NCBI GenBank assembly: GCA_947176535.1
Contig: CAMWQU010000009.1
Coordinates: 1 to 64,000 of the forward strand
Reading direction: 5' to 3'
Length of the DNA stretch: 64,000 bases
From: an uncultured Prevotellaceae bacterium
Lineage (GTDB): Bacteria; Bacteroidota; Bacteroidia; Bacteroidales; Bacteroidaceae
The position numbers and the translations under genes are program-made. This document shows positions 1 through 64,000 of the stretch, piece after piece. The notes below the pieces were generated by a model. It worked only from the letters and a program-made list of their open reading frames with translations, did no database searches and had not been told where the DNA came from. Positions within the stretch are counted from its first letter, which is position 1; each line of letters starts with the position of its first letter.

Positions 1-568
1 CGGCAGCGTCGCCCATAAGTCCCAACATATCAATGACCTGCCGGCAATCCGTCAGTCCGTATTTCGCTTTCACCTCTTTGGGGCCGAGCACTTCGGCCTC
101 TTTGGCCCCCACACCGGGACGGTACATGCGCACGTGGTCGGTCACCAACTGTGCGTAGTCCTTGTCCGGAGTCAGCATATAGGTCTCAATTCCCAGTCTG
201 TCAGCCTGTACGGAGAGGGTTCCGATAACGTCGTCGGCCTCAAAACCGGACACTTCCAATATGGGAATCCGGTAGGCCGTCAGTATCTGCTTGATATAGG
301 GAACGGCCACGCGGATGGCCTCCGGTGTCTCTTCGCGTTGCGCTTTGTACGGAGGATATGCCTCGTGGCGGAAAGTGGGCCCCGAGGGGTCGAAGGCCAC
401 ACCGATGTGCGTGGGCTGTTCCTTGCCGAGCACCTCCTCCAGCGTATTTACGAAGCCCATGACGGCCGATGTATTCACGCCTTTGGAATTGATTCTCGGA
501 TTCTTGATGAACGCATAATAGGCCCGGTAAATCAGGGCGTATGCGTCAAGCAGGAACAGTTTCTCCAT
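1..568 (-). CDS. polA: DNA polymerase I, N-terminal 5'-3' exonuclease domain (partial, runs off window start)
   Basis: Reverse strand from 568 translates as MEKLFLLDAYALIYRAYYAFIKNPRINSKGVNTSAVMGFVNTLEEVLGKEQPTHIGVAFD..., characteristic of PolA; open at the window edge so absent from the ORF track. Confidence 0.93.
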   Translation of the reverse strand, partial: MEKLFLLDAYALIYRAYYAFIKNPRINSKGVNTSAVMGFVNTLEEVLGKEQPTHIGVAFDPSGPTFRHEAYPPYKAQREETPEAIRVAVPYIKQILTAYRIPILEVSGFEADDVIGTLSVQADRLGIETYMLTPDKDYAQLVTDHVRMYRPGVGAKEAEVLGPKEVKAKYGLTDCRQVIDMLGLMGDAA

Positions 569-668
569 GTTGTTTCGGGTTTAATACGTCAAATTTAGGT
601 AAAATAAATGAAAGGAGGGTCACGTTTTGTGTTTTATTTTGTAATTTTGTCATGGAATTAGGGAGTTT

Positions 669-1649
669 ATGGATAAACTGACGGAAATACGACAGCCGAT
701 AGAGGTTGAGCTGAAAGCATACAGAACGTTGTTTGAGGAGACCCTGCAGACGGACAATCCGCTGTTGCGCCTCGCGTTGCAGCATTTGCTGCAGCGACCC
801 GGGAAGATGATGCGCCCCATCCTGGTGCTACTGGCCGCACGGATGGCGGGAGAGGTGAACGAACGCGTGCTGCATGCTGCCGTTTCGCTGGAACTGCTGC
901 ATACGGCCTCGTTGGTACACGATGACGTGGTGGACGAGAGCGACCGGCGGAGAGGGCAGAAGTCGGTGAACGTTTTGCTCAACAACAAGGCGGCGGTTCT
1001 GGTAGGCGATTTCCTACTTTCCAAAGCCTTGTACCATGCTGCGGCCACGGGTTCGCAGAGGGTGGTCACGTGGGTGGCGGAACTGGGACAGACGCTGTCG
1101 GACGGTGAACTTCTTCAACTCGCAAATCTTGACAAAAAGGAAATATCGGAGGAGAATTACTACGACGTGATTCGCAAGAAGACGGCTTCGCTCTTCGCCA
1201 CCTGTGCCAAAACGGGTATGCTGTTGGCCGGAGGCAGCGAGGAGGATACGGAATGTCTGGACAAGTTCGGCGAATACGTGGGTATCTGCTTCCAGTTGCG
1301 TGATGATATTTTCGACTATGATGCGACCCGGGATGTCGGGAAACCCAGTGGAAATGACATGAGGGAAGGGAAACTGACTCTCCCCGTCATTCACGCCCTG
1401 ACGGCTGAGGAGGATGGAGAAATGTTTACATTGGCCCTGGATGTCCGGCAGGGTGAGGCAGACGATGAGGGGATTGCCCGATTGGTGGATTTTGCTATCC
1501 GGCAGGGTGGCATACGGTATGCAGAGGAGGCGATGGATAGGTATTCCCGTATGGCCGTGGATGTTCTCCCGACAGACGAAAACAGAGACCCGGCCGTTGT
1601 CGAATCTTTGTCAAAGTACGTGAATTTTGTTGTCGGACGAGACTTGTGA
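669..1649 (+). CDS. ispB: Polyprenyl synthetase family protein (trans-prenyltransferase)
   Basis: ORF with LVHDDVVDESDRRRG (first Asp-rich motif) and FQLRDDIFDYD (second Asp-rich motif). Confidence 0.88.
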   Translation: MDKLTEIRQPIEVELKAYRTLFEETLQTDNPLLRLALQHLLQRPGKMMRPILVLLAARMAGEVNERVLHAAVSLELLHTASLVHDDVVDESDRRRGQKSVNVLLNNKAAVLVGDFLLSKALYHAAATGSQRVVTWVAELGQTLSDGELLQLANLDKKEISEENYYDVIRKKTASLFATCAKTGMLLAGGSEEDTECLDKFGEYVGICFQLRDDIFDYDATRDVGKPSGNDMREGKLTLPVIHALTAEEDGEMFTLALDVRQGEADDEGIARLVDFAIRQGGIRYAEEAMDRYSRMAVDVLPTDENRDPAVVESLSKYVNFVVGRDL

Positions 1650-1676
1650 ATGCTTTCCGGAGGCCTCCCAGATGCA

Positions 1677-1764
1677 AGGGGGAGGACGACCAAGCTCCGT
1701 CCATAGCAGGACAGAGGCTTGTCCATAGCGGGACGGAGCCTCGACAATAGGAGGATTAAGGCCC
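1677..1764. repeat. 22-nt-lattice dyad array 1
   Basis: GTCCATAGCAGGAC 1699, GTCCATAGCGGGAC 1721, GACAATAGGAGGAT 1743: 14-nt dyads spaced exactly 22 nt; degenerate units at 1677 and 1765. Confidence 0.8.
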
Positions 1765-1808
1765 GACCTTATAGGCGATGAATTTGGATGCCTATAGGGT
1801 CGGGCCTT
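1758..1808. terminator. Long hairpin between convergent genes, probable bidirectional terminator
   Basis: AAGGCCCGACCTTATAGGC / GCCTATAGGGTCGGGCCTT inverted repeat followed by a T-rich stretch. Confidence 0.8.
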
Positions 1809-1832
1809 GATTTTTGTGTACAGAGTGCTCCG

Positions 1833-2717
1833 TTAAAGGGCAATCAGCTCATACAACTTGTCGAGTCGGGGAGCGATGATGATTTCCGTGCGGCGGTTCC
1901 GCGCACGACCTTCCGCAGCCTTGTTGGAATCCACGGGCTTGAACTCGCCGCGTCCGCAGGGCAGTATCTGTAACGGATTAACAGTGTAAACCTCTGTAAG
2001 AATGCGGACTACACTGGTTGCACGGATGACACTGAGGTCCCAGTTGTCCTGGAATACAGCCGTCTTAATGGGTATGCTGTCCGTATGTCCTTCGATGAAG
2101 ACGTCAATGTCGGTCTGCCGGTTCAGCACCTCGGCCAGTTTGCCTAAGGCCTGCTTGCCTTGTGCATTCACGACGGCCTTGCCGGACTCGAAGAGTAACT
2201 TGTCGCTCATGGCCACATACACCTTGCCGCCTTCCTCGCGCACGGTCAGTTCGTCGCTACTGAATCCGTTGAGGGCCTGCTTCAGGTTGTCGAGCAGCGA
2301 TCTCACGCGTTGGTTCTGCTCATTGACAATTCCCTGCAACTGCTGGATGGTGTGCTGGCGCTCGTCCAATTCCTGCATCCGTTGGTTGAGCTGATTCATC
2401 AGGTCTTCCTTCTCGCTCTTATTCGCACTGAGCATTGTTTGGTAGTTCCGGATGCCCTTGCGCAGTTGGGTAGTGTCTTCCATGAGATTGTTGTGGTCGC
2501 GGGTCAAGGCATTGAACTTTTCCGTCAGGGCACCGAAGTCTTTGTTCAGTGCGGCAAAGTCGGTGCGTGAGGTGGCGAGCAATCCTTCCAGACTGTCGCG
2601 ACTGTAGATGGCAGCCAGTCGGCCGTTCTCTGCAATGTCATATTTTTTCTGACTGACCAGACAAGAGGTCATCAGTAGGGGGAAAAATGCCCCAAATAAC
2701 CATTTCATGCTTTTCAT
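1833..2717 (-). CDS. OmpA family lipoprotein with coiled coil
   Basis: Signal/lipobox LLMTSC; C-terminal OmpA motif IDVFIEGHTDSIPI...NWDLSVIRATSVVRIL. Confidence 0.85.
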   Translation of the reverse strand: MKSMKWLFGAFFPLLMTSCLVSQKKYDIAENGRLAAIYSRDSLEGLLATSRTDFAALNKDFGALTEKFNALTRDHNNLMEDTTQLRKGIRNYQTMLSANKSEKEDLMNQLNQRMQELDERQHTIQQLQGIVNEQNQRVRSLLDNLKQALNGFSSDELTVREEGGKVYVAMSDKLLFESGKAVVNAQGKQALGKLAEVLNRQTDIDVFIEGHTDSIPIKTAVFQDNWDLSVIRATSVVRILTEVYTVNPLQILPCGRGEFKPVDSNKAAEGRARNRRTEIIIAPRLDKLYELIAL

Positions 2718-2865
2718 TCTCTATTTCATTTAAAATCGTTTTACATTTGAATGCCTCTTATTTTCCGAGAATCAATAATTTACGTCTATTTTGACGCTCT
2801 GAGAATCGCGCAGAATAATTTTCGCGGGCAAATGGCCGTAAATTTTGAACTCTCAGAGGGGAAAA

Positions 2866-3804
2866 TCAGAAGAATTTTATCTCCTGACCTTCGACTTCGC
2901 TCAGAAGCAGATTGGCCAGTCTGCTCGTGCCGAGGCGGAGGTACTGGTTCGTCAGCCAACGCTCGCCGAGGATTTCTTTCACGATGGTGTAGTAGACCAG
3001 TGCGTCGTGGACGGTGTTGAGTCCGCCCGCTGGCTTGAAGCCAATTTGGATTCCGGTCTTGTCGTAATACTCCTTAATGGCCCGGCACATGACGTAGGCT
3101 GCCTCGGGAGTGGCGGCGGGCTTCTCCTTGCCCGTGCTCGTCTTGATGTAGTCGGCACCGGCGTACATGGCGAGGATGCTGGCTTTCTTGATGTTCTCGG
3201 CAGAGCCTAACAGACCCGTCTCAAGAATGACTTTCAGCTTTCGTTCGCCGCACAGGTTCTTGAGTTCGGCAATCTCGTCACACACGGTTTCGTAGTCGCC
3301 GGAAAGGAATTTTCCCACGCTCATAACCATGTCGATTTCCGTAGCTCCGTCTTTCAGGGCCAAAGCCGTCTCGGCGATTTTCACCTCCATGAGAGCTTGG
3401 CTCGACGGGAAACTGCCGCTGACGCAGGCTACCTCCACGCCTTCTATCTCCAGACTGCGGCTGACGATGCTTGCAAAACAGGGGTAGACACAGATGGTGG
3501 CGACGTGGGGTAGGGCAGGGTAGGCCTCCTCGAACTGATTGACGCGCTCTGTAAAGGCCAGCACGCTTTCGTCCGAATCGGTGGTCTTCAGCGTAGTGAG
3601 TTCCACGCTGCCCATCAGGAATTTCTTCACCTCCGGAGTGTCGTTTTCGGGCACTTTTTCCTCGATGAGGCGGGCCACTTCCCGGGCTACCTGTTCGTCG
3701 CTCAGGTGAGTTTCATACAGGGCCAGTGCCTGTTCATACTTGTTCGGTTCTTCCACGTGATAGTGGTCGTGGTGCTCATGACCGCAATTACAATGTTCGC
3801 TCAT
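2866..3804 (-). CDS. deoC: Deoxyribose-phosphate aldolase
   Basis: VKVILETGLL-type, GADYIKTSTGK and GFKPAGGL motifs of DeoC. Confidence 0.92.
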   Translation of the reverse strand: MSEHCNCGHEHHDHYHVEEPNKYEQALALYETHLSDEQVAREVARLIEEKVPENDTPEVKKFLMGSVELTTLKTTDSDESVLAFTERVNQFEEAYPALPHVATICVYPCFASIVSRSLEIEGVEVACVSGSFPSSQALMEVKIAETALALKDGATEIDMVMSVGKFLSGDYETVCDEIAELKNLCGERKLKVILETGLLGSAENIKKASILAMYAGADYIKTSTGKEKPAATPEAAYVMCRAIKEYYDKTGIQIGFKPAGGLNTVHDALVYYTIVKEILGERWLTNQYLRLGTSRLANLLLSEVEGQEIKFF

Positions 3805-3806
3805 AA

Positions 3807-4151
3807 TTATTGTAGTTTAAGATTATTCTTGTGTCTGTCTTTGTCTCGTAAAGTCTTTTTTCGGAAACTCTCCTCCAGTGCCTCGGTAAGGTCTACGCCC
3901 GTCTGGTTGGCTAAGCAAAGAAGCACCCAAAGCACGTCGGCCATCTCTTCCCGGAGGGCTTTTTCTCCGTTGTCGGAGGCGCGAGGGTCGGTCGGTTTCC
4001 ACGACTGTTCGCCGTATTTCCGGGCCATTATGCGAGCCAATTCGCCCACTTCTTCGGTCAGTACCGTCATATTGGTGAGTTCCGAGAAGTAACGTACTCC
4101 GTATGCTTTAATCCATTTGTCCACATGCTCTTGGGCCTCTTTTATTGTCAT
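3807..4151 (-). CDS. MazG-like nucleotide pyrophosphohydrolase
   Basis: EEVGELARIMARKYG ... EEMADVLWVLLCLANQTGVDL: MazG EExxE/D signature. Confidence 0.85.
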   Translation of the reverse strand: MTIKEAQEHVDKWIKAYGVRYFSELTNMTVLTEEVGELARIMARKYGEQSWKPTDPRASDNGEKALREEMADVLWVLLCLANQTGVDLTEALEESFRKKTLRDKDRHKNNLKLQ

Positions 4152-4169
4152 TTTGCTTTATCTTAGCGG

Positions 4170-4622
4170 TTATTCCTTGTTTTTCGTGTCCATGCAGATG
4201 GTGACCGGCCCGTCGTTCAGTAATGAAACCTGCATATCAGCCCCGAATTCTCCCGTTCCGATGGGTTTGCCGAGACGGGCGGAGATATGCCGGCAGAATG
4301 CCTCGTAGAGGGGTATGGAGATGTCCGGGCGTGCTGCACGGATGTAGCTGGGGCGGTTGCCTTTCCGGGTGGAGGCCATCAGTGTGAATTGGCTGACGAC
4401 GATGATGTCGCCTCCGGTTTCCAAGATGCTGCGGTTCATTACTCCGTTTTCATCGTTGAAGATGCGCAGATCCGTTATCTTTCGGCACAGCCAGTCGATG
4501 TCTTCCTGACCGTCGGCTTCTTCTATACCCAATAAAACGAGCAGTCCCTCGCCAATGCAACTTTTTACCTGTCCCCGAATGGACACACGGGCTTCTTTTA
4601 CACGCTGGACAACTACTCTCAT
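4170..4622 (-). CDS. dtd: D-aminoacyl-tRNA deacylase
   Basis: MRVVVQRVKEARVSI...; SQFTLMAST and NDGPVTICMDT motifs. Confidence 0.93.
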   Translation of the reverse strand: MRVVVQRVKEARVSIRGQVKSCIGEGLLVLLGIEEADGQEDIDWLCRKITDLRIFNDENGVMNRSILETGGDIIVVSQFTLMASTRKGNRPSYIRAARPDISIPLYEAFCRHISARLGKPIGTGEFGADMQVSLLNDGPVTICMDTKNKE

Positions 4623-4651
4623 GACGTAAAAATTTAATTTACGGTGCTAAA

Positions 4652-6478
4652 TTATCGCTTTTTATCGGCTTGTGCAAGGGCGTCACGGATAATTTTTGCT
4701 TTATTAACGCCTATAACATCTTTTAGTTCTTCCTCGGAGGCTTCGCGGATGCGTTGCACGCTGCGGAAATGTTTGATGAGGAGGTCACGTGTTCGTGGCC
4801 CTATGCCCTTTATTCCGTCTAATTCCGAAGCCACCTGATGCTTGCTGCGCTTCTGCCGGTGGAACGTGATGGCAAAGCGGTGTACCTCGTCCTGAATGCG
4901 TGTGAGCAGGTGGAAGAGGGGAGAGTCTATCTTCATGCCCACGACCTGCGGAGGGAAACCATAAAGCAGTTCGTGGGTGCGGTGGCGGTCGTCCTTAGCC
5001 AGTCCAGCGATGGGGATGTTAAGCCCTAATTCGTCCTCTATGACTTTTCGGATGACCTCCATCTGTCCCCGTCCTCCATCCGCTACAATGAGGTCGGGTA
5101 GGGGAGTGTTCTCCGTCTGCATGCGCGTGTATCGGCGGCGGACAACCTCCTGCATCGAGGCATAATCGTCAGGCCCCGTGACGGTCTTTATGATGTATTT
5201 TCGATAGTCTTTTTTCGACGGGCGGCCCATCTTGAATACCACGCAGGCGGCTACGGCATCGCTGCCTTGTGAGTTGCTGTTGTCGAAACACTCTATCGTC
5301 GCAGGCATCTTTTCCATGCCTAACAGTGTTTGTAGCTCTTTCATTAGACGAACGCCTTTCTGCTCCGGGTTGAGTTTGTCGGACTGATTGAGGCGGTCTT
5401 TTTTGTATTGCAGAACGTTCATTCTCGATAAGTCCAGCAACTTCTTTTTATCGCCCCGCTGCGGTATCGTAAACTCCACTCCTGCGAGCGATAACTCTAC
5501 GGGAAAGGGTATGATGATTTCCTTGCTTCGACTGGGATAACGCTTGCGCATTTCTCCGATGCCGAGGACTAAGAGTTCTTCGGGTGACTCGTCGAGACGC
5601 TTTCCTAATTCAAAGGTGAAAGCCTGCGTAATGCACCCGTTCGTGACGTGCAGATAGTTGATGTAGGCCTCTTTTTCGCCGGCCTCTATGTTGTAAACAT
5701 CCACATTCGTCACCACATTGCTTACCACTTCGCTCTTGCTTCGGTAGTTTTCCAGAAGCAGGTATTTGCGTTTCACCTGTTCGGCCTCCTCAAAACGGAG
5801 TTCTTCCGCCAGTTGCAGCATCTTTTCGCGCAGTGCTTTCTCAATGTCTCGGGTATTGCCTTTCAGTATCTCCTTGGCTTCGTCTATCCACTGCATATAT
5901 TCCTCGTGACTGACTTTGCCGATACAGATTCCTCCGCAATTCCGGATGTGGTAATCGAGGCATTCGCGATACCTATTATGTGCCACGCCCTCGGCGGTTA
6001 TGGGCATCTTGCATCGTCGCAACGGGTATAGGTTGTGGATGAGTTCAAGTAGCATGTGCATTGTCGGAACGTGGCTGTATGGGCCGAAATACGTGCCGTA
6101 GCGTTTATTGATTTTCCGGGTCTGAAAGATGCGTGGAAAATACTCATTTGTGACGATTATCGACGGATATGTTTTGCCGTCTTTCAGCAGAATGTTGTAC
6201 TTGGGATTCCACTGTTTGATGAGGTTGTTCTCCAATAAAAGTGCATCTTCCTCCGTATTGACCACAATATACTTTATGTCACGAATGCTTTCCACCAGAC
6301 GGGCTGTTTTCAGACTCTGGTGTTCTTTTCGGAAATACGACAGAACGCGTCGCCGAAGCCTTTTTGCCTTGCCCACATAGATGATGGTGCCCTTTTCGTC
6401 GAGATACTGATAGCAGCCCGGCGAATCGGGTAGACTGTGTACTATGCCCGACAAGTAGTTTTTTGTTTCTTCGGTCAT
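4652..6478 (-). CDS. uvrC: UvrABC system protein C
   Basis: SLPDSPGCYQYLDEKGTIIYVGKAKRLRRRVLSYF GIY-YIG domain; C-terminal HhH. Confidence 0.96.
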   Translation of the reverse strand: MTEETKNYLSGIVHSLPDSPGCYQYLDEKGTIIYVGKAKRLRRRVLSYFRKEHQSLKTARLVESIRDIKYIVVNTEEDALLLENNLIKQWNPKYNILLKDGKTYPSIIVTNEYFPRIFQTRKINKRYGTYFGPYSHVPTMHMLLELIHNLYPLRRCKMPITAEGVAHNRYRECLDYHIRNCGGICIGKVSHEEYMQWIDEAKEILKGNTRDIEKALREKMLQLAEELRFEEAEQVKRKYLLLENYRSKSEVVSNVVTNVDVYNIEAGEKEAYINYLHVTNGCITQAFTFELGKRLDESPEELLVLGIGEMRKRYPSRSKEIIIPFPVELSLAGVEFTIPQRGDKKKLLDLSRMNVLQYKKDRLNQSDKLNPEQKGVRLMKELQTLLGMEKMPATIECFDNSNSQGSDAVAACVVFKMGRPSKKDYRKYIIKTVTGPDDYASMQEVVRRRYTRMQTENTPLPDLIVADGGRGQMEVIRKVIEDELGLNIPIAGLAKDDRHRTHELLYGFPPQVVGMKIDSPLFHLLTRIQDEVHRFAITFHRQKRSKHQVASELDGIKGIGPRTRDLLIKHFRSVQRIREASEEELKDVIGVNKAKIIRDALAQADKKR

Positions 6479-6508
6479 CGGTCTTTGTTGTTTCCCTATC
6501 TCGCGAAA

Positions 6509-7039
6509 TTAAATCTTTATGAGTGTGGAAATCTCCGTCTCATTGTCGAAAGCGGCGCGTCCGTTCAGTCCCTCAATGGTGAGCTCGATGATGAAATTAA
6601 GGTACACCTTTCGTGGGTTAAACTCTTTAACTAATCCGTAGGCCGCTTTCATGCTGCCGCCGGTTGCCAACAGATCGTCGTGAAGCAATACAACATCGTC
6701 TTCTGAGATGGCGTCGGAATGAATCTCGATAGTGTCCTCTCCGTATTCTTTCATGTAGGTAGCCTTACGCGTATCAGCAGGCAATTTTCTGGGCTTTCGA
6801 CACATCACAAAACCGGCACCGAGACGAAGTGCAAGGGCGGCACCGACCACGAATCCGCGGCTCTCGATACCTACCACTTTTGTAATACCTTTATCCTTGA
6901 ACATCTCGTAAAGCTCTTCTACCATGATACGCAGGCATTCGGGATTCTTGAACAGTGTGCTCACATCCTTGAACTGGATGCCCTTGATGGGAAAGTCGGG
7001 GATATTGCGAAGATTTTGCAATAAGACAGGATTATTCAT
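6509..7039 (-). CDS. apt: Adenine phosphoribosyltransferase
   Basis: RNIPDFPIKGIQFKDVSTL...VGIESRGFVVGAALALRLGAGFV...LLHDDLLATGGSM. Confidence 0.95.
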   Translation of the reverse strand: MNNPVLLQNLRNIPDFPIKGIQFKDVSTLFKNPECLRIMVEELYEMFKDKGITKVVGIESRGFVVGAALALRLGAGFVMCRKPRKLPADTRKATYMKEYGEDTIEIHSDAISEDDVVLLHDDLLATGGSMKAAYGLVKEFNPRKVYLNFIIELTIEGLNGRAAFDNETEISTLIKI

Positions 7040-7091
7040 ATTATTATTTTATGTTTAAGATTGCCGAAAAGGTAAAATGTTTCACGTGAAA

Positions 7092-9011
7092 CTATCGACC
7101 CATTAGCACCATCAGAACGTTAATATCACTGGGGGAAACTCCGGGGATGCGTCCAGCCTGTGCAAGGGTTTCGGGGTCGATGTGCGCCAACTTCTGGCGG
7201 GCCTCCGTGGAGAGACTCTGTATCTCGGCGTAGTTGAAGCGGCCACGGATGTGCAGGCTTTCCAATCGCTGCATCTTTTCCGCCATTTGTCGTTCGCGCT
7301 CGATGTACCCCCGGTACTTGATTTGTATTTCTGCTGCCTCCACGATTTCGCGGGCAAAGGAAACGGCGTCGGCTGACTGACCGCATCGGGCGGATATGTT
7401 GTTTAACGTTTCGGCCAGTCGCGGAAGGGCGGGGAAGAGGTTCTCGAACGAGAGCCCGGGCCGACTAAGTAGGTCGATAAGTTTGCAGCCTTTCGCGAGC
7501 GTCGGAGTGTCAAGGGCGGCCAGTACGGGGTTGATGCGGTCTGCCTTGACAGAAAATTCCCGGCAGAACTGTATCAGTTGTGCCGCTTCGGAATCTTTCT
7601 TTTCCCATCGTTCGTATCGTTCCCGCGTAGCCAATCCCAGTTCGTAGGCACGGGGGGTCAGACGGGCGTCGGCATTGTCCTGACGCAACAGAATGCGAAA
7701 TTCCGCCCGGCTGGTGAACATGCGGTAGGGCTCGTCCACTCCCTTTGTCACCAGATCGTCGATGAGCACGCCGATGTAACTTTCGTCGCGGTGCATCACG
7801 AAACCGTCTTTCCCGCCGCCGCATTTGAGTACCGCATTTATGCCGGCCACCAGACCCTGCCCGGCGGCCTCCTCGTAACCCGTGGTGCCGTTCACCTGCC
7901 CGGCGAGGAAAAGTCCCTCCACACGTTTCGATTCCAGTGTATGGTGGAGCAGGGTAGGGTCGAAGTAGTCATACTCGATGGCATAGCCGGGGCGATATAT
8001 CCGAATGTCACGGAAGGCCGGGATGAGCCGCAGAGCCTCCAGTTGCACGTCGATGGGCAGGGACGAAGAGAAACCGTTAAGGTAGTATTCCTGCGTGTTT
8101 GCACCCTCGGGTTCCAAAAAAAGCTGGTGCTGATCTTTGTCGGCAAAGGTGACGAGTTTCGTCTCAATGCTGGGGCAGTAGCGTGGGCCGATACTTTGTA
8201 TCTGACCGTTGTAGAGCGGCGAATCAGGCAGTCCCTGACGTAGTCGTTCGTGTACGGCAGGATTGGTGAATGTGATGTAGCAGGGCATGAACCGGCACTT
8301 CGCTTCTTCTTCGGGGGATGCCGACGGCATGTACGAGAAACGGTGATAGTCGTTGTCGCCGGGTTGGAGCGTCATGTCCTCGAAGTGTACCGAACGGCCG
8401 TCTATGCGCACGGGAGTTCCCGTTTTCATGCGTCCGACCGTTATGCCGTGCCGGGCAATGCTCTCCGAGAGACGGAGCGAAGGCGGTTCGGCGCAACGTC
8501 CGCCCGGCAGTTGGGTTCTTCCGATGTGCATAAGTCCGTTTAGGAACGTTCCCGCCGTAATGATTACGCAACGCGCCCGGAACGTAACGCCAAGGTAAGT
8601 TTCCACTCCCGTCACCCGTCCGTCCTCCACGAGCAGTTCGCTCACCTGGTCTTGCCAGATGGAGAGATTCTCGCAGTTCTCCACCACGCGGCGCCAGGCC
8701 CAGATGAAACGTTCCCTGTCGCATTGTGCGCGGGGACTCCACATAGCCGGCCCTTTCGAACGGTTGAGCATCCGGAACTGGATGGTCGTCCGGTCCGTCA
8801 CCTCGCCCGTGTGTCCGCCCAGTGCGTCTATCTCGCGGACGATTTGTCCCTTGGCAATGCCGCCTATGGCCGGATTGCACGACATCTGGGCTATCTTGTT
8901 CATGTCCATGGTGATGAGTAGCGTTTTCGCTCCCATGCGGGCAGCCGCACAAGCCGCCTCGCAACCGGCATGTCCGGCACCCACGACAATAACATCATAT
9001 TTTTCCTGCAT
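7092..9011 (-). CDS. mnmG: tRNA uridine-5-carboxymethylaminomethyl modification enzyme MnmG/GidA
   Basis: YDVIVVGAGHAGCEAACAAARMG...MSCNPAIGGIAKGQIVREIDALGG. Confidence 0.97.
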   Translation of the reverse strand: MQEKYDVIVVGAGHAGCEAACAAARMGAKTLLITMDMNKIAQMSCNPAIGGIAKGQIVREIDALGGHTGEVTDRTTIQFRMLNRSKGPAMWSPRAQCDRERFIWAWRRVVENCENLSIWQDQVSELLVEDGRVTGVETYLGVTFRARCVIITAGTFLNGLMHIGRTQLPGGRCAEPPSLRLSESIARHGITVGRMKTGTPVRIDGRSVHFEDMTLQPGDNDYHRFSYMPSASPEEEAKCRFMPCYITFTNPAVHERLRQGLPDSPLYNGQIQSIGPRYCPSIETKLVTFADKDQHQLFLEPEGANTQEYYLNGFSSSLPIDVQLEALRLIPAFRDIRIYRPGYAIEYDYFDPTLLHHTLESKRVEGLFLAGQVNGTTGYEEAAGQGLVAGINAVLKCGGGKDGFVMHRDESYIGVLIDDLVTKGVDEPYRMFTSRAEFRILLRQDNADARLTPRAYELGLATRERYERWEKKDSEAAQLIQFCREFSVKADRINPVLAALDTPTLAKGCKLIDLLSRPGLSFENLFPALPRLAETLNNISARCGQSADAVSFAREIVEAAEIQIKYRGYIERERQMAEKMQRLESLHIRGRFNYAEIQSLSTEARQKLAHIDPETLAQAGRIPGVSPSDINVLMVLMGR

Positions 9012-9128
9012 CGCTTCTTAACTTTTTCGCTGCAAAAATAATGATTTTCCCCGAAATACCACGGCCCGTGGCTTATTTATTTGACGCGGAGACAAATGCT
9101 TTGCCAATGATATGATGTGCGAGAAAAA

Positions 9129-9164
9129 GCAGCGGCAATATCAATATGATGATACTGCCGCTGC
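9129..9164. terminator. Hairpin terminator candidate
   Basis: GCAGCGGCA / TGCCGCTGC with TATCA/TGATA inner extension. Confidence 0.55.
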
Positions 9165-9196
9165 AATCCGGTATAGCGTGAAGTCATTTATGTCTG

Positions 9197-9844
9197 TCAC
9201 TCATCGTCTTCTTTCTGCAACTCCTGTCCGACTCCAATCCCACTGGCTATAAGCGATGACTTTCCGGAAGTGTAGAATCCGCAGAACGGATGGCGCAACT
9301 TAACGTCTGTACGCTCATAAATGTCCATGTTATTAACGTTTACCTGCAATTTGTTACCGACATGGATAAGAGTAACAACTATCGCTACGTTTTTCTTGCT
9401 TTTGAACTTTACGTCACCTTTCTTTTCCGTGTATGTAGCACCATTTTCCCGGCTGATGTAATAGAATTTCTTATCATCAAAAAGCACACCATTATAGTTG
9501 TCTTCGTCCTGGTAGTTGAATATCACCCCGCATAGATGCTTGTTGTCCAGCTTAGGTACTGTCATACCATACATCAAATAAAAGTTGTCTCTTGGGGACA
9601 TGGGCAGTCGGGCTACCGACAGCGCGCTTTCATTTTCCTTACGGCACGTAAGGAGCATGTAGTTACCTTTTATCAGTGCACTCTTGTTTTTCTCTGCATA
9701 TTCGTTCCAGTCCAGCCGACCATCTTCAAATGTGTATGTCGTCTGTGTCCAACCGTTTCCTTCGTTCTCGTTCTGAGCGTATGTCAGGCTGCCGCATACC
9801 AGCATAGCAGCCAATAAGAAACTCCTAATTCTACTCATATTCAT
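9197..9844 (-). CDS. Secreted hypothetical protein
   Basis: Signal peptide MNMSRIRSFLLAAMLVCGSLTYAQN; the annotated ORF start at 9964 is probably too long. Confidence 0.65.
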   Translation of the reverse strand: MNMSRIRSFLLAAMLVCGSLTYAQNENEGNGWTQTTYTFEDGRLDWNEYAEKNKSALIKGNYMLLTCRKENESALSVARLPMSPRDNFYLMYGMTVPKLDNKHLCGVIFNYQDEDNYNGVLFDDKKFYYISRENGATYTEKKGDVKFKSKKNVAIVVTLIHVGNKLQVNVNNMDIYERTDVKLRHPFCGFYTSGKSSLIASGIGVGQELQKEDDE

Positions 9845-9864
9845 ATACTTATAGGTTAAATGCT

Positions 9865-10545
9865 TTATAGGTTGCTGCCTACCGTGGTCTGCAACTCCTG
9901 TATAACGGATTCGTATTGTTTGAGTACCCTGTTGTATTTTATAAAGCATTGGTTGCCAATACAATCACGGTCTTTTATCTCTGATGTTATACGCACTCTA
10001 TACGATGGCACATCGTCCTCCGAGAAAGAGAGTCGTACCTCCATACGTGTTCTTACCACCTGGCTCGTGAAAGTGGTTGTGCGCCAGCCCGTTTTAATCC
10101 ATCCGGCAGCCTTGTCGCGTACCTCCACATTCTCAAAGTTCGTTACAGCGATATTCATCAGTCTCTTCCAGACCACATCCTCCGTAAGTCCCTTGCGGCA
10201 TGTCACGTCAAACCACTTGTTGGCTACGTCTACGCCGTCCGTCTCGCCGCCTACCGAACTCGCCATGGCTTCATCCTCCATCAAAGTGTATGACACGGTT
10301 CTGTTGGGATTGGACTTCATCAGTTTCACATTACGGGTGATGTAACCGGGATATTCAAATTTGAGCAGGAAGAAGTCGATATTGCGATTGAACTTCACCG
10401 TATATGAGCTGTTGCCCACCTCGTTGCCGTCTACGAAGATTTTAGCCCCTTCCGGTACCACGTGTATCGTCTTCTTCTGCGCATTTGCCGGCAGAGCCAT
10501 AGTCAGCAGTGCCAGCAGTGACAATTTAAGGAATGTTACTTTCAT
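9865..10545 (-). CDS. Secreted protein with PEGA-like domain
   Basis: Signal peptide MKVTFLKLSLLALLTMALPANAQ; IHVVPEGAKIFVDGNEVGNSSYTVKFN resembles PEGA repeats. Confidence 0.65.
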   Translation of the reverse strand: MKVTFLKLSLLALLTMALPANAQKKTIHVVPEGAKIFVDGNEVGNSSYTVKFNRNIDFFLLKFEYPGYITRNVKLMKSNPNRTVSYTLMEDEAMASSVGGETDGVDVANKWFDVTCRKGLTEDVVWKRLMNIAVTNFENVEVRDKAAGWIKTGWRTTTFTSQVVRTRMEVRLSFSEDDVPSYRVRITSEIKDRDCIGNQCFIKYNRVLKQYESVIQELQTTVGSNL

Positions 10546-10592
10546 ATCGTATGTGATTATGTAATACTGTTTTATCAATAGCTTTGCAGCGG

Positions 10593-11063
10593 TCAGAACG
10601 TGAAGTTGTATCCTACGCGCACCTCATGATCGTTATAACGCTCGCCGTCTTTAATCATCGCTCCATACCCATAACCTACATACAGTCCTTTCCAAACGTA
10701 GAGACCTATTGTGTAGTCCATGGCAAAACAATGGACATTGTCGTAACTATCGAACATGTTACCGTAACCCATGTCCAAAGCGGTGAAAACCTTGAGGTCG
10801 GGGCCAAAAGTGGGTGAGAAGAAGCGCACGCCGGTCTGAAGGGTGATTTCATTAACCGAATAGTCCCCGTAGTCATAGGCATACTTCACAACGGGCAGGT
10901 CTAAAGCGAAGTATTTGTTGAAATTGTACTGCGCACGCACGCCCAGTTCCAGTTCTGAGCCGATGCCCACTTCTGAGGCGAAAGAGAATCCTTTCTCGAT
11001 GTCCTGTGCACTCATGGCGGTAGTCATGATAAGAGCTACGGCCATCATAAATAATTTCTTCAT
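10593..11063 (-). CDS. Small outer-membrane beta-barrel protein
   Basis: Signal MKKLFMMAVALIMTTAMSAQ; alternating beta pattern ending EVRVGYNFTF. Confidence 0.65.
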   Translation of the reverse strand: MKKLFMMAVALIMTTAMSAQDIEKGFSFASEVGIGSELELGVRAQYNFNKYFALDLPVVKYAYDYGDYSVNEITLQTGVRFFSPTFGPDLKVFTALDMGYGNMFDSYDNVHCFAMDYTIGLYVWKGLYVGYGYGAMIKDGERYNDHEVRVGYNFTF

Positions 11064-11297
11064 AAACATTTGTTTTTTAAGGGTTAAATAATATAATTCT
11101 TTGGTCGCTATCAACGACAGATGCAAAGGTAATACATTGTCCGTAGTTGAGTGCGCTACTTGTGTCAGACATGCCGTGACACTGTGTCCCGGTCTTTGAT
11201 ACACACTGTTCTATTCTGTTGTACGCCGACAGCTATATCCTACAGAATAAAAAAATAAAAACCACCGGCACGAGAGCCGAATGTCAGATATAATTCT

Positions 11298-11305
11298 TAA
11301 CTTTG
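11298..11305 (+). promoter_or_regulatory. Bacteroidales -7 element TAACTTTG for RNA copy 1
   Basis: Matches TAnnTTTG immediately 5' of the conserved CAC start of the RNA. Confidence 0.65.
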
Positions 11306-11562
11306 CACGTGGATATCCGTCTTGTGCGGTATCCGTGACATAATGTAAAAGAAGCGTTTTTGCTTAATCCTTTATCCGAAAATTCGCCAAAAATTATCAG
11401 AGGGAAAGAGCAGTCAAAAAGGCGCCTCGACTTGTCGTATATCCATTCCCCGCAAGGGAACACCGATATCCGGGCAAGGCGTAGGAATGGACTGTTTGTT
11501 TCTGATTGGGCGTTTGGCGATGCCTCGGATAAGATAAACGGCACATCGTCCTACGCTTTTTT
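11306..11562 (+). ncRNA. Structured leader/small RNA, family copy 1
   Basis: 5' hairpin CACGTGGATA/TATCCGTG; TCGCCAAA (11384) pairs TTTGGCGA (11513); CCATTCC (11443)/GGAATGG (11484); GGGC/GCCT closing the conserved loop; GCGTAGGA (11479)/TCCTACGC (11549) followed by TTTTTT. Confidence 0.75.
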
Positions 11563-11630
11563 ATGTCACTTCGGTTATAAATGATGTCGCGATGAGGGCG
11601 TGGGTGACAACGGACAAACGCTGAAAGGAA

Positions 11631-11858
11631 ATGAGGCACGTTGGAAAGATGATAAAAGCCGAACTGGACAAGCACCCCAAGGCACACACCGTGACATGGT
11701 TTGCAAAAGAACTGCATTGCAAACGCACTAACGTCTATGACATATTCAACAGGCAGACCGTGGACACCGAACTGCTGCTGCGCATTTCGCGCATACTCGG
11801 GCACGACTTCTTCCGCGATCTCTCCAATGATCTGTCTGCGGAGAGCGACGCTCGGTAA
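11631..11858 (+). CDS. Small XRE-like HTH protein
   Basis: VTWFAKELHCKRTNVYDIFNRQTVDTELLLRISRILGHDFFRDLS looks like a helix-turn-helix; likely start MIKAELDK at 11649. Confidence 0.6.
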   Translation: MRHVGKMIKAELDKHPKAHTVTWFAKELHCKRTNVYDIFNRQTVDTELLLRISRILGHDFFRDLSNDLSAESDAR

Positions 11859-11970
11859 CCGCACCCTCGTTCTGTATGTTTTTCCGTCTATATATTTTTA
11901 AGGAACGCGCGTGCGTGGGAGCCGGGCCGGATTGCATTTCCCGGGCTGTCGGCGATTTACCCGACGGAGA

Positions 11971-12002
11971 TTTGCTTATACGGGATATTTGTCTTAATTT
12001 TG
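11971..12002 (+). promoter_or_regulatory. Bacteroidales promoter of RNA copy 2 (TTTG-N20-TAATTTTG)
   Basis: TTTG at 11971-11974 and TAATTTTG at 11995-12002. Confidence 0.7.
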
Positions 12003-12005
12003 CGG

Positions 12006-12249
12006 TGCACAAGTTACTTGTGCGGACATAAAAGAAGCGTTTCGTGCTTTATCCTTTCAAGGGAAATCGCCAATTTCAAACAACGAAGGAGAAAAGCAGT
12101 CACCGGACGCTCACGTGTGTCGTATATCCACTCCCCGACACGGGAGGTGCTGATATTCGGTGTGGCGTGGGAGTGGACTGTTTATTTCGTTGTCGGGCGT
12201 TTGGCGATGCCTCCCTTGAAGATAAACAAGAAGTCATTCCACGCTTTTT
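12006..12249 (+). ncRNA. Structured leader/small RNA, family copy 2
   Basis: GCACAAG tta CTTGTGC 5' hairpin; ATCGCCAA (12066)/TTGGCGAT (12201); CCACTCC (12128)/GGAGTGG (12170); GTTTAT/ATAAAC; GCGTGGGA (12165)/TTCCACGC (12237) then TTTTT. Confidence 0.75.
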
Positions 12250-12305
12250 CCGTATAAATGGATTAACCGTCGAATCGGGAATGGAGGAGACACCGAAAAA
12301 CTGCT

Positions 12306-12773
12306 ATGAAGAAAAACTTCAGGTACCTTTTGTTGCTGCTCGTTGCAGCATGCAGTCTGAGCCTCGTTTCGTGCGATGGCAACGACGATTCACTGTCGCC
12401 GGACGATAGAGTCCGCTGTGCGACCGTCTCTATTGCGGAGAAAGACGGCTACATCAGTCTGAACGACGATGTCATCCTCATGTTTCTGGACCGGAACGGT
12501 TGGTCGCGCACCATCTTCTTCGGAAGCTCCGGCGCAAACAGGCTCGTCTATATCCCGGAGGCGGAATCGCTGGACATGATTCGCACGGTTCCCACTACGG
12601 GCTGGAGCGAGAGTTGCTACCTGAGCGGGCATTACGTCGATGGCGGCTACCTTGGGGAGTACACGACCCCGCAGGGCAAGCCGGTTTACATCAGGATGTG
12701 GATTACTTTTGCCCGGACTGCTGACGGCGGCCTTTCGTCGGTCACCGTCAGTTGGCAGCACTTTGCGCCGTGA
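12306..12773 (+). CDS. Lipoprotein of unknown function
   Basis: MKKNFRYLLLLLVAACSLSLVSCDGNDD lipobox; 155 aa. Confidence 0.7.
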   Translation: MKKNFRYLLLLLVAACSLSLVSCDGNDDSLSPDDRVRCATVSIAEKDGYISLNDDVILMFLDRNGWSRTIFFGSSGANRLVYIPEAESLDMIRTVPTTGWSESCYLSGHYVDGGYLGEYTTPQGKPVYIRMWITFARTADGGLSSVTVSWQHFAP

Positions 12774-12863
12774 CACTTTTTATTTGTTAATTACCTGCAA
12801 GTTACGGACGACTTTTGTCCGTCTTCCGCCGGCGTTTCTGTCAGTCCGGCGGGGTATTTTGTA

Positions 12864-12936
12864 TTCATCGGCGGCGGACGGCCGTTCGTCGTCGATGAAT
12901 GTACAGCCGTCGTCGATGAATGTCCGTTCATCGACG
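12864..12936. repeat. Short direct/inverted repeat cluster (CGTCGATGAA)
   Basis: CGTCGATGAA at 12890 and 12911 (period 21), inverse TTCATCGACG at 12927 and TTCATCGGCG at 12864; 10-bp perfect stem 12911-12936. Confidence 0.7.
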
Positions 12937-13019
12937 GTGAACGGAGAATGCGTGCCGACGGTTGCAAGAATGTATTTCCACTTTTCCCGAAAATTCTTGC
13001 GCGAATGGTAAAAATATCT

Positions 13020-13053
13020 TAAATTTGCGGCAAGAATACCCAGTATTGGGTAT
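13020..13053 (+). promoter_or_regulatory. sdh/frd promoter and 5'-UTR palindrome
   Basis: TAAATTTG -7 element (13020-13027) followed by ATACCCA GTAT TGGGTAT (13036-13053). Confidence 0.55.
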
Positions 13054-13127
13054 GGCGAAGAAACTATAATCCGAGCGAGATACACAAAACAAATTAAATT
13101 ATTTCATAACTAAAATCAATCATCTCT

Positions 13128-13829
13128 ATGTGGTTAACTAATTCATCCATCGGCAGGAAAGTCATCATGTCCGTTACGGGCCTGGCACTTATCCTGTTCC
13201 TGACATTCCACGGCAGCATGAACGTGGTGGCACTCTTCTCAGGGAAAGCCTACAACACGATCTGTGAATTGCTGGGAGCCAACTGGTATGCCGTTGCGGC
13301 AACTCTGGGCCTGGCTGCGCTGGCTCTGCTGCACATCGTCTACGCTTTTGTGCTGACCGTGCAGAACCGCCGTGCCCGCGGTGCCAGCCGCTACGCTGTG
13401 ACCGACAAACCCGCAACGGTGGAGTGGACCAGCCAAAACATGCTGGTACTGGGTATCATCGTATGCCTGGGTATGGGTCTCCATCTGTTCAACTTCTGGT
13501 ACAACATGATGTTTGCCGAGCTGACGGGCATCGCCGTGGCACACAATCCCGCTGACGGTTTTGCCTATATTGTGGACACTTTCTCGTGCCCCGTGTACGT
13601 GGTGCTGTACATTGTATGGCTCTTTGCCATCTGGTTCCACCTGACCCACGGTTTCTGGTCGGCCATGCAGACACTGGGCTGGAACGGCAAGACGTGGTTC
13701 TGCCGCTGGCGTTGCATCGGTACGATCTACGTCACCCTGCTCATGCTCATGTTCCTTGTCGTGGTGCTGGCTTTCGCTTTCGGATGCGCTCCCTCGTTGT
13801 GCTGCATCGCCGGATGCTGTGCCGCTTAA
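13128..13829 (+). CDS. sdhC: Succinate dehydrogenase/fumarate reductase cytochrome b subunit
   Basis: Five-TM cytochrome b558-like protein directly upstream of sdhA/sdhB. Confidence 0.9.
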   Translation: MWLTNSSIGRKVIMSVTGLALILFLTFHGSMNVVALFSGKAYNTICELLGANWYAVAATLGLAALALLHIVYAFVLTVQNRRARGASRYAVTDKPATVEWTSQNMLVLGIIVCLGMGLHLFNFWYNMMFAELTGIAVAHNPADGFAYIVDTFSCPVYVVLYIVWLFAIWFHLTHGFWSAMQTLGWNGKTWFCRWRCIGTIYVTLLMLMFLVVVLAFAFGCAPSLCCIAGCCAA

Positions 13830-13871
13830 TCTAAATCGTAAATTCATAACTCGTAACTCAACAGAGATATT

Positions 13872-15851
13872 ATGGCAAAAGTAATAGATTCCAAGATTCC
13901 CGCAGGCCCGGTGCCTGAGAAGTGGAAAGAATATAAGGCACACCAGCGTCTGGTGAACCCCAAGAACAAGCTGAAACTCGACGTCATTGTCGTAGGTACG
14001 GGTCTGGCCGGTGCTTCGGCCGCCGCCTCGCTGGGCGAGATGGGCTTCAATGTCATCAACCTGTGCATTCAGGACTCACCCCGCCGTGCGCACTCCATTG
14101 CCGCTCAGGGTGGTATCAACGCCGCCAAAAACTATCAGAACGACGGCGACAGCGTCTACCGTCTCTTCTACGACACCGTGAAGGGCGGCGACTACCGTGC
14201 TCGTGAGGCCAACGTATATCGTTTGGCCGAGGTCAGCAACAACATCATCGACCAGTGCGTGGCTCAGGGCGTACCCTTTGCCCGTGAGTACGGTGGCATG
14301 CTGGCCAACCGTTCGTTCGGTGGTGCCCAGGTGAGCCGCACGTTCTATGCCAAGGGACAGACCGGTCAGCAGTTGCTGCTCGGTGCATATTCTTCGCTGA
14401 GCTGCCAGGTTCAGGCCGGCAAGGTGAAGCTCTATACCCGCTACGAGATGGAGGACGTCGTTATCGTCAATGGCCGCGCCCGCGGTATCATTGCCAAGAA
14501 CCTCGTAACCGGTAAGTTGGAACGTTTCAGTGCCAACGCCGTGGTTATCGCCACCGGCGGTTACGGCAATGCCTACTTCCTCTCCACCAACGCTATGGGC
14601 TGCAACTGCACCGCTGCCGTGCAGTGCTACCGTAAGGGTGCTTACTTCGCAAATCCCTCTTACGTGCAGATTCACCCCACCTGCATCCCCGTTCACGGCG
14701 ACAAACAGTCGAAGCTGACGCTGATGTCGGAGTCGTTGCGTAACGACGGCCGCATTTGGGTGCCCAAGAAGCTGGAGGACGCCAAGAAACTTCAGGCCGG
14801 CACGTTGCAGGGTTGGGAAATCCCCGAGGAAGACCGCGACTACTACTTGGAGCGCCGCTATCCCGCCTTCGGTAACCTCGTTCCGCGTGACGTGGCCTCC
14901 CGGGCTGCCAAGGAGCGTTGCGACAAGGGCTTCGGCGTGAACAACACCGGTCTGGCCGTGTTCCTCGACTTCTCGGAGAGCATCAACCGTCTCGGTCTCG
15001 ATGCCATGAAGCAGCGTTACGGTAACCTCTTCGACATGTACGAGGAAATCACCGACGTATATCCCGGCGACCTTGCCAACGAAATCAACGGCGTGAAGTA
15101 TTACAAGCCCATGATGATTTATCCCGCCATCCACTACACGATGGGCGGTATCTGGGTAGACTATGAGTTGCAGACCTCTATTCCCGGTCTCTTCGCTATC
15201 GGTGAGTGTAACTTCTCCGACCACGGTGCCAACCGTCTCGGTGCATCCGCTCTGATGCAGGGTCTGGCCGACGGTTACTTCGTATTGCCTTATACCATTC
15301 AGAACTATCTGGCCGACCAAAGCATCTGGCCGAAAGTCAGCACCGACCTGCCCGAATTTGCTGAGGCGGAGAAGGGTGTCGAGGCCGAAATCGACCGCCT
15401 GATGGGCATCAAGGGCAAACGCTCGGTGGACAGCATCCACAAGGAACTCGGACACATCATGTGGGAGTACGTCGGCATGGGTCGCACCGCCGAGGGTCTG
15501 AAGACCGGTATTCAGAAGATGAAAGAACTGCAGAAGGAGTTCGATACGAACCTCTTCGTGCCCGGCACAAAGGAGGGCCTGAACGTCGAGCTCGACAAGG
15601 CCATCCATCTGCGCGACTTCTTCACGATGGGCGAACTCGTGGCTCACGATGCTCTCTCGCGTAACGAAAGCTGCGGCGGACACTTCCGCGAGGAATACCA
15701 GACCGAAGAAGGCGAGGCTAAGCGCGACGACGAAAACTTCTTCTACGTCGGCTGCTGGGAGTATCAGGGCAAGGACAAGGACCCCGAACTCATCAAGGAG
15801 CCCCTGGAGTATGAGGCAATCACGGTACAAACACGTAACTACAAGAACTAA
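13872..15851 (+). CDS. sdhA: Succinate dehydrogenase/fumarate reductase flavoprotein subunit
   Basis: [19 protein letters not shown]...[26 protein letters not shown]...[29 protein letters not shown]. Confidence 0.96.
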
Positions 15852-15856
15852 ACACC

Positions 15857-16615
15857 ATGGCAAAGAATATTTCTGTAACGATAAAGTTCTGGAAGCAGAA
15901 CGGCCCCAAGGATAAAGGCCACTTCGATACTCATGAATTGAAGAACATACCCGACGATACCTCGTTCCTGGAGGCCCTCGACATCATGAACGAGGAGCTT
16001 ATCAGTGCAGGTAAGGAGCCTTTCGTGTTCGACCACGACTGCCGCGAGGGTATCTGCGGTATGTGCTCACTGTACATCAACGGTACGCCCCACGGCAAGA
16101 CCGAGCGTGGCGCCACCACCTGTCAGCTCTACATGCGTCGCTTCAAGGACGGCGACGTCATCACCGTAGAGCCTTGGCGTTCGGCCGGTTTCCCTGTCAT
16201 TAAGGACTGCATGGTCGATCGCGGAGCTTTCGACAAGATTATTCAGGCCGGCGGTTACACCACCATCCGCACCGGACAGGCTCAGGATGCTAACGCCATC
16301 CTTATCCCCAAGGAGGATGCCGACGAGGCTATGGACTGCGCAAGCTGCATCGGTTGTGGTGCCTGCGTTGCCGCCTGTAAGAACGGTTCTGCCATGCTTT
16401 TCGTCTCCAGCAAGGTATCTCAACTGGCTCTCCTTCCGCAGGGCCGTGTAGAGGCTGCTCGCCGTGCAAAGGCCATGGTGGCTAAAATGGACGAACTGGG
16501 CTTCGGTAACTGCACCAACACCCGTGCCTGCGAGGCCGTTTGCCCCAAGTGCGAGTCCATTGCCAACATCGCTCGCCTCAATCGCGAGTTCATCAAAGCA
16601 AAAATCGCCGACTAA
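15857..16615 (+). CDS. sdhB: Succinate dehydrogenase/fumarate reductase iron-sulfur subunit
   Basis: [15 protein letters not shown] and [19 protein letters not shown] Fe-S motifs. Confidence 0.96.
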
Positions 16616-16635
16616 GCGAAACTTATTCCCAATAA

Positions 16636-16674
16636 AGAAAGGCGTCACAACTTTGCTTGTGGCGCCTTTCTTTT
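16636..16674 (+). terminator. Rho-independent terminator of sdhCAB
   Basis: AGAAAGGCGtCACAA loop TTGTGgCGCCTTTCT followed by TTTT. Confidence 0.85.
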
Positions 16675-16751
16675 GTGCTTTCCTGCCCGTGTTTGCTGCG
16701 ATGTCGGAAAACTTTTGTATATTTGCCACAGTAACGTCAAGCCTATTCGTC

Positions 16752-17408
16752 ATGAAGGGACAGAAACTCTTTCTCTTGTTTCTTTTCGTCGCCGCCTTTT
16801 CGATGGCCGGAGCGAAGAAGAAAAAGCCTGCCGTGGTGCGTCTAGAGACCACGATGGGCACCATCCGTGTGGAACTGAGCGACGAAACGCCGCGCCATCG
16901 CGACAACTTTCTGCGGTTGGCCCGCGAAGGACGGTTGGACAGTACGCTTTTTCATCGCGTCATCAAGGACTTCATGATTCAGGGTGGCGACCCGCAGAGC
17001 CTCATTCCCGCTCGCGGCCCTGTCAGCTACACGCTGCCGGCCGAATTTCGCCTGCCGTGGCTCTACCACGTGCGCGGTGCCTTGGCGGCAGCCCGCGAAG
17101 GCGATGACGTGAATCCCGAGCAACGCAGCTCGGGCTCGCAGTTCTACATCGTCTACGGTCGCTCGTGGGGAGAGAGTTCGCTGGGAAAAATGCGGGCTAC
17201 GCTCAACGAACAGGGCATAGAAATGAATCGCGAAATGTGGGACGACTATCTGCTGCACGGCGGTGCGCCTCATCTCGACGGCACATACACCGTTTTCGGT
17301 CATGTCATCGACGGCATGAAGGTGGTGAAACAGATTCAGACCGTGGCCACCGACCCGAACGACCGTCCCGTGGAGGATGTTATTCTCCTGCGCGCTGTGG
17401 TGGAATAG
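16752..17408 (+). CDS. Peptidylprolyl isomerase, cyclophilin type (exported)
   Basis: Signal MKGQKLFLLFLFVAAFSMAG; FHRVIKDFMIQGGDP and SGSQFYIV cyclophilin motifs. Confidence 0.9.
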   Translation: MKGQKLFLLFLFVAAFSMAGAKKKKPAVVRLETTMGTIRVELSDETPRHRDNFLRLAREGRLDSTLFHRVIKDFMIQGGDPQSLIPARGPVSYTLPAEFRLPWLYHVRGALAAAREGDDVNPEQRSSGSQFYIVYGRSWGESSLGKMRATLNEQGIEMNREMWDDYLLHGGAPHLDGTYTVFGHVIDGMKVVKQIQTVATDPNDRPVEDVILLRAVVE

Positions 17409-17511
17409 GTACTGTTTTATAATCATATAAGTTAAATTTTGTGTCCATATCCTTGGATTTATGATTATATACACATAACTTTGTAACACAAAACATTTTA
17501 ACACTACAGAT

Positions 17512-17898
17512 ATGACTACATTAGCTAAAGTCTTAAGCATTGCAGACAAAGTGTCAATCGCGCTTTTCGTATGGAGCTTCGCGCTTCTCAGATACACCAG
17601 AGGGGACACTGTGTCGCCCATCGTATTATCTGTTGTTTCATTGCTTTTCTTGATATATTTGTTCAAGAACAGTAAGAACAAACCGTGGGGCAGCAAGATA
17701 ATGGACTGTTTTGTTATCGTAATGTTTGTGTTGGGTTTCGTTGAAGCAGAAGACCTTTCTCTTGAAGAACCTTCCTTGATTGTTGTTGGCGTGGTAACTG
17801 TTTTGGCGGCACTCATAGACTTATTCTATTATCTGTATCTGGAGTATTACGATTTTAAGCAGAACAAGGCAGATATAACATCTGAAAAGTCAGAATAG
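17512..17898 (+). CDS. Hypothetical membrane protein
   Basis: 128 aa with several hydrophobic segments; upstream TAACTTTG. Confidence 0.6.
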   Translation: MTTLAKVLSIADKVSIALFVWSFALLRYTRGDTVSPIVLSVVSLLFLIYLFKNSKNKPWGSKIMDCFVIVMFVLGFVEAEDLSLEEPSLIVVGVVTVLAALIDLFYYLYLEYYDFKQNKADITSEKSE

Positions 17899-18047
17899 TA
17901 TCATCCGTTCGGTTTACGCGAACTGCTGATTCTGAAATACAGCAAAGCAATGGGCATACGTCAAAGTTGGCATATGCCCGTTGTCTGTTATAGGCTCTAT
18001 GTATAGTTGCTTTTTCGTGGGGTCTCGTAACGTTCACCGCTCCAAAA

Positions 18048-18079
18048 TTTGGCATTCCGCTCACTTATTCGTACCTTTG
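18048..18079 (+). promoter_or_regulatory. Promoter of ychF (TTTG-N20-TACCTTTG)
   Basis: Matches Bacteroidales -33/-7 consensus. Confidence 0.7.
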
Positions 18080-18120
18080 CAATCGTAAATTCGTAATCAG
18101 TAATTTGTAACTATTCAATA

Positions 18121-19224
18121 ATGGCACTGAAAGCTGGAATCGTGGGACTGCCCAACGTGGGAAAGTCCACTCTGTTCAACTGCTTGTCGAGCGCAAAGGC
18201 GCAGGCAGCCAATTTTCCCTTTTGCACTATTGACGCCCAGATGGGACAGGTATCCGTTCCCGATGAGCGACTGACGAAACTGGCGGAACTCGTTCACCCC
18301 GGACGCATCGTGCCGGCCGTGTGCGACATTGTGGACATTGCCGGACTTGTCAAAGGCGCCAGCAAGGGCGAGGGCCTTGGTAATCAGTTTTTGGCCAATA
18401 TACGTGAGTGCGACGCCATTATCCACGTTCTGCGTTGCTTCGACGATTCGAACATCGTACATGTCGATGGCTCGGTGGATCCCGTGCGCGATAAGGAAAT
18501 TATCGACATGGAGTTGCAGTTGAAGGATTTGGAGACCATCGAAAGCCGTGTGCAGAAGGTGGAGAAGCAGGCCCGCGTCGGCGGTGACAAGCAGGCAAAG
18601 ATAGAACTTTCCGTGTTGGAGGCTTATCGTGCTGCTCTGTTGCAGGGCAAAAGTGCCCGCACGGTCGTGTTCGATACCGAAGACGAGATCGCGGCCGCCA
18701 AGAATCTGTTCCTGCTGACTACAAAGCCGGTGCTGTACGTTTGCAACGTCGATGACCAAAGTGCTAAGGATGGCAACGAACATACCCGTCGCGTGGCTGA
18801 GGCCATAAAAGAGGAGGATGCGCAGATGATGATTATCTCTGCTCAGACGGAGGCCGATATTGCGGAACTGGAGACTTACGAGGAGAAGCAGATGTTCCTT
18901 GAGGACATGGGACTGTCGGAGAGCGGTTGCAACCGCCTTATCAAGGCCATCTACAGCCTGCTGAACCTGCAGACGTTCATTACTGCCGGAGAGATGGAAG
19001 TGAAAGCGTGGACTTTCCGTCGCGGATGGAAAGCTCCGCAATGTGCCGGTGTCATTCACACTGACTTCGAGAAGGGATTCATCCGTGCCGAGGTTATCAA
19101 ATATGACGATTACATCCGTTTCGGCTCGGAGGCTGCCGTGCGCGAAGCCGGAAAAATGGGAGTCGAGGGCAAGGAATACGAAGTGCAGGACGGCGACATC
19201 ATGCATTTCCGGTTTAATGTTTGA
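18121..19224 (+). CDS. ychF: Redox-regulated ATPase YchF (Obg-family)
   Basis: KAGIVGLPNVGKSTLFNCLSSAKAQAANFPFCTIDAQMG...VDIAGLVKGASKGEGLGNQFLANIRECDAIIHVLRCF. Confidence 0.97.
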   Translation: MALKAGIVGLPNVGKSTLFNCLSSAKAQAANFPFCTIDAQMGQVSVPDERLTKLAELVHPGRIVPAVCDIVDIAGLVKGASKGEGLGNQFLANIRECDAIIHVLRCFDDSNIVHVDGSVDPVRDKEIIDMELQLKDLETIESRVQKVEKQARVGGDKQAKIELSVLEAYRAALLQGKSARTVVFDTEDEIAAAKNLFLLTTKPVLYVCNVDDQSAKDGNEHTRRVAEAIKEEDAQMMIISAQTEADIAELETYEEKQMFLEDMGLSESGCNRLIKAIYSLLNLQTFITAGEMEVKAWTFRRGWKAPQCAGVIHTDFEKGFIRAEVIKYDDYIRFGSEAAVREAGKMGVEGKEYEVQDGDIMHFRFNV

Positions 19225-19246
19225 CTTTCCCTAATCCTAAATCTAT

Positions 19247-20074
19247 ATGATACACTGGAATCCGGAGATATTCGCCTTTCACATCGGTTCGTTCGGTGTA
19301 CGTTGGTATTCGCTATGTTGGGCCATCGGTCTTTTCTCGGTCTATCTGTTAGAACATAAACTCTATCGTGAGCAGCGTGTTCCCGAAGAAAAGTTTGAAC
19401 CGTTGGTATTCTATTGCTTCTTCGGCATACTCATAGGTGCCCGTTTGGGCCATTGCCTGTTTTATGAACCCGATTACTTCCTGGCCCATCCTTTAGAAAT
19501 GGTGCTTCCCATGAAGCAGGATGCCATGGGAGCGTGGCATTATACGGGCTATGAGGGACTGGCCAGCCACGGCGGCACACTGGGACTTATGCTTGCACTC
19601 ATCCTCTTTGTCCGCAAGACGGGCCTGCGACTGCTTATGGTGCTTGACAACATCGCTATTGTCACACCCATCTGTGCCTGTGCCATACGTTTGGGCAATC
19701 TGATGAACTCGGAAATCATTGGACGTCCCACCGACGTACCTTGGGCTTTCATCTTCGAGCGTATCGACCTGACTCCGCGTCATCCCGGACAACTCTACGA
19801 GGCTCTTTGTTACGCCCTATTCTTCGGCATTCACTGGTATTTCTATCGCAAGAGTCCAAAGAAAGTGGGCACGGGCTTTTTCTTCGGCCTCTGTCTTACG
19901 CTTATCTTCACGGCCCGCATCTTCATAGAGTACACCAAGGAAAACCAAGTGGACTTTGAGAACGGTATGCTGTTCAACATGGGACAGCTCCTCAGCGTTC
20001 CTTTTGTGCTGCTGGGTGCATGGTGTATGTGGCGGAACCGGAAACAGACTACATCACCTCAAGGTAAAAACTGA
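19247..20074 (+). CDS. lgt: Prolipoprotein diacylglyceryl transferase
   Basis: SLCWAIGLFSVYLL..., GLASHGGTLG, RLGNLMNSEIIGRPTDVPWAFIF, HPGQLYEAL. Confidence 0.96.
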   Translation: MIHWNPEIFAFHIGSFGVRWYSLCWAIGLFSVYLLEHKLYREQRVPEEKFEPLVFYCFFGILIGARLGHCLFYEPDYFLAHPLEMVLPMKQDAMGAWHYTGYEGLASHGGTLGLMLALILFVRKTGLRLLMVLDNIAIVTPICACAIRLGNLMNSEIIGRPTDVPWAFIFERIDLTPRHPGQLYEALCYALFFGIHWYFYRKSPKKVGTGFFFGLCLTLIFTARIFIEYTKENQVDFENGMLFNMGQLLSVPFVLLGAWCMWRNRKQTTSPQGKN

Positions 20075-20348
20075 CGGGACGGAAACCGTCGTTGCAGCTA
20101 ATCATGGCACTCATGGGATTCTGCATCCATCCGTCGTAAAAGTTGCCTACGCCGTGGGCCAGTGATTCCACAAAGGGCCGCATCGTCTCCCACGCCGAAG
20201 GACAAAGCCCTGCGGGCCGCTCGCCGTCCACCGACACCCATTGCTGTCCGACCGTGACGTCGCAGGTATGTTCTATCTTGTTCTCGTAACGGGCCATCAG
20301 GTCTTCGTAGACAGTCTGGCGCATGGCCGTAATGCGTACTGCGTTCAT
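20049..20348 (-). CDS. TIGR04076-like family protein
   Basis: PAGLCPSAWETMRPFVESLAHGVGNFYDGWMQNPMSAMISCNDGFRPVSFYLE resembles this family; 26-nt convergent overlap with lgt. Confidence 0.65.
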   Translation of the reverse strand: MNAVRITAMRQTVYEDLMARYENKIEHTCDVTVGQQWVSVDGERPAGLCPSAWETMRPFVESLAHGVGNFYDGWMQNPMSAMISCNDGFRPVSFYLEVM

Positions 20349-20440
20349 TGTTCTTGCGCTTTTTTACGACGTAAAGATACGACATTCTTCCGATTCCTTT
20401 ATATGGATTCCCGATAAATTTCTACCCCTCAAATTTCCAT

Positions 20441-20569
20441 GCCCCGTATGGGCGCGTTTCGGTCCCGCTATGGACGCGCCCTCGACAATACTATTGTCTG
20501 CCCTCCGTCCCGCTATGGACGAGAGCCCGTCCATAGCGGGGCTGCAAACCGGCTCCGCACCGCGTGTGT
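20441..20569. repeat. Dyad array 2 = left 128-bp direct repeat (20442-20569) of the lgt-mutS cassette
   Basis: GTCCCGCTATGGAC 20462, GACAATACTATTGTC 20484, GTCCCGCTATGGAC 20507, GTCCATAGCGGGGC 20529; partner repeat at 23468-23595. Confidence 0.9.
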
Positions 20570-20688
20570 CATTATATTCCAGTTAAAGATTATTATTTTC
20601 TTAATGTCACATCTTAACTTTATACACTATCTTATTTATTTATGAAGAAAATACAGCCTCAATGGGGCGTAGATTGTAAAATATTTCG

Positions 20689-20696
20689 TAACTTTG
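20689..20696 (+). promoter_or_regulatory. -7 element TAACTTTG for RNA copy 3
   Basis: TAnnTTTG just 5' of the (G)CAC start, as in the other copies. Confidence 0.55.
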
Positions 20697-21035
20697 GCAC
20701 TGGATATGGAAGTCCTGTGACTGAAATACCCGCAAGATAAGGCTAAAGTTGCTTGTCCTGATATCGAAATCGCCAAAATAATCGCTGAAGGATATTGCAA
20801 TCTGACGCTCCTCTTTTTCATCTTTGAAGAAGAGCCATTGTATCACATCCATCAGGAGTGATGCATATTTAGGCTTTAATTCATGGTGAAATTGGGGAGT
20901 GGCCGTAACGGAATCTGAATCAACCCAGATACGAGACGGCGTAATGGTTGTATTTTCTTCAGCTTTGCACCTCAGCGAGGTGTTTGGCGATGCCTGATAT
21001 CGGTGTAGAGCGAGTAAGTCTCCTTTACGCCTTTT
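20697..21035 (+). ncRNA. Structured leader/small RNA, family copy 3 (divergent, longer)
   Basis: CACtGGA/TCCtGTG 5' hairpin; ATCGCCAAA (20769)/TTTGGCGAT (20983); AGGT/GCCT closing the conserved GTTTGGCGAT loop; GGCGTAA (20938)/TTACGCC (21025) then TTTT. Confidence 0.65.
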
Positions 21036-21108
21036 CTTGTGTCCAATCGTTACTGAAATTGCAGGAAATAGAGACTTGTTCCGGCAGTCATAATAATACT
21101 ATAAATCA

Positions 21109-22125
21109 ATGAACCAATCATTAGCAACATTTGGTTTGACCAAGGAACAGCTTCAGATCCTGTTCAGTTTAGAATGTCATATGGTGAACAAGGATCGCTA
21201 TGTCAAAGAGCGGTTTGTAGACCATATCAATCCATTGGTAGCCGACAACTCAAAGAAAAGCACATGGTATGTTGCTTTTCAGCGTAATCTTTCCAACTAT
21301 CTTATAGAGCAATCTCCAGAAGATAAATGGAACTCCATTCTTGCTCCGGAAGAGATACACCAACGAATCATTCAAGTATCGGCAACATCAGATACTGAAA
21401 TGTGGAAATATTTAATATTGTTGGAATGTGTTTTGTTTAGGCCTTATTTCCCAATGAATGAAGCTGACCAAAAAGATAAAAGATATAATGGGCTACGTTT
21501 CGATACCGAGACAAGAAAGCAAAGTCTTTCGGTTATTGCGGCATGGCTTGAGGTAGATGTTAAATATGTAGAACGGTTCGAAAACAGTTTTAAGAAGAAC
21601 ATAAAAAAGATGACGGGGTATTGGAATAAAGTACTCATCAGTGTAAGTGCCGGTGTAGCTGCGGCTGTTCTCGCTGTGGTAACTTGTGGTAGTTCAATAG
21701 CAGCATTCTTTGCAGCAGAAGGACTCTATGGTGCTGCTGCCGTAAGTTCCGGATTAGCCGCTCTCGGAGGTGGCGCAATTGCTGTTGGAGGGTTTGGAAT
21801 GGCCGGTGGAATGGCTGTTCTTGTCGGCGGAGGTGTGCTGCTTGGCCTCGGTGCCGGTGGCTCTGTAGGTATGGCAATTGCTTCTACCTCACCAAATGCT
21901 GTTTTGGGGGAGAATGCAAAGTTATGGGTTGTGCTTAAAGAGATTGTGATGGGAATCTTCAATGATACAAAACGTGCTCAGGATATTATCAGTACCTTAG
22001 CCGATAAAATTATGGCACTAAAGGAAGAAATTGCCCTGCTCAAGGTTCAACAAGAGGTGAATAAAGAAAGAATAAAGAACCTTGAGAAGTCTGTTTGCTA
22101 TATGGAGAAGATGATGAAAGCATGA
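21109..22125 (+). CDS. Accessory membrane protein with glycine/alanine-rich glycine-zipper-like hydrophobic region; function unknown
   Basis: Helical N-terminal half, then VSAGVAAAVLAVVTCGSS...GLAALGGGAIAVGGFGMAGGMAVLVGGGVLLGLGAGGSVGMAIA, then C-terminal coiled coil. Confidence 0.75.
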   Translation: MNQSLATFGLTKEQLQILFSLECHMVNKDRYVKERFVDHINPLVADNSKKSTWYVAFQRNLSNYLIEQSPEDKWNSILAPEEIHQRIIQVSATSDTEMWKYLILLECVLFRPYFPMNEADQKDKRYNGLRFDTETRKQSLSVIAAWLEVDVKYVERFENSFKKNIKKMTGYWNKVLISVSAGVAAAVLAVVTCGSSIAAFFAAEGLYGAAAVSSGLAALGGGAIAVGGFGMAGGMAVLVGGGVLLGLGAGGSVGMAIASTSPNAVLGENAKLWVVLKEIVMGIFNDTKRAQDIISTLADKIMALKEEIALLKVQQEVNKERIKNLEKSVCYMEKMMKA

Positions 22126-23363
22126 GTAAAGATGTGCCTTATATAAAAAACCTAAAGATTGAATCCTCGATAAAGAACGTCGAGGACTCAATCTCTGATA
22201 CGTTGTCTTCTTGTTCGGAATTCAGCGAGGTTGTCAATGTAGATGATGTAATTATTAGCAATCTTGAGACAAGAATTGCAGCTCTCATGACAAAAAATGG
22301 GATACCGCAACCTGAAAAAGAAGAAAAAACAAGCCATGTTAAATGTGAGACATCCGAGAAAGTACAAAAGACAGATATTCTACAAATAGATTGTGACTTA
22401 GTGGTATCTTGTGTCGCAGGAGGCTTGGCTGTATTGGTAGACTTCCTTGTTGTTAGAATCCCCAAAACAACAAATATAGTACGATGTGGAAAAGTTATTA
22501 ACCAGCAAGGAAGCCCGATGACTGAGGCTTTACGTAAAATAGGTTTCACGTCAGACGGTAAAACTGCCGGATGGGTTAAAACCTTAGAGTCTTTCTTTGG
22601 AGTTAATTACGATACATCTATAATAGCTGGAGAGAAAGGTTTTACTCCAAGGTCTCATCGATTGTACAGTCTGGCTCATGATCCTTCTCCTTCGGGCTTG
22701 TTATGGGCGTTAAAAGATGCTATAACCGGGACTACAAGCTATATTTCTCAGGACGGCATTCTCAAAAGTATTCCTACCAAACACGTCAGCGTATGGCGTA
22801 TTTTTGCGACACCTGTAATATGGATGGGACATATTCTTTCGGACATTTTTACAAAAGCAGGTGTTCCTATCCCAGGAAGTTGTCTCTTACGTACTCTTCA
22901 ATTCGGATCATTTGGAGAAAAAGGACGCACCATCGGCCAAGTAGTGGAGTATATGTATCTCGAAGGATATGATTTGCGCCATCTTGCTACTATGGCAACT
23001 GAGAAAGCAGTATTAGAATTTATAATTCGAGTATATCACTACCTTACGAAACCAACAATAGAGCAATTTGCCCGGCCTCAAGCTCTCATCCATATTGATT
23101 TAGAGAAACAGAACCGTCGGTTACAGAGTATGTGCCTGCAGGCATATGTGGTAGCCTCTTGTGGTAACGTAGCCAAACTTGCAATTTACCAATGGAACCC
23201 CACGGCACTTAATTTATCGGTATGGGTAGCCTTTTTCCGAACGGCTGTGACTGAATACAATCGGCGACATGGTTCAATGCAAGATGTTCTCGATACAATA
23301 GAGCAGCGTCAAATCATCAATGATCAATTTGATGCTATTGAGGCTAAATTAAATATGATCTAA
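22122..23363 (+). CDS. Accessory protein of unknown function, translationally coupled to the upstream gene
   Basis: MSKDVPYIKNLKIESSIKNVEDSI...; start ATG overlaps upstream stop (ATGA); HRLYSLAHDPSPSGLLWALKDAITG core. Confidence 0.75.
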   Translation: MSKDVPYIKNLKIESSIKNVEDSISDTLSSCSEFSEVVNVDDVIISNLETRIAALMTKNGIPQPEKEEKTSHVKCETSEKVQKTDILQIDCDLVVSCVAGGLAVLVDFLVVRIPKTTNIVRCGKVINQQGSPMTEALRKIGFTSDGKTAGWVKTLESFFGVNYDTSIIAGEKGFTPRSHRLYSLAHDPSPSGLLWALKDAITGTTSYISQDGILKSIPTKHVSVWRIFATPVIWMGHILSDIFTKAGVPIPGSCLLRTLQFGSFGEKGRTIGQVVEYMYLEGYDLRHLATMATEKAVLEFIIRVYHYLTKPTIEQFARPQALIHIDLEKQNRRLQSMCLQAYVVASCGNVAKLAIYQWNPTALNLSVWVAFFRTAVTEYNRRHGSMQDVLDTIEQRQIINDQFDAIEAKLNMI

Positions 23364-23466
23364 AAGAAGTTGTGATATTAGGATAGCAATCAATGTAAGG
23401 GCATACTTGTAAACTTGCTGTCTATTATCTTGTTTATTGCAGTCTTTTCTGTGATTTTACTCCCTA

Positions 23467-23595
23467 CCCCCGCATGGGCGCGTTTCGGTTCCGCTATGGA
23501 CGCGCCCTCGACAATAGTATTGTCTGCCCTCCGTCCCGCTATGGACGAAGCCCCGTCCATAGCGGGGCTGTAAACCGGCGTCGCGCCGCGTGTGT
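23467..23595. repeat. Dyad array 3 = right 128-bp direct repeat (23468-23595) of the cassette
   Basis: 118/128 identity by eye to 20442-20569, same orientation, no indels. Confidence 0.9.
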
Positions 23596-23673
23596 TTTCG
23601 GGCAGTCGTGATGCCGGAGAAAATGTATTCTGGAAAAGTCCCGCCTTTGCTTGCTTTTTCGTTCGATTTCGAT

Positions 23674-23681
23674 TACCTTTG
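23674..23681 (+). promoter_or_regulatory. -7 element TACCTTTG of mutS
   Basis: TAnnTTTG match upstream of ATG 23733. Confidence 0.5.
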
Positions 23682-23732
23682 TACTTGATTTTATACTCAA
23701 TCGTAATTCACGAACTATCCAGAAATAACGTT

Positions 23733-26336
23733 ATGGCCAAGACAGAAGGATTAACCCCGATGATGAAGCAGTTCTTCGACCTGAAGGCAAAGCATCCGGA
23801 TGCCATATTGCTGTTCCGGTGCGGCGACTTCTACGAGACGTACTGTCAGGATGCCATCGAGGCTTCGGCCATATTGGGCATAACGCTGACCAAACGGAAC
23901 AACGGCAGTGAAAACCCGACCGAGATGGCGGGTTTCCCCCATCATGCCTTGGACACCTATCTGCCTAAGTTGATAAGGGCCGGCCGACGGGTGGCCATTT
24001 GCGACCAATTGGAAGACCCGAAACTGACGAAGAAACTGGTGAAGCGCGGCATTACGGAATTGGTGACGCCGGGCGTTGCCATGAGCGACAATGTGCTTAA
24101 CTATAAGGAAAACAATTTCCTTGCGGCAGTCCATTTCGGGAAAGCCACCTGTGGCGTAGCCTTTCTGGACATCAGTACGGGTGAGTTCCTCTGTGCTGAG
24201 GGCACACCGGAGTTCGTGGAAAAGCTGATGGACAACTTTGTCCCGAAGGAAGTGCTCTTCGAACGGGGACGGCGGCCGCAGTTCGAGGGAGTGTTCGGAA
24301 CACGTCACTGCGTCTTCGAGATGGACGACTGGGTATTCACCGAGCAGTATGCCGTAAAGAAACTGACGAAGCACTTCGAGGTGAAGAACCTGAAAGGCTT
24401 TGGCGTCGAGCATCTGAAAAGCGGAATCGTGGCCAGTGGAGCCATCCTACAATACTTGGAAATCACGCAGCACATACAGATACGTCACATCACCTCGCTG
24501 CGCCGCATTGAAGAGGAACGCTTCGTCCGGCTCGATAAGTTCACTCTGCGCAGCCTGGAACTGTTAGGCTCGATGAGCGAGGAGGGCAAGTCGTTGTGCG
24601 ATGTCATGGATCGGACTATAACCCCCATGGGAGCCCGTATGCTACGACGCTGGATAACGTTTCCCCTGAAGGATGTCCGTCTCATTGAGCAACGCCTCGA
24701 CGTGGTGGATTATTACTTCCGGAAACCGGAATTTCGCGATTTCATCGAAGAAAGTCTGCATCCCATCAATGATTTGGAACGCATCATTTCGAAAGTGAAT
24801 GTCGGTCGTGTGTCACCCCGTGATGTCGTGCAGTTGAAGATTGCCTTGCAGACCGTGGAGAAAATCAAGCAGGCTTGTTCGGCCGCCGATAATGACATCA
24901 TCCGGCAAATCGGCGACCAGTTGAGTCCCTGCGCAGACATCCGCAACCGCATAGCCCGCGAGATTCAGCCCGACCCACCTCTTTTGGTGAACAAAGGCGG
25001 TGTTATCGCCAACGGCGTAAACGCAGAACTGGACGAACTGCGCAATATTGCCTATAACGGAAAGAACTACTTGCTGAAACTGCAACAGCAGGAAGCGGAG
25101 CGAACCGGCATTACCAGTCTGAAAATCGGTTACAACAACGTCTTCGGCTACTACCTTGAGGTAAGGAACACGTTCAAGGACAAAGTGCCGCAGGAGTGGG
25201 TGCGCAAGCAGACGCTGGCTCAGGCCGAACGCTACATCACGCAGGAACTGAAAGAGTATGAAGAGAAGATACTCGGTGCCGAGGACAAGATTCTGGCTTT
25301 GGAGACGCGCCTGTTCAACGAATTAGTGGTGACACTGGCCGAATACACTCCGCAAATACAAATCAATGCCAACCTCATTGCCCGGCTCGACTGCCTGCTT
25401 TCTTTCGCTCTTTCGGCCCGCGAGCACAACTACATCCGTCCCGTCGTGGATGATTCCTACATCATCGACATCCGCCAGGGTCGCCACCCCGTCATAGAAA
25501 TGCAGATGCCGGTGGGCGAACGCTATATCCCCAACGACGTTTTCTTAGACAACGAGACCCAGCAGATCATCATCATCACCGGCCCCAACATGGCCGGTAA
25601 GAGCGCGTTGCTCCGTCAGACGGCCATCATCACCCTGATGGCACAAATCGGTTGTTTCGTGCCGGCCGAACGTGCTCGCATCGGTATTGTGGACAAAATC
25701 TTCACCCGTGTCGGTGCCAGTGACAATATATCCATGGGCGAAAGTACCTTCATGGTGGAGATGAGCGAGGCTTCGAACATCCTCAACAATCTTTCGCCTC
25801 GTTCGTTGGTCATCTTCGACGAACTGGGACGGGGCACCAGCACCTATGACGGCATTTCCATTGCGTGGGCCATTGTCGAATACATCCACGAAAACCAGCG
25901 TGCCCATGCCCGCACGCTCTTCGCCACCCACTATCATGAGCTGAACGAAATGCAGCAGACCTACAACCGTATCAAGAACTTCAATGTCAGTGTGCGAGAG
26001 ATAGACGGTAAGGTCATCTTCCTGCGCAAATTAGAGCGTGGCGGCAGCGAACATTCTTTCGGCATCCACGTGGCCAAACTGGCAGGTATGCCCGGCAGCA
26101 TCGTGAAGCGCGCCGATCAGGTGCTCAAGCAGTTGGAAGCCACGAAGAACAGGGAAGTGGGCGGCAGCATTCAACTTACCAAGGTGCAGGACAACATGCA
26201 GATGAACTTTTTCCAGCTCGATGACCCCGTTCTGGCTCAGGTGCGTGACGAGATTCTCGGCCTCGACGTCGATAACCTTACCCCTTTGGAAGCCCTCAAC
26301 AAGCTCAATGACATCAAACGCATTGTAAAGGGATAA
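23733..26336 (+). CDS. mutS: DNA mismatch repair protein MutS
   Basis: [30 protein letters not shown]...[16 protein letters not shown]...[24 protein letters not shown] start 23592 is too far upstream. Confidence 0.97.
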
Positions 26337-26349
26337 ATCTAAGACAGCC

Positions 26350-27927
26350 ATGCGAAAGCTACTCACGTCTCTTTTTCTTTTCCTTCTCTCTGTTCCGTCT
26401 CCGTTTTCGTCCCTGCAGGCGCGTCCCAAGTTAGTTGTCGGCATTATTGTCGATCAGATGCGTTGGGACTATCTGGAACGCTACAAAGACCGTTACTGCG
26501 AAGGCGGCTTCCGGCGGATGATGAGCGAAGGATATAACTGCACGCAGTGTATGATTAACTACTTGCCTGCCGTGACTGCGGTTGGGCATGCTTCGGTGTA
26601 CACGGGCACCGTGCCGGCTTTCCACGGCATTACAGGCAACAGTTTCCGCATAGACGGCCGACGGACTACGGCCGTTTACGACGAACAGATGCAGACGGTG
26701 GGCAGCCGGACGGAAGCCGGCAAGCGTTCACCCCATCTTCTGATGACGACCACCATCGGCGATGAGCTGCGTATGGCCACCAACTTTCGTTCCAAGGTCA
26801 TCGGTGTGGCCCTGAAAGACCGTGCCGCCATTCTGCCCGCCGGTCATTCCGCCAATGCGGCCTACTGGCTCGACGAGGCACCTGACAACAAGTTTATCAC
26901 CAGCACGTACTACATGAAAGAGTTGCCGAAGTGGGTGACAGACTTCAACCGACGCAACCTGAGTCGGGAATACATGAAGCGCGACTGGCCTCAACAGATG
27001 ATGTACGCCTCCGACACTTACGTGCAGAGCCATCCCCGAGATGCGCGCATCGAGCATCGTGTGGGCGACGATATCCGTACCACCCCTTGGGGTGCTACGC
27101 TGACTTTGGACATGGCCCGTGCCGCCATCGCCGGCGAAGAACTGGGCAAGGACGAATTTACCGATATGCTTTGTGTCAGCATCTCCTCCACCGATATGCT
27201 CGCGCATCGCGTAGGCTGCAATTCGCCGCTCATCGAGGATGCTTTTCTCTGGCTCGACCGTGATTTGGAATCCTTTTTCCGCTATCTTGACGAAACGGTA
27301 GGGGAGGGGCAGTGGATGGCTTTCCTGACTGCCGACCATGCCGGCAGCCACAACTTGCAGTTCCGCATGGACAACCGTCTGCCGGCTCAAGTGTGGGAAT
27401 CCACCCAAGTCATCGAGGAAATCAACAAACTTATTGCCCGGGAGACCGGCAAAGAGAGTAAGTTTGTCATGGGCATCAGTGACTTCAAACTGCTGCTCGC
27501 CGAACAACTTATCCGGCAGTCGGGACTGGAATGGAACCGCGTGGCCGACCTTGTTGTCAGTTACCTGAAGACACTGCCCGAAATACAGTATGCCTTCGAC
27601 ATAAACCGTATGCCCGACTACCTTCCCGAACCCCTCCGCACCATGGCGCGAAACGGCTACTATCCGGGCCGGACGGGACAAATACAGTTGATACCCGTCG
27701 GTGGCGTGATGGAAGCCTACCACTATGGCAAAGAGCAGAACCTGAAAGGTGCCTGCCACATGCTTTGGGGCCCCGACGACACCCACATTCCCCTTGTGTT
27801 CCTCGGCGACGGCGTTCCGCAGGGCCAAACCAATCGCAGTGTGCATATCACCGACATTGCCGCCACGGTCTGTTCCCTGCTCGGTATACAGCAACCCGGT
27901 GCCTGCGTAGGGCAGCCCCTTTTCTGA
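26350..27927 (+). CDS. Alkaline phosphatase family protein (type I phosphodiesterase/PafA-like)
   Basis: VGIIVDQMRWDYLERY...MINYLPAVTAVGHASVYTGTVPAFHGITGN. Confidence 0.88.
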   Translation: MRKLLTSLFLFLLSVPSPFSSLQARPKLVVGIIVDQMRWDYLERYKDRYCEGGFRRMMSEGYNCTQCMINYLPAVTAVGHASVYTGTVPAFHGITGNSFRIDGRRTTAVYDEQMQTVGSRTEAGKRSPHLLMTTTIGDELRMATNFRSKVIGVALKDRAAILPAGHSANAAYWLDEAPDNKFITSTYYMKELPKWVTDFNRRNLSREYMKRDWPQQMMYASDTYVQSHPRDARIEHRVGDDIRTTPWGATLTLDMARAAIAGEELGKDEFTDMLCVSISSTDMLAHRVGCNSPLIEDAFLWLDRDLESFFRYLDETVGEGQWMAFLTADHAGSHNLQFRMDNRLPAQVWESTQVIEEINKLIARETGKESKFVMGISDFKLLLAEQLIRQSGLEWNRVADLVVSYLKTLPEIQYAFDINRMPDYLPEPLRTMARNGYYPGRTGQIQLIPVGGVMEAYHYGKEQNLKGACHMLWGPDDTHIPLVFLGDGVPQGQTNRSVHITDIAATVCSLLGIQQPGACVGQPLF

Positions 27928-27935
27928 ACGCAATT

Positions 27936-29918
27936 ATGACGTGGCGCGTAAAACTACTGATGGCCTGCATCCTCGCGATGCACGGCCATTTTTTTTATGC
28001 CCAAAACGCCTACACGTGGCAGGACTTTGTGGAAGACGTGACCGACGAGTCGTATGCCGAGGAGCAGGGATGGACGGAAACGATGGAGGAACTGGCCCTG
28101 CAGGCCGACCGGCCCATGGACATCAATACGGCCACCCGCGAGCAACTGGGGCAGTTGCCTTTCCTCAGTGAGGAGCAAATCAGGGACATACATACGTACA
28201 TCCTGCTGCATCGCGGAATGCGCACGCTGAGCGAACTTATGGCCATTCCATCGATAGATTTCCGCACCCGGCGTTATCTTTCGCTCTTTCTCAGAGCCGA
28301 CCCGGCCGTTTTTGAACGGAAAGACACCCTGACACTGAGGTCGCTACTGCGACATAGCCGCCACGAGTTTGCGAGCCGTATCGACATCCCCCTCTACTAC
28401 CGTCTGGGCTATTCCTACCCCCCCCATTCGGGCGGTTACGCCGGTTCTCCTCTCTACCACAACGTTCGCTATCACCTTTCGGCCCGGAATCACGTTGAGG
28501 CGGGCCTCTCGGCCGAGAAAGACCCCGGCGAACCGTTTCGCGGCAACCGGGGCTGGGACAGTTACGGAGGCTACCTGATGCTGCGGAACATCCGCCGCCT
28601 GCGTTCCGTAGTCTTTGGCGACTACAAGATGGGATTCGGCGAAGGACTGGTGGTGAACAGCGGTTTCCCGACCGGGAAGTCCGGACTTATGAACCGCCCC
28701 GCGCAGGGCATACGCGCCAAACGGGGAACGGACGAGACCGACTACTTCCGCGGTGCCGCAACGGTGGTCAGGGTGGGAAATGTAGACCTTACGGCGTGGG
28801 TGTCGCATCGCCGGCTCGATGCCACGCTCAACGCAGACGGCACTGCGCGGACGATTCTCCGCTCGGGCCTGCACCGCACGGAAACCGAACTATCGAAAAA
28901 AAGGAACCTCGGCAGTACCCTGACGGGCGGAAACGTGCAGTGGCAGCATCAGGGCCTGCATCTGGGCGTCACCGGCTATTTTCAGCGGTTTCATCGGGCA
29001 CTTTCTCCGGGCGACGCCCTGTATCGGAAGATTTACCCCGCCGGCAGGAACTTCGGTGCGGCAAGCCTCAGCTACGGTTACGCCCGTCCGTGGTTTTCCG
29101 TGACCGGCGAGACGGCATACAGCACGGAGAAGGGCGGTTGGGCCACGCTGAACCGCGCTACGTGGAAGATTTCGCCCGACTACACGCTGACGGGTTCGCA
29201 CCGTTTCTATTCCTACAAGTATTATTCCTTCTACGCTTCGGCCCTGTCGGAAAACAGCAACGTACAGAACGAGAGCGGGGCGATGTTGCGCATGGACGCG
29301 ACACCCGTCGAACGGCTGACGGTGATGCTCTACATCGACTTTTTCTACAATCCGTGGCCGCGCTACAACCTCGACCATAGCAGCAGCGGACAGGAACTTC
29401 TTGCCCGCGCCGACTACCAACTGAACCGTCGGAACAGCCTCATGCTGCGCTATCAGTTGAAACGGAAAGAGCAGGGCGACGGACTGCAACCGCACCACCG
29501 CCTGCGCCTGCAGTACACCCGCCGGCAGGGGCAACACTGGCAGATGCAGTCCCTACTGAACCTCCACCGGACGGCCGGCAGTTCTCTGGGCTGGGCTTTG
29601 TCGCAGCGCGTCCGCATGAAGCATGACCGTCTCTCGTTGTCCTCCATCCTCACCTATTTCCACACTCCCGACTACCGGACACGTATTTTCATCTACGAAC
29701 CCCTGCTCAGCGGCATGTACCGCTACCCCTCGTTCTACGGCCACGGTCTGCGACTGTCCGCCGCCGTGCATTATGAGCTGTGGGAACGCCGCCTCCGCAT
29801 CGAGTTGCTCTACGGGCTATTGCGCTACACCGACCGCAGTGTGCAGGGGACGGGCATGCAGGAAATACGCAGCCCTTGGAAGCAGGACATCAGCCTTCAG
29901 TTGAGGCTGCGGATATAG
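27936..29918 (+). CDS. Helix-hairpin-helix protein with C-terminal beta-barrel-like region
   Basis: Signal peptide MTWRVKLLMACILAMHGHFFYAQ; HhH MDINTATREQLGQLPFLSEEQIRDI; long Y/R/S-rich beta-strand pattern ending ISLQLRLRI. Confidence 0.8.
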   Translation: MTWRVKLLMACILAMHGHFFYAQNAYTWQDFVEDVTDESYAEEQGWTETMEELALQADRPMDINTATREQLGQLPFLSEEQIRDIHTYILLHRGMRTLSELMAIPSIDFRTRRYLSLFLRADPAVFERKDTLTLRSLLRHSRHEFASRIDIPLYYRLGYSYPPHSGGYAGSPLYHNVRYHLSARNHVEAGLSAEKDPGEPFRGNRGWDSYGGYLMLRNIRRLRSVVFGDYKMGFGEGLVVNSGFPTGKSGLMNRPAQGIRAKRGTDETDYFRGAATVVRVGNVDLTAWVSHRRLDATLNADGTARTILRSGLHRTETELSKKRNLGSTLTGGNVQWQHQGLHLGVTGYFQRFHRALSPGDALYRKIYPAGRNFGAASLSYGYARPWFSVTGETAYSTEKGGWATLNRATWKISPDYTLTGSHRFYSYKYYSFYASALSENSNVQNESGAMLRMDATPVERLTVMLYIDFFYNPWPRYNLDHSSSGQELLARADYQLNRRNSLMLRYQLKRKEQGDGLQPHHRLRLQYTRRQGQHWQMQSLLNLHRTAGSSLGWALSQRVRMKHDRLSLSSILTYFHTPDYRTRIFIYEPLLSGMYRYPSFYGHGLRLSAAVHYELWERRLRIELLYGLLRYTDRSVQGTGMQEIRSPWKQDISLQLRLRI

Positions 29919-30030
29919 CCGCTCCGGGCGACCTCACGGACAACTCCCCCGTTGTCTCTTCCTGCTCATCGGCCTTTGACCATGCAAAGTTACAACACGC
30001 CCCCGCTGCGCTACGCACGAAAAGTTCTTA

Positions 30031-30090
30031 ACGTCCCGCAATGTCCCCTAACGTCCCGCAATGTCCCCTAATGTCCCGTAACGTCCCCTA
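30031..30090. repeat. Tandem 10/20-nt repeat
   Basis: Six consecutive 10-mers of A[CT]GTCCC[GC][CT]A: acgtcccgca atgtccccta acgtcccgca atgtccccta atgtcccgta acgtccccta. Confidence 0.9.
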
Positions 30091-30162
30091 ACGCTCGGGC
30101 GGCCGGTGATGGAATCCTCCTACCTATGAATAGGTAATGCGCATGCGCCCGCCCCCGCACAC

Positions 30163-30264
30163 GTGTATAGGACGACCCGGCCTCGTCCATAGCAGGATTG
30201 GCCTCCGTCCCGCCCGGGACGAGGCGCAGTCCATAGCGGGACAAGGCTGGGTCGTCCCCGGCCC
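30163..30264. repeat. Dyad array 4
   Basis: GTCCATAGCAGGAT 30185, GTCCCGCCCGGGAC 30207, GTCCATAGCGGGAC 30229: exact 22-nt period; degenerate units at 30163 and 30251. Confidence 0.8.
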
Positions 30265-30296
30265 TGTCGCCCAAACGTACCTATATTCTTATGAAG

Positions 30297-31664
30297 TTAA
30301 TCGTTTTTCGTGATGCGCTTCACAAAATCCGTGATAATATCGAGCACTTCCGGAGAGAGGGTCTCGCGAATATCATTATATTCCGCTATCTCGCCGGTGG
30401 TGGCCTGCTGCATGAGGTGGTTGAGGCCGGGCAAAAGTCTGACCTCCGCCTGCGGAACGAGTTTCCGTATCATGGTCGTATTGGCCACTCCGTCCACCTG
30501 CGTGTCCCTGTCCCCGTTGAGGGCGAGCAGGGGGCACTTTATATCTTTCAGGTACGCCGGAGGATTGAGGGCAAAGAAACCGTCGAACCACGGGGTGCGC
30601 ATCTTTTGGGTCGTTTTCAGCGAGGAGACAATCTGCGGACTCACTTTCAGACCGGCAGCGGAGGCCATGGAATCAATGTCGATGGGCCGGCACACCCCGA
30701 TGCGGCTTTGTTCGGCCACCGCGTCGGACACAATTTCTATGAGCCTGAGGCTCGTCTCCTTCTCCTCCCCGGTTACTCCGGCAAGGTCGAGCGCGTGGCT
30801 GTTCTGCCTCATCATGGTCTCCTTGCCGGTGACGGCCATTCCCGCCAGCGATAGGATGAAGTCCGTGCACCCCTCGGCACCCAGCATGAAGGCGATGGTG
30901 CCTCCCTCCGAGTGGCCGAGAACTCCCACTTTCCCCACGGCCCCGATAGAGCGGAGGAACGCGATTCCGCTGCGTGCGTCATCCCTGAACGTAGCGGTGG
31001 TGGCGCTCGGAAAGTCGCCGGTGGACTTGCCCACTCCGCGGTCGTCGTATCGGAGCGAACCGATGCCGTTGCGGGCAAGGTGGTCGGCAAGGACGGCAAA
31101 GGGGTGGTGGTCGAAAATCTCCTCGTCGCGGTTCTGCGGGCCGCTTCCCGACACCATCAGCACGACAGGGATTTTCGTGCTCATCAGCCGATAGGGCATG
31201 GTCAGCGTGGCACTCATGACGGCACCGTCCGGGGCCGTGAACGTCGTGTCCGTGACAGCGTAGGGGAACGGCGGTCGGGGTGTCTGCGGCCGGCGCACTT
31301 CTATCGGAATCTCCGGCGTAAGGTGCAAGGGGAATGCGTGGCCGCGCTGCCTGAATGTCCCCTCAATGGCGTCCGCCAGAATCCGGCCCTCGTAGGTCGC
31401 TCCCACCGCGTCGCACCGCAGGGAGACGGAGTCGGAGGTGCAGAAGAGTATCGTGGTCGGAATCCCTTTTGCTCCCTGCATCGGCGAATCGAGGGTACAC
31501 CGGGTAGTCCCGTCGTCGCTCTCTGTGAAGTTGAACACGATGGCCAGTCCGGTCTGCCCGACCCTGAGTTCGCCGCGCCATGAGCCGGTCAGTGCCGAAG
31601 TCCGCGCGGGCCACAAGAGGGCGCAGACCAAGAATGTCGATAGGATGCTGAACCTTTGTTTCAT
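30297..31664 (-). CDS. Exported alpha/beta hydrolase
   Basis: VVLMVSGSGPQNRDEEIFDHHPF...YDDRGVGKSTGDF...GHSEGG nucleophile elbow...GLNHLMQ. Confidence 0.88.
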   Translation of the reverse strand: MKQRFSILSTFLVCALLWPARTSALTGSWRGELRVGQTGLAIVFNFTESDDGTTRCTLDSPMQGAKGIPTTILFCTSDSVSLRCDAVGATYEGRILADAIEGTFRQRGHAFPLHLTPEIPIEVRRPQTPRPPFPYAVTDTTFTAPDGAVMSATLTMPYRLMSTKIPVVLMVSGSGPQNRDEEIFDHHPFAVLADHLARNGIGSLRYDDRGVGKSTGDFPSATTATFRDDARSGIAFLRSIGAVGKVGVLGHSEGGTIAFMLGAEGCTDFILSLAGMAVTGKETMMRQNSHALDLAGVTGEEKETSLRLIEIVSDAVAEQSRIGVCRPIDIDSMASAAGLKVSPQIVSSLKTTQKMRTPWFDGFFALNPPAYLKDIKCPLLALNGDRDTQVDGVANTTMIRKLVPQAEVRLLPGLNHLMQQATTGEIAEYNDIRETLSPEVLDIITDFVKRITKND

Positions 31665-31779
31665 ATATTCATGCGTTTACGCCGGGAAAATACCCGGTAT
31701 GCTGTACATCGCAAAGTTACAAAAAGTCTGAAACATGGCCCGGCCTTTCGGCAACGAAGTGCGGATATTTCCCAATAAA

Positions 31780-31811
31780 TTTGTGTTTTCACGCGCTTTG
31801 CACTATCTTTG
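31780..31811 (+). promoter_or_regulatory. Promoter (TTTG-N20-TATCTTTG) of the radical SAM gene
   Basis: -33/-7 consensus ending 11 nt before ATG 31822. Confidence 0.7.
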
Positions 31812-31821
31812 CCCCTCAGTT

Positions 31822-32586
31822 ATGGCCACTATCATCTATCCGTCCCCCATTTTCGGCCCCGTCCGCAGCCGCCGGCTGGGCATTTCGTTGGGCATCAATC
31901 TTTTGCCGAACGACGGCAAATGGTGCTCGTTCGACTGTATCTATTGCGAGTGCGGCCTCAACGGCGAACGCCGCCCCAAGGCTCCCTTGCCCACGCGCGA
32001 CGAGGTGGCTGCGGCACTGGAAAGTCAGTTGCAGCATATGAAAGACGAGGGGCAGCATCCCGACGTACTCACCTTTGCCGGTAACGGAGAGCCGACGCTG
32101 CACCCCGATTTTCCGGCCATAGTGGACGATACCGTCCGCCTGCGCGACCGCTTTTGTCCCGAAGCGCGGATTTCGGTACTGAGCAATTCCACGCAGATTC
32201 ACCGGCCCGAAATCCGAGCAGCTCTGCTGCGGACGGATAACCCCATCATGAAATTAGACACCGTGGATGCGAATTACATACGGAAGGTAGACCGCCCCCA
32301 GGGACGCTATGACGTGGACTGCATCATCCGGCATCTGACGGAAATGTCGCCCGGCGTCATCATACAGACGATGTTTATGGCCGGGGAGGGCGTAGACAAC
32401 ACGGACGACAGTTATGTCCTTCCGTGGATAGAGGCACTGAAAAGCATACGTCCCCGTCAGGTGATGATTTACACCGTCGAGCGGGAGACGCCCGTTCCGG
32501 GATTGGAGAAGGCGGCACCCGAAATTCTCGATGGAATCGCGGAAAAAGTGCGGCAGGCGGGCTTTGATTGCTCCGTGTCGTATTAG
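31822..32586 (+). CDS. Radical SAM protein
   Basis: KWCSFDCIYCECG (CxxxCxxC) and FAGNGEPTLHPDF motifs. Confidence 0.9.
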   Translation: MATIIYPSPIFGPVRSRRLGISLGINLLPNDGKWCSFDCIYCECGLNGERRPKAPLPTRDEVAAALESQLQHMKDEGQHPDVLTFAGNGEPTLHPDFPAIVDDTVRLRDRFCPEARISVLSNSTQIHRPEIRAALLRTDNPIMKLDTVDANYIRKVDRPQGRYDVDCIIRHLTEMSPGVIIQTMFMAGEGVDNTDDSYVLPWIEALKSIRPRQVMIYTVERETPVPGLEKAAPEILDGIAEKVRQAGFDCSVSY

Positions 32587-32615
32587 TTTCCCTTTCCCCA
32601 TACGAAAAGAAAAGC

Positions 32616-34103
32616 ATGAAGAAGAGCATATTCGGCCTGTTGCTGATGATGGAAGCCGTCTTTCTGGCGGTCACTACGCTGGTGGCTCTCTATTATCACT
32701 ACACGCTGGGAGAGAGCGACTGGGAGGCTTTCGCCCTGACCACCGCTATCACCCTGCTTTCGGGCGCAACGCTCACCGTTTACGGCCGGGCCGGGTCGGA
32801 TAGCAGGAAGCGGCAGCTTTCCCGCGGCGGTTCGTTCATCATCGTAGGTATGACGTGGGTGGTGTTCTCCGCTTTCGGTATGCTTCCTTTCATCTTCTAC
32901 GAGGGACTGCCCATCGACCCCGTAAGTGCTTACTTCGAGACCATGAACGGATTCACCACCACCGGTGCCACCGTGCTCTCCGACCTCGAAAGTCTGCCCC
33001 ACGGCATACTCTTCTGGCGCAGTCTCATGCAGTGGTTGGGCGGCTTGGGTATCGTAGTGTTCTCCTTTGCCCTGCTTCCCGTGTCCGACATGAAGAATTC
33101 CACGATGTTTCAGGCCGAAACAACGGGTATCACTCTCAGCCGACTTACCCCGAAAATAGGTTCCACGGCCCGCCGTCTGCTGCTCATCTATCTGCTGCTG
33201 ACGGCCGCTTGTGCCGTAGCCTTTTGGGCCGGCCCCATGAACCTTTTCGATGCGCTGAATCATTCCATGACTGCTGTTTCCACCGGCGGATTCAGCACCC
33301 ATACGGCAAGTATCGGTTACTTTCAGTCGGCTTACATCGAGTATGTGACTGCCGCGTTTATGTTCATTTCGAGCATCAATTTTTACCTCCTCTACTACAT
33401 CTCCATCCGTCGGTGGCAGGTCTGCGTCCGGAACGAGGAGTTGCAGTCCTATGTACTTATGTTTGTGGGCATGATGGCTTTCTTCTGTCTGATGTTCCGC
33501 TTCTACTCCTCTGTCTCCTGTCCGGTGTCCATGCCGCAGACCGGTGAGGAAATCTTCCGCACGTCATTCTTTCATGTATCGAGCATCTTCACTTCCACTT
33601 CTTTCACGGCCCGGGACTTCGTCTGCGTGAATACCCCGTTCTGGTTTCCCACGTTGCTGATGATGATTATCGGCGGTTGCGCCGGCAGTACGTCGGGCGG
33701 TGTGAAGGTGGTGCGCGTGATTATCTACATGAAGAATGTGCTGCGCGAGTTCCGCATCCATCTCCATCCGCGCGCCATCATCAGCATACGCATGAACGGA
33801 CACGTCGTTTCCGACCAGCACGTGCGGCGCGTCATGTCGTATCTCGTTGTCTATGTGTTGCTGTTGGTGGTGGGAAGTGCCATTTTCAGCATGTTGTTGG
33901 GGTACGGTCTCGAAGCGTCCGTTGCGCTCTGCATCGCCAGTTTCAGTAACGTTGGGTCGTCTTTGGGCGAACTGGGACTGCCCGGAGACTATGCCTCGTT
34001 GCCTGCTTTCGGTAAGATATTCCTGAGTCTGCTTATGCTTATCGGACGTTTGGAAATCTTCACCGTCCTCTTCCTCTTCATGCCCAAATCGTGGAGGCTG
34101 TAA
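32616..34103 (+). CDS. trkH: TrkH-family potassium uptake protein
   Basis: MNGFTTTGATVLSDLE, FSTHTASIGYF, GGCAGSTSGGVKVVRV, SNVGSSLGELGLPGDYASLPAFGKIFLSLLMLIGRLEIFTVL. Confidence 0.92.
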   Translation: MKKSIFGLLLMMEAVFLAVTTLVALYYHYTLGESDWEAFALTTAITLLSGATLTVYGRAGSDSRKRQLSRGGSFIIVGMTWVVFSAFGMLPFIFYEGLPIDPVSAYFETMNGFTTTGATVLSDLESLPHGILFWRSLMQWLGGLGIVVFSFALLPVSDMKNSTMFQAETTGITLSRLTPKIGSTARRLLLIYLLLTAACAVAFWAGPMNLFDALNHSMTAVSTGGFSTHTASIGYFQSAYIEYVTAAFMFISSINFYLLYYISIRRWQVCVRNEELQSYVLMFVGMMAFFCLMFRFYSSVSCPVSMPQTGEEIFRTSFFHVSSIFTSTSFTARDFVCVNTPFWFPTLLMMIIGGCAGSTSGGVKVVRVIIYMKNVLREFRIHLHPRAIISIRMNGHVVSDQHVRRVMSYLVVYVLLLVVGSAIFSMLLGYGLEASVALCIASFSNVGSSLGELGLPGDYASLPAFGKIFLSLLMLIGRLEIFTVLFLFMPKSWRL

Positions 34104-34110
34104 TAAAAAA

Positions 34111-34160
34111 ACGGAATGCCCCCGGAAAGTCTCATAACTGACTTTCCGGGGGCATTCCGT
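34111..34160. terminator. Bidirectional terminator between convergent trkH and nadB
   Basis: Perfect 20-bp stem ACGGAATGCCCCCGGAAAGT / ACTTTCCGGGGGCATTCCGT, 10-nt loop, A/T-rich flanks. Confidence 0.93.
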
Positions 34161-34184
34161 TTGTGTTAGGGAGTAGGGTAGGCT

Positions 34185-35774
34185 TTACTTCTGGTCGTAA
34201 GCGTGTTTGGGGTAATCGACAGTGTAATGCAGACCTCTGCTTTCCTTGCGCTCGATAGCCTGCCGGGTAATGAGGTAACCTACATTTATCATGTTGCGGA
34301 GTTCGCAAATGTCCTTGGTGGGCTTCACGCGCTTGAAGAGTTCCTCGGTCTCTTCATAGAGCAGGTCGAGGCGTGTCCACGCCCGTTTCAGACGGAGGTC
34401 GCTGCGCACGATGCCTACGTAGTTCGACATAATCTGTCCCACTTCGCGCATATCCTGAGCAATCAGCACCTTCTCCTCATTTGACATCGTGCCCTCGTCG
34501 TTCCATTCCGGTACGTGGTCATTGAACTGATATTCGTCGATGTGTTCGACGGAATGTCTGGCGGCCGAGTCGGCGTACACCACGGCTTCGATGAGCGAAT
34601 TGGAGGCCAGACGGTTGCCGCCGTGCAGGCCCGTGCAGGAGCATTCGCCCACGGCATAGAGCCGGTGGATGGTGGATTCTCCGTTCAAATCCACCTTGAT
34701 GCCGCCGCACATGTAGTGAGCGGAGGGGCAGACGGGAATCATCTGCTTCGTGATGTCGATGCCGATGGAGAGGCATTTGGCATAGATGTTCGGGAAGTGA
34801 TGTTTCGTCTCTTCGGGATTCTTGTGGGTAACGTCGAGGCAGACATGGTCGATGCCGTGAATCTTCATTTCACGGTCGATGGCCCGTGCCACAATGTCGC
34901 GCGGTGCCAGCGAAAGGCGTTTGTCGTACTTCTGCATGAATTCCTCGCCGTTGGGCAGCTTCAGAATGCCTCCGTACCCGCGCATGGCCTCGGTAATGAG
35001 ATAGGCGGGATGAGTCTCGGACGGATTGTAGAGCACGGTGGGATGGAACTGCACGAACTCCATATCCTTCACGATACCCTTGGCGCGATAGACCATGGCA
35101 ATGCCGTCGCCCGTGGCGATGTTCGGGTTTGAAGTGGTGGCATACACGGCTCCCGTACCGCCCGTAGCCATAAGCGTGACGCGGGAAAGGAACGTGTCCA
35201 CCTTCTGCGTATCGGGGTCTAATATATACGCTCCGTAGCACTCAATGTCATTCATGTGCCGGTTCACCTCACGGCCGAGATGGTGCTGAGTGATAATCTC
35301 CACGGCATAGTGGTTCTCAAGGACTGTAATCCGCTTGTCCCTTCTTACAGCCTCCATCAGGCCGCGCTGAATCTCGAAACCCGTATCGTCGGCATGATGC
35401 AGGATGCGGAACTCGGAATGGCCGCCCTCGCGGTGCAGGTCAAATTCGCCATCCTCCTTTTTGTCGAAGTTCACGCCCCACCGCAGCAGGTCTTCAATAC
35501 CCTTGGGAGCATTCTTCACCACCTGTTCCACGGCTGCCGGGTCGCTGATGTAGTCTCCCGCCACCATGGTATCGTGTACGTGCTTCTCGAAATTATCCAC
35601 CCGCAGGTTTGTCACTGATGCTATGCCGCCCTGCGCCTTGGCCGTATTGGCCTCGTCGAGTGTGGTTTTGCATACGAGGGCTATCTTTCCCTTGCCGCTA
35701 TTGGCCACTTTCAGGGCATAGCTCATGCCGGCCACGCCGCCACCAATAATCAGAAAATCGAATTTTCGTATCAT
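34185..35774 (-). CDS. nadB: L-aspartate oxidase
   Basis: FDFLIIGGGVAGMSYALKVA...AQGGIASV...HREGGHSEFRILHHADDTG...GECSCTGLHGGNRLASNSLIEAVVYA. Confidence 0.95.
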   Translation of the reverse strand: MIRKFDFLIIGGGVAGMSYALKVANSGKGKIALVCKTTLDEANTAKAQGGIASVTNLRVDNFEKHVHDTMVAGDYISDPAAVEQVVKNAPKGIEDLLRWGVNFDKKEDGEFDLHREGGHSEFRILHHADDTGFEIQRGLMEAVRRDKRITVLENHYAVEIITQHHLGREVNRHMNDIECYGAYILDPDTQKVDTFLSRVTLMATGGTGAVYATTSNPNIATGDGIAMVYRAKGIVKDMEFVQFHPTVLYNPSETHPAYLITEAMRGYGGILKLPNGEEFMQKYDKRLSLAPRDIVARAIDREMKIHGIDHVCLDVTHKNPEETKHHFPNIYAKCLSIGIDITKQMIPVCPSAHYMCGGIKVDLNGESTIHRLYAVGECSCTGLHGGNRLASNSLIEAVVYADSAARHSVEHIDEYQFNDHVPEWNDEGTMSNEEKVLIAQDMREVGQIMSNYVGIVRSDLRLKRAWTRLDLLYEETEELFKRVKPTKDICELRNMINVGYLITRQAIERKESRGLHYTVDYPKHAYDQK

Positions 35775-35876
35775 GGTATCTTTCGTTTATCCTGTCTGCA
35801 AATTTACATAAAAAAGGTTAATCATTACATCAACATCCCAAATAATTTGTAACTTTACGGCAAAACATTGTCGTTT

Positions 35877-37109
35877 ATGCCGAGAATCATTCATCTGCTA
35901 TACTTCTTTATCCTGACGTGTGCAAACGTTCATGCCGCTGACACCCTATCCGGACAACTGCGCCGGAACACGAATACCGTTCCCCCGGATGAGGCAACAA
36001 CGTGGACGGGACGGATGCAGCGGCAACTGGACTCGCTGGTGAATCTGCCCCTGTTTGAAACGACACAACTGGGGCTGTACGTGTATGATCTGACCGACGG
36101 GCGCGACCTCTTCAGCGTGAACAGCCGGCACCGGATGCGCCCCGCCAGCAGTCAGAAAGTGGTGACGGCCGTCTCCGCCCTGCACCTGCTGGGAGGAGAT
36201 TACTCCTACAAAACCCGGATGTTGCTCACGGGTGAGGTGCGCGATAGCGTGCTTTGGGGAGACATCTGCTTTGTGGGAGGCATGGACCCGCTGCTTTCCC
36301 GGGGGGAAGTGTTCCGGATGGTGCAGTCCCTCGGCGAGGCCGGTATCGACTCCATTGCCGGGGTTGTGTACATTGACAATAGCTTCAAGGACAGCGATGA
36401 CTGGGGATGGGGATGGTGCTGGGACGACGACATGACGCCCTTGCGGTCGCTCTTGGTGGAAAAGAAGGACTGTTTCGTAAGCGAACTGCCGGATGACTTT
36501 TGTCGTGTCGGCATCCGGGGCGTAACCGCAGAGCGCATCCTACAGTCCGAATGCCCTGCCGATGCACGTCTGTTCTGTGAAGTCACGCACACCATCAACG
36601 AGGCTTTGCAGCGCATGATGAAGCGGTCGGACAACTATTATGCCGAGTCGATGTTCTACCAACTGGCGACTCTGAGCGACCGGAAGCCCGCCACGCGGAA
36701 AGAGAGTGTGGCGCAAATCAACCGACTGATATGCGCCATCGGGCTGAATCCTGACGATTACCAGATAGCCGATGGCAGCGGAGTGTCGCTCTATACCTAC
36801 GTCTCTCCCGAACTGCTTGTCGGTATGCTTCGGCATGCCTGGCAGGACGAGCGCATCCGTCAGAGTCTCTATCCCAGTCTGCCCGTTGCGGGCGTAGACG
36901 GGACGCTGGAAAAACGGATGCGGCGAACCGCCGCGCGGGGTAACGTGCACGCCAAGACGGGCACCGTGACGGGCATCAGCAGCCTCACCGGCTATGCCAC
37001 TTCGCCCGAGGGTCACGTTCTGGCTTTCTGCATCATCAACCAAGGCATTCCCAAGGGCAGCCTTGGCCGCGACTGGCAAGACAAAGTATGTGAAGTCTTC
37101 TGCAAATAA
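35877..37109 (+). CDS. D-alanyl-D-alanine carboxypeptidase/endopeptidase (S13-like)
   Basis: ASSQK (SxxK), KRSDNYYAE (SxN), HAKTGTVTG (KTG) active-site motifs; signal peptide. Confidence 0.88.
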   Translation: MPRIIHLLYFFILTCANVHAADTLSGQLRRNTNTVPPDEATTWTGRMQRQLDSLVNLPLFETTQLGLYVYDLTDGRDLFSVNSRHRMRPASSQKVVTAVSALHLLGGDYSYKTRMLLTGEVRDSVLWGDICFVGGMDPLLSRGEVFRMVQSLGEAGIDSIAGVVYIDNSFKDSDDWGWGWCWDDDMTPLRSLLVEKKDCFVSELPDDFCRVGIRGVTAERILQSECPADARLFCEVTHTINEALQRMMKRSDNYYAESMFYQLATLSDRKPATRKESVAQINRLICAIGLNPDDYQIADGSGVSLYTYVSPELLVGMLRHAWQDERIRQSLYPSLPVAGVDGTLEKRMRRTAARGNVHAKTGTVTGISSLTGYATSPEGHVLAFCIINQGIPKGSLGRDWQDKVCEVFCK

Positions 37110-37120
37110 ATATAAGCGTT

Positions 37121-38353
37121 ATGAAGTACAAACTCATCGTCCTCGATGTGGACGGAACCATGCTGAACAGCAACCGCGAAGTGACAAAGCGCACGGTGCA
37201 GACCCTGCGCAGGGTACAACAGATGGGCATAAAGGTGGCACTGGCATCGGGTCGCCCGACCTACGGCATCCTGCCTCTGGCACGCCAAATAGACCTCGAT
37301 GTCTACGAGGGATATATCATCTCGTACAACGGGGCGCAGGTGATGGAGGCCAAGGACGGGCAAATCATCTTCGAGCGCCGTATCGACCCTCAGATGGTGC
37401 CTTACATCGAGAAGAAAGCCCGGAAAATGGGGCTCACCATGGCCTACTACGACGGCAACGAGGTGGTGAGCGACGACATCAGCAATCCGCACATCGTGGA
37501 CGAGGCGCAGATGAACGGTATGTCCCTGCGTCAGGACGAAATGATTTCCGTAGGCATGGACGACTGGCCCTCCGAGATTATGTTGGTGAGCGATGACGAG
37601 CAGGCCCTGAACAGTCTGGAAGAGCACATGCAGCGTCACCTCGCCGGAGTGATGGACACCATTCATTCCAATCCCTATTATTTGGAGATTGTCGGTTATC
37701 AGGTCGGCAAGAGTTACGCCATGAGCGCACTGGTGCAGAAGATGGGCATTCAGATGAGCGAAGTGCTGGCCATCGGCGACGGTGCGGCCGACATCAACAT
37801 GCTGCAGATGGCCGGAACGGGCGTGGCCATGGGAAATGCCACCGAGGGCGTGCGCCGCTGTGCCGACTTCACCACCCTCTCCAACGACGAGGACGGTGCG
37901 GCCGTGGCCATTGAGCGGGCCATAGTCCGGGAGGTGCGTGTGGCCGACATTCCCATAGATGCCATCAATGCCCAGAGCGGCACTACGCTCATGGGAAATT
38001 TGGGCATACAATACACCTTTGCCAGTGCCGAGCGCGTGGAGGCCACCATGCCCGTAGACCACCGCACGCGCCAGCCCTTCGGAATCCTGCACGGCGGAGC
38101 CACTCTCGCTTTGGCCGAGACTGTGGCAGGACTGGGTTCGATGATTGCCTGCCAGCCCGACGAGTTTGTCGTGGGTATGCAGGTCAGCGGAAACCACGTC
38201 AGCAGTGCTTATGAGGGCGACACGGTACGTGCCGTCTGCACGCCGGTGCATCTGGGGCGGTCGAGCCACGTCTGGAATGTGGACGTATTCACCAGTACCG
38301 ACAAACTGGTCAGCAGCGTCCGCGTGGTGAACTCCGTAATGAAGAAGAAATAA
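37121..38353 (+). CDS. Cof-type HAD hydrolase fused to a C-terminal hotdog thioesterase
   Basis: KLIVLDVDGTMLNSN...AIGDGAADINML (HAD-IIB) followed by QPFGILHGGATLALAETVAGLGS...GNHVSSAYEGDTVRA (PaaI/hotdog). Confidence 0.9.
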   Translation: MKYKLIVLDVDGTMLNSNREVTKRTVQTLRRVQQMGIKVALASGRPTYGILPLARQIDLDVYEGYIISYNGAQVMEAKDGQIIFERRIDPQMVPYIEKKARKMGLTMAYYDGNEVVSDDISNPHIVDEAQMNGMSLRQDEMISVGMDDWPSEIMLVSDDEQALNSLEEHMQRHLAGVMDTIHSNPYYLEIVGYQVGKSYAMSALVQKMGIQMSEVLAIGDGAADINMLQMAGTGVAMGNATEGVRRCADFTTLSNDEDGAAVAIERAIVREVRVADIPIDAINAQSGTTLMGNLGIQYTFASAERVEATMPVDHRTRQPFGILHGGATLALAETVAGLGSMIACQPDEFVVGMQVSGNHVSSAYEGDTVRAVCTPVHLGRSSHVWNVDVFTSTDKLVSSVRVVNSVMKKK

Positions 38354-38372
38354 TATAAAGTACGCGCATAAG

Positions 38373-38411
38373 AAAGGCTCCCCGTCGTCAATAAGACAAC
38401 GGGGAGCCTTT
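38373..38411. terminator. Bidirectional terminator
   Basis: AAAGGCTCCCCGT / ACGGGGAGCCTTT stem with T-run. Confidence 0.85.
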
Positions 38412-38417
38412 AATTTT

Positions 38418-40304
38418 TTACCATTCAAGTGTTTCTTTAGTGCGAAACATATATCTTGCTTTCGTTCCTTTCTGAAGTTCACCATAAAGCTCACTGTTTG
38501 TTTCAAACAACACGGTTCCGTCTGCAGCAAAGGCTGTACATTTTATAGTGGACAGCATTTGCGGATGAACGAAAAGGGAAACTTTATGGTCACCGTTGGT
38601 ATTATAGACCGTTACTTTATTTGACTTATTCTCGTATGAAATCGGATATTGCTTCGGGTACATATAGGTAGTTACTTCGCCGGACAGGAAACCATCTGAA
38701 CCCAACTCCACCTGAAGTTTGGCGAAGTTACGTTCTACAGACCAGTCTTCACCATAGAACTCCAGCATGAGCAGAGAACATGCTGTTTCCAATTTCGCCA
38801 ATGCGGGATTGGGCACGACATATCCATTCCCGTCTTTGAGTGCTGCATAGCATGGAATATTCTTTGTGACAGATGCGTTACTTGCCTGAACCCGTACCTT
38901 TCCGGCCCATTCTATCGGGTACTCCTCCTCGTCATCATCTTCTTCTATATATTCGTCTGTTTCGGCTTTATAGGTAAACGTTGCGCATAGGACATCTCCG
39001 TTCTTTCCTGCCACCACCATTTCCGGCATGTTGGAGATTCCATATCCTTTGTCGGTCTTGGGCACTTCCACGTAATACATATTCTCCTCGGCGTCAAAAA
39101 GGAGGGTATAATTCTCTCCGTTTACATTGACCTTATTTTCGTCCGACGCTCTCGACCCTCCCGTGAACTGTGAGCCCATATCTATGTACAATCTCTGCCC
39201 GTTTCCGCTTTGGTTCGTCGTATTCGTGTATAGGATTTCTCCGTCCTTTGCTTTTACATATAAGTGTCCCCTACGGCCTGACATGTCAGGATTGGCCGCA
39301 ATATTTATCTTGAGCGTGTATAGGTTGGAACAGATTTCTTTTACCTCCGCGTTTATCCAATCCACATCACTTTCGATGCTGAAATTTTCGCATGAGACGG
39401 CGTAGTATTCTTTAGTTCCGCCTTCGCTTTCGGTATCAAATCTGTACATATTGCCAAACCATACATCCAAATCCCCCACATAAATAACATGGAAGCCTTT
39501 GGAGTATTCTTTGTCCAGCAGAGTATAGAATGGCGGAATCTTGAAGTCTGTCATTCCGTTCTTGTGGTAATAGTTGATTAAGTTGCGAACCACGTCGGAA
39601 ACGGAAACGTTTCGGTCTTCGCTGAAAACATCCTCCAGTAACTTATCGGACAGGCCTCCGGTGGCCTCAAACTCGGAGGATATATCGGAAATCAGTTTTT
39701 GTACTTCTCCGGCATTTCTTCCCTCCTGAATCAGGCACGATACGGCCAGCAGCACTGCATTGGCGTATCCGTCTTCCGATATGTTCATCTCCTCAAAGCC
39801 AACTGTAATGTCTTCTGTCCGGAAAGGAAACATACTGACGGCCTCTCTTTCCGCTTGTTTCTTGGCCGATTCGAAAGGCCGGCCCTCAGCGATGAGCTTC
39901 CTGATGCGGCCGCTGGTCATCGTTGTAAGCAGGTTTATGTTGATGTTCTTCTGCGAGGAACGGACTAAGGCGTTCAGGTAGATAGGTGCGGCGGAAACCT
40001 CTCCCGTGTTTTCAACGAAGTAATAACCCTCCGCTTTCAGTTCGAGGTATGGAGCTGCAACCTTTGAGGAAATGGCGAAAGCTCCTAAGTCATCTTTGAT
40101 TGTACCGGGAAAACTCTCTCCGGTGGCGGATAGGTCATTGTTCAGCGCGTAGGCGGTGATGGACGAACCTTTTATAAACTGCCCTTTCTGAGCGTAACCG
40201 GCCATCGAAAAATCGGATGCCGCGCCGTTGCTGTTATTCTCTTTCTCGCAGGACATGAGTAGTCCGACGGATAATAATGTAATAAATAGTTTGACTAACT
40301 TCAT
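38418..40304 (-). CDS. Lipoprotein of unknown function
   Basis: MKLVKLFITLLSVGLLMSCEKENN lipobox; the longer ORF reads through the dyad array. Confidence 0.75.
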   Translation of the reverse strand: MKLVKLFITLLSVGLLMSCEKENNSNGAASDFSMAGYAQKGQFIKGSSITAYALNNDLSATGESFPGTIKDDLGAFAISSKVAAPYLELKAEGYYFVENTGEVSAAPIYLNALVRSSQKNININLLTTMTSGRIRKLIAEGRPFESAKKQAEREAVSMFPFRTEDITVGFEEMNISEDGYANAVLLAVSCLIQEGRNAGEVQKLISDISSEFEATGGLSDKLLEDVFSEDRNVSVSDVVRNLINYYHKNGMTDFKIPPFYTLLDKEYSKGFHVIYVGDLDVWFGNMYRFDTESEGGTKEYYAVSCENFSIESDVDWINAEVKEICSNLYTLKINIAANPDMSGRRGHLYVKAKDGEILYTNTTNQSGNGQRLYIDMGSQFTGGSRASDENKVNVNGENYTLLFDAEENMYYVEVPKTDKGYGISNMPEMVVAGKNGDVLCATFTYKAETDEYIEEDDDEEEYPIEWAGKVRVQASNASVTKNIPCYAALKDGNGYVVPNPALAKLETACSLLMLEFYGEDWSVERNFAKLQVELGSDGFLSGEVTTYMYPKQYPISYENKSNKVTVYNTNGDHKVSLFVHPQMLSTIKCTAFAADGTVLFETNSELYGELQKGTKARYMFRTKETLEW

Positions 40305-40419
40305 AAGAACAAAAGTACGGATTTTTTCTGTATCGTGGACGATTTCATAAGTTTTTTTGTGCATGGATGGCGAAAAGCGCAGTACAATCGGCGTAGCTTC
40401 CCTATACCCCCCAAAAAAT

Positions 40420-40507
40420 GTCCATAGGAGGACGGGGCTCCGTCCCGGGCAGGATTCGCCTCCGTCCATAGCGGGACAGCGCCTCGTCCATAGCGGGACC
40501 GAAGCCC
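40420..40507. repeat. Dyad array 5
   Basis: GTCCATAGGAGGAC 40420, GTCCCGGGCAGGAT 40442, GTCCATAGCGGGAC 40464, GTCCATAGCGGGAC 40486: four units at exactly 22 nt. Confidence 0.9.
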
Positions 40508-40533
40508 GCTGACGTAGGGATGTGGCCGGGATG

Positions 40534-40565
40534 TTTGGCATTTTCGCAGTTTATTTATACTTTTG
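40534..40565 (+). promoter_or_regulatory. Promoter of GH3 gene (TTTG-N20-TACTTTTG)
   Basis: -33/-7 consensus. Confidence 0.65.
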
Positions 40566-40592
40566 TCCCGAAAAACAGAAGATATATCCGTT

Positions 40593-43199
40593 ATGAAAAG
40601 AACCTTAACTCTGCTTGCCGTTCTCGCCGCCGTCTGCGGCCGGACGTGCGCGCAATCCGTTGTCATGGAAAAGGCCGACAGCCTGTTGGGACTGATGACT
40701 TCGGCGGAGAAGATAACACAACTGTCAGCCAAGACTCTCTATACCACCGCCGACAATACTCGTCTGGGCATTCCGGGCTTCAACACGCAGGACGGCCCGC
40801 ACGGCGTACACCTGAAAGGCTACACCTCTTTCCCCACCGGCATGGCTATGGCGGCGATGTGGAATCGCGAACTCATCCGTCAGTTGGGCCGCGCATTGGG
40901 CGAGGAGTTTTGGTCGGGCAACATCAACGTCGGACTGGGGCCCTGTATCGACCTCACGCTCGACCCCCGTGGCGGACGTGCGGCCGAGAGTGCCGGAGAA
41001 GACCCCTATCTGAGCGGACAACTGGGGGCCGCTTTCATACGGGGCATGCAGGAAGTGCCTGTGGCGGCCTGCCTCAAGCACTTTGAGGTGGAGGGGAAGC
41101 AGGCGTATCGCAAGACGTGTGACGAGCAGATTACGGAGCGTGACCTGATGCAGCACTTCGGTCTCAATTTCCGGACGGCCCTGCAGGAGGGCGTGCCTTT
41201 GTGCCTGATGTCGAGCTACAATCTCATCAACGGGGTGCAGGCCAACGAGAGCCATTTCCTGCTGACCGACATTCTGCGCCACCGATGGGGTTACCCTTTC
41301 ACCGTCATGTCCGACTGGATGGCTGTGAAGGATGCCGACCGTGCGCTGGTGGCCGGAAACGATGTTTGTATGGGTTCTACCCATTATGGAAACCAACTGC
41401 CCCGCGACCTGAAAAATGGACTTATCACGACCGAGCATCTCGACACGGCCGTGCGGCGTGTGTTGCTCACCAAATATGCCTGCGGAATAATGCCTTACCG
41501 GCCGCATCCCGAGCAGCCGCTGGTGGACACCGAGGAGCATCGGGCACTCTGCCGCGAGGCCGGCCGCCAGTCGGTGGTTCTGCTGCGCAACCGGAGCGTG
41601 GAGGCCAATGAAAACCGGCCGTTGCTGCCCCTGTCGCGGAAAGTGCGTATCGCCCTCATCGGCCCGCACGGAAAGGCGGAGAATCTGAACTGCTTTGGCA
41701 GCAGCGAGACCCTGCCCGCCGAGGCTGTCAGTCTGTGGGAGGGCATACGCCGTGTGGCTCCCGAAGCGGAAGTGACTTGCGTGGAAGGTTGTGGTGTGGC
41801 CGGGGAGGACGAGTCCGGATTCGCTGCTGCACTGCAGGCTGCGGCTGAGGCCGACTTCGTGGTCTTTGCCGGCGGACTGGACGATACGCTGGAGGGCGAA
41901 CGCACCATTGAAACCCTGAACCGGGCTTTCGACCGCGATTTCACGGATTTGCCTCACATACAGCAACGTCTCATTGTTCGTCTGGCTGAGGTGAACCCGC
42001 GCCTCATCGTTGTATTGCAGAGTGGTGGCGTGGTGAGTCTGTCCCGTTGCATCGATCGCATACCCGCCCTCCTCTATGCGTTCTATGGCGGTCAGGAAGC
42101 GGGAATGGGCATTGCCGACATTCTGTTTGGTGATGCCAATCCGTCAGGACGTATGCCGCAGACGATGCCGACCGACGACAGCCAGTTGCCGGAGTGGAAC
42201 GATGTCTTCTACACCGACGACTGGGGCTGCGGCTATCGTTGGATGGAGCGCAAAGGGCTGACTCCGCAGTTCCCGTTCGGTTATGGGCTCAGTTATACGA
42301 CGTTTGCCTACGACAACCTGCATGTCAGTTCCCCTGACGGAGGGTTCCCCATACGCATCACGGCCGACATTACCAATACGGGCGAGCGTGCCGGACAAGA
42401 GGTGGCGCAGCTTTATATCACCCATCCCCTCGCCTCCACAGACCCCACGCTGCCGTTGAAGGAGCTGCGGGGCTACGAGCGTATCGCCCTGCAACCCGGG
42501 GAGACAAAGAGCGTTTCTTTTGTCCTCAATGCCGAGGATTTCTATACGTGGAATACCGCATCGGCCGCTTATGAGGTGGTGGGCGGCATTTATACCGCGC
42601 ACGTCGGGCCTTCCTCGGCCGAGCTTCCGCTTTCGGCTCCCGTCGGGGTGGGCGATGCGGTGCGTCCCGATTTGGCGGTGACGGCCGTCTTCACCGAACC
42701 GCGCTATCCGCGGGAGGGAGAGAGTGTGACGTTCTATGCTTACGTGAAGAATCAGGGTAATGCGGCGGTTACGGACAGTCAAAAGTGGACTACGGCGTTC
42801 TCCGTCGGCGATGAGGCCGTGGCTTTGTTCGCGCGGAACGGTGACGAATCGTCGGGCGTTGCCACTCCGCTGTCCGGGCAGACACTGGCTCCCGGATGCG
42901 GCACATTGGTGGCGGCCCGCGGAACATGGACGGCCGATGAAGTGGGCGAGGTGACGCTGACTGCGAGGGTAGACATGTCCGATGCGGCGGAATGGCGCAC
43001 CGACAACAATCAACTCGTCACTGCTTTGCGCATTTATCCCAACTCTGCCGATGGCATTCGGGACGTTTCCTCGGAGACGGACAAGGAAAAGGCTTCGTCC
43101 GTCGTGCCCGCCTATTATAATCTGGTCGGGGCGCGTCTGACGAAGCCGCAGAAAGGTATTTCCGTAACGAAAGGCCGGAAAGTTGTTGTGGCGGATTGA
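40593..43199 (+). CDS. Glycoside hydrolase family 3 (beta-glucosidase-like) with CARDB-like domain
   Basis: PGFNTQDGPHGVH, VMSDWMAVKDADRALVAGNDVCM (GH3 nucleophile region), FPFGYGLSYTTF; C-terminal PDLAVTAVFTEPRYPREGESVTFYAYVKNQGN. Confidence 0.92.
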   Translation: MKRTLTLLAVLAAVCGRTCAQSVVMEKADSLLGLMTSAEKITQLSAKTLYTTADNTRLGIPGFNTQDGPHGVHLKGYTSFPTGMAMAAMWNRELIRQLGRALGEEFWSGNINVGLGPCIDLTLDPRGGRAAESAGEDPYLSGQLGAAFIRGMQEVPVAACLKHFEVEGKQAYRKTCDEQITERDLMQHFGLNFRTALQEGVPLCLMSSYNLINGVQANESHFLLTDILRHRWGYPFTVMSDWMAVKDADRALVAGNDVCMGSTHYGNQLPRDLKNGLITTEHLDTAVRRVLLTKYACGIMPYRPHPEQPLVDTEEHRALCREAGRQSVVLLRNRSVEANENRPLLPLSRKVRIALIGPHGKAENLNCFGSSETLPAEAVSLWEGIRRVAPEAEVTCVEGCGVAGEDESGFAAALQAAAEADFVVFAGGLDDTLEGERTIETLNRAFDRDFTDLPHIQQRLIVRLAEVNPRLIVVLQSGGVVSLSRCIDRIPALLYAFYGGQEAGMGIADILFGDANPSGRMPQTMPTDDSQLPEWNDVFYTDDWGCGYRWMERKGLTPQFPFGYGLSYTTFAYDNLHVSSPDGGFPIRITADITNTGERAGQEVAQLYITHPLASTDPTLPLKELRGYERIALQPGETKSVSFVLNAEDFYTWNTASAAYEVVGGIYTAHVGPSSAELPLSAPVGVGDAVRPDLAVTAVFTEPRYPREGESVTFYAYVKNQGNAAVTDSQKWTTAFSVGDEAVALFARNGDESSGVATPLSGQTLAPGCGTLVAARGTWTADEVGEVTLTARVDMSDAAEWRTDNNQLVTALRIYPNSADGIRDVSSETDKEKASSVVPAYYNLVGARLTKPQKGISVTKGRKVVVAD

Positions 43200-43202
43200 A
43201 CG

Positions 43203-45761
43203 TTACTTGATGACTGTTTTTCTGCCCTTGCGGACGTATATCCCGTGGGACGGAGCCTCCACTCTGCGGCCTTGCAGGTCGTAGAGGCTGTCCGAAGAAA
43301 GGGCTGAAGCGGTGGCCGATACCGGTGAAATGCCGTTTTCCTCCTGCTTCACCAGTGTAACGTTATCAAAGCCGATGATTTTTTCTGTACCCGAATAGTT
43401 GTGCATGGCCGTAAGTACGATGGTCGTGGCGGCTATGCCGTCGCTCTCGAACTCCAGTTTCACATGCTGCCACTCGGTTTTATTCTCCAATGAAGGCGAC
43501 GTTACCGTGGGCCCGTCTTCCGTCCGGGTCGAGACAAAGGCGTCACCGCCCAGTCCACTTTTCCATAGGTCGGCCTCCAGGGTGTACGTACCTTCGGGCA
43601 ACAGCAATTCCTGACTGAGGTTGAGGGTAGGCGTTCCCCAGTTCTGACGAATCCAGTAGGTCTGCCGGCTGTCCTCGGAGGGTTTTGCCAGAGAACCGAA
43701 GAAACGGTCGAAGAACAGGTCGCCCGAACGCAGTGCCGTGATGTCGTTCGTGTCTCCGCTGATGCGTTCTACAGTCCACCCTTGGGGTACATAGATGGCG
43801 CGGTCGCTCGCAACGCCGCTCTCCGTCTGCACGGTGTAGGCCGCTTCGAAGTCTCCGTTCTCGAGTGTCGTGGGCAGGTTCTTGTTGTGCTCGGCCTTGA
43901 TGGTCTTCTGCATCTCCTTTGTGAGCATCTGCACTTCCATCGGTGTGGCCGCCATACCGTAGATGTCCATCCCGACGCAGGTATGGGGGAACTCCATTCG
44001 GTCTGCGGAGAGATAACCGATTTCGAGGCCCTCTATCTCGATGACTTGGTCTACCAGCCCGTTGCGGTAAACGGTCAGTGCGTGTCCGTCGTAGGTGAGG
44101 GCAAGCACCCATGTGGAGAGCTTCGTGGGATGATTGTCACTGTTGGTACCGTTGCTGGCCGTAGCCCATCCGTCGCTGCAGAGCAGGCGGTTCTGCGAAG
44201 GGTAGACGGTGCTGTCGATAATCATTTCGGGGTATTGTGTCTCGGTATTGAGCCGGTAAATCAGTTTGCCCTCGTCGCCGCTCAGCAGGGTACCGCCATA
44301 GTTGGATGTGTCCATCCGGAAGCCGAAGAGGAACGTCTCGTTGGCCTTCAGGCACCGGCAGTCGAACTGCGGCGCATCCCGGACGTTGCGCACGGGCTCC
44401 TCCCATTCGTAATTGCAGTGTATGCCGGTGGGGTAGCCTCTGGGATAGCTCTTGTTCACCATCCAGTAGTCATAGTCGCCTTGCATCCATGCGAGACGCA
44501 GGGGAGAGTTCTTCGAGCCGGGCAGAATGAAAGGTCGTGCGTTGTTCTTCGGGGAATCCGTCGTGACCTGCTCGCTACCGCTCACCTTTCCCTCATCGTC
44601 GATGGTGTACTTCCATATTTCGTAAACGCCGTCCCTGTCATATGCCCCGTTTTGGGTGGGGATGGATAGATAGAGGTCGTTGATGTTGTCAGGGTCTAAG
44701 GCCATGCCGCCCGAGTAGCACCGCTCGGTGCTGTTCCAGTTTTGATGGAACGCATGTCCGGCATGTTGCACCCACGTGCGACGCCATTCCGAACCCGTCC
44801 AACGGGCATACCAGTAGGCGTGTGCCGTTTTGGCATCGTCGATGTGCGGATAGGCGATAACCGGATTCTCGTCTTTGTCGAGAGCTATCTGCCATACCCA
44901 GTTGCGGATGTTGGCCGTGTTGTCCACAATGGTTGCGGGGTAGGCGGTGGCATACGACGATTGCTTATTGACGTTGAACACACCGTCGCTGATTTTCTTC
45001 AGCTCCTTTCCGTGGATGTCGCGCAGGACGGGGCCGTTCCCCTTGTTGATGTCGATGACGTTGAAATAAAGCCAGTCGGGCATTTCGTTATCGGGATGTC
45101 CCGTGGTGTAGGCTAAATAGATTTTGTCTTTGCCGTTACTCTGATACTTGGCATAGGGGCGTGCGCCCGTGGACTGCACAATCTGTCGCGGGCCGAAGTC
45201 GAACTGACAGTTGTCGTTCCCATCGGGCATTGTGAGCCGGGCGATGGTGGGATGCCAGTTGATGCCGCGCCAGCAGAGATAGATGTGCGTGGGGTCGTCC
45301 GTCAGGATAAAGGGCGAAGGATACGTCGTGTTGTTGGCTGTGGCCAGGAACTTCTCCTCGCCCAAGTCGGTGATGTCGCCCGGCTTGCGGCTGATGCGAT
45401 ACCAAATTTGGGGTTCGTCGGTATGGCGGGTGTAGAAAATCATCACACGCTCGTCCGGCAATACGATGAAAGTGGGATTGTTGTGGTCATCGGGCTGAAA
45501 ATAGGAACGTACAAGCACGTCCGTCTTGCGTCTCGTGAGCCAGTCGTACTGTGTGGCCTTGATGTTGCCGTGTACGTCGATGTAACCGATGTATGATGCG
45601 TTGATGGTGCCCTCGGCATTTTCGTAATGCAGGGCCCTCGGGTCGGCAAACCAGCACCACGCGCCCTCTTCGGCCACCACATTCGTTTTATAACTCTCTT
45701 CGGTCTCGGCATGTGCTCCCCCTGCGAGTAATGCCAACAGCATAAAGAATAACTTTCTCAT
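43203..45761 (-). CDS. BNR-repeat family (BNR_4-like) secreted protein with LamG-like and carbohydrate-binding-like regions
   Basis: GAWCWFADPRALHYENAEGTINASYIGYIDVHGNIKATQYDW...HNNPTFIVLPDERVMIFYTRH; C-terminal tail LYDLQGRRVEAPSHGIYVRKGRKTVIK. Confidence 0.8.
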   Translation of the reverse strand: MRKLFFMLLALLAGGAHAETEESYKTNVVAEEGAWCWFADPRALHYENAEGTINASYIGYIDVHGNIKATQYDWLTRRKTDVLVRSYFQPDDHNNPTFIVLPDERVMIFYTRHTDEPQIWYRISRKPGDITDLGEEKFLATANNTTYPSPFILTDDPTHIYLCWRGINWHPTIARLTMPDGNDNCQFDFGPRQIVQSTGARPYAKYQSNGKDKIYLAYTTGHPDNEMPDWLYFNVIDINKGNGPVLRDIHGKELKKISDGVFNVNKQSSYATAYPATIVDNTANIRNWVWQIALDKDENPVIAYPHIDDAKTAHAYWYARWTGSEWRRTWVQHAGHAFHQNWNSTERCYSGGMALDPDNINDLYLSIPTQNGAYDRDGVYEIWKYTIDDEGKVSGSEQVTTDSPKNNARPFILPGSKNSPLRLAWMQGDYDYWMVNKSYPRGYPTGIHCNYEWEEPVRNVRDAPQFDCRCLKANETFLFGFRMDTSNYGGTLLSGDEGKLIYRLNTETQYPEMIIDSTVYPSQNRLLCSDGWATASNGTNSDNHPTKLSTWVLALTYDGHALTVYRNGLVDQVIEIEGLEIGYLSADRMEFPHTCVGMDIYGMAATPMEVQMLTKEMQKTIKAEHNKNLPTTLENGDFEAAYTVQTESGVASDRAIYVPQGWTVERISGDTNDITALRSGDLFFDRFFGSLAKPSEDSRQTYWIRQNWGTPTLNLSQELLLPEGTYTLEADLWKSGLGGDAFVSTRTEDGPTVTSPSLENKTEWQHVKLEFESDGIAATTIVLTAMHNYSGTEKIIGFDNVTLVKQEENGISPVSATASALSSDSLYDLQGRRVEAPSHGIYVRKGRKTVIK

Positions 45762-45835
45762 TATCTTGTAAGTGTTTTAGGTATATAAGGAATGAAAGGG
45801 ATTGCATCTGCGCGGGCAGGCTGCGCTGTCCGTTT

Positions 45836-46642
45836 TTAAGGCACGCGCTCCACGGCGGCCTTGATGTCGCGATTGTAGTCACTGCCCATAGCCACAACTT
45901 TGCCTTTCGGATCAACGAGGATGAACAGCGGTATGTTGCGGATGCCATACCGGGCGAGCAACGGCCCGCTCCAGCCGCGGAAGTCGCAATACGTCTGCCA
46001 ACGCTCCTCGTAGGCTTTGTCTACGGGCTTTATGTTGGTCTTGTCGATGTCGAGCAGATAGGTGAAAGCCGTAAGGCTGTCGGGATGCTCATCCAAGGCC
46101 CGCCGGATGTGGAAACTGACTTGCGATGAGCCATACTTCCAGTCGGCCATGAAGCCGATGAGCAGGTAAGCATCCTTTTTCTGCTTGATAATTTTCGATT
46201 TAGGCAGCGGGCGGCCTATGGCAATCTGCGCCTTTCCGGACTTCTTTTCCTGCCTGATTACGGAATCGGCTCCCTCCACGTTTACCTGACTCAAACTAAG
46301 GGCGTCGCCCTGAATGCGCACTTCGGTGCCCCGTCGGGCCATAAAGGTGAGGGTGGAAAAATTGGGATAGACGAGAATGTAAGTATGTGGTTCGGCATCG
46401 TCGGGCGCGGTCTGGTAGTCAAAACGCCCTTTCCGGATGTGTATGGTGTCGAGCGGAACGGGCAGGCCTCCGTCCTTGCTGTACAGGAGGACATCGGCAT
46501 GGGGCAGGTTTTCAAATTCGCCGTAGATACGAAGTTTCCCTTTCTGCGGGCCGCAGGCGGAAACGAGAATAAAAAGAAAGAGAATTGGAAACTGAAAGCT
46601 GAACGTCAGGCCCTTCCGTCTATGATGTGATATCCGTCTCAT
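45836..46642 (-). CDS. DUF4369/thioredoxin-like lipoprotein lacking CxxC
   Basis: Lipobox VSAC; ADVLLYSKDGGLPVPLDTIHIRKGRFDY; thioredoxin-like fold GFMADWKYGSSQ...IRNIPLFILVDPKGKVV. Confidence 0.75.
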   Translation of the reverse strand: MRRISHHRRKGLTFSFQFPILFLFILVSACGPQKGKLRIYGEFENLPHADVLLYSKDGGLPVPLDTIHIRKGRFDYQTAPDDAEPHTYILVYPNFSTLTFMARRGTEVRIQGDALSLSQVNVEGADSVIRQEKKSGKAQIAIGRPLPKSKIIKQKKDAYLLIGFMADWKYGSSQVSFHIRRALDEHPDSLTAFTYLLDIDKTNIKPVDKAYEERWQTYCDFRGWSGPLLARYGIRNIPLFILVDPKGKVVAMGSDYNRDIKAAVERVP

Positions 46643-46680
46643 GCCTTCGGTTGCTCGCCACTTTCAATTTCCAATTCTCT
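46579..46680. repeat. 20-bp inverted repeat bracketing a start codon
   Basis: AGAGAATTGGAAACTGAAAG (46579-46598) and CTTTCAATTTCCAATTCTCT (46661-46680), 19/20 complementary. Confidence 0.85.
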
Positions 46681-46694
46681 GTTGCGGTGTATGC

Positions 46695-48389
46695 TTACTT
46701 CAGCAGACCGGTGATGGTGCTGGCTACGGCAGCAAACTCAAGGTCGTCCTTGGCGCGTGCTTTCAGCGTGGGGTCTTTCTCCACTGCGGTGCGCAGGTTG
46801 CTGACGATGGCAGCCGTCTCGCCGGTGCGGGCGGCCAGAATAGCCTGGAGGTAAGCCGTAGTGGCATCAGCGGATTTCACGTTAGCCAGCGTCTGACGGG
46901 CCGAAGCGTAGTCCTCGTTGAGCAACTGAGCCAAAGCAGCCGTGTTGGTCTGACTGTCCGTCAGGTTCTTGGCAGCCTGCTGGTAGTTACCCTTGGCAAT
47001 GTTGTAGGCACCCATCACCTGATTGTAGTTGCCGGCACCGAATCCCTGAGCCAGCAGGCTCTCGGCACGGTCGAGATTACCCTCGCGCAGAGCCATGAGT
47101 GCCAAATTGGCGTTCACCTCGGGAGCGCGGTTGTTGATGTTCTTGGCCTTGTCAAGATACTGTGCGGCCTGCTGATAGTCGCCCTCGGCATAGCAGAGCT
47201 GTGCGAGGTTGTTCAGTGCACGGTAGTCGTTGGGGAAGAGCTTCTGTATCGTCTGGTTCCAGTTCTTCTGCTCGGCGGGATTCTCTTCCATAAGGACGTT
47301 GGCACCGTAGACGAGTTCCTCGATGCTGAGTTGCGAGGGGTCTTTCTTATACTGGTCGATGATTTCCTCGTCGCTGCGGCCGATGATTTCGTAGCTCACG
47401 ATGAGGCGTGCGCGACGGAGTTCGGGCAGAATGCCATCCTTGATGTCGGTGTAGACGTTGCTGATGTTGCGAATCTGCTGCTCACGCTCTTCGGGGTCTT
47501 TGTACATGGAGAGCACGGAGAGAATGACCTGCTTGTCCTGCAAGTTGCTGGCGGCCACGAGCTGTTGGAAACCGTCCCAGTCCTCAGCGGTGTAGCGCGT
47601 GTTGATGTCGGCATCCATCTTGATTTTCCGGAGCTCTTTCTTCAGGTAGTCTGCGCTGACGTTTTGACGACGCTCGGCCAGTTTCTCGTTGAACGAGTAG
47701 CGGCCGTCGGGCGAAGCGTAGGCACTGACTTCGATTTCGTCCAGGGCGCGGCCCTCGGCATCGTCGTTGATTTCTTTCAGTATGGCTACCAAGTCCTTCA
47801 TGCTCACGCTCGTCAGCTCGCTGGTGCGGAGGTTGGACTGTGCGATGAGGAACTTGATGTTAGCCTCCTGCTTCTGTTCGATGACGCGCTGGAACTGATC
47901 GGGAGCGATGGCGGCATTGTCGCTGTCGAGGCAGCGGCTCAGCAGTTCGGAGGTAGCCAAAACGCCGTAACCGACTTTCACGTCGGGCAGATGCTTCACT
48001 TTTTTCTTCAGACGAGCCTCGAAAGTCATGTAGAGGTCGCTGCGGAGCATTTCGGGCGTGTAGCGGAAGTTGGCCTTCATGGTGTACGTGCCACCCAGTT
48101 TGTAGTTCACGTCGGTGCCGTTGCCTTCCACCTTTTCGCCCTGGAATGTGGCGGCCTGTGCGGCCGTTTCACCTGTGGCATAGCGGAGTACGGGTGTGGC
48201 GGTGATCTGCGCCTTTTTCTTCATGTACTTTTCGGGGAACGTGACCGAAATCTGTGCAGGCACTTCTCCGGCCGTAGTCACAAGGGGCGTGGGCGTAACC
48301 TTGAAGTTGTCGGATGTGAGGTTGCCCAGTTTGCTGCAACCCGTCAGCACCAGAGCGGCGGACAGGGGCAAAAGAATTGTTTTTTTCAT
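46695..48389 (-). CDS. TPR/OmpA-like lipoprotein
   Basis: Lipobox LVLTGC; IEVSAYASPDGRYSFNEKLAERRQNVSADYL; TPR-like repeats in the C-terminal half. Confidence 0.8.
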   Translation of the reverse strand: MKKTILLPLSAALVLTGCSKLGNLTSDNFKVTPTPLVTTAGEVPAQISVTFPEKYMKKKAQITATPVLRYATGETAAQAATFQGEKVEGNGTDVNYKLGGTYTMKANFRYTPEMLRSDLYMTFEARLKKKVKHLPDVKVGYGVLATSELLSRCLDSDNAAIAPDQFQRVIEQKQEANIKFLIAQSNLRTSELTSVSMKDLVAILKEINDDAEGRALDEIEVSAYASPDGRYSFNEKLAERRQNVSADYLKKELRKIKMDADINTRYTAEDWDGFQQLVAASNLQDKQVILSVLSMYKDPEEREQQIRNISNVYTDIKDGILPELRRARLIVSYEIIGRSDEEIIDQYKKDPSQLSIEELVYGANVLMEENPAEQKNWNQTIQKLFPNDYRALNNLAQLCYAEGDYQQAAQYLDKAKNINNRAPEVNANLALMALREGNLDRAESLLAQGFGAGNYNQVMGAYNIAKGNYQQAAKNLTDSQTNTAALAQLLNEDYASARQTLANVKSADATTAYLQAILAARTGETAAIVSNLRTAVEKDPTLKARAKDDLEFAAVASTITGLLK

Positions 48390-48534
48390 TGCTTTATAAA
48401 TAAATATTATACTACTTCGCTACAAAGATACGGATTTATTGTGAAATAGGCTCACAATTTTCTCCCTTTTTTCCTATTCTTCGTCGCTATTGTTCCGGGG
48501 GGCCGGCGGAGTGGCGTCGGGAGGATGCGAAAAG

Positions 48535-48660
48535 GTCGCCCCGACGTCGGGCCTTGGTCCATACTATTGTCGGGCCTCAATCCTCATATTGTCTAAGCCT
48601 CGTCCATACTATGGGCGAGGCACCGTCCTGCCGGGGGCTTGTTTCCGTCTTCCCGGAAGC
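48535..48660. repeat. Dyad array 6
   Basis: GTCCATACTATTGTC 48557, ATCCTCATATTGTC 48580, GTCCATACTATGGGC 48602, GTCCTGCCGGGGGC 48625, GTCTTCCCGGAAGC 48647, all separated by 8 nt. Confidence 0.8.
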
Positions 48661-48678
48661 TGCTACGAAAGGGGCGTT

Positions 48679-49902
48679 TCAGGAGTAGATAAGCGTGGTG
48701 AGTTTCCGCTCGGAGAACGTCTCCTGCGCCACGTCCCAGAGTCGGGTGGCCGTGAGGTCGTCCACCCGCCGGCACATCTCTTCCAGCGTCTGCGTGGAAC
48801 CCTGATGCAAAAGGCGTCGCCCCATGCCAATGGCCACGTTCTCGCCGTTTTCCCACGCCAGTGTCAGTTGTCCTTTCAACTGTCTTTTGGCGGCGGCAAG
48901 GGCTGCCGGCGAGAGCGGGGCATCGGTGAGCCGTGCCAGTTCGCGACGTATGAGCCGCAGGCAGCGTTCCACGTCGCTGTGGTCGCACCCGAAGTAGGTC
49001 GTCCAAAGCCCCGTGTCGGTATATCCCGTCAGTCCGCTTTCTACCGTGTACACCAGTCCGTTGCGTTCGCGCAAGACCATGTTGAAGCGGGCGTTCATGC
49101 CCGGCCCGCCCAGGATATTGTTGAGCAGATAGAGGGCTGTGTGGCGACTGTCGGAGAGTGCATAACTTTGTGTGCCGAGAATGACGTGAGCCTGATGGGT
49201 CTGCTTCTTGATGCGGGCATCGGGAGGGGGCACCAGGGCACCGGGAGCCTCGCGGATGACGGCGGGCAGGGACGCCGCCCCGTCGGTGTCACACAGGCGG
49301 GCAGCCATGCGCTCCACCTGCGCCATCTTCACGTCGCCCAGCACGAAGAGCACCATGCGGCCGGGATGGTAGAGGCGACGGGCAAAGCGCAGGAGGTCGT
49401 CCGTGCGGTAGGCGTGCAGACGGTCGGCCTCGCCCAGAATGTTGCGCCCCAGTGGGTGGTCGCGGAAGAGCAGCGTCTCGAAGTCGTCGTAGATGAGTTC
49501 CGAGGGAGAGTCGTTGTAGCTCTCTATCTCGTCGCAGACAACCTCCACTTCGCGTTCCAGTTCGCGCTGCGGAAAGGTGCTGCGGAGGGTGATGTCGAAC
49601 AGGAGGTCGAGGGCGCGGGAAAGGTGGTGCCGCAGCACGCTACAATAGTAGACGGTGTGCTCCTTGCCCGTGTAGGCATTCAGTTCGCCGCCCACCGACT
49701 CCATGCGGTTGATGATGTGCCAGGCCTTGCGCCGACGGGTTCCCTTGAAGGACATGTGCTCGATGAAATGGGCCATTCCTGACTCCTCGGGCAACTGGTC
49801 GCGTGTGCCGGCGTCTACGGCCAGTCCGCAGTAGACCACCCGGCTCGTCCGGTGGTCGAGAACGATGCGTAGGCCGTTGTCGAGTGTGGCGGTTTGTATC
49901 AT
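48679..49902 (-). CDS. M16 family metallopeptidase
   Basis: GMAHFIEHMSFKGT (HxxEH) and downstream Glu region. Confidence 0.92.
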   Translation of the reverse strand: MIQTATLDNGLRIVLDHRTSRVVYCGLAVDAGTRDQLPEESGMAHFIEHMSFKGTRRRKAWHIINRMESVGGELNAYTGKEHTVYYCSVLRHHLSRALDLLFDITLRSTFPQRELEREVEVVCDEIESYNDSPSELIYDDFETLLFRDHPLGRNILGEADRLHAYRTDDLLRFARRLYHPGRMVLFVLGDVKMAQVERMAARLCDTDGAASLPAVIREAPGALVPPPDARIKKQTHQAHVILGTQSYALSDSRHTALYLLNNILGGPGMNARFNMVLRERNGLVYTVESGLTGYTDTGLWTTYFGCDHSDVERCLRLIRRELARLTDAPLSPAALAAAKRQLKGQLTLAWENGENVAIGMGRRLLHQGSTQTLEEMCRRVDDLTATRLWDVAQETFSERKLTTLIYS

Positions 49903-49914
49903 GATAAGTTGAAG

Positions 49915-50490
49915 TTAAGCATTGAGAATCAGTATGCTTTCCGGCCCCATGTTGAACAGCAAATCGACGATGCTCAAGTCCGGCATGAAGCCGTGGCGGT
50001 CGCTGAAAATCTGATAATAGGGCGAGGGGTGAAAGTTGGATGAGGGAGCAGGGGCGTGACTGTCCGGACAAGCGTGCGAATCGCCGTCTGTCGCCTGTTC
50101 GTCCTCCCCGAACACCAGTCTGCACACCATCTCCTGCAAGGCTTGGTTGTAGTCGGCCAAAAATTCCCATTTCCGTTCGTAGAAAGGGGCGAAGTCATCG
50201 GCATAAAACTCAAAAAATGGGGTACGCCGGTAGCTGCTCGTGAGGGCCTGCCAGTGGAGGTGGCGCCAGTTGCCGTGGTCGCTGATGCGGATGTCGCGCG
50301 TCAGTGTGCGGTAGGGCACGAACTTCACCACGGGTATGGTGAGTGCCAGCGGGCCGTTGGGTGAGGCAATGTAACAGCGGTTGCGAAGCGTCTGCTTGCA
50401 ATAGATGTCGTCGGGGTCGATGGCCGCATCGCGGTATCGCGCCAACCGGGCGTAGTACGAGACGGGGGCCAGATAGTAACTCTTCATCAT
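49915..50490 (-). CDS. WbqC family protein
   Basis: YLAPVSYYARLARYRDAAIDPDDIYCKQTLRNRCYIASPNGPLALTIPV. Confidence 0.85.
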   Translation of the reverse strand: MMKSYYLAPVSYYARLARYRDAAIDPDDIYCKQTLRNRCYIASPNGPLALTIPVVKFVPYRTLTRDIRISDHGNWRHLHWQALTSSYRRTPFFEFYADDFAPFYERKWEFLADYNQALQEMVCRLVFGEDEQATDGDSHACPDSHAPAPSSNFHPSPYYQIFSDRHGFMPDLSIVDLLFNMGPESILILNA

Positions 50491-50527
50491 GGCGAATCAC
50501 CTTGTCGGCTTGTCGCTTACGTGGGTT

Positions 50528-51979
50528 TTACTTAATGTCGTCCACCCAGCGGAAGAGACGCTCCCAGCGGATGCCGCCGTCAAACAAACCATAGTCCTTG
50601 TCCTTGGAGAACCATATTAGGATGGGTTTTCCCACGATGTGGTCTTCCGGCACGAAGCCCCAGAAGCGGGAGTCGGCCGAGTTGTGGCGGTTGTCGCCCT
50701 GCATCCAGTAGTAGTCCATCTTGAAAGTGTACGAAGTGGCTTTCTCCCCGTTGATGAGGATGTCGCCTCGGTCGTTCACCTCCAGCGTGTTGCCCTCATA
50801 GATCCGGATGCAACGTTCGTAGACGGGCAGATTGTCGAGATTGAGCGTAATGGAAGCTCCTTTTGCGGGAATCCAAAGGGGGCCGTAATTGTCTACCGTC
50901 CAGCCCTTGTGCCCGTTCAGCGGATAGAGTCTCTCGGTGTCCTCGTCGCTCACCACTTCCACCCGGCCCACCAGGTCGGGACGGTCTTTCAGAGCCTTTA
51001 CCATCTGCGCCGTCAGCGGACAGACGCCCGATGTGTACAGGTCGCGGTAGTCGTCGAACGAAAGTCCGATTTCGCGTATGAAATCGTCGGGCAGGCTGCC
51101 CTGCAGTAGTTCCACGTAATAATTGTACTGCACGTTGTCGGGCTCCTTGTTAGCCACTCCGTCGAGATAGACGATGCGGTCGCGGATTTGCAGAACCTGA
51201 CCGGGCAGACCCACACAACGCTTCACGTAATTCTCGCGACGGTCTACTGGCCGCCATATCACCTGTCCGAACTCCTGCGGATTCTGTTTGATGTAGAGGT
51301 TACCTAACGTGTAAATGGTCTTGAAGACGTTATAGCGTTGCAGCGCATCCAGTTGATTCCATTCGATGTCTCCGAAGTTCTGCTGGTAAATCTGCCGTCC
51401 GTACATATAGTCGAGCATATAAAAGTCCGCCGTCTGAAACATCGGAGCAAGGGCCACGCTGTCGCCTGCGGGATAGTTGAAGACTACGATGTCGTTCAAT
51501 TGCACGGGTTTAGGGTCGATGCGCTTGTACTCCCACTGCGGCCACGTGATGTAGCTCTGTCCGCCGAAAGGCAGCGTGTGCTGACACAAGGGCATCGAAA
51601 GCGGAGTCATCGGGGCGCGGGGGCCGTAACTGGTTTTTGATACGTAGAGGTAGTCGCCCACGAGTAGACTTTTCTCTAAAGAACTCGATGGAATGGTGTA
51701 ATTCTGGAAGAAATAGATGTTCACGAAGTAGACGGCCACTAAGGCAAATACGATGGCGTCCGCCCAGCTCATGATGGTGCGGGTGACGGGATTCTCCAGT
51801 TCCTTCCACCATCCCCACTTCACCTTGCGGGTGATGTAGGCGTCAAACACAAAAGGCACGGTCAGATAGCCCCACCACGAGGCACGAATCCAAACCAGAA
51901 AAACCACTAACAATGCGCTGTATCCTATTCCTTGTGCCCAGTCTTTCCATGTGAGCTTCTTCTCTTGTTTCTTTTTCAT
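50528..51979 (-). CDS. lepB: Signal peptidase I
   Basis: QNYTIPSSSLEKSLLVGDYLYVSKTSYGPRAP; RRENYVKRCVGLPGQ; YYWMQGDNRHNSADSRFWGFVPEDHIVGK. Confidence 0.93.
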   Translation of the reverse strand: MKKKQEKKLTWKDWAQGIGYSALLVVFLVWIRASWWGYLTVPFVFDAYITRKVKWGWWKELENPVTRTIMSWADAIVFALVAVYFVNIYFFQNYTIPSSSLEKSLLVGDYLYVSKTSYGPRAPMTPLSMPLCQHTLPFGGQSYITWPQWEYKRIDPKPVQLNDIVVFNYPAGDSVALAPMFQTADFYMLDYMYGRQIYQQNFGDIEWNQLDALQRYNVFKTIYTLGNLYIKQNPQEFGQVIWRPVDRRENYVKRCVGLPGQVLQIRDRIVYLDGVANKEPDNVQYNYYVELLQGSLPDDFIREIGLSFDDYRDLYTSGVCPLTAQMVKALKDRPDLVGRVEVVSDEDTERLYPLNGHKGWTVDNYGPLWIPAKGASITLNLDNLPVYERCIRIYEGNTLEVNDRGDILINGEKATSYTFKMDYYWMQGDNRHNSADSRFWGFVPEDHIVGKPILIWFSKDKDYGLFDGGIRWERLFRWVDDIK

Positions 51980-52025
51980 CGGGTAACGATTCTTATGTGT
52001 TGTATCTTTCTTTCGGGAGTGTTTA

Positions 52026-52781
52026 TCAGAAGTCGAAGAGGTCGCTCATGGTCAGCAGACCGCTGTGCTGCGCCGTGTATTCGGCTGCCAGTACGGCCCC
52101 CAGTGCAAAACCGCGACGACTGTGGGCATCGTGTGTGATGGTAATCCGGTCAGCCTCCGAATCCCACGTGACGGAGTGAATGCCCGGCACCTCGCCTTGG
52201 CGGCGGCTGTCGATGCGCAACCGGTCTTGAGGTACATCTGTTGTCCCCTCAACGGCTCCGTCAGGCTGGGTCAGCTCGCCGAACTGCCATCCGTTGAGGC
52301 GGTCTACCTCGCCTACCAGTTCTTCCGCCAGTGTGATGGCCGTGCCGCTGGGGTGGTCGAGTTTGTGGATGTGGTGGACTTCCTCCATCTGCGGGGTGTA
52401 GGAGGGGAAACGGTTCATGATGCGGGCCAGATAGCGATTGACGGCACGGAAAACCGTGACGCCGAGGCTGAAGTTTGAGCTCCAGAAAAGCGTCTGTCCC
52501 TCCTCCGTACACATCCGTTTTACGTCTTCACCGTGTTCCTTGAGCCAACCTGTCGAGCCGCTGACTACCTTTACCCTCTGGCGGAAAGCCTTCAGGTAGT
52601 TGTCGTAGGCCACGTGCGGAGCCGTGAACTCAATGGCTACATCGGCACTCCGGAAAGCCTGACTTTCAAAGTCCTGCTGATTGTCAATATCAATGATGCT
52701 TACGATTTCGTGTCCGCGGCTGAGGGCGATTTCTTCTATCATACGCCCCATCTTGCCGTAACCTATCAATGCAATTTTCAT
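52026..52781 (-). CDS. dapB: 4-hydroxy-tetrahydrodipicolinate reductase
   Basis: MKIALIGYGKMGRMIEEIAL...VSGSTGWL...SSNFSLGV...HHIHKLDHPSGTA. Confidence 0.94.
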   Translation of the reverse strand: MKIALIGYGKMGRMIEEIALSRGHEIVSIIDIDNQQDFESQAFRSADVAIEFTAPHVAYDNYLKAFRQRVKVVSGSTGWLKEHGEDVKRMCTEEGQTLFWSSNFSLGVTVFRAVNRYLARIMNRFPSYTPQMEEVHHIHKLDHPSGTAITLAEELVGEVDRLNGWQFGELTQPDGAVEGTTDVPQDRLRIDSRRQGEVPGIHSVTWDSEADRITITHDAHSRRGFALGAVLAAEYTAQHSGLLTMSDLFDF

Positions 52782-52875
52782 AAGTTTAGCATATTTTCGA
52801 CTGCAAAGATAGGTAATTCGGAGCAAAAACCGTACTTTTGTTAGGCATTTTTAAGAATAATGCGCTTTTGACGGC

Positions 52876-54189
52876 ATGGAGAAATTATTACATTACGTAT
52901 GGAAGCATCGCTTGTTGCCTCTGCGCGCTCTTCAGACTACCGACGGACAGGACATTGAGATTCTTGATCCGGGACTGGCCAATCCGAATGCCGGGCCTGA
53001 CTTTTTCAATGCCAAGGTGCGCATCGGAGAAACTGTCTGGGCGGGTAATGTGGAGATTCATCTGCGTTCAAGCGACTGGTTCAGGCATGGGCATGAGAAT
53101 AATGAAAATTATGACAATGTGGTGCTGCATGTGGCCTCGGTCATCGACTGCGAGGTGACGACAAGCAGCGGAAAGCGGTTGCCGCAACTGCAACTCGATA
53201 TTCCCGCCGACCTCAGTCTGCGCTACGAAAACTTGCAACAGGCGGAGGATTATCCTCGTTGTTATCGCGTCATTCCGGGACTGGACAGCTTCCGGGTGCA
53301 TTCGTGGATGGACACACTGGCCGTGGAACGCATCGAGGAAAAAGCCCGCCGGGTGATGGAACGGCTGAAAAAGACCAATGGTAATTGGGAATGGGTGTTG
53401 TTCGTGACCTTGGCGCGCAACTTCGGGTTTGGCATCAATGGTGATGTGTTCGAGACATGGGCGGAGCGCATTCCCCTTGAGCGCATCGGCAAGCATCGTG
53501 ACGAGCTGTTTCAGATAGAAGCCATTTTTCTGGGCATGGCCGGTCTGCTGGAGGCCGACAGCCTGCCGCCAAATTCGGCGGAGCATGGGGCAGACGATGA
53601 GTATTTCCTCCGTCTGCAAAAGGAGTTTGCCTACCAGTGCCGCCTATTTGGACTGGGAGCTATCATGCCGTATCAGCAATGGAAGGACCTGTGTCTGCGG
53701 CCGCAGAACTTTCCCCACATCCGTCTGGCCGAATTGGCATGGATATACCACAAGGGCAATGTGGCACTGGCCAAGCTGAAAGATGCCGTGATGGAAGAAA
53801 AGGCTTTGGAAGCTCTGCGGCGCATACTCGTGGGCGAAACCTCGGAATATTGGCATACGCACATCATGTTCGGGCAGGCCGTGGAGAAGCGTCAGCTTCA
53901 TCTCAGTCCGGCTTCGCAGAATCTGCTTATCATCAATACCGTCGTGCCCGTTCTCTATGCTTATGCCATGAGCCACGACAATTATCTCCTGCGCGAGCGG
54001 GTGCTGGACTTGCTGCAACTGCTGCCGGCCGAAAACAACTACATCCTGCGCCAGTGGAAGGAATGCGGGCTGAAAGTGAATACGGCGGCCGACAGTCAGG
54101 CCCTTATCCAACTGAAACAACAATACTGCGACCGGCATGACTGCCTCAGATGCAGCTTCGGTTACGAATACTTAAAATCACAACTATGA
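52876..54189 (+). CDS. DUF2851 family protein
   Basis: MEKLLHYVWKHRLLPLRALQTTDGQDIEILDPGLANPNAGPDFFNAKVRIGETVWAGNVEIHLRSSDW. Confidence 0.88.
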   Translation: MEKLLHYVWKHRLLPLRALQTTDGQDIEILDPGLANPNAGPDFFNAKVRIGETVWAGNVEIHLRSSDWFRHGHENNENYDNVVLHVASVIDCEVTTSSGKRLPQLQLDIPADLSLRYENLQQAEDYPRCYRVIPGLDSFRVHSWMDTLAVERIEEKARRVMERLKKTNGNWEWVLFVTLARNFGFGINGDVFETWAERIPLERIGKHRDELFQIEAIFLGMAGLLEADSLPPNSAEHGADDEYFLRLQKEFAYQCRLFGLGAIMPYQQWKDLCLRPQNFPHIRLAELAWIYHKGNVALAKLKDAVMEEKALEALRRILVGETSEYWHTHIMFGQAVEKRQLHLSPASQNLLIINTVVPVLYAYAMSHDNYLLRERVLDLLQLLPAENNYILRQWKECGLKVNTAADSQALIQLKQQYCDRHDCLRCSFGYEYLKSQL

Positions 54190-54575
54190 CACACGAAATC
54201 CGAATGAAGGTGCGCGACTACGAGTGCGACCTACAAGGCATCGTAAACAATGCCAATTATCAACATTATACCGAACATGCCCGTCACGAGATGCTACTCG
54301 ACATGGGAGTTTCGTTTGCCGACCTCCATCGACAGGGGATTGATGTCGTGGTGGCGCGCATAACACTCTCCTACAAGAAGCCCCTCCGCAGTGACGATGA
54401 ATTTATTGTCCGCACCCGTGGGAAGAAAGAGGGCATCCGGTATGTCTTCTATCAGGATATTCTCCGCCTGCCCGACGAACAGTTGGCGTGTCGTGCCAAA
54501 GTAGATATTGCGGCAGTGGTGAATGGCGTATTGGCTACACAATGCCCGATACTGGATAATCTTTTGGTGGATTGA
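54186..54575 (+). CDS. Acyl-CoA thioesterase (hotdog fold)
   Basis: VRDYECDLQGIVNNANYQHYTEHARHEML 4HBT-type motif; ATGA overlap with the upstream gene. Confidence 0.85.
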   Translation: MTHEIRMKVRDYECDLQGIVNNANYQHYTEHARHEMLLDMGVSFADLHRQGIDVVVARITLSYKKPLRSDDEFIVRTRGKKEGIRYVFYQDILRLPDEQLACRAKVDIAAVVNGVLATQCPILDNLLVD

Positions 54576-55687
54576 GCGTGGATAAGGAACTGTTGTACAC
54601 CATCGCGCTGACGTGCATTCTGCCTTATCAGTCGCAGATACAGCAGGCTCTGCTGAATGCGGCGGGGTCGGCGACGGCTTTGTTTGAGGCTCGGAATCGG
54701 TTGAAAGAGTTGGTGCCCGATGCCGGCGACCGGCTTGTGAAAGCCGTGGCGCAGATGGAGGCCCATCTTCTCCGTGCTGAGCAGGAAATGGAGTTTGCAG
54801 AAAAGAATCGTATTCGCTTGCTCGGTCGGGATGATGTGCTCTATCCGACCCGATTGCGCGAATGCCCCGATGCCCCGGTTCTGCTTTATTATAAAGGGAC
54901 GGCCGACCTCAACACCCGTCATATCGTCAGTATGGTGGGTACACGCAAGAATACGGATTACGGACGGACGTTCTGTCAGCACTTTCTGAATGATTTGTCC
55001 CGGTTGTGCCCCGATACGATTGTCATCAGTGGTTTGGCCTACGGCATTGATGTCTGTGCCCACCGTCAGTCGTTGGCTCACGGCTTGCAGACCGTAGGTG
55101 TACTGGCTCACGGCTTGGATCAGATATATCCTCGTATGCACCGGCAGACGGCCGTCGATATGCTCGGACAGGGCGGACTTGTCACCGAGTTTATGAGTAA
55201 CCGTCCGGTCGAGAAAGTAAACTTTGTGAGCCGCAACCGTATCGTGGCCGGCATGGCTGACGCTACGATTGTGGTGGAAAGTGCCGAACGGGGCGGAAGT
55301 CTGATTACGGCGGGCATTGCCGGTGACTACGGTCGTGATGTCTTTGCCGTACCGGGCCGTGTCAGTGACGTCACGTCAGCCGGCTGCAACCGCCTCATAC
55401 GAGACAACCGCGCCGCATTACTCCAGAGTGCCGAAGATTTCGTGGAAATAATGGGATGGGCTACTGCACAGACCGGAGGAAAACCGATTCAGCGTGAACT
55501 GTTTCCCGAACTTTCTCCCGATGAAACGGTCGTTTTCGATGCCCTGAAACATTCTGACGGCAAACAGATAAACCAACTTACCGTGGAGACCAACCTCCCT
55601 GTCACCCACCTGTCGAGCCTGCTTTTCGAGATGGAAATGCGAGGTATCGTGCGCCGTCTGAGCGGAGGACTGTATAAACTCATTTAA
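54572..55687 (+). CDS. dprA: DNA-processing protein DprA
   Basis: VSMVGTRKNTDYGR...VISGLAYGIDVCAHRQSL...NRIVAGMADATIVVESAERGGSLITAGIA; TTG or GTG start overlapping the upstream stop. Confidence 0.94.
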   Translation: MSVDKELLYTIALTCILPYQSQIQQALLNAAGSATALFEARNRLKELVPDAGDRLVKAVAQMEAHLLRAEQEMEFAEKNRIRLLGRDDVLYPTRLRECPDAPVLLYYKGTADLNTRHIVSMVGTRKNTDYGRTFCQHFLNDLSRLCPDTIVISGLAYGIDVCAHRQSLAHGLQTVGVLAHGLDQIYPRMHRQTAVDMLGQGGLVTEFMSNRPVEKVNFVSRNRIVAGMADATIVVESAERGGSLITAGIAGDYGRDVFAVPGRVSDVTSAGCNRLIRDNRAALLQSAEDFVEIMGWATAQTGGKPIQRELFPELSPDETVVFDALKHSDGKQINQLTVETNLPVTHLSSLLFEMEMRGIVRRLSGGLYKLI

Positions 55688-55717
55688 CTTATCTTTTTCC
55701 CAACATACTATTCACTC

Positions 55718-57268
55718 ATGCTCGTAAAAGTTTGCACTGCCGCCGTACAAGGTTTGGATGCCACAACGGTCATTACGGAAGTTAATTCCGGTCGGGGGCT
55801 TAGTTTCTCGCTTGTGGGCTTGCCCGATAATGCTGTAAAGGAAAGTCATGAGCGCATTGTGGCGGCCATACAGAACAGCGGTTACCGCTTCCCGTCAAAA
55901 GCTATTATCGTGAACCTCACTCCGGCCGATCTCAAGAAAGAAGGTTCGTCCTACGACCTCCCCATCGCCATTGGCATACTGGCCACGGAATCGGAAGTCA
56001 GTACCGAGCGGTTGAAGACTTATATGATGGTGGGAGAGTTGAGCCTCGATGGCTCACTTCTGCCCGTTCGCGGCGCGCTCTCCATTGCTATCATGGCCCG
56101 TGAGCAAGGTTTCGAGGGGCTCGTTGTTCCTCGGCAGAACGTCCGTGAGGCAGCCGTAGTCAATCGTTTGAAAGTGTACGGGGCCGAACACATGTCCGAA
56201 GTCATCGACCTGCTCAACGGAACCGAGAGGGCCATTTCCCCGACAGAAGTCGATACACGCGAGGAGTTTTATAGCCGACAAAAAGATTTTGAGTTGGACT
56301 TTGCCGATGTGCGGGGACAGGAGTCCGTGAAGCGTGCCATGGAAGTGGCGGCTGCGGGTGGTCACAATCTCATCATGATAGGCCCGCCGGGTTCGGGAAA
56401 GAGCATGATGGCTAAGCGGCTGCCTACGATTCTGCCTCCTCTTTCGCTGAGAGAGAGTCTGGAGACTACGCAGATACATAGTGTGGCCGGCAAACTGAGC
56501 CGCGACACGTCGCTGATAGCTCAGCGACCTTTCCGCTCCCCTCATCATACCATTTCGCAAGTCGCCCTTGTCGGAGGCGGTGCCAATCCGCAGCCGGGCG
56601 AAATCTCGTTGGCTCACAACGGTGTGCTTTTTCTCGATGAATTGCCGGAATTTAGCCGTGCCGTGCTCGAAGTGCTCCGTCAGCCGTTGGAAGACCGCGT
56701 CATAAACATCTCAAGGGCAAAGTATGCGGTTACTTATCCGGCCTCTTTCATGTTTGTGGCTTCCATGAATCCTTGTCCCTGCGGATATTACGGCGACCCT
56801 ACGCACCATTGTACCTGCACGCCGGGGCGCATACAGCAATACATGAGTAAAATCAGCGGCCCGCTGCTCGACCGCATCGACATTCAGTGCGAGATACAGC
56901 CTCTGCCTTTCAGCGACATATCGAAGGCGCAGCCCGGAGAACCGTCGGAGGCCATCCGCGAACGTGTCATCCGCGCCCGTCAGATGCAGGAGGAGCGTTT
57001 CCGCGAGTATCGTGGCATTTATTGTAACGCGCAGATGTCGGAGCGCATGATTCAGCAGTATGCCGTACCTTCCGAACGTGGTCTTGCCATGCTCCGTATG
57101 GCTATGGAGCGTCTCAGCCTGTCGGCTCGCGCCTACAACCGCATCCTCAAAGTCTCCCGTACCATCGCAGACTTGGACGCTTCGGAGAATGTGCAGTCCC
57201 ATCATATAGCGGAGGCTATCGGTTATAGAAACTTAGACCGCGGCGATTGGGCGGAACGTGGAATGTAA
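55718..57268 (+). CDS. comM: YifB/ComM family Mg-chelatase-like AAA ATPase
   Basis: GRGLSFSLVGLPDNAVKESHERI...IMIGPPGSGKSMMAKRLPTILPPL...RPFRSPHHTIS. Confidence 0.94.
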   Translation: MLVKVCTAAVQGLDATTVITEVNSGRGLSFSLVGLPDNAVKESHERIVAAIQNSGYRFPSKAIIVNLTPADLKKEGSSYDLPIAIGILATESEVSTERLKTYMMVGELSLDGSLLPVRGALSIAIMAREQGFEGLVVPRQNVREAAVVNRLKVYGAEHMSEVIDLLNGTERAISPTEVDTREEFYSRQKDFELDFADVRGQESVKRAMEVAAAGGHNLIMIGPPGSGKSMMAKRLPTILPPLSLRESLETTQIHSVAGKLSRDTSLIAQRPFRSPHHTISQVALVGGGANPQPGEISLAHNGVLFLDELPEFSRAVLEVLRQPLEDRVINISRAKYAVTYPASFMFVASMNPCPCGYYGDPTHHCTCTPGRIQQYMSKISGPLLDRIDIQCEIQPLPFSDISKAQPGEPSEAIRERVIRARQMQEERFREYRGIYCNAQMSERMIQQYAVPSERGLAMLRMAMERLSLSARAYNRILKVSRTIADLDASENVQSHHIAEAIGYRNLDRGDWAERGM

Positions 57269-57296
57269 ATAAATCTTAGCATAAAACAAAGAGTAT

Positions 57297-58316
57297 ATGG
57301 ACGAACAACAGAATATCATCATTTATCGCACCGCGGACGGTCGGGCGTCAGTCTCCCTTTTTGCCAAGGATGGCAAGATTTGGCTGAACCAGCAACAGAT
57401 GGCGGAACTTTTTGCCACCTCGAAGCAGCTTATTAGTTATCATATCATTAACATACTTAAAGAAAGGGAGTTAAATGAAGAATCAGTTGTCAAAGAATAC
57501 TTGACAACTGCCGCTGACGGCAAGAACTATAACGTAGTGTTCTACTCTTTAGAAATGATTATCGCTGTGGGTTATCGTGTCCGTGGATTGCGGGGCACAC
57601 AGTTCCGGCAGTGGGCAACCGAGCATCTAACCGAATATCTGGTAAAGGGGTTCACGATGGACGATGAACGGTTGAAGAATCCGGATGGTCGGCCGGACTA
57701 CTTCGATGAATTGTTGTTCCGCATTCGCGACATCCGCACTTCGGAGAAACGTTTCTATCAGAAAGTACGCGACTTGTTTGCGTTGAGTAGCGACTATGAC
57801 AAGACTGACAAAGCCACACAGATGTTCTTTGCCGAGACGCAAAACAAGTTGCTTTATGCGGTCACTCACCGGACGGCGGCGGAACTGATAGTGGCCCGTG
57901 CAGATGCCAATCTGCCCAACATGGGGCTGACCACATGGAAGGGCAGCATTGTCCGTAAGGGGGATGTCATTGTTGCCAAGAACTACCTGCAGAGCGATGA
58001 GATAGACTCTTTGAATCGTCTCGTGGATATCTTCTTAACCAGTGCGGAAGAGCGGGTGAAGGGGCGCAGAGACCTGACGCTTGATTACTGGCGCAAGAAT
58101 GTCGATAACCTGCTGATGTTTCAGGAAAAGGACATCCTGCAAGGACGCGGTTCCATATCTAACGAGAAAGCCGAAGAAATCGTTCGCAGCGTATATGACA
58201 CATTCAGTGCCAAGCGCAAGCACCTTGAGGCGCAAATGGCCGATGCCGAGGACATTCGGATACTGGAAGATTTGGAAAAGAGCCTCATAGATAGAAGTAG
58301 AAAAGGGAACACGTAG
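57297..58316 (+). CDS. RhuM family protein (virulence RhuM)
   Basis: WLNQQQMAELFATSKQLISYHIINILKERELNEESVVKEYLTTAADGKNYNVVFYSLEMIIAVGYRVRGLRGTQFRQWATEHLTEYL. Confidence 0.88.
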   Translation: MDEQQNIIIYRTADGRASVSLFAKDGKIWLNQQQMAELFATSKQLISYHIINILKERELNEESVVKEYLTTAADGKNYNVVFYSLEMIIAVGYRVRGLRGTQFRQWATEHLTEYLVKGFTMDDERLKNPDGRPDYFDELLFRIRDIRTSEKRFYQKVRDLFALSSDYDKTDKATQMFFAETQNKLLYAVTHRTAAELIVARADANLPNMGLTTWKGSIVRKGDVIVAKNYLQSDEIDSLNRLVDIFLTSAEERVKGRRDLTLDYWRKNVDNLLMFQEKDILQGRGSISNEKAEEIVRSVYDTFSAKRKHLEAQMADAEDIRILEDLEKSLIDRSRKGNT

Positions 58317-58322
58317 CAAAAA

Positions 58323-60356
58323 ATGATGTCACCTATTATCAACAAATCCCTGAGATGGGTTATTGCCGTTATTGCGGCTGCCGCGATGACACTTTCCGCC
58401 ACGGCAAAAGTAGAACATATTCTCCCCAAGCCGAAGCGGGTGGAGCAGGTGTCCGGTATGCGGCCTTTCCGCCTGAAAGGAAGCATCAGCCTGACGGACC
58501 CCACGGATTGCGTGGTGCTGAAAGAGTTTTTTATCCGTTCGGGTTGCCGCTTCTCACCGTCGGGCCGGACGGTGACGGTCGTACTTGTCGATTCTGTCGC
58601 AGGTGCTTTCAACCATCCGTTGCCGGAGTTCCCCGATGAGGCTTACCGCATAACGGTTACCTCAGAAGCAATAAAGATAGAGGCGGCGACGCCTACGGGA
58701 GTAATCCGTGCCACCCGCACGCTGGAGCAGATGGCCGAGGGCTACGGCACGCGGCCGGGAGAGGCGCGGTTGGAGGCGGTAACCATCACCGACTGGCCGG
58801 CCTTCAAGTTGCGCGGATTCATGCACGACACGGGCCGTTCGTTTGTCTCGGCCGACGAGATTGCGAAAGAAATAGAACTGCTGAGCCGCTTCAAGATAAA
58901 CACGTTCCACTGGCACCTTACCGAAAATCAGGCGTGGCGCTTTGCGGTGGATGCTTTCCCCCGGCTGACTGCGGCGGAGAGTATGACCCGCCACCCCGGA
59001 AAATATTACACGAAGCAGGACATTCGTCGCGTCGTTGAGGTGGCGGAGCGATGCGGCGTCATCCTCATTCCGGAGATAGACATGCCGGGCCACAGTGCGG
59101 CTTTCGAGCGCGCTTTGGGTTTTGAGATGCAGACGCCGCAGGGCAAAGAGGTGCTGAAGACGGTGCTTGAGGAGGTGGCGGCGGCTTTCCCCCATTCGCC
59201 CTATCTGCACATCGGCGTCGACGAAAAAGCGATTACCGACAGCACTTTCCTGCGTGAAATGACGGAGAAAGTCCACCGGCTGGGGCGTAAGGCGGTTTGT
59301 TGGAACCCGATTCGCGGCGTGAGAATCACCCCGGAGACCGGTTTCGACATGACCCAGATGTGGAGTACGGCCGGCAGAAAAGTTGCGGGCATCCCGAACA
59401 TCGACTGCCGCTACAACTACACGAACCACTTCGATGTGTTCGCCGACCCGGTGGGCATCTACAAGAGTTCCATATACTATTCGCCCCAGGGGACGGCCGA
59501 AATAGCCGGAACCATCTCGTGCCCGTGGAATGACCGAAAACTGCCCGATGAGAAAGAAATTGTAAATCAGAACAGCATTATTGTCAATGCCATAGCCTCG
59601 GCCGAGCGGGCCTGGATGGGAGGCGGCAGGGCCTACATCGAGGAGGGCGGAACCACGCTTCCCAATGCGGGCGCGGAATTGGAGGAGTTTGCCGACTTCG
59701 AGCGTCGCCTGCTCTTCCACAAAGACCATTCGCTCCGGGATGAGCCCGTTCCCTATGTCAGGCAGACCCATGTCCGCTGGATGATTACCGACCCCGTCCC
59801 CCTTGAGGCCGATTCGGCGTCGGCTTTCCGCTCGCAACGTCCCGCAACGGGGGCCGGCATCTACCTGCGCCACACGTGGGGCCCCATCGTCCCGACGTTC
59901 TACGGGAAAGACTATTCCGTCGGCCACAAAGCCTATGCCTACACCTACGTCTACTCCCCCCGCGCTCAGGAGGCCGGCGCGATTATCGAATTTCAGAACT
60001 ACAGCCGTTCGGAGCCCGACGTGGCACCGGACAACGGGAAGTGGGATCGGAAGGGTTCGCAGATATGGCTGAACGACACTGAACTGCTGCCTCTGCCCTG
60101 GGCCAACGCCGGACGGAGCGTCACGAACGAGACGGAACTCGCCAACGAGAACTTCCCGGCCCGCAAGCCGCTGCCCGTGCGGCTCAGGAAGGGCTGGAAC
60201 AAGGTGATGATAAAGCTCCCTTATGTGGCCACGCCGGGCATACGGCTCAACAAGTGGCTCTTCACGTTTGTGCTCACCGACCTTTCGGGGCGTCACGCGC
60301 TGCCCGACCTCGTTTATTCGCCAACGATGGGCGACCCGGCCCCGTCGAAACCTTGA
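58323..60356 (+). CDS. Glycoside hydrolase family 20 beta-hexosaminidase
   Basis: FKLRGFMHDTGRSFVSADEIAKEIELLSRFKINTFHWHLTENQAWR; HIGVDEKAI. Confidence 0.92.
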   Translation: MMSPIINKSLRWVIAVIAAAAMTLSATAKVEHILPKPKRVEQVSGMRPFRLKGSISLTDPTDCVVLKEFFIRSGCRFSPSGRTVTVVLVDSVAGAFNHPLPEFPDEAYRITVTSEAIKIEAATPTGVIRATRTLEQMAEGYGTRPGEARLEAVTITDWPAFKLRGFMHDTGRSFVSADEIAKEIELLSRFKINTFHWHLTENQAWRFAVDAFPRLTAAESMTRHPGKYYTKQDIRRVVEVAERCGVILIPEIDMPGHSAAFERALGFEMQTPQGKEVLKTVLEEVAAAFPHSPYLHIGVDEKAITDSTFLREMTEKVHRLGRKAVCWNPIRGVRITPETGFDMTQMWSTAGRKVAGIPNIDCRYNYTNHFDVFADPVGIYKSSIYYSPQGTAEIAGTISCPWNDRKLPDEKEIVNQNSIIVNAIASAERAWMGGGRAYIEEGGTTLPNAGAELEEFADFERRLLFHKDHSLRDEPVPYVRQTHVRWMITDPVPLEADSASAFRSQRPATGAGIYLRHTWGPIVPTFYGKDYSVGHKAYAYTYVYSPRAQEAGAIIEFQNYSRSEPDVAPDNGKWDRKGSQIWLNDTELLPLPWANAGRSVTNETELANENFPARKPLPVRLRKGWNKVMIKLPYVATPGIRLNKWLFTFVLTDLSGRHALPDLVYSPTMGDPAPSKP

Positions 60357-60401
60357 GTCCGTTGGCCCGTCGAATCCGCATATATTACGGTACGCACGCG
60401 C

Positions 60402-60504
60402 GCGCATAGGAGGACGGGGCCTTGTCCATAGCGGGACGGAGGCTCGTCCATACTATTGTCTGCGTCCCGTCCATAGCGGGACGAACGTCCGTCCTCGGTA
60501 CGAT
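60402..60504. repeat. Dyad array 7
   Basis: GCGCATAGGAGGAC 60402, GTCCATAGCGGGAC 60424, GTCCATACTATTGTC 60446, GTCCATAGCGGGAC 60469, GTCCTCGGTACGAT 60491. Confidence 0.85.
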
Positions 60505-60611
60505 ACTTTCCCGCAAGGCATCCGCGAGGTGGTTTTTCCGCACGGGAAGCATTGATTCAGAACGAAAAAAGACGCTTTTATACAGCTACATAGCAAAAGA
60601 ATGACTAAAAA

Positions 60612-60643
60612 TTTGGTTTGAAAGCAAAGAAAGTGTATCTTTG
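60612..60643 (+). promoter_or_regulatory. Promoter of OmpA-like gene (TTTG-N20-TATCTTTG)
   Basis: -33/-7 consensus. Confidence 0.7.
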
Positions 60644-60685
60644 CCCGACTGCTAAATAATGTTAAATTTAATAATATCTCATTTT

Positions 60686-61813
60686 ATGACAAAATTCAAG
60701 ATGATTTGCATGGCCATGGCCCTTGGGCTCAGCCTCTCGGCCCATGCCATCGATCAGGACACTGACGACAGGGACTACAAGCCGTATCCCTACATGTTCA
60801 TCGGCCTGCAGGGCGGCGTACAGAGCACGCTCACGGACTACAATGCCTTTAAGCTCATCCGTCCGACGGCCTCCGTCTCGTTTGGTAGGTTTTTCACGCC
60901 CATCGTGGGAGCACGTCTCCATGTGAACGGTCTCTGGAACCAGGGCGGCATCAAGGATCTTAACGAGAAGTACGACTACAAGTATGCCACGACGGACATC
61001 GACCTGATGCTGAACCTCACGAATATGTTCGGCAAGAAGCAGAACTACCTCTGCAACGTGATTCTGCTGGGTGGTATGGGTCTGAACTACGCATGGGACA
61101 ACGACGACATGATTGCCCTGAAGAATGCCGGTAAGGTGTCGTCCATGGCGTGGACGTATGACAATGTCTCCTACAATGCTCGTGTGGGCGTGATGTTCGA
61201 CTTCAATGTGAGCAAGCACTGGGGTATCAATCTGGAGGTTGCGGCCAACAGCCTTTCCGACAAGTACAACTCGAAGATTACCTACAAGGACGATTGGCAG
61301 ATTACGGCCCAGTTGGGTATCGCCTACAAGTTCGGCTTCAGAAAGAACGTGAAACCGGCTCCCGTGAGCGTGACTCCGGTGGCTGACTACAGCGAGCAGA
61401 ATCGCGTTGAGACGGCAGTTGTTTCCAAGCCGGAGCCCAAGCAGGAAGAGGCTAAACCGGAACCCAAACCGGAGCCTAAGCCCGTGGTAGTGAAGGAGGA
61501 AGCACTGAGCGAGACCATGTTCTATGCCATCCGCGAGAGCGACCTCGATGCCAAGAACACCCTGGAGGCAGTGATTGCGTGGGGTAAGAAATACCCGAAC
61601 AAGAAGATTAGCGTTTCCGGCTATGCGGACAAGGGTACGGGTAACCCGACCATCAACCGGAAGTATGCCCAGCAGCGTGTGGACAAGGTGGTTGCCCTGC
61701 TGAAGAAGGGCGGCATACCGGCGAGCCAGATAGAGGCTAAGGCATACGGTGACACGGTGCAGCCCTTTGCTGAGAATGACCAGAACCGCTGCGTAATCAT
61801 CGTAGGAAAATAA
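60686..61813 (+). CDS. OmpA family outer-membrane protein
   Basis: Signal peptide MTKFKMICMAMALGLSLSAHA, beta-barrel, EPKPEPKP linker, C-terminal ISVSGYADKGTGNPTINRKYAQQRVDKV. Confidence 0.9.
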   Translation: MTKFKMICMAMALGLSLSAHAIDQDTDDRDYKPYPYMFIGLQGGVQSTLTDYNAFKLIRPTASVSFGRFFTPIVGARLHVNGLWNQGGIKDLNEKYDYKYATTDIDLMLNLTNMFGKKQNYLCNVILLGGMGLNYAWDNDDMIALKNAGKVSSMAWTYDNVSYNARVGVMFDFNVSKHWGINLEVAANSLSDKYNSKITYKDDWQITAQLGIAYKFGFRKNVKPAPVSVTPVADYSEQNRVETAVVSKPEPKQEEAKPEPKPEPKPVVVKEEALSETMFYAIRESDLDAKNTLEAVIAWGKKYPNKKISVSGYADKGTGNPTINRKYAQQRVDKVVALLKKGGIPASQIEAKAYGDTVQPFAENDQNRCVIIVGK

Positions 61814-61861
61814 AGTAACCGCACACTCATGGTGCCCGGAGACGGACACTGTGAATCAGAA

Positions 61862-61896
61862 AATCCCCAAAAAGTCGGCAGGACTTTTTGGGGATT
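61862..61896. terminator. Bidirectional terminator
   Basis: AATCCCCAAAAAGTC ggcag GACTTTTTGGGGATT perfect 15-bp stem. Confidence 0.9.
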
Positions 61897-61924
61897 ACTT
61901 TATGACAACCGGCGGCGTGTGGTG

Positions 61925-64000
61925 TTATTCAATATCATCGAGCATGATGAACGAGGCCCAGTAGAACGGCCGTCTGAATCCCTGTTTCCGCAAATCCTCC
62001 TGGGCCATCAAGAAGGCATCGTGGCGCGAACGCCCTGCCATGAGATGCCCGTAGAAACTGGTCATCATGGCCTGCGTGGCCCGGTCGCTCACGCTCCATA
62101 GGCTCATCAGCAGCGTTTCTGCTCCGGCTTTCTTGAATCCGCGTTGCAGACCGAACACACCGTCTTCCCGGATTTCGCCCATACCGGTCTGGCAGGCGGA
62201 AAGTACAATCAGGTCGAGACCGCTGAAGTTGAGCACCGAGATTTCTTTCGCCGTCAGAATACCGTTCTCGACGCCCTCCGGCAGTTTGGCCTGGGTCAGT
62301 ATGTTATTGGCTCCCGCCAGCAGCAGCCCCGAGTAGTTCATGCTCTTGTCCGTCTCCTGCGAACCGTTCTCGTTGAGGAAAGCTACGGTGCGCGATTTCT
62401 TCACCTCATGTTCCGTGAAGTTAAAGCCGTGAGTGGCAATGTGAATCAGCGAACGGCCCTTTCCGCTCAATGCCTTGAAGGCCTCTTCCGTGCCATCGCC
62501 ATCCAGATACATTTCTGTCTCGATGTCGGCCTGCATCAGTTGTTCGCCGATTTGGTTGGCCTCCTGCAGTGTGCCGGGCAGGTACGACGCTCCGCTGCGC
62601 AGCATCAGGGAGTCGGCGGCGGCATCGTTTGCCTCGGAGACGGAACGCCGGTCGTCCTCGTCGGCAGAGGCGAGCAGGGTATAGTTATGCTCATTCTTCT
62701 GCTTGTGATTCGACGCCATTGCCTCGACGCTCAGGTTGTAGTCCAGTCCTCCGAAGATGCTCGCTGTCTCAATTTTCCTCTTCTCGTGCTTCTTCTGTGC
62801 CAGCAGTTTGGTCGAGGACAGCCGGTGCAGACTGTAAATGTCGGCGATGGTCTTGTCCTTGTCGATGGTCAGGTATTCTATTCCCCACTGGTAGAACAGA
62901 CCGGTGGGTGCAAAATATATGTTCTTCACGCCGTCCCACTGTTTCATCAGCGCACCCCACACAAGTTGTCCCACGTGCCGGTCAGTATAGATGCTGTCTA
63001 CTCCCTTGATGTCGCCGAACAGGGAGAAGAAGTCCTTGTCTCCGTAGCGTATCTCCTGAAGCTGCTTGTTGGTGAACAGATTCACAAATTTAGGGCTTTT
63101 CCAGTCCTTCCGCAGGTACAGTGCACCATACGCCTTGTTGCCGTCCTCCATGTCCAGTTCTACAAATTCCACCGCCACGTCTTCCGGCCTCAGAGCCGCA
63201 CTTACGCTGTCCACCGTGACGGACATGTTCCGGGTGAAATCGCCGTATTCCTTGCAACCCTTGATGATGTCGCGCTCCAGGTCGAGCGTCTGCAAGCGTA
63301 TGGCTTCTATGTCCTGTCCTCCCTCTTCGCCGGTATTGGCATAAAGGCTTTCTATCTGCTTGTTCAGCCTCAGCAGCTCGTTGTACTTTTCTATCAGTGT
63401 CGCATCCGCACTCTTCATCAGCAGCGACCGGAAGTCCACCTCCGAGTTCAGCAATATGCCTTTGGTGAAAAGCTGCGCATCGTAGGCGTCTACCAGTGTG
63501 GAATCGTTGTCGGACAGCAGGAAGGCGTAAGCCGGGGCTATCTTGAAGACATAGTTCTTTGTGCTCCAGTACATCTCTCGTGCGGCGGTCGTCAGGTGGG
63601 AGAAGTTCTGCCGGACAAGCTGTTTCTGCAACATCAGAGCCTTATGGAAACACTCCTGGGTCTTCTCTCTGTCTCCCTGCTTGTAGTAGTAATTCGACAG
63701 ATTATAGAGCGTGACGATGTTGTCCGGATGGTTCTCTCCCAGTATCTTCTGTAACAAGTCCAGTGAACGCGCCGTGCAGTCCACGGCTTGCTCCAGACTG
63801 TCCATCCGGAAATAATAAAGTCCTTCGTTACCGAGAATCTTAGCGTAGAACGTGTTTTCCGTCTCTTCCTTCTGTGCATAGATGGCTACCGACCGTTTGG
63901 CATAGTCGAGGGCATCCGCCACGCTGTCCCGGTAATAATGATAGACGGACATATTGTTGAATGCCCGGGCGCAACCGGTGGTAGCGTCGCCCAGACGCTG
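61925..64000 (-). CDS. TPR-CHAT domain protease-like protein (5' end probably beyond window)
   Basis: LIHIATHGF (His) and DLIVLSACQTGMGEI (Cys) CHAT motifs; N-terminal TPRs; frame remains open to the window edge (QRLGDATTGCARAFNN before the ORF-track Met). Confidence 0.9.
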   Translation of the reverse strand, partial: QRLGDATTGCARAFNNMSVYHYYRDSVADALDYAKRSVAIYAQKEETENTFYAKILGNEGLYYFRMDSLEQAVDCTARSLDLLQKILGENHPDNIVTLYNLSNYYYKQGDREKTQECFHKALMLQKQLVRQNFSHLTTAAREMYWSTKNYVFKIAPAYAFLLSDNDSTLVDAYDAQLFTKGILLNSEVDFRSLLMKSADATLIEKYNELLRLNKQIESLYANTGEEGGQDIEAIRLQTLDLERDIIKGCKEYGDFTRNMSVTVDSVSAALRPEDVAVEFVELDMEDGNKAYGALYLRKDWKSPKFVNLFTNKQLQEIRYGDKDFFSLFGDIKGVDSIYTDRHVGQLVWGALMKQWDGVKNIYFAPTGLFYQWGIEYLTIDKDKTIADIYSLHRLSSTKLLAQKKHEKRKIETASIFGGLDYNLSVEAMASNHKQKNEHNYTLLASADEDDRRSVSEANDAAADSLMLRSGASYLPGTLQEANQIGEQLMQADIETEMYLDGDGTEEAFKALSGKGRSLIHIATHGFNFTEHEVKKSRTVAFLNENGSQETDKSMNYSGLLLAGANNILTQAKLPEGVENGILTAKEISVLNFSGLDLIVLSACQTGMGEIREDGVFGLQRGFKKAGAETLLMSLWSVSDRATQAMMTSFYGHLMAGRSRHDAFLMAQEDLRKQGFRRPFYWASFIMLDDIE

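Follow-up and report, generated by a model that had tools for sequence, protein, structure and literature searches.

Three copies of a predicted structured RNA element lie on the plus strand of the window, a stretch of 64,000 nucleotides from an uncultured Prevotellaceae bacterium (contig CAMWQU010000009.1). In each copy, the RNA begins only a few bases past a -7 box of the Bacteroidota type (TAnnTTTG) and runs to a T-rich tract. Copy 1 follows the -7 element TAACTTTG at 11298-11305, identified by its sequence, and its leader RNA extends from 11306 to the end of the U-tract at 11562. The gene behind it encodes a small helix-turn-helix (HTH) protein (MRHVGKMIKAEL..., 11631-11858), and this gene starts 119 nt past the start of the core. 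Copy 2 has the -7 sequence TAATTTTG at 11995-12002 and a leader RNA at 12003-12250, and is followed by the gene of a predicted lipoprotein without a Pfam family (12306-12773). Behind the lipoprotein gene, a 31-nt inverted repeat with a 1-nt spacer and 77% complementarity occupies 12882-12944, which is possibly an ordinary terminator. Copy 3 again uses TAACTTTG as its -7 sequence (20689-20696), and its leader RNA (20697-21036) has a longer apical domain. The region behind it (21109-23363) holds two ORFs, one at 21109-22125 and a BnzB-like one at 22095-23363. PADLOC matched these genes to BnzB (E 2.6e-48) and PDC-M09A (E 7.6e-6), and the pair can be regarded as candidates for a Bunzi-type defence system. 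Direct repeats of 128 bp, 92% identical to each other (20442-20569 and 23468-23595), bracket copy 3 and the two defence-like genes, and the whole unit is placed between lgt and mutS. This arrangement suggests that copy 3 and its genes form an exchangeable accessory unit. A similar association was seen at another locus (L206, G000:C37:1500-6500), where a second long-form copy precedes another two-gene unit; the first protein appears to share the PDC-M09A profile with the 21109 ORF, and the second is Hsp70/actin-like by eye.

All three leaders fold better than their shuffled counterparts. Copies 1 and 2 beat all 200 shuffles (z -3.3 and -5.7, respectively), and the value for copy 3 is stronger than both (z -9.7). 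The covariance model R1 matches copy 1 at 11341-11561 (189 bits) and copy 2 at 12024-12249 (188.6 bits), both of which were in its training set. Copy 3 was outside the training set, yet it matches at 20735-21035 with 41.3 bits (E 3.9e-7 in the genome).

The order of segments is the same throughout the element. From the 5' end, the promoter and a variable hairpin are followed by strand a (AAAGCGTTT), X5, the 5' strand of P2, a mini-hairpin GAAAW[TCGCCAA]WTTTC that holds the 5' strand of P3, the 5' strand of P3b, X3 and E (ACGCTC..). After a variable apical region that includes D come A (GGCGTGGGA..), Y5, the 3' strand of P3b, GGY[TTTGGCGA]RCC with the 3' strand of P3, the 3' strand of P2, Y3, B (..TCCCACGC), the U-tract, element C and the start codon. 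In copy 1, strand a (AAAAGAAGCGTTT, 11347-11359) can pair with E, in what is called fold II below; alternatively, it forms helix P1 of fold I with the T-run and the adjoining 3' end of B. The 5' strand of P2 (11371-11379) finds its partner at about 11525-11532, TCGCCAA of P3 (11384-11390, within GAAAW[..]WUUUC) pairs with TTGGCGA at 11514-11520, and ATCAGA of P3b (11396-11401) pairs with TCTGAT at 11501-11506. Strand A (GGCGTAGGAATGG, 11478-11490) is complementary to E and D in fold I, and to B in fold II, where it forms the stem of the putative terminator. Strand B (CACATCGTCCTACGC, 11542-11556), the 3' arm of that stem, has A, a and C as alternative partners and is directly followed by the T6 tract at 11557-11562. 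Element C lies past this tract at 11596-11604, and offers either GGGCG (11596-11600) or GCGTGGG (11598-11604) as a complement to B. In copy 2, strand A (GCGTGGGA, 12165-12172) pairs with TTCCACGC (12237-12244), and the B segment TCATTCC (12234-12240) can pair with GGAATGG of element C (12278-12284), located 22 nt before the lipoprotein ATG at 12306. In copy 3, the A:B pairing is retained with a different sequence (GGCGTAA at 20938-20944, with its partner in TTTACGCC at 21024-21031), and GAGACTT of element C (21071-21077) is a perfect complement of AAGTCTC in B (21016-21022). Thus, B:C is evident in copies 2 and 3, and copy 1 has a weaker form of it.

A sequence-only reading of this DNA had drawn attention to a part of this anatomy. 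It proposed that, in copy 1, TTCCC (11446-11450) pairs with GGGAA (11456-11460), or D (CCATTCC, 11443-11449) with GGAATGG (11484-11490), or GCGTAGGA (11479-11486) with TCCTACGC (11549-11556) ahead of T6 (11557-11562), and that copy 2 keeps the three alternatives as CTCCC/GGGAG, CCACTCC/GGAGTGG and GCGTGGGA/TTCCACGC. All of these complementary segments are indeed found in both copies, and the pairings exceed chance, both in the 200-shuffle folds of copies 1 and 2 and in the comparison of A:B and D:A with permuted controls described below. They make up the 3' half of a larger element of about 250 nt, which has, beyond what that reading saw, its own promoter, a long-range core and a B:C pairing downstream of the T-run.

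Homologues were collected by a search in relatives and by a gapped pattern run over about 85,000 genomes. At least about 120 homologous loci were present among the pattern matches listed, and 64 sense matches to the covariance model were obtained, nearly all in Bacteroidales in both cases. R1 found copies in 37 of 61 relatives, and eight in the window's own genome. It was also positive in 22 of 59 near-complete genomes drawn across Bacteroidales genera, with 1-18 copies per genome, and in just 3 of 79 other genomes from a phylum-wide sample. The element is near-palindromic, and R1 also matches the opposite strand weakly. Two pattern matches resembling coding sequence (L001 and L005) were set aside, and five from the database-wide pattern search (L056, L059, L086, L118 and L139) were left out, as the structure is absent from them. 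One of the loci (L053) belongs to a genome of B. fragilis. Three IMG/VR contigs classed as viral (L140, L141 and L142) also carry the RNA in front of genes. The length of the element ranges from 170 to 340 nt in the family. Taken together, it is a predicted RNA of typically about 250 nt that occurs in several copies per genome before very different accessory genes in gut Bacteroidales.

The position of the element relative to transcription and translation signals is also a property of the family. Of 126 members, 116 have TAnnTTTG at a distance of about 60-118 nt upstream of TCGCCAA, compared with 10 matches in all in shuffled sequence. At the other end, 118 of 119 members have at least five T in the first 10 nt after B; a run of at least four T within 14 nt after B was counted in 102 of them and is absent in 17. 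The A:B stem, with a median of 9 bp, leads into this U-rich tract in almost every member. In 73 of 124 loci, the distance from the core start to the next ORF is 90-130 nt, and the start codon is usually about 50 nt beyond the U-rich tract. The genes found there are diverse. They encode predicted lipoproteins, BspA-type leucine-rich-repeat and GLUG surface proteins, small HTH proteins, OmpA-like, polysaccharide export and methyltransferase proteins and others, and many belong to no family. Homologues of the small HTH protein at 11631-11858 come after the RNA in many relatives; at one locus (L011), two similar MHIG-type small HTH genes stand in tandem at +109 and +560 from the core, and then a lipoprotein gene. 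No metabolic theme pointing to a ligand was found among the downstream genes.

Which helices are maintained was asked with a strand-pair test, in which the two strands of each member are compared with strands drawn from different members (partner permutation). The test was applied to a main set of 119 canonical members and to a compact set of 38 divergent members, which are largely other sequences. The strand tests of the main set were made without the R1 alignment; R1 contains only P2 and P3 as its structure, and alignments fitted to a model favour the model's own structure. In the main set, the best pairs are P2 (z 39.5), P3b (26.2), B:C (10.1) and A:B (8.5). Combinations of E, the apical region, A and Y5 with one another come next, and then X3:Y5 (5.7), X5:X3 (4.9), E:A (4.6) and Y5:Y3 (3.6); a z below about 5 calls for caution, because partner permutation keeps shared ancestry in the statistic. 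Most other strand combinations are near zero. In the compact set, the order is P2 (27.8), P3b (18.5), X3:Y5 (8.9), E:A (7.7), a:E (7.2), A:B (6.2), X5:X3 (5.8) and Y5:Y3 (4.2), and these eight helices of both folds include all seven top z values, although in this small set unexpected pairs reach z of about 5. The a:E helix, at 7.2 in the compact set, gives -2.2 in the main set, where strands a and E hardly vary. For P1 of fold I (a:B), z is 3.4 and 2.1, and an extension of P1 past the U-tract (ACATA/TATGT) was rejected for showing no covariation (z -0.35). The weaker helices Y5:Y3, a:B and X5:Y3 are thus not secure. Across 117-119 relatives, A:B reached z 10.7 and 8.5 and D:A 11.2 and 9.4 against partner-permuted controls, and B:C reached 12.2 and 10.1 across the family, while the control pairings A:C and D:B showed no excess over the same kind of control.

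The strongest covariation of the element is in its long-range core, P2, P3 and P3b. For P2 and P3 together, 97.6% of cells are paired (99.0% for P3 alone), and the covariation score of 0.779 compares with 0.180 for shuffled and at most 0.109 for slid strands. Every pair of P2 has compensatory changes. P3 seemed to be invariant because the first search pattern fixed its sequence; in distant members, all seven of its pairs have changed on both sides with compensation, and model matches contain variants such as CGACCAA/TTGGTCG, TCTGGTAAA/TTTACCAGA and ACTGCCA/TGGCAGT. The coordinated changes that had been noticed at a single T-to-C substitution between copies 1 and 2 are therefore one instance of a far broader covariation.

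The same test indicates that the strands are reused. A, B, X3 and Y5 each have at least two covarying partners, and since these strands are shared, A:B excludes E:A, D:A and mostly B:C, and X5:X3 excludes X3:Y5. A:B overlaps B:C in 79% of members, E/M:A in 74% (by at least 2 nt of A) and P1 in 83%. Because the alternatives share nucleotides in most members, this is direct evidence of mutual exclusion. The earlier proposal of mutually exclusive helices holds in this sense, as both folds covary in two largely separate sets; its set of alternatives was incomplete, however. The TTCCC/GGGAA hairpin is weak as an alternative partner (z 2.4), and its list lacked the long-range fold, which extends over about 200 nt and is the main competitor of the putative terminator. 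The resemblance to anti-terminator/terminator alternation likewise stands insofar as the A:B stem meets a U-rich tract in nearly all members, but the helices that alternate are only partly those described. Sequence comparison thus bears out the family, its promoter, position and U-tract, and the covariation of both folds and of B:C.

The sequence has retained the capacity for two mutually incompatible folds, one of them ending in a predicted transcription stop signal, and an on/off switch is therefore the most likely function. We consider it probable, at about 70%, that the element is a bistable leader acting in cis, which regulates the gene immediately downstream by transcription attenuation. 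While the RNA is being made, its 5' half would be the first to fold, into a hairpin, H1, in which a:E closes X5:X3. The 3' half would then form H3, in which A:B closes Y5:Y3, and its GC-rich base against the U-rich tract would act as an intrinsic terminator and turn the gene off (fold II). In fold I, the inner strands of H1 and H3 would instead pair with each other over a long range as P2-P3-P3b, together with E:A and X3:Y5. Fold I takes A away from B, so that no terminator would form and RNA polymerase would read on. The freed B strand could then use C, a short distance before the start codon, as its partner. Because C is located past the U-tract, B:C is only possible in read-through RNA, and it may tune translation. 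The long core would also exclude the X5:X3 and Y5:Y3 hairpins, because linkers of a few nt cannot span about 25 bp. Calculated energies favour fold I over a forced A:B in copy 1 (-83.7 versus -79.2 kcal/mol) and in copy 2 (-93.7 versus -78.3 kcal/mol), and in copy 2, 5' prefixes that still lack the 3' half are already calculated to form the X hairpin. As fold I is more stable but the local hairpins can form first, attenuation by default and a triggered shift to the long-range fold are proposed. The choice between the folds would be set at the P3 loops or their flanks by a trigger such as a protein, a trans-acting RNA or transcription speed. That transcription really terminates, which way the switch works, in what order the helices form and what triggers the change are inferred parts of this model. 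A terminator might also be made by P1 of fold I, whose end is likewise at the U-tract.

Other readings account for parts of these observations. One is that the element is an independent structured small RNA with a trans-acting role, that its transcription always stops at the terminator, and that the gene following it is incidental. Its own promoter and U-tract and the very variable downstream genes would fit such an RNA, as would a P3 loop whose sequence most members share unchanged, which is compatible with a trans-acting seed. However, the distance to the start codon is short and almost constant in most loci, and no TAnnTTTG was seen by eye between the U-tract and the gene in the three window copies. 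Moreover, C, past the U-tract, covaries with B, and covariation across the U-tract means that a transcript including both is needed. This makes an exclusively trans-acting RNA unlikely. About equally doubtful is a static structure without switching, such as a 5' leader with a stabilising role or a platform for a protein, in which A:B and the long-range core are present at once and make a pseudoknot. The linkers that join A to the core and the core to B are 15-20 nt long, so that A:B could coexist with P2-P3-P3b in this manner, and the P3 loops of the mini-hairpins resemble a kissing interaction. But A covaries with B as well as with E and D, and X3 with both X5 and Y5, and these helices cannot form simultaneously.

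The near-palindromic form with inverted ends (ACATA..AAAGCG / CGCTTT..TATGT) raises the idea of a MITE-type mobile element that carries a promoter and a terminator by chance, and the several copies per genome, the variable neighbours and the direct repeats around copy 3 and its genes are in line with it. Such an origin is highly improbable as an explanation, since the place of the element relative to the next start codon is fixed, B:C covaries across the U-tract, and pairing is kept while the sequence has strongly diverged. Finally, trp-type attenuation by translation of a leader peptide, for which alternative terminator and antiterminator folds are typical, can practically be dismissed, as short ORFs are in no excess (100 of 121 leaders against 94 of 110 shuffled) and strand length and sequence vary freely provided that pairing holds.

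The proposed cis-acting attenuation leader may also have a wider role. The P3 loops UCGCCAA and UUUGGCGA are identical in most leaders, and it is conceivable, though we would not expect it, that the leaders form a genome-wide Bacteroidales regulon in which paralogous leaders interact in trans. If so, terminated leader fragments or a common RNA or protein partner could make other copies adopt or leave the read-through fold, and many genes with accessory, surface and defence functions would be set together. As it stands, this leader class, of which common gut bacteria have up to 18 copies per genome, appears to gate the expression of surface proteins, small regulators and candidate phage-defence operons. 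If the attenuation mechanism is true, a large riboregulon would be added to a bacterial group with few known RNA switches, and paired mutations in the covarying alternative folds would test the mechanism directly.

Rfam 15 gave no match in the window at the gathering score and no credible match to 12 divergent members; a loose E-value search of the locus returned two chance snoRNA matches, both outside the RNAs. Structured RNAs of Bacteroidota known from comparative genomics include 6S-flavo, Flavo-1, Bacteroidales-1, Bacteroides-1 and Bacteroid-trp (Weinberg 2010, PMC2864571). Those with RF numbers are in Rfam, whereas our element matches no Rfam model. Predictions from the human microbiome contain many candidate cis-RNAs with HTH_XRE as the commonest downstream domain (Fremin and Bhatt 2021, PMC8040213); no matching motif was found in passages of its main text, and the supplementary tables may list a fragment of the element. 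Literature searches by sequence motif and topic, which covered open-licence papers apart from preprints and supplementary tables, yielded no description of it. By these comparisons, the element is a predicted cis-RNA class unlisted in Rfam.

It shares with metabolite riboswitches a structured 5' leader upstream of genes at many loci. In contrast to them, even the P3 core changes with compensation, and the most conserved positions are helical or tiny (GAAA, RCC); few of the positions conserved at 88% or more in the 64 model matches fall outside known helices. A classic metabolite aptamer is thus not evident in the alignments. The likeness to attenuators and riboswitch expression platforms is closer, and includes the presumed leader position, an own promoter, mutually exclusive helices and a GC-rich stem that runs into a U-tract. 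Unlike in those systems, no highly conserved unpaired ligand pocket was found in this element and the downstream genes have no common pathway. What further sets the element apart is that its antiterminating fold would be a long-range strand exchange between two tandem hairpins, and that the arm of its putative terminator can also pair with a segment before the start codon.

Follow-up and report, generated by a model that had tools for sequence, protein, structure and literature searches.

BrickBuilt, a MITE of Porphyromonas gingivalis built from a 23-bp minisatellite, is the known element closest to the repeats described here (PMC4596501). Both are species-restricted (ours within the genus sample), mostly intergenic and composed of 22/23-nt imperfect tandem units, and both display a variable number of units and recurrent end parts, the comparison being at the level of description. 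Its authors wrote that no exogenous or duplicated gene had so far been detected as an insertion in repeats of this kind (PMC4596501). The REP/BIME elements, including the CGTC superfamily, are likewise short intergenic palindromes that are present in many copies and often lie between convergent genes, and no dedicated transposase is known for the CGTC elements (PMC3733652). As to the cargo, Bunzi and Shango have been reported to have a TerB domain (PMC10952713).

The window analysed here, a stretch of 64,000 nucleotides, contains between lgt and mutS a putative Bunzi-type operon that is preceded by a structured RNA and bracketed by two repeat arrays. The features of this region, by position in the window, are as follows.

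19247..20074, + strand: lgt, the left chromosomal neighbour
20049..20348, - strand: orfX, a native gene for a TIGR04076-family protein
20442..20569, + strand: left repeat array, made of two 22/23-bp palindromic units and a hairpin with a 13-bp stem
20683..21046, + strand: structured leader RNA (copy 3 of the window), from its fold and homology
21109..22125, + strand: ORF1, 338 aa, conserved membrane partner of BnzB, from sequence comparison
22122..23363, + strand: ORF2, 413 aa, the Bunzi anti-phage protein BnzB (PADLOC PDLC03834, E=3.1e-48)
23468..23595, + strand: right repeat array, with 92% identity to its left counterpart
23733..26336, + strand: mutS, the right chromosomal neighbour

That the segment from 20442 to 23595 is an insertion is well supported, since BnzB was found in none of the 138 other genomes of the genus, the GC content shifts and the lgt-mutS interval is variable. 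The GC content from 20570 to 23467 is 0.405 versus 0.539 for the whole window, and 1350-bp stretches with a GC content below 0.45 occur nowhere in the window but in this 2.9-kb cassette. The shift coincides with the repeats on both sides, AT-rich DNA abutting both. The earlier note had described the cassette as AT-richer than its flanks, as enclosing a structured RNA and a two-gene operon (21109-23363), and as devoid of a transposase or integrase gene. All of this was confirmed: ORF1 and ORF2 are alone between the repeats, and neither the ORF list nor the family searches revealed a transposase or integrase there, no recombinase family being matched. On the minus strand, an ORF antisense to the leader (20640-21089) was dropped, as it has no homologue and overlaps the structured RNA.

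The lgt-mutS interval was compared across species, a check proposed in the earlier note, and other cargo or none was found in the relatives. In G091 lgt and mutS are 71 bp apart; G027 has a DUF4143 ATPase there and G001 two large genes; and in three related species (G096, G068 and G045) the same HigBA-type toxin-antitoxin pair directly precedes mutS. In G096, too, orfX is located between lgt and mutS, and in G068 (79%) it adjoins mutS. The compared relatives (one genome per species) carry neither of the flanking repeats, and the empty site with a single repeat that the earlier note had predicted was not seen among them. The arrangement that the note had named as contrary to its reading, a pair of repeats enclosing nothing, was not encountered either. 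With its content varying among relatives and no arrays present there, lgt-mutS is a hotspot at which insertion does not require arrays. A DUF4143 ATPase gene was also seen adjoining the Bunzi operon of G279, between direct repeats of ~165 bp that are 85-88% identical (L236 4456-4621 and 6153-6319). The neighbours of MutS are, by organism name, draft genomes of rumen Bacteroidaceae and Prevotellaceae, and the host of the cassette is an uncultured, probably rumen-dwelling relative of Prevotella.

The start of ORF2 overlaps the stop codon of ORF1 through ATGA, and the ORF2 product is 37-40% identical, over nearly its full length, to BnzB orthologues of Bacteroidaceae. ORF1, as read from its sequence, has a helical N-terminus, conserved Gly/Ala-rich membrane hairpins and a C-terminal coiled coil, and is 33-43% identical to the partner proteins of four other operons. 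At 31-43% identity, the gene pair is also present on a Priestia plasmid and in three Bacteroidaceae genomes (G194, G437, G279); no bracketing arrays of this kind were found at the three Bacteroidaceae loci. ORF1 itself gave no TerB match in Pfam and no BnzA match. It weakly matched the PADLOC candidate PDC-M09A, and a single one of its orthologues (L103) matched BnzA, also weakly (E=5e-4). Pfam, NCBIfam and PHROGs returned nothing solid for either ORF; weak matches to NheB, annexin and ribosomal L29 were discarded as coiled-coil or low-score, and a single-sequence AlphaFold2 model of ORF2 (pLDDT 34) was left unused. A first scan of the genome contigs with ORF2 as query yielded no relatives. 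Among 399 genomes of the family, BnzB was found in 13, including the present one, and its relatives are located on plasmids and phages. By these comparisons the operon appears to be a Bunzi-type anti-phage system, which presumably acts as a membrane-associated phage defence.

The leader RNA consists of a promoter-like start (TAACTTTG), a long rod-shaped fold and a terminator-like 3' end, and folding of the + strand from 20690 to 21080 gave a z of -8.5. It has GTTTGGCGATGCCT in common, at 11512 and 12199, with two related copies in the window, located at about 11305-11566 and 11998-12252. All three copies carry the signature ATCGCCAAA...GTTTGGCGATGCCT, and they lie ahead of a small HTH gene, a lipoprotein gene and the Bunzi operon, one copy each. 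Segments of the leader recur in two other leaders, one ahead of the G279 Bunzi operon and one ahead of a BnzB-like operon in G416; between these two, identity is 82% over 331 bp. Some compensatory changes were seen in a stem common to these RNAs, and further relatives occur in two more genomes (L123 and L169). Rfam gave no family for the leader RNA or for the arrays.

The flanking repeats are 128 nt long each, in direct orientation and 3026 nt apart from start to start. The earlier note had counted about 10 mismatches and no indels; alignment gave exactly 10 (positions 6, 23, 50, 82-84, 104, 113-114 and 118) and no indels, with a BLAST E of 1.4e-48, well beyond chance. The 13-bp stem of the hairpin (CCCGCTATGGACG / CGTCCATAGCGGG) has the same letters in both copies, three of the ten mismatches fall within the loop, and the hairpins are strong (z about -4.3). 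By inspection, no target-site duplication is present at the outer borders, where the flanks read ...AATTTCCATG and TTTCGGGCAG with no abutting direct repeat.

The suggestion that these repeats are dedicated att sites, private to the cassette, did not hold, as they are members of a dispersed family with at least 48 loci in the genome. This number combines the recoveries of BLAST and of a motif search and is an incomplete census. BLAST with the flanking repeat gave 52 matches in the genome, none of the further copies aligning over the full 128 bp, and the 13-mer CCCGCTATGGACG occurs 156 times with at most one mismatch, versus 11 times for the reversed control. The unit is 22/23 bp long, RTCC(C/T)GCTATKGWC followed by an 8-bp linker, and each unit is near-palindromic. 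The arrays are mostly intergenic, most commonly between convergent genes, and five more lie in the window (near 1700, 30200, 40480, 48550 and 60450). In 12 of the 48 arrays, a tail of alternating purines and pyrimidines is combined with a TTCCTTA end; the TTCCTTA tail is missing from both flanking copies. A strict double-unit pattern was found 74 times in the present genome, in none of the 138 other genomes of the genus and not in the control; viral contigs did not contain the array pattern. A distant member of the genus, G004, has dispersed arrays of a related 23-bp unit, the palindrome GACAATASTATTGTC plus 8 (e.g. L240-L245), with no close pairs among the array positions listed.

Only three array pairs lie within 6 kb of each other, and all three enclose accessory operons. 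The two outside the window are as follows.

L222 (G000:C6:38500-46000), 1353-5929: array-bracketed accessory operon of five genes on contig C6
L214 (G000:C4:50000-58000), 2173-5671: array-bracketed accessory operon on contig C4

The C6 operon encodes a 228-aa protein, YidD, an SPFH (Band_7_1) and GYF_2 protein, a 201-aa protein and a zinc-ribbon TPR protein. A close homologue was found in one of the 138 genomes of the genus (G077, 74%), where the homologous five-gene operon sits in another context; other full-length matches do not exceed 42%. The homology with G077 begins at L222:1646, ~70 bp past the left promoter, and ends with the final stop codon (5595), 43 bp short of the right bracket (the brackets being 1353-1574 and 5638-5929). 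The limits of the transferable unit are thus just within the brackets. The duplicated stretch takes in the promoter region, and the two arrays differ by one unit. The C4 operon encodes a TerB protein (PF05099, over the cut-off), a 425-aa protein and a lipoprotein. It has a GC content of 0.396 and lies between malQ (0.576) and tRNA-Met/lptG, and in 7 of 10 relatives lptG is found close to malQ, with nothing resembling the C4 operon between them.

We lean towards the view that the cassette was acquired horizontally and integrated via homologous recombination between arrays. The defence cassette, composed of the leader RNA and the Bunzi-type operon, would have entered the variable lgt-mutS interval horizontally, at or together with a resident array of the lineage-specific 22/23-bp family. 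Most likely, the incoming DNA would have carried the operon beside a copy of the array, and host homologous recombination between this copy and the array resident in the interval would have left the operon between two directly oriented arrays, no cassette-encoded recombinase being needed. Recombination between the two arrays could later delete the cassette. Array-mediated integration fits because the arrays are direct, no recombinase gene is present, no target duplication is seen by inspection and the insert is foreign, and a duplication of the repeat at insertion fits because the flanking pair ranks first in similarity among all 1128 pairs formed by the 48 arrays. Counting against this model are the 8% divergence of the copies, the close array pairs, which are not in excess, the C4 pair, which ranks only 182nd in similarity, the related arrays of G004, among whose listed positions no close pairs occur, and the array-free insertions at lgt-mutS. 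The divergence speaks against a recent duplication, unless the donor and resident arrays already differed. The earlier note had proposed insertion or excision by recombination between the repeats, or duplication of the target array: the insertion is supported, and we infer the recombination step, together with its direction, its date and the defence activity. Neither a recombinase nor an excised circle was found.

Three other mechanisms are less likely, and are given here in decreasing order of probability. The first of them, which we consider unlikely, is that the two arrays came independently of the operon, with the array family spreading into intergenic spacers in a MITE-like manner and two copies from the same recent source flanking the operon by chance. 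Arrays do disperse between unlinked places, as C1:84634 and C2:2534 are 88% identical over 139 bp. Their density is high, simple arithmetic giving ~6 expected close pairs versus the 3 found, and the C4 pair is not specially alike. On the other hand, the second most similar pair (C6:39899/44195, 93% over 116 bp) is in the same orientation and only 4.3 kb apart, so that the two most similar pairs are both close and direct, and both surround accessory operons. The probability that the top two would both be among the three pairs under 6 kb by chance is about 5e-6. Arrival by chance also sits poorly with AT-rich DNA that starts and stops at the repeats.

It is less probable still that the arrays are the ends of a composite MITE, with array, cassette and array moved as one unit by a transposase acting in trans. 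Similar mobile-looking elements bracket cargo at three places, and the tails and TTCCTTA ends that recur together in a quarter of the arrays give the element recurrent parts. Against this stand the outer borders without target duplication by inspection, the flanking copies without the TTCCTTA tail, the terminal inverted repeats of the BrickBuilt type, which were not found, and the Y1/REP-associated transposase PF01797, which is absent from the genome; this absence disfavours a resident REP transposase, though the genome is 85% complete. Improbable, too, is a site-specific system in which the arrays would be attC- or Xer/dif-like sites for a recombinase encoded elsewhere. The strong hairpins, in which the stems are unchanged and the changes fall in the loop, and the three bracketed cargos would be in keeping with such a system, but the units are degenerate in number and sequence, and the arrays are dispersed singletons rather than cassette arrays, around cassettes without integrase. 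Finally, the genome is a fragmented draft of 46 contigs, in which the repeats might have led short-read assembly to link an AT-rich piece to the chromosome, but this is highly improbable, because the longest exact run shared by the copies is 31 nt, the junctions lie inside a contig of 90,537 bp and the same layout is found on two other contigs.

Returning to array-mediated integration, the three bracketed operons suggest that the arrays serve as recombination landing sites for accessory operons. A broader proposal, which we put forward only tentatively, is that dispersed palindromic minisatellite arrays are a portable homology that captures and sheds accessory operons (Bunzi, TerB, SPFH), that is, a recombinase-free cassette system in uncultured Bacteroidaceae. 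A lone cassette would be ordinary; the three-fold pattern together with an uncharted array family is not. The observations bear on how short defence operons without integrase travel between chromosomes. If the arrays supply the homology, each array would be a predictable landing site, new accessory operons could be found between arrays, and any operon that acquires an array could land at dozens of intergenic sites.

Compared with known systems, the lgt-mutS interval resembles the core-gene defence hotspots in that the defence or toxin-antitoxin cargo found there differs between species, but neither an integrase nor a tRNA is present, and direct array repeats bracket the cargo in the present genome only. 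The operon resembles Bunzi in its two-gene structure with a BnzB-matching ORF2 and in its patchy, plasmid- or phage-borne relatives. It differs in the leader RNA ahead of it and in the short 338-aa partner, a PDC-M09A-like protein in place of one matching TerB in Pfam. Unlike the REP/BIME elements, the arrays are made of 14/15-bp palindromes repeated head to tail every 22 bp. The published CGTC families have other stem and loop lengths (PMC3733652), and the arrays differ from RAYT-mobilised REPs in that no RAYT gene (PF01797) was found in this genome, which is 85% complete. With regard to BrickBuilt, the units here are palindromic and occupy at least 48 loci versus 19, and none of the 48 arrays has the BrickBuilt terminal inverted repeats (GAGACCTT...AAGGTCTC), for which reason the arrays were not filed as BrickBuilt. 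The three bracketed operons are nevertheless candidates for gene insertion in BrickBuilt-type repeats and, if the proposal is true, would give such minisatellites a consequence.
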